NCBI GenBank assembly: GCA_030037105.1
Contig: JASHRY010000242.1
Location: 1 to 16,342, forward strand
Origin: Xanthobacteraceae bacterium
GTDB taxonomy: Bacteria; Pseudomonadota; Alphaproteobacteria; Rhizobiales; Xanthobacteraceae
DNA: 16,342 nt
Direction: 5' to 3'
Shown: piece after piece, positions 1 through 16,342 of the stretch
Layout: each line of letters starts with the position of its first letter
How positions within the stretch are numbered: position 1 is the stretch's first letter
Position numbers and translations under genes: made by a program
Notes under the pieces: model-generated
The model's database searches: none
Told to the model about the DNA's origin: nothing
Seen by the model: the letters and a program-made list of their open reading frames with translations, nothing else

Positions 1-898
1 CGTGCGCGGCGGCGACGTCGCGCGCCTCGCCCTGCAGGCTGCCGCCGAGCATGACGCACTCGTAGCCGGCCGCGCCAGCGCGCGCGGCGGCCGCCCGCAA
101 CGCGTCGGCCGGTCGCGTCACGATCCGATAGCTTGTGCCGGCGAAGATTTTATCGCCCGGCTTCGGCGTCTCGTTGCCGGAATCTTGCAGCGCGCGCGTG
201 ACCGCGTCCGGGAGATCAAGCCGATAACGGGCGACGATCTCGCGGGCATCCGCAAGCGTGGTCGGGTCTGGCACCGTCGGCCCCGAACCGATGACCGCCG
301 GATCGTCGCCGGGCACGTCGGAAATCGCCAACGTCACGAGCTTGGCGGGATAGACGCGGGCGGCGAGGCGGCCGCCCTTGATGCGCGAGAGATGCTTGCG
401 CACCGCGTTCATCTCGCCGATGTCGGCGCCGCTGCGCAGGAGGGCGCGGGTCACCTTCTGCTTCTCTTCCAGCGTCAGCCCCGGTGCCGGCGCGATCCAG
501 TTCGCCGAGGCGCCGCCGGAGAGAAGCACAAGAACGATATCCTCGCCGTCGACCGCACCGGCGAGCGCGAGCACGCGTTTCGTCGCCGCGATGCCTGCTT
601 TGTCCGGCACCGGATGCCCGGCCTCGATCACCGGGATGCGCTGGGTCTTGCGCCCGTAGCCGCGGCGGGTGACGGCAATGCCGGCGAGCCGGCTTGGCGG
701 CAGCCGGTTGGCATAGTGCTGCTCCGCAACCTCGGCCATCGAGCCCGCCGCCTTGCCGGCGGCGAGGATGACGAGCCGCCCGTGCGGCGGCGGTACCGGC
801 AGGTGCGGGGGCAAGCATCCCGCAGGATGCGCGGCGGCAACCGCGGCGCGGAACAGCGATTCGAGCAATTCGCGCGCCGAGCGGTCCATCCGGTCCAT
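1..898 (-). CDS. ttuD: Glycerate 2-kinase (TtuD/GckA, DUF4147-MOFRL family), 3' end cut off by the window edge
   Basis: Read on the minus strand, the frame opens with MDRMDRSARELLESLF and stays open for 299 residues to base 1. The family is normally about 420 residues, so the C-terminal MOFRL domain lies outside the window. Visible family signatures are the N-terminal nucleotide/substrate loop GKAAGSMAE, the GHPVPD segment, the SGGASANWIAPA loop, the GADIGEMNAVRKHLSRIKGG stretch and the SDVPGDDPAVIGSGPT motif. These are characteristic of the glycerate kinases long annotated as hydroxypyruvate reductase TtuD. They phosphorylate D-glycerate to 2-phosphoglycerate in the cytoplasm, linking glyoxylate, serine-cycle or tartrate catabolism to glycolysis. 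The start at 898 follows GGAAAG very closely; an in-frame ATG at 889 and a GTG just upstream are alternatives. The next gene to the right diverges, 76 bp away. Family identity is secure; the exact pathway is not shown here. Confidence 0.9.
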   Translation of the reverse strand, partial: MDRMDRSARELLESLFRAAVAAAHPAGCLPPHLPVPPPHGRLVILAAGKAAGSMAEVAEQHYANRLPPSRLAGIAVTRRGYGRKTQRIPVIEAGHPVPDKAGIAATKRVLALAGAVDGEDIVLVLLSGGASANWIAPAPGLTLEEKQKVTRALLRSGADIGEMNAVRKHLSRIKGGRLAARVYPAKLVTLAISDVPGDDPAVIGSGPTVPDPTTLADAREIVARYRLDLPDAVTRALQDSGNETPKPGDKIFAGTSYRIVTRPADALRAAAARAGAAGYECVMLGGSLQGEARDVAAAH

Positions 899-918
899 CA
901 CCTTTCCGCAGCCGCAAT

Positions 919-947
919 TTGAAAGACGGCCGCTGCGCCTCTATCTT
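919..947 (+). promoter_or_regulatory. Candidate sigma-70-type promoter for the DUF1244 gene
   Basis: TTGAAA (919-924) and TATCTT (942-947) are separated by exactly 17 bases, inside the 76-bp gap between the divergent glycerate kinase and DUF1244 genes. A start site near 954 would leave a short leader carrying the GGAGGAG ribosome site at 965-971. This is a match by eye to housekeeping promoter spacing in a GC-rich genome, with no experimental support. Confidence 0.4.
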
Positions 948-974
948 TGCCATAGCTAATCCGCGGAGGAGATC

Positions 975-1277
975 ATGACTACCGACGAGAAGAGCCGCGT
1001 GGAACTCGAAGCCGTCGTCTTCCGCCGGCTGGTGGAGCACTTGCGTTCCCGCACCGACGTGCAGAACATCGATCTCATGAATTTGGCCGGCTTCTGCCGC
1101 AACTGCCTCTCCAACTGGATGAAGGAGGCCGCTGACGCCCAGGGCGTACCGATGACCAAGGACCAGAGCCGCGAGATCGTCTACGGCATGCCGTATGACG
1201 AATGGCGCGCCAAGTATCAGAAGGAAACGTCGGCGGGACAAAGGGCGGCATTCGAAAAAGCAAGCCAAGGACATTGA
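975..1277 (+). CDS. DUF1244 family protein
   Basis: This 100-residue soluble protein matches the DUF1244 family, small proteins widespread in Alphaproteobacteria and some Gammaproteobacteria whose function is unknown. The conserved core is visible as NLAGFCRNCLSNWMKEAA at about residues 36-53, with the cysteine pair C41/C44. It is followed by the characteristic REIVYGMPYDEWRAKYQ segment at about 66-82. There is no signal peptide or membrane segment. The ATG at 975 is preceded by a strong ribosome site, GGAGGAG, ending four bases upstream. The CxxC pair could bind a metal or be redox active, but that is inference. The gene is followed 131 bp later by gapR on the same strand; whether they are cotranscribed is not clear. 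Confidence 0.9.
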   Translation: MTTDEKSRVELEAVVFRRLVEHLRSRTDVQNIDLMNLAGFCRNCLSNWMKEAADAQGVPMTKDQSREIVYGMPYDEWRAKYQKETSAGQRAAFEKASQGH

Positions 1278-1349
1278 GGCCGCCACGCTTCATCCTTCCC
1301 TCACCCGACGGTGGGGCTGTGCAGTGCTGTGGATGAACGTGCGAAAACC

Positions 1350-1380
1350 TTGACCTGGCGGCGCGCGCTTTCGAAAAGCG
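1350..1380 (+). promoter_or_regulatory. Possible gapR promoter element with a small palindrome
   Basis: TTGACC (1350-1355) resembles a -35 box. Seventeen bases later there is only a poor -10 match (GAAAAG, 1373-1378). The same place carries a perfect inverted repeat, CGCTTT-CGA-AAAGCG (1366-1380), 28 bases before the gapR start. It might be an operator or a weak hairpin in the leader. Confidence 0.22.
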
Positions 1381-1408
1381 AGGTGCCCGTTATTGCCAGG
1401 AGTGCCCG

Positions 1409-1690
1409 ATGGCCAATGCCGCCACTGCCGCCGTCAACGACGATCGAGGACGCCGCTTCGCCAAGGACCAGCTTAAGGCGTTCGTCGAGCGTGTCGAGCG
1501 GCTCGAAGAGGAAAAGAAGGCGATCGCCGACGATATTCGCGACGTCTACGCCGAAGCCAAGGCCAACGGCTTCCACGTCAAGGCGTTGCGTACCGTGGTG
1601 CGGCTGCGCAAGCAGGACATCAACGAGCGCAAGGAAGAGGAGGCCGTCCTCGAAACTTACCTCAACGCGCTGGGGATGCTGGCGCCGTGA
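1409..1690 (+). CDS. gapR: GapR-type nucleoid-associated protein (DUF2312 / UPF0335)
   Basis: This 93-residue, highly charged protein has the DUF2312 signature: [20 protein letters not shown] (about residues 20-39), then [20 protein letters not shown] and a [22 protein letters not shown] tail. In Caulobacter, GapR is an essential protein that clamps overtwisted DNA ahead of replication and transcription and supports topoisomerase action. The predicted fold is a long N-terminal coiled coil followed by short basic helices that dimerise into a ring around DNA. Length is close to the family norm (about 85-95). The start is fixed by AGGAG at 1398-1402, six bases before the ATG. The first ten residues ([10 protein letters not shown]) are a low-complexity leader typical of family members. 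The product is cytoplasmic and acts on the nucleoid. Confidence 0.93.
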
Positions 1691-1738
1691 GTCCGTCATT
1701 CCGCGGCGCGTCGAAGGCCGACAATGGCGACGGCCCCG

Positions 1739-4108
1739 TCAGAATGCGCCGGCGGTGAAATTGAGGCGCTGGACCACGTCGTAGCTCTGCTTGGCGATCG
1801 GGTAGGCGTAATCGACCCGCAGCGCGCCGAACGGCGAGTCCCAGATCAAGCTGGCGCCGATTGAAGCGCGGATCGCCGATGAATTGGCGATTTGCTGCGA
1901 AGGCAACAACGAGGACGCAAGCGTCGTCACCGTCGAGGCGCCGGTCGCCCACAGGCTGCCCGCGTCGGCAAACAGCGCCACCCGCAATTGCGCGTCCGCG
2001 GGAACGAGCGGCGCCGGCGCTTGCAGCTCGGCGCTGGTCGTCCAATAGACATTGCCGCCGAGATTATCCTGGGTGGTGCCGGGAGTGATGTCGCGCGGTC
2101 CAAAGCCGTTCGGAGCGAAGCCGCGCACGAGCTGCGGCCCGCCGAAGAAGCCGTCGAGCAGCGGCAATTGCTGGCCGCCCCACGGCGTCGCGTAGCCGCC
2201 CTGCGCCCGCACCATGCCGACCACGTCGCCGACGATCTCATGATAGTAGCGGACGTCTTCAGCGGTCCGAGCGAATTTGGCGGCGCCGCCCAAGCCGGCA
2301 AATTCATCGCTGACCTGCAGACGAACGCCGTTGGTCGGGCTCTTGGGATTGTCGAGCGTGGAGTAGGTGATGCCGGTGCCGACGGAGGACACCCAGATGG
2401 GGCCTGCGGCGGCCGCCTGTTGAACGGGGAGAGAAGCCGTTCCGACCGCCGGATCGAGCGCCAGGCTCTGATTGTAAATGGAGTAATTCCACTGGACTCC
2501 GAGCTGGTCGTCCACGGGCGTGCCGAGCGAAATTTTGGCGCCGTAAACGGTGCTGTCGTAGGATTGATAGCTGTTGGCGAGCGTCTCCTTGCCGAACAGA
2601 TCAACGCCGAGCGACAGCCGCTGGTCGAGGAAGTACGGATCGATAAAAGCAAGATCGGCGCCTTTGACGTACTCGCCATAGGTCAGCGACGCCTTGGCGA
2701 TGTCGCCGGTCCCGAGGAAATTTCGCTCGCCGAGGCCCACCTCGACCGACGGCCCGTCGGTGGCGGAATAGCCGCCCATGATCGAGAAATTCCCCGTGTC
2801 CTGCTCCGCGACGGTCACATCGACGACCACGCGGTCCGGCGCCGAACCCGGATGCGCGTCGATCTTGACCGACTTGAAGTAGCCGAGCGCCTTGAGCCGG
2901 CGCTTGCCGCCGTCGATCAGCGCGCGATTGTAGGCGTCGCCTTCGACCACATCGAATTGGCGACGGATCACCTCATCGCGCGTCTTGGTGTTGCCGTGAA
3001 TCTCGATCCGCTCGACGTAGAGGTGCCTGCCCTCGTCGACGACATAGACGAGATTGATCACTCCCGTTCCGCGCCCTCCCGCGCGCGCAGAGGGGGCCGG
3101 CGGCGGCAGCCGCTCGCTCTGCGCCAGGACGGTTGCGAAAGGCTCGCCGCTTTTGGCGAGCCCGCTCGTGATGTCGTCAACGGTCTTGTCCACGGCATCG
3201 GCGTCGTAAATCCCGCCCGCTTGCGTGCGCAAATAGCGGCGCAGCGCCACCCCATCGACGGACTTTAAGTGCGATTCGACGTCCACGCGGCCGAAGCGAT
3301 AGCGCGGTCCCTCCTCGATCCTGAACGTGACCGCGACACCCTTCTTGTCGGCCTCGTAGCTGGCCGAGGATCGAACGCCCACGTCGGCGTATCCGTGCGC
3401 CAGATAGAAGCGGCGGATGAGATCGACGTCGCCCTCGATGCGGTCGGCATCGTAGCCGTCGTTGTCGAGCAGGAAGCTCAGGAAATTCGTCTCGCGGGTC
3501 TTGATCACTCCCTTGAGCTTGCTCTGCGGATAGGCATTGTTGCCGACGAACAGGATTTGCCGGACCGCGAGCTTGCCGCCTTCCTCGATCTCGAAGACGA
3601 GATTGCGGCGTTCGCCCTTGGCCTTGATCGTTTCCGGCTCGACCCGTACGTCGAAATAACCCCGCCGGCGATAAAGCTCGATGATGCTCTCAACGTCGTC
3701 GTGGACGAGCGGGCGCGCGAGCGGGCCGCCCTCTTTCGACTGAATGTTCTTCTTGAGGTCGTCGTCGCTGATTTTTTTGTTGCCCTCGAATGCGATGCGC
3801 TCGATGGTCGGATTTTCCACGACCGCGACCAGGACCCGGTCGCCTTGCCGCGAAATCTTCACGTCCTGGAAAAGGTCGGTCGCGTACAGGCTTTTCAGCG
3901 CCGCGTCGAGCGCGGCGGCGTCGATCCGCCCACCGGCGCCGACGTGAAAATGGGAGCGGATCAATTGCGCATCGACGTGCCGATTGCCGACGACCGAGAT
4001 CACGGCGTCGGCCGGCGTCGCCGACCAAACGGGCTCGCAAGCCGCGATGCCGAAAAATCCGCAAAGGCATATGGAGAAAATGCCGGCGATCAGACGGCCA
4101 TGCATCAT
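1739..4108 (-). CDS. bamA: BamA/YaeT-type outer-membrane protein assembly factor, stand-alone copy
   Basis: This 789-residue protein has the full BamA layout. There is an N-terminal signal region (about 1-31), five POTRA domains at roughly 36-99, 100-178, 182-266, 271-358 and 363-435, and a C-terminal 16-strand barrel from about 440. The barrel contains the loop-6 motif VRGF at 661-664 (followed by APNGFGPRD) and ends in phenylalanine, as substrates and members of this family do. BamA inserts beta-barrel proteins into the outer membrane. POTRA 4 carries an unusual Pro/Ala/Gly-rich insertion at about 334-348 (PPPAPSARAGGRG). The signal region holds a lipobox-like IAAC at 21-24. In this order the main bamA normally sits between rseP and lpxD. 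Here the neighbours are gapR and a MaoC gene, so this is probably a second copy. Two adjacent ATGs (4108, 4105) follow GGAG. Confidence 0.93.
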   Translation of the reverse strand: MMHGRLIAGIFSICLCGFFGIAACEPVWSATPADAVISVVGNRHVDAQLIRSHFHVGAGGRIDAAALDAALKSLYATDLFQDVKISRQGDRVLVAVVENPTIERIAFEGNKKISDDDLKKNIQSKEGGPLARPLVHDDVESIIELYRRRGYFDVRVEPETIKAKGERRNLVFEIEEGGKLAVRQILFVGNNAYPQSKLKGVIKTRETNFLSFLLDNDGYDADRIEGDVDLIRRFYLAHGYADVGVRSSASYEADKKGVAVTFRIEEGPRYRFGRVDVESHLKSVDGVALRRYLRTQAGGIYDADAVDKTVDDITSGLAKSGEPFATVLAQSERLPPPAPSARAGGRGTGVINLVYVVDEGRHLYVERIEIHGNTKTRDEVIRRQFDVVEGDAYNRALIDGGKRRLKALGYFKSVKIDAHPGSAPDRVVVDVTVAEQDTGNFSIMGGYSATDGPSVEVGLGERNFLGTGDIAKASLTYGEYVKGADLAFIDPYFLDQRLSLGVDLFGKETLANSYQSYDSTVYGAKISLGTPVDDQLGVQWNYSIYNQSLALDPAVGTASLPVQQAAAAGPIWVSSVGTGITYSTLDNPKSPTNGVRLQVSDEFAGLGGAAKFARTAEDVRYYHEIVGDVVGMVRAQGGYATPWGGQQLPLLDGFFGGPQLVRGFAPNGFGPRDITPGTTQDNLGGNVYWTTSAELQAPAPLVPADAQLRVALFADAGSLWATGASTVTTLASSLLPSQQIANSSAIRASIGASLIWDSPFGALRVDYAYPIAKQSYDVVQRLNFTAGAF

Positions 4109-4159
4109 TGCAGCTCCGCGACCCTATGTTTAGGCCGCAAGTACAATAGGCCGCCGGGG

Positions 4160-4222
4160 CGCAATCGTGACGGATTGCGTGGAAATGTGGGGAATTGTTG
4201 CGGCGCGACGCTCGCCGCCGCA
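4160..4222. other. Two hairpins in the 214-bp gap between the MaoC gene and bamA
   Basis: The first is a perfect 7-bp inverted repeat, CGCAATC (4160-4166) and GATTGCG (4173-4179), with a 6-base loop. The second pairs TGCGGCG (4199-4205) with CGCCGCA (4216-4222). They lie downstream of the MaoC stop (4323) and upstream of the bamA start (4108), both genes reading leftwards. They could end the MaoC transcript or form part of the bamA control region. Neither is followed by a T-run. Nothing else recognisable was seen in this gap. Confidence 0.3.
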
Positions 4223-4322
4223 GAAGCGTGCGGTTCCCGACACAATGGTTGACGCGGCGCCGCCGCTCTCGACAGGCACGCGGCGGAGCGGACCGGCGGC
4301 CAAAAGCCTCGCCGCGATAACT

Positions 4323-4793
4323 TCAGGTCTTATCGGTTTTGCCGCCTGGGCGCCGCGGCACCAAGGCGTTGGCGACGAGATCCTGCACCACTTGGCCGTG
4401 CTGATTGAGCGTCCGCGTGCGCATCTTCATCAGCCCCCGATCGGGCCGCGACTTCGACGGCCGCACGTCGAGCACTTCGCTTTCGATGCGCAGCTCGTCG
4501 CCGGGCCGGACCGGCAGCGGCCAACGCAGCTCGTCGAAGCCGAGGCCGATGGTGCCGCCAGCGGCCCGATATTCGCTGTCGGCGACGAGCCGCATTGTCA
4601 GCGCGGCGGTGTGCCAGCCGCTGGCGCACAGGCCTTTGAAAATCGATTTTTTCGCCGCCTCCTCGTCGAGGTGGAAATACTGCGGATCGTACTGCCGGGC
4701 GAAAGCGATGATGTCCTCCTTCGCCACTTTGATCCGTCCCTTGGAGGCAAACACCTGTCCGACGGCGAAATCCTCGAGATACCGCTCGTTCAT
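4323..4793 (-). CDS. MaoC-like hotdog-fold hydratase/dehydratase
   Basis: This 156-residue protein belongs to the MaoC/(R)-specific enoyl-CoA hydratase group. The hydratase motif is plain: YDPQYFHLDEEAA at about 35-47, with the catalytic pair D36/H41, followed by FKGLCASGWHT (52-62), the conserved helix and turn of bacterial MaoC domains. Such enzymes hydrate trans-2-enoyl-CoA, or in related forms act on mesaconyl- or methylmalyl-type CoA thioesters, in the cytoplasm; the actual substrate cannot be read from sequence. The reading frame is open further upstream, but the start at 4793 is chosen because GGGAG lies eight bases before it and because MNERYLEDFAVGQ is the usual beginning of the family. 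The gene diverges from a marR gene with a shared operator between them, so it is probably that regulator's target. Confidence 0.88.
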   Translation of the reverse strand: MNERYLEDFAVGQVFASKGRIKVAKEDIIAFARQYDPQYFHLDEEAAKKSIFKGLCASGWHTAALTMRLVADSEYRAAGGTIGLGFDELRWPLPVRPGDELRIESEVLDVRPSKSRPDRGLMKMRTRTLNQHGQVVQDLVANALVPRRPGGKTDKT

Positions 4794-4867
4794 TGCGTTG
4801 GCTCCCGGATCTGGATGCCGGCGCGCCGGCCTGTGCCGGCATCGGAGCCGGATTGATGGGCGCATCA

Positions 4868-4889
4868 TATAGGAGTATATGCGCCTATA
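4868..4889. promoter_or_regulatory. Probable MarR operator between the MaoC and marR genes
   Basis: A 22-bp inverted repeat is centred between 4878 and 4879. Its outer arms TATAGG (4868-4873) and CCTATA (4884-4889) are perfect, and nine of eleven half-site positions match overall. It is AT-rich in a GC-rich setting and lies 17 bp before marR and 75 bp before the MaoC gene. Size and symmetry suit a MarR dimer. TATAAC (4886-4891) could also serve as a -10 box for marR, which would make the site autoregulatory. Confidence 0.6.
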
Positions 4890-4905
4890 ACAAGCGAGCG
4901 CGGCG

Positions 4906-5340
4906 ATGAGGCCGGCCGATCGACCGGAAATCTGCAATTGCCTGGCGCTGCGCCAAGCGGCGCGGCACGTCACGCAATTCTACGACCGTTTCCTGGCGCC
5001 GACCGGCTTGCGCACCACCCAATTCTCGATCTTGGCAAGGCTGCGGCGCAACGGTCCGACGACGATCAACGCGCTGGCCGACGAGTTGGTGATGGACCGC
5101 ACCACGCTCGGACGAAACATCTTGCCGCTGCGGCGCGACGGCCTCATCGCCGTAGCGCCGGGACGCTCCGACCGCCGCAGCCGGGAGCTGCGGTTGACGT
5201 CCGCCGGCGGCGCCCGCTTTCGTTCCGCGGTGAAAAGCTGGACGCAGGCGCAGGCGCGCTTCGAAACCGCCTTCGGCACCGCGCGCGCCCGCAGGCTGCG
5301 CGCGTTGCTGCGCGAGGTCGCTGCCGCCAAAGGGAGGTAG
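4906..5340 (+). CDS. MarR-family winged-helix transcriptional regulator
   Basis: This 144-residue protein has the MarR layout. There is an N-terminal dimerisation helix, the winged helix-turn-helix at about 37-100, with TINALADELVMDRTTLGRNI (53-72) as the HTH and GRSDRRSRELRLT (86-98) as the wing carrying the conserved D-R pair, and a C-terminal dimerisation helix. An N-terminal cysteine pair (C10, C12, in EICNCLALR) is conserved in many alphaproteobacterial relatives and might be a redox or ligand sensor; this is inference. MarR proteins usually repress their own gene and a divergent neighbour and are released by small phenolic or CoA-linked ligands. The palindrome at 4868-4889 and the divergent MaoC gene fit that pattern. 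The ribosome site before the ATG is weak, so the transcript may have a very short leader. Confidence 0.9.
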   Translation: MRPADRPEICNCLALRQAARHVTQFYDRFLAPTGLRTTQFSILARLRRNGPTTINALADELVMDRTTLGRNILPLRRDGLIAVAPGRSDRRSRELRLTSAGGARFRSAVKSWTQAQARFETAFGTARARRLRALLREVAAAKGR

Positions 5341-5384
5341 CACCTCGAATCTCTGAAGCGTGCTGTGCCCAACGCGCGGCCCGC

Positions 5385-5545
5385 GACCCCCACCTCCTCC
5401 TCCCCCTTTCAGGGGAAGGAGGAAGAACTATCCCGTTCATCCGCTCGTCGGCGGCCACCCCGATCCTCCCCCTGCAGGGGGAGGAAGAAGGAAACGGCCC
5501 GCTCTTCTCCCTCCCCCTGAAAGGGGGAGGGTTGGGGAGGGGGTC
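5385..5545. repeat. Palindromic intergenic element (REP/BIME-like) with inverted ends
   Basis: A 161-bp block begins GACCCCC (5385-5391) and ends GGGGGTC (5539-5545). Inside are three GC-rich palindromes: 5396-5422 (12-bp arms, one mismatch), 5465-5484 (a perfect 20-bp palindrome, CCTCCCCCTGCAGGGGGAGG) and 5509-5531 (10-bp perfect arms, GAA loop). The first and third contain the same 15-base core, TCCCCCTTTCAGGGG, in opposite orientations (5401-5415 and 5514-5528). The block is therefore a mosaic of two inverted repeat units around a middle palindrome. Elements of this sequence type recur between genes in many GC-rich Proteobacteria and may be mobilised by REP-associated tyrosine transposases. 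Here it sits just after the marR stop. Confidence 0.75.
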
Positions 5546-5565
5546 TGCTGAGACCATCAAGGAAC

Positions 5566-5591
5566 GTTGAAAGCGGGTATCAGCTTTCAAC
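5566..5591. terminator. Hairpin, possible terminator, in the gap after marR
   Basis: GTTGAAAGC (5566-5574) and GCTTTCAAC (5583-5591) form a perfect 9-bp stem with an 8-base loop. It lies after the palindromic element and 86 bp before the next gene. No T-run follows, so it may be a rho-assisted stop, an operator or an RNA stem. The remaining bases to 5677 show nothing else recognisable except the ribosome site of the next gene. Confidence 0.3.
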
Positions 5592-5677
5592 CGCCGCTTC
5601 GGCCGCCGCTATCGCCAGGCATCGTTTCCTTCGCACGCGTCGCAGGTTAAGATCGGTAAACCGACCGGAGCACGACC

Positions 5678-5986
5678 ATGGTGATGAAGCCCGCGCTGTC
5701 CGCGTTCGCCGCCGCTCTCCTTTTCGCCGGCATCGGATCGTCGGCGATGGCGGGACAAGCCAGGCACGCCGCCGGCTATTGGCGCGCGACCCATCGCGCT
5801 ATTTACGAGGCGGAGAACCTGATCGCCTTCCTGGAGGCGGATCCCGAAACCGACGACGGCTACAAAACGCCGATCATCAACAAGGCGCGCGCCGAGATAC
5901 GGCGCCTGGAAGCGAAGCTCGGCCCGCCGCAATGGCGCTGGCGCACGCCCTGCTGTTACAGCCGCAAACCGGTTGACATTCACTGA
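5678..5986 (+). CDS. Small secreted protein of unknown function
   Basis: I do not recognise this 102-residue protein. It has a clear Sec signal peptide: a basic start (MVMK), a hydrophobic core rich in Ala, Leu and Phe, and a likely cleavage site after SSAMA at about residue 25. The mature part is about 77 residues, charged and probably helical (YEAENLIAFLEADPETDDGY, then NKARAEIRRLEAKLG). It ends in an aromatic and cysteine-containing tail, PPQWRWRTPCCYSRKP. The adjacent cysteines could form a disulfide or bind metal in the periplasm. The ATG at 5678 has GGAG eight bases upstream; a second in-frame ATG at 5684 is possible. The gene stands alone and converges on the TPR gene. The signal peptide and good ribosome site argue that it is real. 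Confidence 0.72.
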   Translation: MVMKPALSAFAAALLFAGIGSSAMAGQARHAAGYWRATHRAIYEAENLIAFLEADPETDDGYKTPIINKARAEIRRLEAKLGPPQWRWRTPCCYSRKPVDIH

Positions 5987-6032
5987 GCGAGGACATGCGG
6001 CAAGGCGCGGCACGCTTGCCGGTTGCGCCTTC

Positions 6033-6091
6033 TCATATCAGCGGATATCGACCGGCGCCCCGTGCGTCGGAACGGCGAGCAGTCATATCAG
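6033..6091. repeat. Short direct repeat in the convergent gap before the TPR gene
   Basis: TCATATCAG occurs at 6033-6041 and again at 6083-6091, each followed closely by GATATC or GGATATCG. The second copy overlaps the stop codon of the TPR gene. It may be the trace of a small local duplication. Confidence 0.3.
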
Positions 6092-6756
6092 ATATCGCGG
6101 CCCTCGACCTTCTCGCTCAGCGTCTTGACGACATCGGCGACATGCGCAAGGTGAGGATCGATCGCCAGCGCCCGGCGATAGGCTTCGAGCGCATGCTTGT
6201 CGTCGCCGATCTCTTGCAAGATGAGACCGAGGCCGGCCAACGCTCCGAAATGCCGCGGTTCGCGGGAGAGCACTTCGCGAATGTCGGCGAGCGCGTGGCC
6301 GTAATCCTTCATCACGTAATAGATCGTGGCGCGCCGGTTCCAGGCTTCCACATAATCGGGCTCGATCTCGATGACGGCGTCGAGCAGCTTGATGGCGAGA
6401 TCGTAATCCTTGTCGTCGGCCGCCGCCTTCACCCGGTCCATGAGCAGATTGCAGGTGTCGCTGTCGGAGATCATCCACGCCGCCCAGATGCGATCCTCGA
6501 TCGCCTTGGCGCTCTCGGCGTCGGGCGCGACTTTCAAGGCTTCGAACAGCGTGTCGAGGCTGTAGGCGCGCTCGTCATGTTCGGGGCGCGGCAGATCGCT
6601 CGGTGGCGCGATCCAGTGGGGCCGCGGCGCGGCATCGGGTTCGGGCTCGTTTTGGGCGAAGGCCGCCGTTGCGGCGAGCACCGGAAGGAGAAGGACGGCG
6701 CCGAGCGCGAGAACGGAAAACCACAACGCCGGCGGGCGCAAGCACATGAATCGCAT
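6088..6756 (-). CDS. Exported tetratricopeptide-repeat (TPR) protein
   Basis: This 222-residue protein starts with a signal peptide: MRFMCLRPP, then a long hydrophobic core, with probable cleavage after AAFA before QNEPEPDAAPRP. After a proline-rich linker it has helical TPR units from about residue 100 to the end. The clearest are DLAIKLLDAVIEIEPDYVEAW, ALADIREVLSREPRHFGAL and ALEAYRRALAIDPHLAHV, with the usual Ala, Gly/Ala and Pro positions. The product is probably periplasmic, or anchored by an uncleaved signal, and acts as a protein-interaction scaffold; the partner is unknown. Similar proteins are common single genes in Hyphomicrobiales. The frame is open to a GTG at 6783, but the ATG at 6756, or 6747, gives a more normal signal peptide. 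The gene may follow rpmJ on the same strand. Confidence 0.82.
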   Translation of the reverse strand: MRFMCLRPPALWFSVLALGAVLLLPVLAATAAFAQNEPEPDAAPRPHWIAPPSDLPRPEHDERAYSLDTLFEALKVAPDAESAKAIEDRIWAAWMISDSDTCNLLMDRVKAAADDKDYDLAIKLLDAVIEIEPDYVEAWNRRATIYYVMKDYGHALADIREVLSREPRHFGALAGLGLILQEIGDDKHALEAYRRALAIDPHLAHVADVVKTLSEKVEGRDI

Positions 6757-6863
6757 GCGCGCGAATCTATCCGCCGCGCGCACGGCGGCAAGCCCGAAAT
6801 GCGCTCAAACGCGCGTGAACGCCGCGGCGCAAGCAGCGGGCCGGCGGTCGTCCAGGCATGAGC

Positions 6864-6989
6864 TCAGCCTTGGCGGGCCTTGAAGCGCCGCTGCGTCTTG
6901 TTGATGACGTAGACGCGCCCTTTGCGGCGGACGATGCGGTTGTCGCGATGGCGGCCGCGGAGCGATTTCAACGAATTACGGACTTTCAT
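6864..6989 (-). CDS. rpmJ: 50S ribosomal protein L36, zinc-free type
   Basis: This 41-residue, very basic protein reads [20 protein letters not shown] and ends [11 protein letters not shown], which matches alphaproteobacterial L36. It belongs to the large-subunit ribosome. The zinc-ribbon cysteines and histidine of the classical L36 are absent, so this is the C-minus form, in Alphaproteobacteria usually the only copy. It is shorter than most automatic gene-length cut-offs. It lies 28 bp downstream of metA on the same strand and could be read through from the methionine genes, although a promoter of its own inside metA is also possible. The ribosome site is weak (GCGGGA). Identity is certain. 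Confidence 0.95.
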
Positions 6990-7017
6990 GGATGCGATCC
7001 CGCTGTCGCGCGATGGC

Positions 7018-8058
7018 TTAGGGATGCGCTTGCACGTTGTCAATGTGACGGCGCCGCGACCTTTGCGGGGGAACCGGCAGCGTCCGGCGACCCGCCACGC
7101 GCTCCTTGAGGCAATCGAGCCAGCGCTGATAAATGCCGACCGCGGCGTGGCGCCACGGACTTTGCAGCCCGGCCTCGAGGGCGTCCATCGGAAAATCGGC
7201 GATAAGACCGTCGCGGCGCTCGCGCAGCGCGCGCCGGCGAAAGGCGTCGACCAGCGCCCTCCCCTCATCATTGAAGTAACCCTGCGGCGGCGCTGGGTAA
7301 TGCTCGCGTTCGCCGCGGAGGAAGCGGCCGATGTCGCGGCGGTATTCGCGCAGCAGCGTGCCCGCCTCGTATTCCGGATGGCCCTGGAAGAACAGGAAGA
7401 AAGAGGATGACCGCCGCTCCACCGCGGCGAACATGTCGACGCCCGCTGCGGCGGAGCGGGTGAGAACGCGATAGCCGCAGTCGGTCAGCGCCGGCTCCGG
7501 CAGATCGTTGTAACGCGAATGCGGCATGCGCAGGCGCGGCGCGGCCCCCATCGTCATCCGCTCGGCCGCCACCGCTCGGCAATCGAAGATACCGAATCGT
7601 TTCTCGGCCAGGCGGCACCGCTCGATGCCGTCGGCGTGGAGGACGGCGGCATGGGCGGCAAGGCATGACCAAATCGTCGCAGCGGTATTCTCCCTCGCCC
7701 AATCGACGAGCCGGCCCAGCGTCGCCCAATATGGCTCGTCCTTGAGGTTGGCGGCGCGCGGCTCGGTGCCGGTGACGATGAGCCCGTCGAGACGGGCATC
7801 CCACAATTCGGAAACGTCGCGGTACCGTTCGACAAGCTTGCGCCGCGCGTGGTCGGCGCGCGGAATCTCGGCGATCGAGAACAGCTTGAGGCGGACCGCA
7901 GCATCGGTCGCGGCTGCGCCGAGCAGCGCCATGAATTGTCGCTCGGTCGATTCGAGCGCCGCATCCGGCATGTTATTGACGAGCCCGATGGTGATGCAAT
8001 TGGCGCTGTGCAGGTCCGCTGGGAAGCCGGATGGTGCAACGTCGAGGAGAACGGGCAT
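7018..8058 (-). CDS. metA: Homoserine O-acyltransferase, MetA family (annotated as succinyltransferase)
   Basis: This 346-residue protein has the MetA glutamine-amidotransferase-like fold. The [15 protein letters not shown] segment (28-42) is a family signature. The nucleophile is C132 in [13 protein letters not shown], and the HPEYE motif supplies H227 and E229. MetA activates homoserine by forming O-succinyl- or O-acetyl-homoserine, the first committed step of methionine synthesis. The loop that aligns with the donor-choosing residue of E. coli MetA (Gly for succinyl-CoA, Glu for acetyl-CoA) reads TGTEPR here, with R101 at that place, so the acyl donor cannot be assigned by that rule. The gene starts 21 bp after metY on the same strand, and the two should form an operon. 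The C-terminal 40 residues are very basic and poorly conserved. Confidence 0.9.
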
Positions 8059-8079
8059 CGGCGGCGCGCCCCGAACAGC

Positions 8080-9384
8080 CTATTCGGCCGCGATGAGCGG
8101 CGCGCGTTGCTGCTGCGCCGCAGCCAGCGCCTGGTCGAGATCGGCGAGAATGTCGTCGATGTGCTCGATGCCGATGCTGAGCCGAATCATCTCCGGCCGC
8201 ACCCCGGCCTTCTCCTGTTCCTGCGCCGACATCTGCCGATGCGTGGTCGAGGCCGGATGACAGGCGAGCGACTTGGCGTCGCCCATATTGACCAGCCGCT
8301 TGAACAGCTTGAGCGCGTCGTAAAATCTCTTCCCCGCTTCGAGGCCGCCGGCGATGCCGAAGGTCAACAGCGAGCAGGCGCGGCCGCCGAAATATTTCCG
8401 CGCCAGAGCGTGATAGGGATTGTCGGCAAAGCCGGCGTAATTGACCCAATCGACGCGCGGGTCCCGGCGCAAGAATTCGGCTACCCGGCGCGCATTCTCC
8501 ACGTGGCGCTCGACCCGCAAGGCGACCGTCTCGATCCCCTGCAGCAGCAGGAACGCGGAAATGGGCGCGAGCACCGCGCCGGTCGTGCGCTGATAGACGC
8601 TGCGGCAGCGCGCGATATAGGCGGCAGCGCCGAAATGCTCGGTGTAGACCAAGCCGTGATAGGACGCGTCGGGCTCGTTGAACATGGCAAAGCGGCGCGC
8701 GTGCCGCTTCCAAGGGAAGCGGCCGCTGTCGATGATGGCGCCGCCGAGCGTGGTGCCGTGGCCGCCCAGGAACTTGGTCAGCGAATGGACGACGATGTCG
8801 GCGCCGTAATCGATCGGGCGGACGAGAATCGGCGTCGCCACGGTATTGTCGACGATGAGCGGAACTCCGTGCCGCGCGCCGACCGCGGCCAGCGCCTCGA
8901 AATCACAGATGTTTCCGGCCGGATTGCCGACGCTCTCGCAGAAGATCGCGCGCGTTTTTTCATCGATCAGCTTCTCGATCGCCTCGGGACGGTCGGATTC
9001 GGCGAAGCGGACGGCAAGCCCCTGGCTCGGCAGAATATGCGCGAACAGCGTGTACGTGGTGCCGTAGAGCTGCGGTACCGAGACGATGTTGCTGCCGATT
9101 TCGGCGAGGTTGAGCACCGCGTAATTGAGCGCCGCCTGTCCCGAACTCACGCACAACGCCGCAACCCCGCCCTCGAGCGCGGCGACGCGGCGTTCGAGCA
9201 CTGCGACCGTCGGATTGTTGATGCGGCTGTAGCGATAGCCGTCGGCTTCGAGGTTGAACAAAGCGGCGCCGTGATCGGCGCTGTCGAATTCGTAGGCCAC
9301 GGTCTGATAGATGGGGACGGCGACGGCCTTGGTCGTCGGCTCGATCTCGTAGCCGCCATGGACGGCCACCGTCTCGCTTTTCAT
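8080..9384 (-). CDS. metY: O-acetylhomoserine sulfhydrylase (aminocarboxypropyltransferase)
   Basis: This 434-residue protein belongs to the PLP-dependent Cys/Met metabolism family (fold type I) and has the length of MetY rather than the shorter MetB or MetZ. Signatures are the opening SETVAVHGGYEIEPTTKAVA, the phosphate-binding SSGQAALNYA (80-89), YRYSRINNPT (50-59), VDNTVATP (178-185) and the PLP lysine K204 in SLTKFLGGHGT. It converts O-acetylhomoserine and sulfide to homocysteine in the cytoplasm. The frame is open upstream to 9591, but the start at 9384 fits the family N-terminus and has GGCAGG about six bases before it. It is first of a metY-metA pair and diverges from the acyl-CoA synthetase gene. 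Its leader has potential structure (9412-9468). Confidence 0.94.
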   Translation of the reverse strand: MKSETVAVHGGYEIEPTTKAVAVPIYQTVAYEFDSADHGAALFNLEADGYRYSRINNPTVAVLERRVAALEGGVAALCVSSGQAALNYAVLNLAEIGSNIVSVPQLYGTTYTLFAHILPSQGLAVRFAESDRPEAIEKLIDEKTRAIFCESVGNPAGNICDFEALAAVGARHGVPLIVDNTVATPILVRPIDYGADIVVHSLTKFLGGHGTTLGGAIIDSGRFPWKRHARRFAMFNEPDASYHGLVYTEHFGAAAYIARCRSVYQRTTGAVLAPISAFLLLQGIETVALRVERHVENARRVAEFLRRDPRVDWVNYAGFADNPYHALARKYFGGRACSLLTFGIAGGLEAGKRFYDALKLFKRLVNMGDAKSLACHPASTTHRQMSAQEQEKAGVRPEMIRLSIGIEHIDDILADLDQALAAAQQQRAPLIAAE

Positions 9385-9411
9385 GTTTGCCTGCCGCGCG
9401 TTTGGAAACCC

Positions 9412-9468
9412 TCGCCAATGCTTCACGTTCTCGGTTTTTATCCGTGGCGAAGGCGGTGAACAACGGAT
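9412..9468 (-). promoter_or_regulatory. Possible structured leader (pseudoknot) of metY
   Basis: In the metY leader a 6-bp stem can form between ATCCGT (minus strand, 9468-9463) and ACGGAT (9445-9440). Bases TCGCC (9450-9446), in the loop of that stem, are complementary to GGCGA farther downstream (9416-9412). Together they would make an H-type pseudoknot ending about 28 bases before the start codon. SAM-II, the riboswitch class often found before alphaproteobacterial metA/metY genes, is also a pseudoknot, but its conserved sequence (GAUUU, GCUAAA) was not found here. Complementarity this short can arise by chance in GC-rich DNA. Confidence 0.25.
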
Positions 9469-9555
9469 GCAATTTGAATTAGAAGGAATAACCTTAATCG
9501 TTTTCCATACGGTGTCGGCATTGCCGGCGAAGCGGCGCGCCGCGGTTCCAAATGC

Positions 9556-9567
9556 ATAAAATTTTAT
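9556..9567. promoter_or_regulatory. AT-only 12-bp palindrome between metY and the acyl-CoA synthetase gene
   Basis: ATAAAATTTTAT is a perfect palindrome of A and T only, lying 45 bases before the acyl-CoA synthetase start and 171 before metY. Its base composition stands out strongly. It may be a -10 region, an operator or a nucleoid-protein site; TAAAAT (9557-9562) would serve as a -10 for the plus strand. Confidence 0.3.
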
Positions 9568-9612
9568 CCGATATTGAAGCGAAGGATTCACTTTGTCGGG
9601 CGATCATCGCGC

Positions 9613-11445
9613 ATGAGCCTGATCGAGATGGAACGCGCGACGCCGAGAGGTGCCGACAGGGAGACGGCGCTGCGCGACTGGGTGCGCGCGCTCGAAGCGA
9701 CCGCGTCGATCGCCGCCGATCCGCGGCGCATCCTTCCCCGCGTCGTCGAAGAACTGGCGGCAACACGCGGTGAGGCCCCGGCGCTGCTCGGCGCCAATGA
9801 AAGTCTGAGCTATCGCGCGCTCGCCGAACGCGCCAACCGCTACGCGCGTTGGGCGCTCGATCAGCGCCTCGGCAAGGGCGATGTCGTCTGCCTGATGATG
9901 CCGAACCGGCCCGAATACATGGCCGTCTGGCTCGGCCTCACCGGCGTGGGCGTCGTCGTTTCGCTCGTCAACACCCAGCTCCGCGGCGTGGCGCTCGCCC
10001 ATTGCCTCGGCCTCGTCGCGCCGAGGCATGTCATCCTCGCCGCCGAATTCTGCGACGAATTCCGCGCCGCAGCCGCAGTGCTCGCGGGCCGCCCGAGAAT
10101 CTGGGCGCACGGCGGCAGCGACGGCGGTAACGGCGGCGAATTCGAACGCATCGACCGGGCGGTGGAACGGCTCTCGGGCGCGCGGCTCGCGCCGGCCGAG
10201 CGCCCGGCGGTGACGATCGCGGATCGCGCACTGTTGGTCTACACCTCCGGCACGACCGGCCTGCCCAAGGCCGCCCATGTCAGCCACCGCCGGCTGTTGG
10301 AGTGGAGTTACTGGTTCGCCGGGCTCATGAATGCTGGGCCGGACGATCGTATGTACGATTGTCTGCCGATGTATCACAGCGTCGGCGGCGTCGCCGCCAC
10401 CGGGGCGCTTCTGGTGCGCGGCGGCTCGGTGCTGATCCGCGAGAAATTTTCCGCGCAACATTTCTGGGACGACGTAGTCGATCAGGATTGCACGCTCGTC
10501 CAATATATCGGCGAACTCGCCCGCTATCTCCTCAACGCGCCGAGAAATCCGCGCGAGCGCGCGCATCGCATCCGCATCTGCTGCGGCAACGGGCTCAGAG
10601 CCGACGTCTGGGAGAAATTCCAAACCAGATTCGCCATTCCTCGAATTCTCGAGTTCTACGCGGCGACCGAGGGCAACGTCTCGCTCTACAACGTCGAAGG
10701 CAAAATCGGCGCCGTAGGCCGCGTTCCGTCCTTCCTCGCGCACCGCTTCCCGTTGGCGCTGGTGAAATTCGACGCCGCTTGCGGCGAACCGGAGCGCGGG
10801 CCGGACGGCTTCTGCCGGCGTTGCGCGACCGACGAGATCGGCGAAGCGCTCGGCCGGATTCGCTACGGCGCGGCCGAGCGGGGCGGCGGCGAATTCGAAG
10901 GCTATACCAGCGCCGAGGACTCGGAGCGGAAGATCCTGCGCGACGTGTTCGAGCGCGGCGACGCCTGGTACCGCACCGGCGACCTCATGCGCAGGGACGC
11001 ACACGGCTTCTTCTATTTCGTCGATCGGATCGGCGACACGTTCCGCTGGAAAGGCGAGAACGTCGCGACCGCGGAGGTCGCAGCGGCGATCACGGCGTTC
11101 CCCGGCGTCACCGAGGCGGCGGTCTATGGCGTGCGCGTGCCGGGCACCGAGGGAGCCGCCGGCATGGCGGCAATCGTCGCCGACGGCGCGCTCGACCTTG
11201 CGGAATTCCGCCGGCATCTCGCGCGCCTGCTGCCGCGCTACGCGCGGCCGCTATTCGTGCGCCTTGCGGACAGGATAACCACGACCGCCACCTTCAAGCA
11301 CACCAAGAACGATCTGAGGCGCGACGGCTACGATCCGGCGGCGACAAGCGACGCGATCTTCTTTGACGATCCGGCGCGGCAGGCGTTCGTGCGCATGGAC
11401 CGCAGGCTCTTTGCGCGCATTCAAGCGGGCGAGGTGCGCGTTTAA
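9613..11445 (+). CDS. Long-chain acyl-CoA synthetase, FATP/very-long-chain type
   Basis: This 610-residue adenylate-forming enzyme activates fatty acids with ATP and CoA. The AMP-binding core YTSGTTGLPKA lies at 210-220. The next motifs are those of the fatty-acid-transport-protein (FATP/FadD6-like) branch rather than classical FadD: MYDCLPMYHS (247-256), VQYIGELARYLLN (296-308), EFYAATEGN (347-355), YRTGDL (453-458) and DTFRWKGENVATAEV (475-489), with FKHTK (561-565) near the end bearing the catalytic lysine. Such enzymes often couple uptake and activation of long-chain fatty acids at the membrane. A TTG at 9574 would add 13 residues, but the ATG at 9613 is preferred. No strong ribosome site is seen. 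The gene is divergent from metY and ends 16 bp from the convergent DUF423 gene. Confidence 0.92.
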   Translation: MSLIEMERATPRGADRETALRDWVRALEATASIAADPRRILPRVVEELAATRGEAPALLGANESLSYRALAERANRYARWALDQRLGKGDVVCLMMPNRPEYMAVWLGLTGVGVVVSLVNTQLRGVALAHCLGLVAPRHVILAAEFCDEFRAAAAVLAGRPRIWAHGGSDGGNGGEFERIDRAVERLSGARLAPAERPAVTIADRALLVYTSGTTGLPKAAHVSHRRLLEWSYWFAGLMNAGPDDRMYDCLPMYHSVGGVAATGALLVRGGSVLIREKFSAQHFWDDVVDQDCTLVQYIGELARYLLNAPRNPRERAHRIRICCGNGLRADVWEKFQTRFAIPRILEFYAATEGNVSLYNVEGKIGAVGRVPSFLAHRFPLALVKFDAACGEPERGPDGFCRRCATDEIGEALGRIRYGAAERGGGEFEGYTSAEDSERKILRDVFERGDAWYRTGDLMRRDAHGFFYFVDRIGDTFRWKGENVATAEVAAAITAFPGVTEAAVYGVRVPGTEGAAGMAAIVADGALDLAEFRRHLARLLPRYARPLFVRLADRITTTATFKHTKNDLRRDGYDPAATSDAIFFDDPARQAFVRMDRRLFARIQAGEVRV

Positions 11446-11461
11446 GCGTCGCCTGCCCTGG

Positions 11462-11836
11462 TCAGACGCCGCGATGCAGCAGAGCGCCAACGGCGGTTGC
11501 GGCAAGCGCGAGCCAGGCGGCGATGAGGATGATGCCGCCCGTCGGCGCCGCCATTGCGAAAAGGCGATGACCGGCGAAAGCGCGCAGCGCGATGTCGCCC
11601 GAGAACAGGAGGGCGCCAACGACCCACGCCGCCAGCACGGCGAGCATGGCCGGCCGCCACACCAGGCCCTGGTGCGCCAGCGCGGCTCCCCCGAGCACGG
11701 CCGCCGCATGGATCAACAGCATGGAAGCGGCGCTGTCGAGGCCGGCATGCGGCACCGCATGCGCGCCGACGGCGGCAAGGATGACACCGCCCGCCCCCAT
11801 CAGGCCGGCGAGCGCGATCAAAATGGCCAGCGCCAC
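11462..11836 (-). CDS. DUF423 family small membrane protein
   Basis: This 124-residue protein, made almost wholly of hydrophobic helices, should cross the inner membrane four times. The opening LMGAGGVILAAVGAHAVP, the following LLIHAAAVL and the segment GALLFSGDIALRAFAG are the recognisable DUF423 features. The function is unknown. The frame stays open to 11983, giving up to 173 residues, but the GTG at 11836 is chosen. AAGGGA lies nine bases before it, the resulting length matches the family (about 120-130), and the upstream extension is not hydrophobic. It converges on the acyl-CoA synthetase gene and diverges from the lactonase gene. Confidence 0.85.
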   Translation of the reverse strand: MALAILIALAGLMGAGGVILAAVGAHAVPHAGLDSAASMLLIHAAAVLGGAALAHQGLVWRPAMLAVLAAWVVGALLFSGDIALRAFAGHRLFAMAAPTGGIILIAAWLALAATAVGALLHRGV

Positions 11837-11939
11837 GGATGGTCGTCCCTTCAGTTGTCCGCGATCCGCTGCGCCTCGCGCCGCGGACTGAAAACATCGC
11901 GCCGACAGGGGCATTCCCGTATCGCCGCCGGTAAAAATA

Positions 11940-11951
11940 TGCAAATTTGCA
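11940..11951. promoter_or_regulatory. AT-rich palindrome upstream of the lactonase gene
   Basis: TGCAAATTTGCA is a perfect 12-bp palindrome lying 30 bases before the lactonase ATG, and it overlaps a direct repeat of GCAAATT (11941-11947 and 11949-11955). It falls in the 145-bp gap between the divergent DUF423 and lactonase genes, within an AT-rich patch preceded by AAAAATA. It may be an operator for either gene or part of a promoter. Confidence 0.35.
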
Positions 11952-11981
11952 AATTCAGAAACGAGGCAAGCGGACGCCGGC

Positions 11982-12779
11982 ATGAACGAGGATCTCCACG
12001 AAATCTACGCCATCCGTTACGGCCACCACGCGCGCCGCTCGCCGGCGAATTTCATCGACGGCGATCCGCACGACGTGCTGCAGCCGCTCGACTTCTTCGT
12101 CTGGGCGATCGTCGGCCGCTCCGCCACGATCATCGTCGACACCGGCTTCGACGAGGCGATGGGACGCCGCCGCCAGCGCGAGATGATCAAGCCGGTGCAC
12201 GACGGGCTCAATGCCCTCGGCATCGCCCCGGAAGCGGTCGAGACCGTCATCATCAGCCACTTGCACTACGATCATTGCGGCAATCACGGGCTGTTTCCGC
12301 GGGCGCGCTATCACCTGCAGGATCGCGAAATGGCCTATGCGACCGGACGCTGCATGTGCCATCAGGCGCTGCGCATGCCGTTCGAGGCCGACGACATCGT
12401 CGCCATGGTGCGCAAAGTGTTCGCCGGCCGCGCCGTCTTCCATGACGGCGAGGACGAGATCGCGCCGGGTGTAAGCGTGCACTTGATCGGCGGCCACTCC
12501 AAGGGCCTGCAGTCGGTGCGGGTGAAAACCCGGCGCGGCCATGTGGTGCTCGCCGCCGACGCCACGCATCTCTATGCCCACATCGACGGCGGCCGGGTAT
12601 TTCCGATCACCTATAATGTCGCCGAGGTGGTCGAGGGCTATGCGACGCTGAAAAAACTCGCGACTTCGCCGCGCCACGTCGTGCCCGGGCACGACCCGCT
12701 GGTGCTCGCGCGCTATCCGGCGGCCAAGCCCGGCCTCGAAGGCTGGATCGTGCGCCTCGACGCCGATCCCCTCTCTTGA
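11982..12779 (+). CDS. Metallo-beta-lactamase-fold hydrolase, N-acyl-homoserine-lactonase family
   Basis: This 265-residue protein carries a full set of dinuclear zinc ligands: H93, H95, D97 and H98 in SHLHYDHCGN, H172 in GGHSKG, D193 in ADATHLY and H237 in VPGHDP. The order, spacing and overall length fit the AHL-lactonase group (AiiA, AttM/BlcC). These open the lactone ring of acyl-homoserine signals or of gamma-butyrolactone in the cytoplasm. Substrate cannot be settled from sequence, since the same group includes hydrolases of other lactones and esters. No signal peptide is present. The start at 11982 has only a weak ribosome site. No luxI or luxR gene is visible in the window. A neighbouring acyl-CoA synthetase and carrier-protein genes raise the possibility that an acylated product made nearby is the substrate, which is inference. 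Confidence 0.85.
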   Translation: MNEDLHEIYAIRYGHHARRSPANFIDGDPHDVLQPLDFFVWAIVGRSATIIVDTGFDEAMGRRRQREMIKPVHDGLNALGIAPEAVETVIISHLHYDHCGNHGLFPRARYHLQDREMAYATGRCMCHQALRMPFEADDIVAMVRKVFAGRAVFHDGEDEIAPGVSVHLIGGHSKGLQSVRVKTRRGHVVLAADATHLYAHIDGGRVFPITYNVAEVVEGYATLKKLATSPRHVVPGHDPLVLARYPAAKPGLEGWIVRLDADPLS

Positions 12780-12818
12780 AGTCCGATCGCGACTCGACTT
12801 GGCGGCGCGCGCGAGTCT

Positions 12819-13565
12819 CTACGCCGTGGCGCCGGCATCGACGGTGAGGACGGTACCGGAAATGTTGCGCGCCTTGTCGCTGATGAGGTACTCGACCGCG
12901 TTTGCGACGTCCTCCACCTCGGCGAGACGGCGCAGCGCGCTTCTGCGCATGATCCGCTGGCGCTGCTCGTCGGCCAGGCGGTGCGTCATCTCGGTCGCCA
13001 AGAAGCCGGGCGCCACGGCGTTGACGGTGATGCCGAGCCGTCCCACCTCGCGCGCCAGCGAGCGGGTGAAGCCGAGCATCGACGCTTTGGTCGCCGCATA
13101 GGCCGAAAGGCCGCTGTAGCCGGTGAAGCCGATGATCGAGGCGACGTTGACGATACGGCCGAAGCCGTCCGCCATCATCCCGCGCACCACGTATTTGGTG
13201 AGCACGATCGGCGACAGCGTGTTCAGGCGCACCAGCTCTTCGATCCTCGAATTGTGCATTGTCGCCAGCACGCCGTCATGGCCGAGTGCGGCATTGTTGA
13301 CGAGGCCGGACAATGGGCCGAATTCCTTGCGCAGCTTGCGCACCAGACCGGGAATTTCCTCGATCCGGCCGAGGTCGAACGGCACGAAGTGGAACGCGCC
13401 CTGCCCGGCGCGTTCGGCTTGCGCGCCCGCCGCCGCCACCTCCTTGTTTTTCTGCCGCGCCACGGCGATCACCCGGTATCCCGCGGCGGCGAGTTTTTGC
13501 CCGATGGCCAGGCCGAGACCGCGGCTGCCGCCGCTCACGAGCACGCTGCGCATCACTACGGCCAT
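12819..13565 (-). CDS. FabG-like short-chain dehydrogenase/reductase (SDR)
   Basis: This 248-residue classical SDR has the cofactor loop SGGSRGLG (11-18), the NNAA motif (90-93) and the catalytic set S143, Y156 and K160 in ASIIGFTGYSGLSAYAATKAS. ISGTVLTVDAG near the C-terminus is the usual FabG-type ending. FabG enzymes reduce 3-oxoacyl groups on acyl carrier protein with NADPH. Because the gene is last in a tight operon with an acyl carrier protein and an adenylate-forming ligase, the substrate is probably a carrier-bound beta-keto group, though this is inferred from context. The arginine R15 in the loop is consistent with NADP(H). The start at 13565 has AAGGG six bases upstream and lies 3 bp after the ligase stop, so translation is likely coupled. 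The main fabG of fatty-acid synthesis should be elsewhere. Confidence 0.9.
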   Translation of the reverse strand: MAVVMRSVLVSGGSRGLGLAIGQKLAAAGYRVIAVARQKNKEVAAAGAQAERAGQGAFHFVPFDLGRIEEIPGLVRKLRKEFGPLSGLVNNAALGHDGVLATMHNSRIEELVRLNTLSPIVLTKYVVRGMMADGFGRIVNVASIIGFTGYSGLSAYAATKASMLGFTRSLAREVGRLGITVNAVAPGFLATEMTHRLADEQRQRIMRRSALRRLAEVEDVANAVEYLISDKARNISGTVLTVDAGATA

Positions 13566-13568
13566 GGC

Positions 13569-14966
13569 TCACCCTTGCCGGCGCTCGATCTTGCCGGTTG
13601 CCGCGACCGCGAGCGTCGGCACGAAGCTGATCGCGGCCGGCACTTTATGGCGCGGCAATGTCTCACGGCAGAGCTTGAGGATGTCGTCCCTGACCTCAAT
13701 CCGCCGCGCGCCCGCCGAGTCCTGCTCGAATTTCAGCACCACGTCGGCCACCACGACCGCGCCGGTGATCGGGTTCCGCCGCGGCCGCACCAACGACATG
13801 CGCACCTGCGGATGCCGGTTGATCACGGCCTCGATCTCCTCGGGATGAATCTTCAATCCGCCGACATTGATGATGCCGCCCCTGCGGCCGATGAAGTAAA
13901 AGCGCTCCCCGCGCCGCTCCACCATGTCGCCGGTGTCGACGAAGCCGTCGCCGTCGGCGAGCCTCTCCCCGGCGCCGAGGTAGCGGGACGCCATCCGCGG
14001 CGAGCGGACGGAGAGCGCACCGTCAACGATCTTCAGCTCGACGCCGTCGCGGACGGCCCCGACATAGTCGGCGGGAAAACCGGCGCGACCGTCGTTGACG
14101 TCGAAGCCGACGCCGGCCTCGGTCGAGGCATAGGCGTGTCCGATATTGGCCTGCGGAAAGACCGCGCGCAGGCTGTCGAGGATCGCCTGGTCCGCGATCT
14201 CGCCCGAGAGCCGCACATAGCGCGGTGCGATCGCGCGGATCGCCGGACTCATCAGCGCGCGGCGCCACTGCGACGGCGTGCCGGAAAGGTGCGTCACGCC
14301 GTGTCGCGCCAGCCGCGCGAGATGCTCGGCAACCGGCTCGCCTGAGCTCGAGAGAACGAGCGAGGCGCCGCCGCAGACGGCACGGAGGAAAATCTGCAGC
14401 CCGCCGTAACGGCGGATGTCGTAGAACGTCCCCCACACCGCCGCGCCGTCGGCCAGGCTTTTGGCCGCCACGGCCGCCGTGAGGCCGGCAAGATCGTGCA
14501 CGACCATCTTCGGTACGCCGGTCGTGCCCGAGGTCAGCAGCACCCATTCGCTGCGGCGGCGAACCGGCGGGGCTTGCTCCGTCGGCACGATCGACGGCGC
14601 GCACGGGACGCGGTCGAGATGATCGAATGCCGCGGCATGTGTGTCGCCGTGATCGATCACGACGGCATCGACCTCGGCCCGCCCGATCACGGCGGCAAGA
14701 TGGTCGGCCGCGATGTCGGGCGGCAGGACGGTGATACGCCGCGCGCAGCCGTCAAGCTCGATCAGCGCGAGCGCGGTCGTCAATTGGTCCGCGGTCGCGA
14801 CCAGGACCGAACGGCCGCATAAATCCGCGAGCCGGCCGGCGAGGCTTGTTCCGCGACCAAGGTCAGTGAGGCGCACGGATCGGGCGCGGTCGCGGAAAAA
14901 TCGCGGCGCCGGCGCGTTGGCGACACGGTCGCGCAGCGACGGCGCCTCAACGCGCGCCATTTTCAT
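13569..14966 (-). CDS. Adenylate-forming (ANL) acyl/aryl ligase, compact form
   Basis: This 465-residue member of the ANL superfamily has the P-loop-like LTSGTTGVPKMV (144-155), YASTEAG (279-285), DTGD (344-347), the hinge region IGRRGGIINVGGLKIHPEEIE and, at the end, the catalytic lysine K459 in TGKIERR. It adenylates a carboxylic acid and passes it to a thiol. The N-terminal domain is shorter than in most acyl-CoA synthetases of 500-550 residues. The gene overlaps the upstream acyl carrier protein gene by 20 bases (14 if the ATG at 14960 is used), so the likely acceptor is that carrier protein rather than free CoA, as in stand-alone acyl-ACP or DltA-like ligases. That assignment is inferred from context. 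The substrate is unknown. Confidence 0.87.
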   Translation of the reverse strand: MKMARVEAPSLRDRVANAPAPRFFRDRARSVRLTDLGRGTSLAGRLADLCGRSVLVATADQLTTALALIELDGCARRITVLPPDIAADHLAAVIGRAEVDAVVIDHGDTHAAAFDHLDRVPCAPSIVPTEQAPPVRRRSEWVLLTSGTTGVPKMVVHDLAGLTAAVAAKSLADGAAVWGTFYDIRRYGGLQIFLRAVCGGASLVLSSSGEPVAEHLARLARHGVTHLSGTPSQWRRALMSPAIRAIAPRYVRLSGEIADQAILDSLRAVFPQANIGHAYASTEAGVGFDVNDGRAGFPADYVGAVRDGVELKIVDGALSVRSPRMASRYLGAGERLADGDGFVDTGDMVERRGERFYFIGRRGGIINVGGLKIHPEEIEAVINRHPQVRMSLVRPRRNPITGAVVVADVVLKFEQDSAGARRIEVRDDILKLCRETLPRHKVPAAISFVPTLAVAATGKIERRQG

Positions 14967-15192
14967 AGGCCAGCACGAAGTCGCCGAGCGTCACCGGAAA
15001 GAAGGCGTTCTCGGCGGCGGTAAACGGATCGATGCCGAGGGTGTCTTCCAGACGCGCGACCAGCACGGCAAAGCCGAGCGAATCGAGACCGCAATCTACG
15101 AGCGCGAGATCGTCGTTGAGCGGCGCCAGGATCTTGCCGTGCTCCCGCGCCACCTGCTGCATCTCTCGCGTTATGGTTAATTTTACCGACAT
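14947..15192 (-). CDS. Acyl carrier protein (phosphopantetheine-binding)
   Basis: This 81-residue, four-helix carrier protein has the attachment motif CGLDSLG, with S38 as the serine that receives 4'-phosphopantetheine, and helix II reading FAVLVARLEDTLGIDPF. It is not the housekeeping AcpP, whose DSLDTVEL sequence and acidity differ. It is a dedicated carrier of the kind found in small secondary pathways. It heads the operon carrier-ligase-SDR and should hold the acyl group made by the ligase while it is reduced. AGGCG stands a few bases before the ATG at 15192. An amino acid:[carrier protein] ligase lies about 1 kb upstream on the same strand, so this protein, or another outside the window, may be its acceptor. 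Confidence 0.9.
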   Translation of the reverse strand: MSVKLTITREMQQVAREHGKILAPLNDDLALVDCGLDSLGFAVLVARLEDTLGIDPFTAAENAFFPVTLGDFVLAYENGAR

Positions 15193-15224
15193 GACGTGCG
15201 CCTACGCTTTGTTCACATCGGCCC

Positions 15225-15252
15225 GGTATATTCGCGTAACACTTACGATCAA
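15225..15252 (-). promoter_or_regulatory. Candidate promoter of the carrier protein-ligase-SDR operon
   Basis: On the minus strand TTGATC (15252-15247) and TATACC (15230-15225) are spaced by 16 bases. They would start transcription about 25 bases before the acyl carrier protein ATG. The gap is shared with the divergent GNAT gene, and its AT-rich patch is the only one nearby. This is a match by eye only. Confidence 0.35.
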
Positions 15253-15267
15253 GTTCACGACACGGTC

Positions 15268-16152
15268 GTGGTCAACGCCAAGGTCTCTCCCGTGCCGGGA
15301 CTCCGCTGCCGTCAGATCGCCGAAGCCGATATCGCCGCCGTCGCCGCCCTGCTGGCGCGCGGATTCCCCAACCGCAGCCGGAAATTCTGGCAGCGCGCCT
15401 TTGCGCAACTGACCAGGCGCGAGCCGCCGCCGGGTTTGCCGAAATATGGTTACCTCATGGAGAGCGGCCGCGTTCCGGTCGGTGCGATCCTGCTCATCTG
15501 CGCGACGATGTGGAACGGCGAACAGGCATCGATCCGCTGCAACCTGTCGAGCTGGTACGTCGAACCGCGATTCCGCGCTTACGCGCCGTTGCTGGTGTCG
15601 CAGGCGTTGCGGCACAAGGACGTGACCTATCTCAACGTCTCGCCGGCGCCGCACACCCTCTCGACCATAGAAGCGCAAGGATTCTCCCGCTATTGCGACG
15701 GCATCTTTGTCGCGCTGCCGATGTTGAACGGGCCGTTCGGGAAAGCTGGCGTCGAGGTGTTCGACGCGCGGCGGCCGCTGCCGATCGACGTCGATCCCTT
15801 CGAGCAGGAGGTGTTGCTCGAACATGCCGCGCACGGCTGCATCAGCCTGTGGTGCGCGAGCGTCGGGCGTGCTTACCCGTTCGTGTTCCGCCCGCGCCTG
15901 GTGAAGACCGTCGTGCCCTGCGCACAATTGATCTACTGTCGCGATGTCGGAGATTTGGTCCGCTTTGCCGGACCGGTGGGGCGATACCTGGCGCGGCGCG
16001 GCAGATCCCTGGTCATCGTCGACGCGAACGGACCCATAGCCGGGCTCATCGGCATGTTCCGCCGCGACCGCATGCCGAAATATTTCAAGGGTCCGCAGCG
16101 GCCGCGCCTGGGCGACCTCGCCTATACCGAATACGCGATGCTCGGAGTGTAG
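15268..16152 (+). CDS. GNAT-like acyltransferase, diverged acyl-CoA motif
   Basis: This protein of 294 residues (from the GTG at 15268) resembles the GNAT N-acyltransferase fold in its first half: CRQIAEADIAAVAALLARGF (14-33), the beta strand ICATMWNGEQASI, NLSSWYVEPRFRAYAPLL (92-109) and YLNVSPAPHTLSTIEAQGF (121-139). The acyl-CoA pyrophosphate loop, normally R/Q-x-x-G-x-G/A, reads RFRAYA, with Ala for the central Gly. The C-terminal half (from about 150) is not recognised. The acyl donor could be CoA or a carrier protein, and the acceptor is unknown. It diverges from the carrier protein operon. No ATG fits. GTG at 15196 would extend into the opposite promoter; GTG at 15292 has AAGG eight bases before it and gives 286 residues. 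Confidence 0.72.
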   Translation: MVNAKVSPVPGLRCRQIAEADIAAVAALLARGFPNRSRKFWQRAFAQLTRREPPPGLPKYGYLMESGRVPVGAILLICATMWNGEQASIRCNLSSWYVEPRFRAYAPLLVSQALRHKDVTYLNVSPAPHTLSTIEAQGFSRYCDGIFVALPMLNGPFGKAGVEVFDARRPLPIDVDPFEQEVLLEHAAHGCISLWCASVGRAYPFVFRPRLVKTVVPCAQLIYCRDVGDLVRFAGPVGRYLARRGRSLVIVDANGPIAGLIGMFRRDRMPKYFKGPQRPRLGDLAYTEYAMLGV

Positions 16153-16190
16153 CCGTTCCCGTCCGCGACGCGGGGGACGAGTGGAGCGCG

Positions 16191-16342
16191 TCACAACCCC
16201 AGCGCTTTGCGTACCGTGGCGGGCCAGTCCGCAAGCTCGATACCGTGGGTGGCGAACAACGCCAAAGCCAGCCGATCGATGCCGAAGGCGACGCAGCCGG
16301 TATGCGCCACCTCGCCGGCCGCATTGCGCAGGTTCCACGCCG
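16191..16342 (-). CDS. C-terminus of amino acid:[carrier protein] ligase (seryl-tRNA-synthetase-like)
   Basis: The last 49 residues of a minus-strand protein enter from the right edge and end with ATVRKALGL. VAHTGCVAFGIDRLALALFA is a class II aminoacyl-tRNA-synthetase motif 3, with the ATP-binding arginine in GIDR. The preceding cysteine sits where atypical archaeal-type seryl-tRNA synthetases hold their zinc. The ending ATHGIELADWPATVRKAL matches the amino acid:[carrier protein] ligases. These are truncated SerRS homologues, first described in Bradyrhizobium, that activate glycine or alanine and load it on a small carrier protein instead of tRNA. Most of the gene, and possibly its own carrier protein, lie outside the window. 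It converges on the GNAT gene, 38 bp apart. Confidence 0.82.
   Translation of the reverse strand, partial: AWNLRNAAGEVAHTGCVAFGIDRLALALFATHGIELADWPATVRKALGL

What the first reader, a model, noticed from the sequence alone, without database searches (positions are those of the whole stretch)
12819..16342. Compact carrier-protein locus that joins an amino acid:[carrier protein] ligase with an acyl ligase, ACP, reductase and transferase
Seen: an operon of ACP (S38 attachment site), ANL ligase and FabG-like SDR, with a 20-bp overlap and a 3-bp gap; a divergent GNAT-like transferase; and the C-terminus of a SerRS-like amino acid:[carrier protein] ligase. Known: the last enzyme loads Gly or Ala onto small carrier proteins, and the purpose of that in the cell is largely unexplained. 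Inference: the genes could make an acylated or N-acyl-amino-acid product, one enzyme charging an acid, another an amino acid, the SDR reducing the carrier-bound intermediate and the GNAT releasing or joining the parts. I know of no described pathway with exactly this set.
Basis: partly seen in the sequence, partly recalled or inferred. Interest (0 to 1): 0.75.

Follow-up and report, generated by a model that had tools for sequence, protein, structure and literature searches.

The report
Two-carrier acyl and aminoacyl pathway locus
A conserved bacterial gene cluster appears to load an amino acid onto one small carrier protein and another acid onto a second, with a transferase likely to join the products; it gives a concrete way to ask why bacteria charge carrier proteins with amino acids at all.

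Summary
(1) The genes belong together: all five lie in 32 of 79 relative loci. In 199 genomes of the order, strong GNAT matches occur in exactly the 12 genomes that have the ANL, and 11 of those 12 have a LIG. (2) LIG has its own partners just outside the window: a second carrier protein related to crystallised aminoacyl carrier proteins, and an acyl-CoA-dehydrogenase-like flavoprotein. The window's ACP is therefore probably the ANL's carrier, not LIG's. (3) The set is larger: a long-chain acyl-CoA synthetase and a MetA/MetY-like pair in the window belong to it. (4) Another branch of LIGs carries a DUF1839 transferase in the GNAT's place; no fetched locus has both. The GNAT is a tandem-GNAT without a Pfam family. 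Best reading: a two-carrier pathway in which the tandem-GNAT joins a fatty or ACP-bound acyl group to a carrier-bound glycine (or alanine). The product and the ANL's acid are unknown.

The parts
14947..15192 (-). Acyl carrier protein (ACP), 81 aa, Ser38 attachment site; carrier of the ANL arm
   Evidence: PF00550 27 bits; directly followed by ANL in 44 of 44 loci with both; family alignment A7 with invariant D37-S38-L39
13569..14966 (-). ANL-superfamily ligase (465 aa), presumed to charge the ACP; conserved W-x-T-[FY]-YDIRRYGGLQ segment, catalytic-type lysine in a GK near the C-terminus
   Evidence: PF00501 and PF13193; alignment A2 of 27 sequences; followed by SDR in 38 of 38 loci with both
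12819..13565 (-). FabG-like SDR (248 aa), YxxxK present in the sequence; presumed NAD(P)H reductase of the ACP-bound group
   Evidence: PF00106/PF13561; below the cut-offs of the 25 NCBIfam models shown
15268..16152 (+). Tandem-GNAT-fold transferase (likely start GTG 15268; ORF opens at 15196), presumed N-acyltransferase
   Evidence: AlphaFold2 model mean pLDDT 93.3; Foldseek and VIA-align best matches are tandem GNATs; best Pfam E-value 0.01 among 49 members
16191..16340 (-). C-terminal 49 codons plus stop of amino acid:[carrier protein] ligase (LIG); the gene runs off the window
   Evidence: 92% identical to LIG of L001, which passes NF005479 and matches Bll0957 structures
9574..11445 (+). 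Long-chain acyl-CoA synthetase of FATP/FadD6 type (FACL)
   Evidence: NF006134 equivalog 755 bits, cut-off 625; in 31 of 79 GNAT loci and in 6 of 6 further ANL loci L120-L125
8080..9591 (-). MetY-like PLP enzyme (O-acetylhomoserine aminocarboxypropyltransferase family); conserved part about 8080-9390
   Evidence: TIGR01326 610 bits, cut-off 495; 33 of 79 loci; directly downstream of LIG in 17 of 28 loci with both
7018..8058 (-). MetA-like homoserine O-acyltransferase (HTS)
   Evidence: NF003776 406 bits, cut-off 358; follows the MetY-like gene in 28 of 29 loci with both

Best explanation
The locus is one end of a dedicated two-carrier biosynthetic pathway. Shown by genome comparison: two carrier arms and one transferase belong to the same set. 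Arm 1 (mostly outside the window): LIG activates glycine (or alanine) and charges its own small carrier protein, and an acyl-CoA-dehydrogenase-fold flavoprotein that lacks the usual catalytic glutamate acts on that aminoacyl thioester (inferred). Arm 2 (in the window): the ANL charges the ACP with a second acid, perhaps one with an anionic group, and the FabG-like SDR reduces it (inferred). A long-chain acyl-CoA synthetase supplies fatty acyl-CoA (inferred from its family). The tandem-GNAT makes the amide bond, most likely acylating the amino group of the carrier-bound glycine or its oxidised form (inferred). The MetA/MetY-like pair would add or supply a homoserine-derived unit in many lineages (inferred). 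The product would be a lipidated or acylated amino-acid conjugate.
For: Gene set: all five genes in 32 of 79 loci, LIG in 55, ANL in 44 of 79. Operon pairs: ACP-ANL 44/44, ANL-SDR 38/38, ACAD-LIG 55/55, MetY-MetA 28/29, LIG-MetY 17/28, MetA-GNAT 14/29, FACL-ACP 16/30. Gene order differs between Xanthobacteraceae, Bradyrhizobium, Bauldia and Methylobacterium loci while the set persists. L134 holds LIG, its carrier, flavoprotein, GNAT, ACP, ANL, SDR, FACL, MetY-like, MetA-like and TPP genes in one stretch. Distribution: of 199 genomes in the order, ANL in 12 and strong GNAT in the same 12; of the 36 LIG genomes over the cut-off, 25 are DUF1839-type and none of these has the ANL, while the other 11 all have it. 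In five genomes the arms lie apart yet both are present. Separate carriers. Flavoprotein: isoleucine at the position where dehydrogenases have the catalytic glutamate (position recalled, aligned through 7p98) in 87 of 87, which fits glycine having no beta carbon. Transferase: high-confidence tandem-GNAT model, similar to N-acyltransferases including N-myristoyltransferases.
Against: The ACP-ANL-SDR-GNAT core also exists without any detectable LIG: G202 in the order sample, and G456 and G398 in the class sample; L016 lies in a genome without LIG. So the GNAT cannot depend on aminoacyl carrier protein everywhere. Sixteen of 79 GNAT loci have neither ANL nor LIG nearby, some on short contigs. The MetA/MetY-like pair was not found in 46 (MetY) and 50 (MetA) of the 79 loci, many of them short, and in L112/L113 it sits by sulfate-assimilation genes, so it could be ordinary methionine synthesis. 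Fold similarity does not fix donor or acceptor. No enzyme was assayed, and the amino acid is known only for homologues (from the literature, recalled). Relatedness of genomes inflates the co-occurrence figure.
Confidence: 0.36

Rival explanations
1. Surface-glycan decoration: both carrier arms supply acyl groups (an amino acid and a small hydroxy acid) that transferases attach to amino sugars of a cell-surface polysaccharide or flagellin; no free lipo-amino acid is made.
For: Aravind and colleagues proposed amino acid ligation to a surface sugar for the ligase system they examined (PMC2922099, passages), and the DUF1839-type loci carry a GH2-like gene next door. Distant ACP-ANL-SDR sets lie beside pseI, flagellin and a KAS III gene on an Azospirillum plasmid (L142) and beside glycosyltransferase and mdoH genes in Qingshengfaniella (L141). 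Aeromonas flagellar glycosylation islands of group II hold ACP, 3-oxoacyl-ACP reductase and AMP-dependent synthetase together (PMC7874193, passages).
Against: The 11 gene families found in 23 or more of the GNAT loci were all annotated and none is a sugar gene (with 4 and 5 for the window's own); most smaller families were not annotated. The GNAT-type loci carry a long-chain acyl-CoA synthetase and MetA/MetY-like genes instead.
Confidence: 0.27
2. A methionine- or homoserine-derived unit is central: the pathway builds an aminocarboxypropyl or homoserine conjugate (rhizobitoxine- or canaline-type chemistry from O-acylhomoserine, or acyl-homoserine-lactone-type chemistry from S-adenosylmethionine by a GNAT-fold enzyme; both recalled), with carrier-bound glycine or an N-oxidised glycine and the ACP arm as the other parts.
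For: LIG is followed directly by the MetY-like gene in 17 of 28 loci, MetA-like follows MetY-like in 28 of 29 and leads into GNAT in 14 of 29. L112 and L113 keep ACAD-LIG-MetY-MetA at the LIG locus. In 14 of 79 loci, all listed as Bradyrhizobium, LIG's carrier gene has methylthioadenosine phosphorylase and methylthioribose-1-phosphate isomerase genes on its strand just downstream, the phosphorylase at gaps of 86 to 283 bp (annotated in L037): methionine salvage, where SAM-consuming transferases release methylthioadenosine. The flavoprotein profile also matches nitrososynthases and lacks the dehydrogenase glutamate.
Against: The MetY/MetA pair was not found near LIG in the small Bradyrhizobium loci such as L038, and the salvage genes were seen only in Bradyrhizobium, so they may be local synteny. 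L112/L113 place the pair beside APS kinase and PAPS reductase genes, which suits ordinary methionine synthesis.
Confidence: 0.18
3. One reading: LIG charges the window's own ACP, so both ligases compete for or cooperate on one carrier.
For: ACP and LIG are about 1 kb apart in the window, and no second carrier was recognised inside it.
Against: A second carrier sits beyond the flavoprotein in L001 and is present in 50 of 55 loci with LIG. It matches the solved aminoacyl carrier proteins (E 3e-13) while the ACP does not at E up to 1. DUF1839-type loci have CP-ACAD-LIG and no such ACP.
Confidence: 0.06
4. Neighbouring but unrelated genes kept together by shared descent of the genomes.
For: Many of the 79 loci come from Bradyrhizobium and Xanthobacteraceae; the co-occurrence test is not corrected for relatedness.
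Against: Order and orientation are shuffled between families while the set persists, and the arms co-occur even when unlinked.
Confidence: 0.05

Closest known systems
Amino acid:[carrier protein] ligase system of Bradyrhizobium (Bll0957) and Agrobacterium (Mocibob et al. 2010, 2013; not read, recalled, cited in PMC9437257)
   Same: Same ligase family (NF005479), same type of small carrier protein, same flavoprotein neighbour (in Bradyrhizobium bll0958 is listed as acd next to bll0957 in PMC10888616, table passage)
   Different: Here the ligase is tied to a tandem-GNAT, a second ACP with ANL and SDR, a long-chain acyl-CoA synthetase and MetA/MetY-like genes; the passages that I read do not mention these together
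DUF1839-type ligase loci (the kind probably meant in Aravind's note in proof, PMC2922099, passages)
   Same: CP, flavoprotein and ligase in one operon
   Different: DUF1839 (papain-like, PMC10318531 passages) in place of the GNAT, and a GH2-like gene; ANL in 0 of 25 such genomes of the order sample
ACP / 3-oxoacyl-ACP reductase / AMP-dependent synthetase triad of Aeromonas flagellar glycosylation islands (PMC7874193, passages) and of Azospirillum and Qingshengfaniella plasmids (L142, L141)
   Same: Same three gene types; the plasmid sets are homologous (ANL 246 and 366 bits, SDR 231 and 295 bits). The Aeromonas proteins were not compared
   Different: No GNAT-family or FACL-family member among the ten plasmid proteins tested, apart from a weak FACL hit to the L142 ANL itself (LIG not tested there, and none is named in the annotation). 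By eye, the ANL has Ala, Cys or Ser where the window family has an invariant Arg in 4 of the 5 distant ANLs printed
Tandem-GNAT N-acyltransferases (Eis, glucosamine N-acetyltransferase, N-myristoyltransferase)
   Different: 9 to 12% identity in those rows; no convincing Pfam or PDB sequence match

Membership tests
Amino acid:[carrier protein] ligase (NF005479) | Score over the curated cut-off | tested here: met
   For the full-length L001 orthologue, 460 vs 357 bits. The window holds only 49 residues, which gave no match by themselves
Amino acid:[carrier protein] ligase (NF005479) | Short SerRS-like core without the tRNA-binding arm | tested here: met
   307 aa in L001; the SerRS models matched have 518 positions and only about 308-505 of them align
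Amino acid:[carrier protein] ligase (NF005479) | Charges a carrier protein with an amino acid | not testable with these tools
   Needs an assay; known for Bll0957 from the literature (recalled; review passage in PMC9437257)
Aminoacyl carrier protein (partner of LIG) | Sequence relation to the crystallised carriers 4h2s_C, 4h2w_C, 2jq4 | tested here: met
   Second carrier of L001: E 3e-13, 5e-8, 6e-8. The window ACP: none of these at E up to 1
ANL superfamily | AMP-binding domain plus C-terminal domain with the catalytic lysine | tested here: met
   PF00501 76 bits, PF13193 43 bits; G453-K454 invariant in the 27 rows of A2
NRPS/DltA-type amino acid adenylation enzyme | Asp at the A4 position that binds the substrate amino group (recalled) | tested here: inconclusive
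   HMMER alignment to MenE 5buq puts invariant Arg181 at that position; the alignment runs through MenE, and Asp178 is three residues away
FabG 3-oxoacyl-ACP reductase | Score over a curated FabG cut-off | tested here: not met
   Best 212 bits against 298 (TIGR01830) and 203 against 222 (NF009466); filed only as FabG-like SDR
Acyl-CoA dehydrogenase (functional) | Catalytic glutamate at the MCAD position (recalled) | tested here: not met
   Ile in 87 of 87 aligned flavoproteins, position set by alignment through 7p98, which itself has Thr there; a base elsewhere is not excluded. Filed as acyl-CoA-dehydrogenase fold only
GNAT superfamily | GNAT fold | tested here: met
   Model pLDDT 93.3; 252 PDB matches at E up to 0.001, top rows GNATs
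GNAT superfamily | Significant match to a GNAT Pfam model | tested here: not met
   Best E 0.01; the two most frequent GNAT models match 5 of 49 members each; no family for the window protein at E up to 5
N-myristoyltransferase | Sequence match to the NMT family models | tested here: not met
   Not among the 12 Pfam families matched by 49 members at E up to 5 (HMMER's filters drop most matches above about 0.1); structural similarity not specific

The most novel reading that the evidence does not exclude
A condensation-domain-free and tRNA-free lipo-amino-acid assembly line: a tandem-GNAT, working like an N-myristoyltransferase, acylates the amino group of glycine while it is held as a thioester on a dedicated carrier protein, a flavoprotein oxidises that glycyl unit, and a second ACP arm and a homoserine-derived unit complete the product. 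Charging carrier proteins with glycine would then exist to present the amino acid to an acyltransferase, and two unrelated transferases (GNAT or DUF1839) would define two branches of one system.
Probability: 0.25. Interest if true: 0.85.

Novelty: new variant of a known kind. Interest (0 to 1): 0.6.

Why it matters
[quoted passage not shown] This comparison splits those ligases into two branches by transferase partner, and gives one branch a defined set of further genes that share its distribution across genomes. That turns an orphan activity into a testable pathway with named enzymes, substrates to try and deletion phenotypes to compare. The transferase family has no significant Pfam match in the members scanned.

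Tried and rejected
A first AlphaFold job on 29 close homologues gave a useless model (pLDDT 53.9); a second with 126 more diverse sequences gave 93.3. A PDB sequence search for the transferase returned nothing at E up to 1, or only weak matches (E 0.44 and above, mostly plant chymotrypsin inhibitors) that I take as chance. I considered that the MBL gene (11982-12779) belongs to the set: its relative is in 1 of 79 loci, so I left it out. I considered reading the ANL as a DltA-like amino acid loader from its conserved Asp, but the alignment puts Arg, not Asp, at the diagnostic position; left open. I considered the flavoprotein as an aminoacyl dehydrogenase like the prolyl-PCP enzymes; the missing glutamate argues against this. 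I considered an N-myristoyltransferase membership claim; sequence does not support it. Literature: searches listed no paper that I could recognise as describing this gene set; the held library lacks most subscription journals. The two founding papers on the ligase were not read.

Papers seen: PMC2922099, PMC9437257, PMC10888616, PMC10318531, PMC11941606, PMC7874193 and PMC10817482 as passages found by term only (PMC10817482 and PMC11941606 held nothing of use); all others as search listings.

Full report
What is there. The window ends inside a ligase gene. Reading left from that end, the minus strand carries the last 49 codons of the ligase (stop 16191-16193), then after the plus-strand transferase the operon ACP (14947-15192), ANL (13569-14966) and SDR (12819-13565). 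The ACP has Ser38 in a GLDS motif. No whole genome is held for the window, so I worked from relatives.

Relatives. A profile of 29 transferase sequences found 79 distinct loci in named bacterial genomes (92 relatives were found and the best 80 kept). The closest, L001, a Xanthobacteraceae MAG (91% identity), shows what lies to the right of the window: full LIG (307 aa), an acyl-CoA-dehydrogenase-fold flavoprotein (called ACAD here), and a second carrier protein. LIG passes the NCBIfam ligase cut-off (460 vs 357 bits) and aligns over residues 13-307 with crystallised Bll0957. The second carrier matches the crystallised aminoacyl carrier proteins (E 3e-13); the window's ACP matches none of them at E up to 1.

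The set is real and larger than five. Among the 79 loci, counted by score thresholds given in the script, ANL is in 44, ACP 46, SDR 38, LIG 55, ACAD 55, second carrier 50, FACL 31, MetY-like 33, MetA-like 29, aminotransferase 22, TPP enzyme 20. Many contigs are short, so genes just beyond an end are missed. In the 46 loci with at least 9 kb on both sides the numbers are ANL 24, LIG 34, second carrier 34, FACL 20, MetY-like 21. Nineteen loci have LIG without ANL, eight ANL without LIG, sixteen neither. The five LIG loci without a second carrier are contigs that end inside the flavoprotein gene. Four operon pairs are fixed or nearly so: ACP-ANL 44 of 44, ANL-SDR 38 of 38, ACAD-LIG 55 of 55, MetY-MetA 28 of 29. 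Others vary: LIG-MetY 17 of 28, MetA-GNAT 14 of 29, LIG-GNAT 16 of 55, FACL-ACP 16 of 30, GNAT-TPP 8 of 20. The order of blocks differs between families.

Distribution across genomes. In 199 genomes drawn from the order, LIG is found in 40, 36 over the cut-off. I fetched 36 of these 40 LIG regions, plus four from other genomes; G001 and G005 were already in hand, and two weak partial matches (G043, G046) were left out. Twenty-five of the order genomes have a DUF1839 gene at the LIG locus and neither GNAT nor ANL beside it. The other 11 genomes over the cut-off are G001, G005, G049, G056, G084, G120, G126, G157, G161, G200 and G210. The ANL profile hits 12 of 199 genomes at E up to 1e-60: these 11 and G202. 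The GNAT profile hits 18 of 199 at E up to 1e-20: the same 12 with at least 272 bits, and six DUF1839-type genomes with 150 to 166 bits. Fisher's exact test for ANL against GNAT-type LIG gives 3e-17 and is not corrected for relatedness. In five genomes LIG and ANL lie apart. There the ANL is in a FACL-ACP-ANL-SDR block (L120-L122) or a TPP-GNAT/ACP-ANL-SDR-FACL block (L123, L124). In G210 ANL is next to LIG and the GNAT is on another contig.

A wider class sample of 289 genomes gives ANL in 7, LIG over cut-off in 7, GNAT in 6. It shares at least G001, G056 and G131 with the order sample. The three genomes with GNAT-type LIG (G001, G056, G351) all have ANL. The four other LIG genomes over the cut-off (G131, G397, G490, G342) have none; G131, G397 and G490 are DUF1839-type, and at the G342 locus my scan shows LIG and a carrier but no flavoprotein. 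Four ANL genomes have no LIG: G456 and G398 with GNAT, and G263 and G358 with only distant ACP-ANL-SDR sets. So the ACP-ANL-SDR-GNAT core is somewhat wider than LIG, while GNAT-type LIG was never seen without it in these two samples.

Two branches of the ligase. A tree of 95 LIG rows puts the 25 DUF1839-linked rows together with L116 on a starred branch (99/100). No locus from L001 to L119 holds both DUF1839 and GNAT. DUF1839 is a papain-like family with a Cys-(Thr/Ser)-His site (PMC10318531, passages). Aravind's group predicted that the ORF next to the Agrobacterium ligase (Atu2574) is the amide-forming enzyme (PMC2922099, passages). That this ORF is DUF1839 is my inference from position; I did not read that gene by name. 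In the GNAT branch an unrelated transferase holds that place, which is the main new point here. The six weak GNATs of the DUF1839 genomes sit elsewhere; in L126, L128 and L131 a carrier protein lies between GNAT and an AMP-binding ligase, and in the other three my scan shows the ligase only. This suggests a general tie of the family to carrier proteins.

The other enzymes. The flavoprotein has RDxxSxxxMIxNDR in 87 of 87 sequences of both branches, with Ile where dehydrogenases have the catalytic glutamate (position recalled, set through the alignment to 7p98). That best solved relative also lacks it, so another base is possible. Glycine has no beta carbon, so oxidation at nitrogen or the alpha carbon would fit. 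The ANL family has an invariant YDIRRYGGLQ in 27 rows. By alignment through MenE, Arg181 takes the place of the residue that reads the substrate. In five distant relatives that position is, by eye, Arg once and Ala, Cys or Ser in the other four. I read this as a distinct, perhaps anionic, substrate. The SDR falls below the curated FabG cut-offs.

A methionine theme. Besides the MetA/MetY-like pair, 14 of the 79 loci, all listed as Bradyrhizobium, carry methylthioadenosine phosphorylase and methylthioribose-1-phosphate isomerase genes just downstream of LIG's carrier on the same strand, and L112/L113 have sulfate-assimilation genes beside LIG (annotated in L112). This may be local synteny, or it may mean that a homoserine- or SAM-derived unit enters the product.

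Context of the distant core. On Azospirillum p3 a distant ACP-ANL-SDR set stands between pseI and a flagellin gene, with a KAS III gene; in Qingshengfaniella it stands among glycan genes. Aeromonas flagellar glycosylation islands of group II carry the same three gene types (PMC7874193, passages). This is why surface-glycan acylation is the strongest rival. I rate the lipo-amino-acid reading a little higher because the GNAT-type loci carry a long-chain acyl-CoA synthetase, and none of the 11 families found in 23 or more loci is a sugar gene.

Verdict. The chemistry is inferred. In Bradyrhizobium diazoefficiens, bll0957 and bll0958 are listed as raised at transcript and protein level in a phaR mutant (PMC10888616, table passage), so this type of system is expressed. 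Novelty: new variant of a known kind.

Noticed in passing
window 11982-12779 (+): Metallo-beta-lactamase-fold protein nearest to AHL lactonase models but far below their cut-offs (67 vs 390 bits); relative found in 1 of 79 loci (L001).
   Followed up: partly
window 11462-11983 (-): Small ORF with relatives at similar places in L012 (79%) and L014 (69%); not scanned against family libraries.
   Followed up: no
window 6088-6783 (-): TPR-repeat protein next to the MetA-like gene, on its downstream side.
   Followed up: no
L037-L039, L041, L042, L045, L047-L049, L051, L054, L056, L057, L079: Methylthioadenosine phosphorylase and methylthioribose-1-phosphate isomerase genes next to LIG's carrier gene, same strand (annotated in L037).
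   Followed up: partly
L112, L113 (LIG region): ACAD-LIG-MetY-MetA stand near APS kinase and PAPS reductase genes (annotated in L112), with ACP-ANL-SDR-GNAT-FACL elsewhere in the same genomes: a possible link to sulfur assimilation.
   Followed up: partly
L116 and L138: LIG with a carrier protein but no flavoprotein, GNAT or DUF1839 found nearby: a possible third branch.
   Followed up: no
L114 and L115: Distant LIG-like proteins (151 and 136 bits) in a shared gene neighbourhood of their own.
   Followed up: no
L126-L131: Weak members of the transferase family (150 to 166 bits) beside a different AMP-binding ligase, with a carrier protein between them in three of the six loci by my scan.
   Followed up: partly
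L088, L103, L105, L106, L114, L115, L118, L119: One gene cluster seen in 8 of 40 LIG regions; the two members annotated (L088, L103) are GGDEF-EAL proteins. Such genes are common, so it may be chance.
   Followed up: no
L031/L052 and L046/L053: Two Bradyrhizobium contigs each carry two copies of the transferase, one in the full cluster and one in a neighbouring stretch.
   Followed up: no
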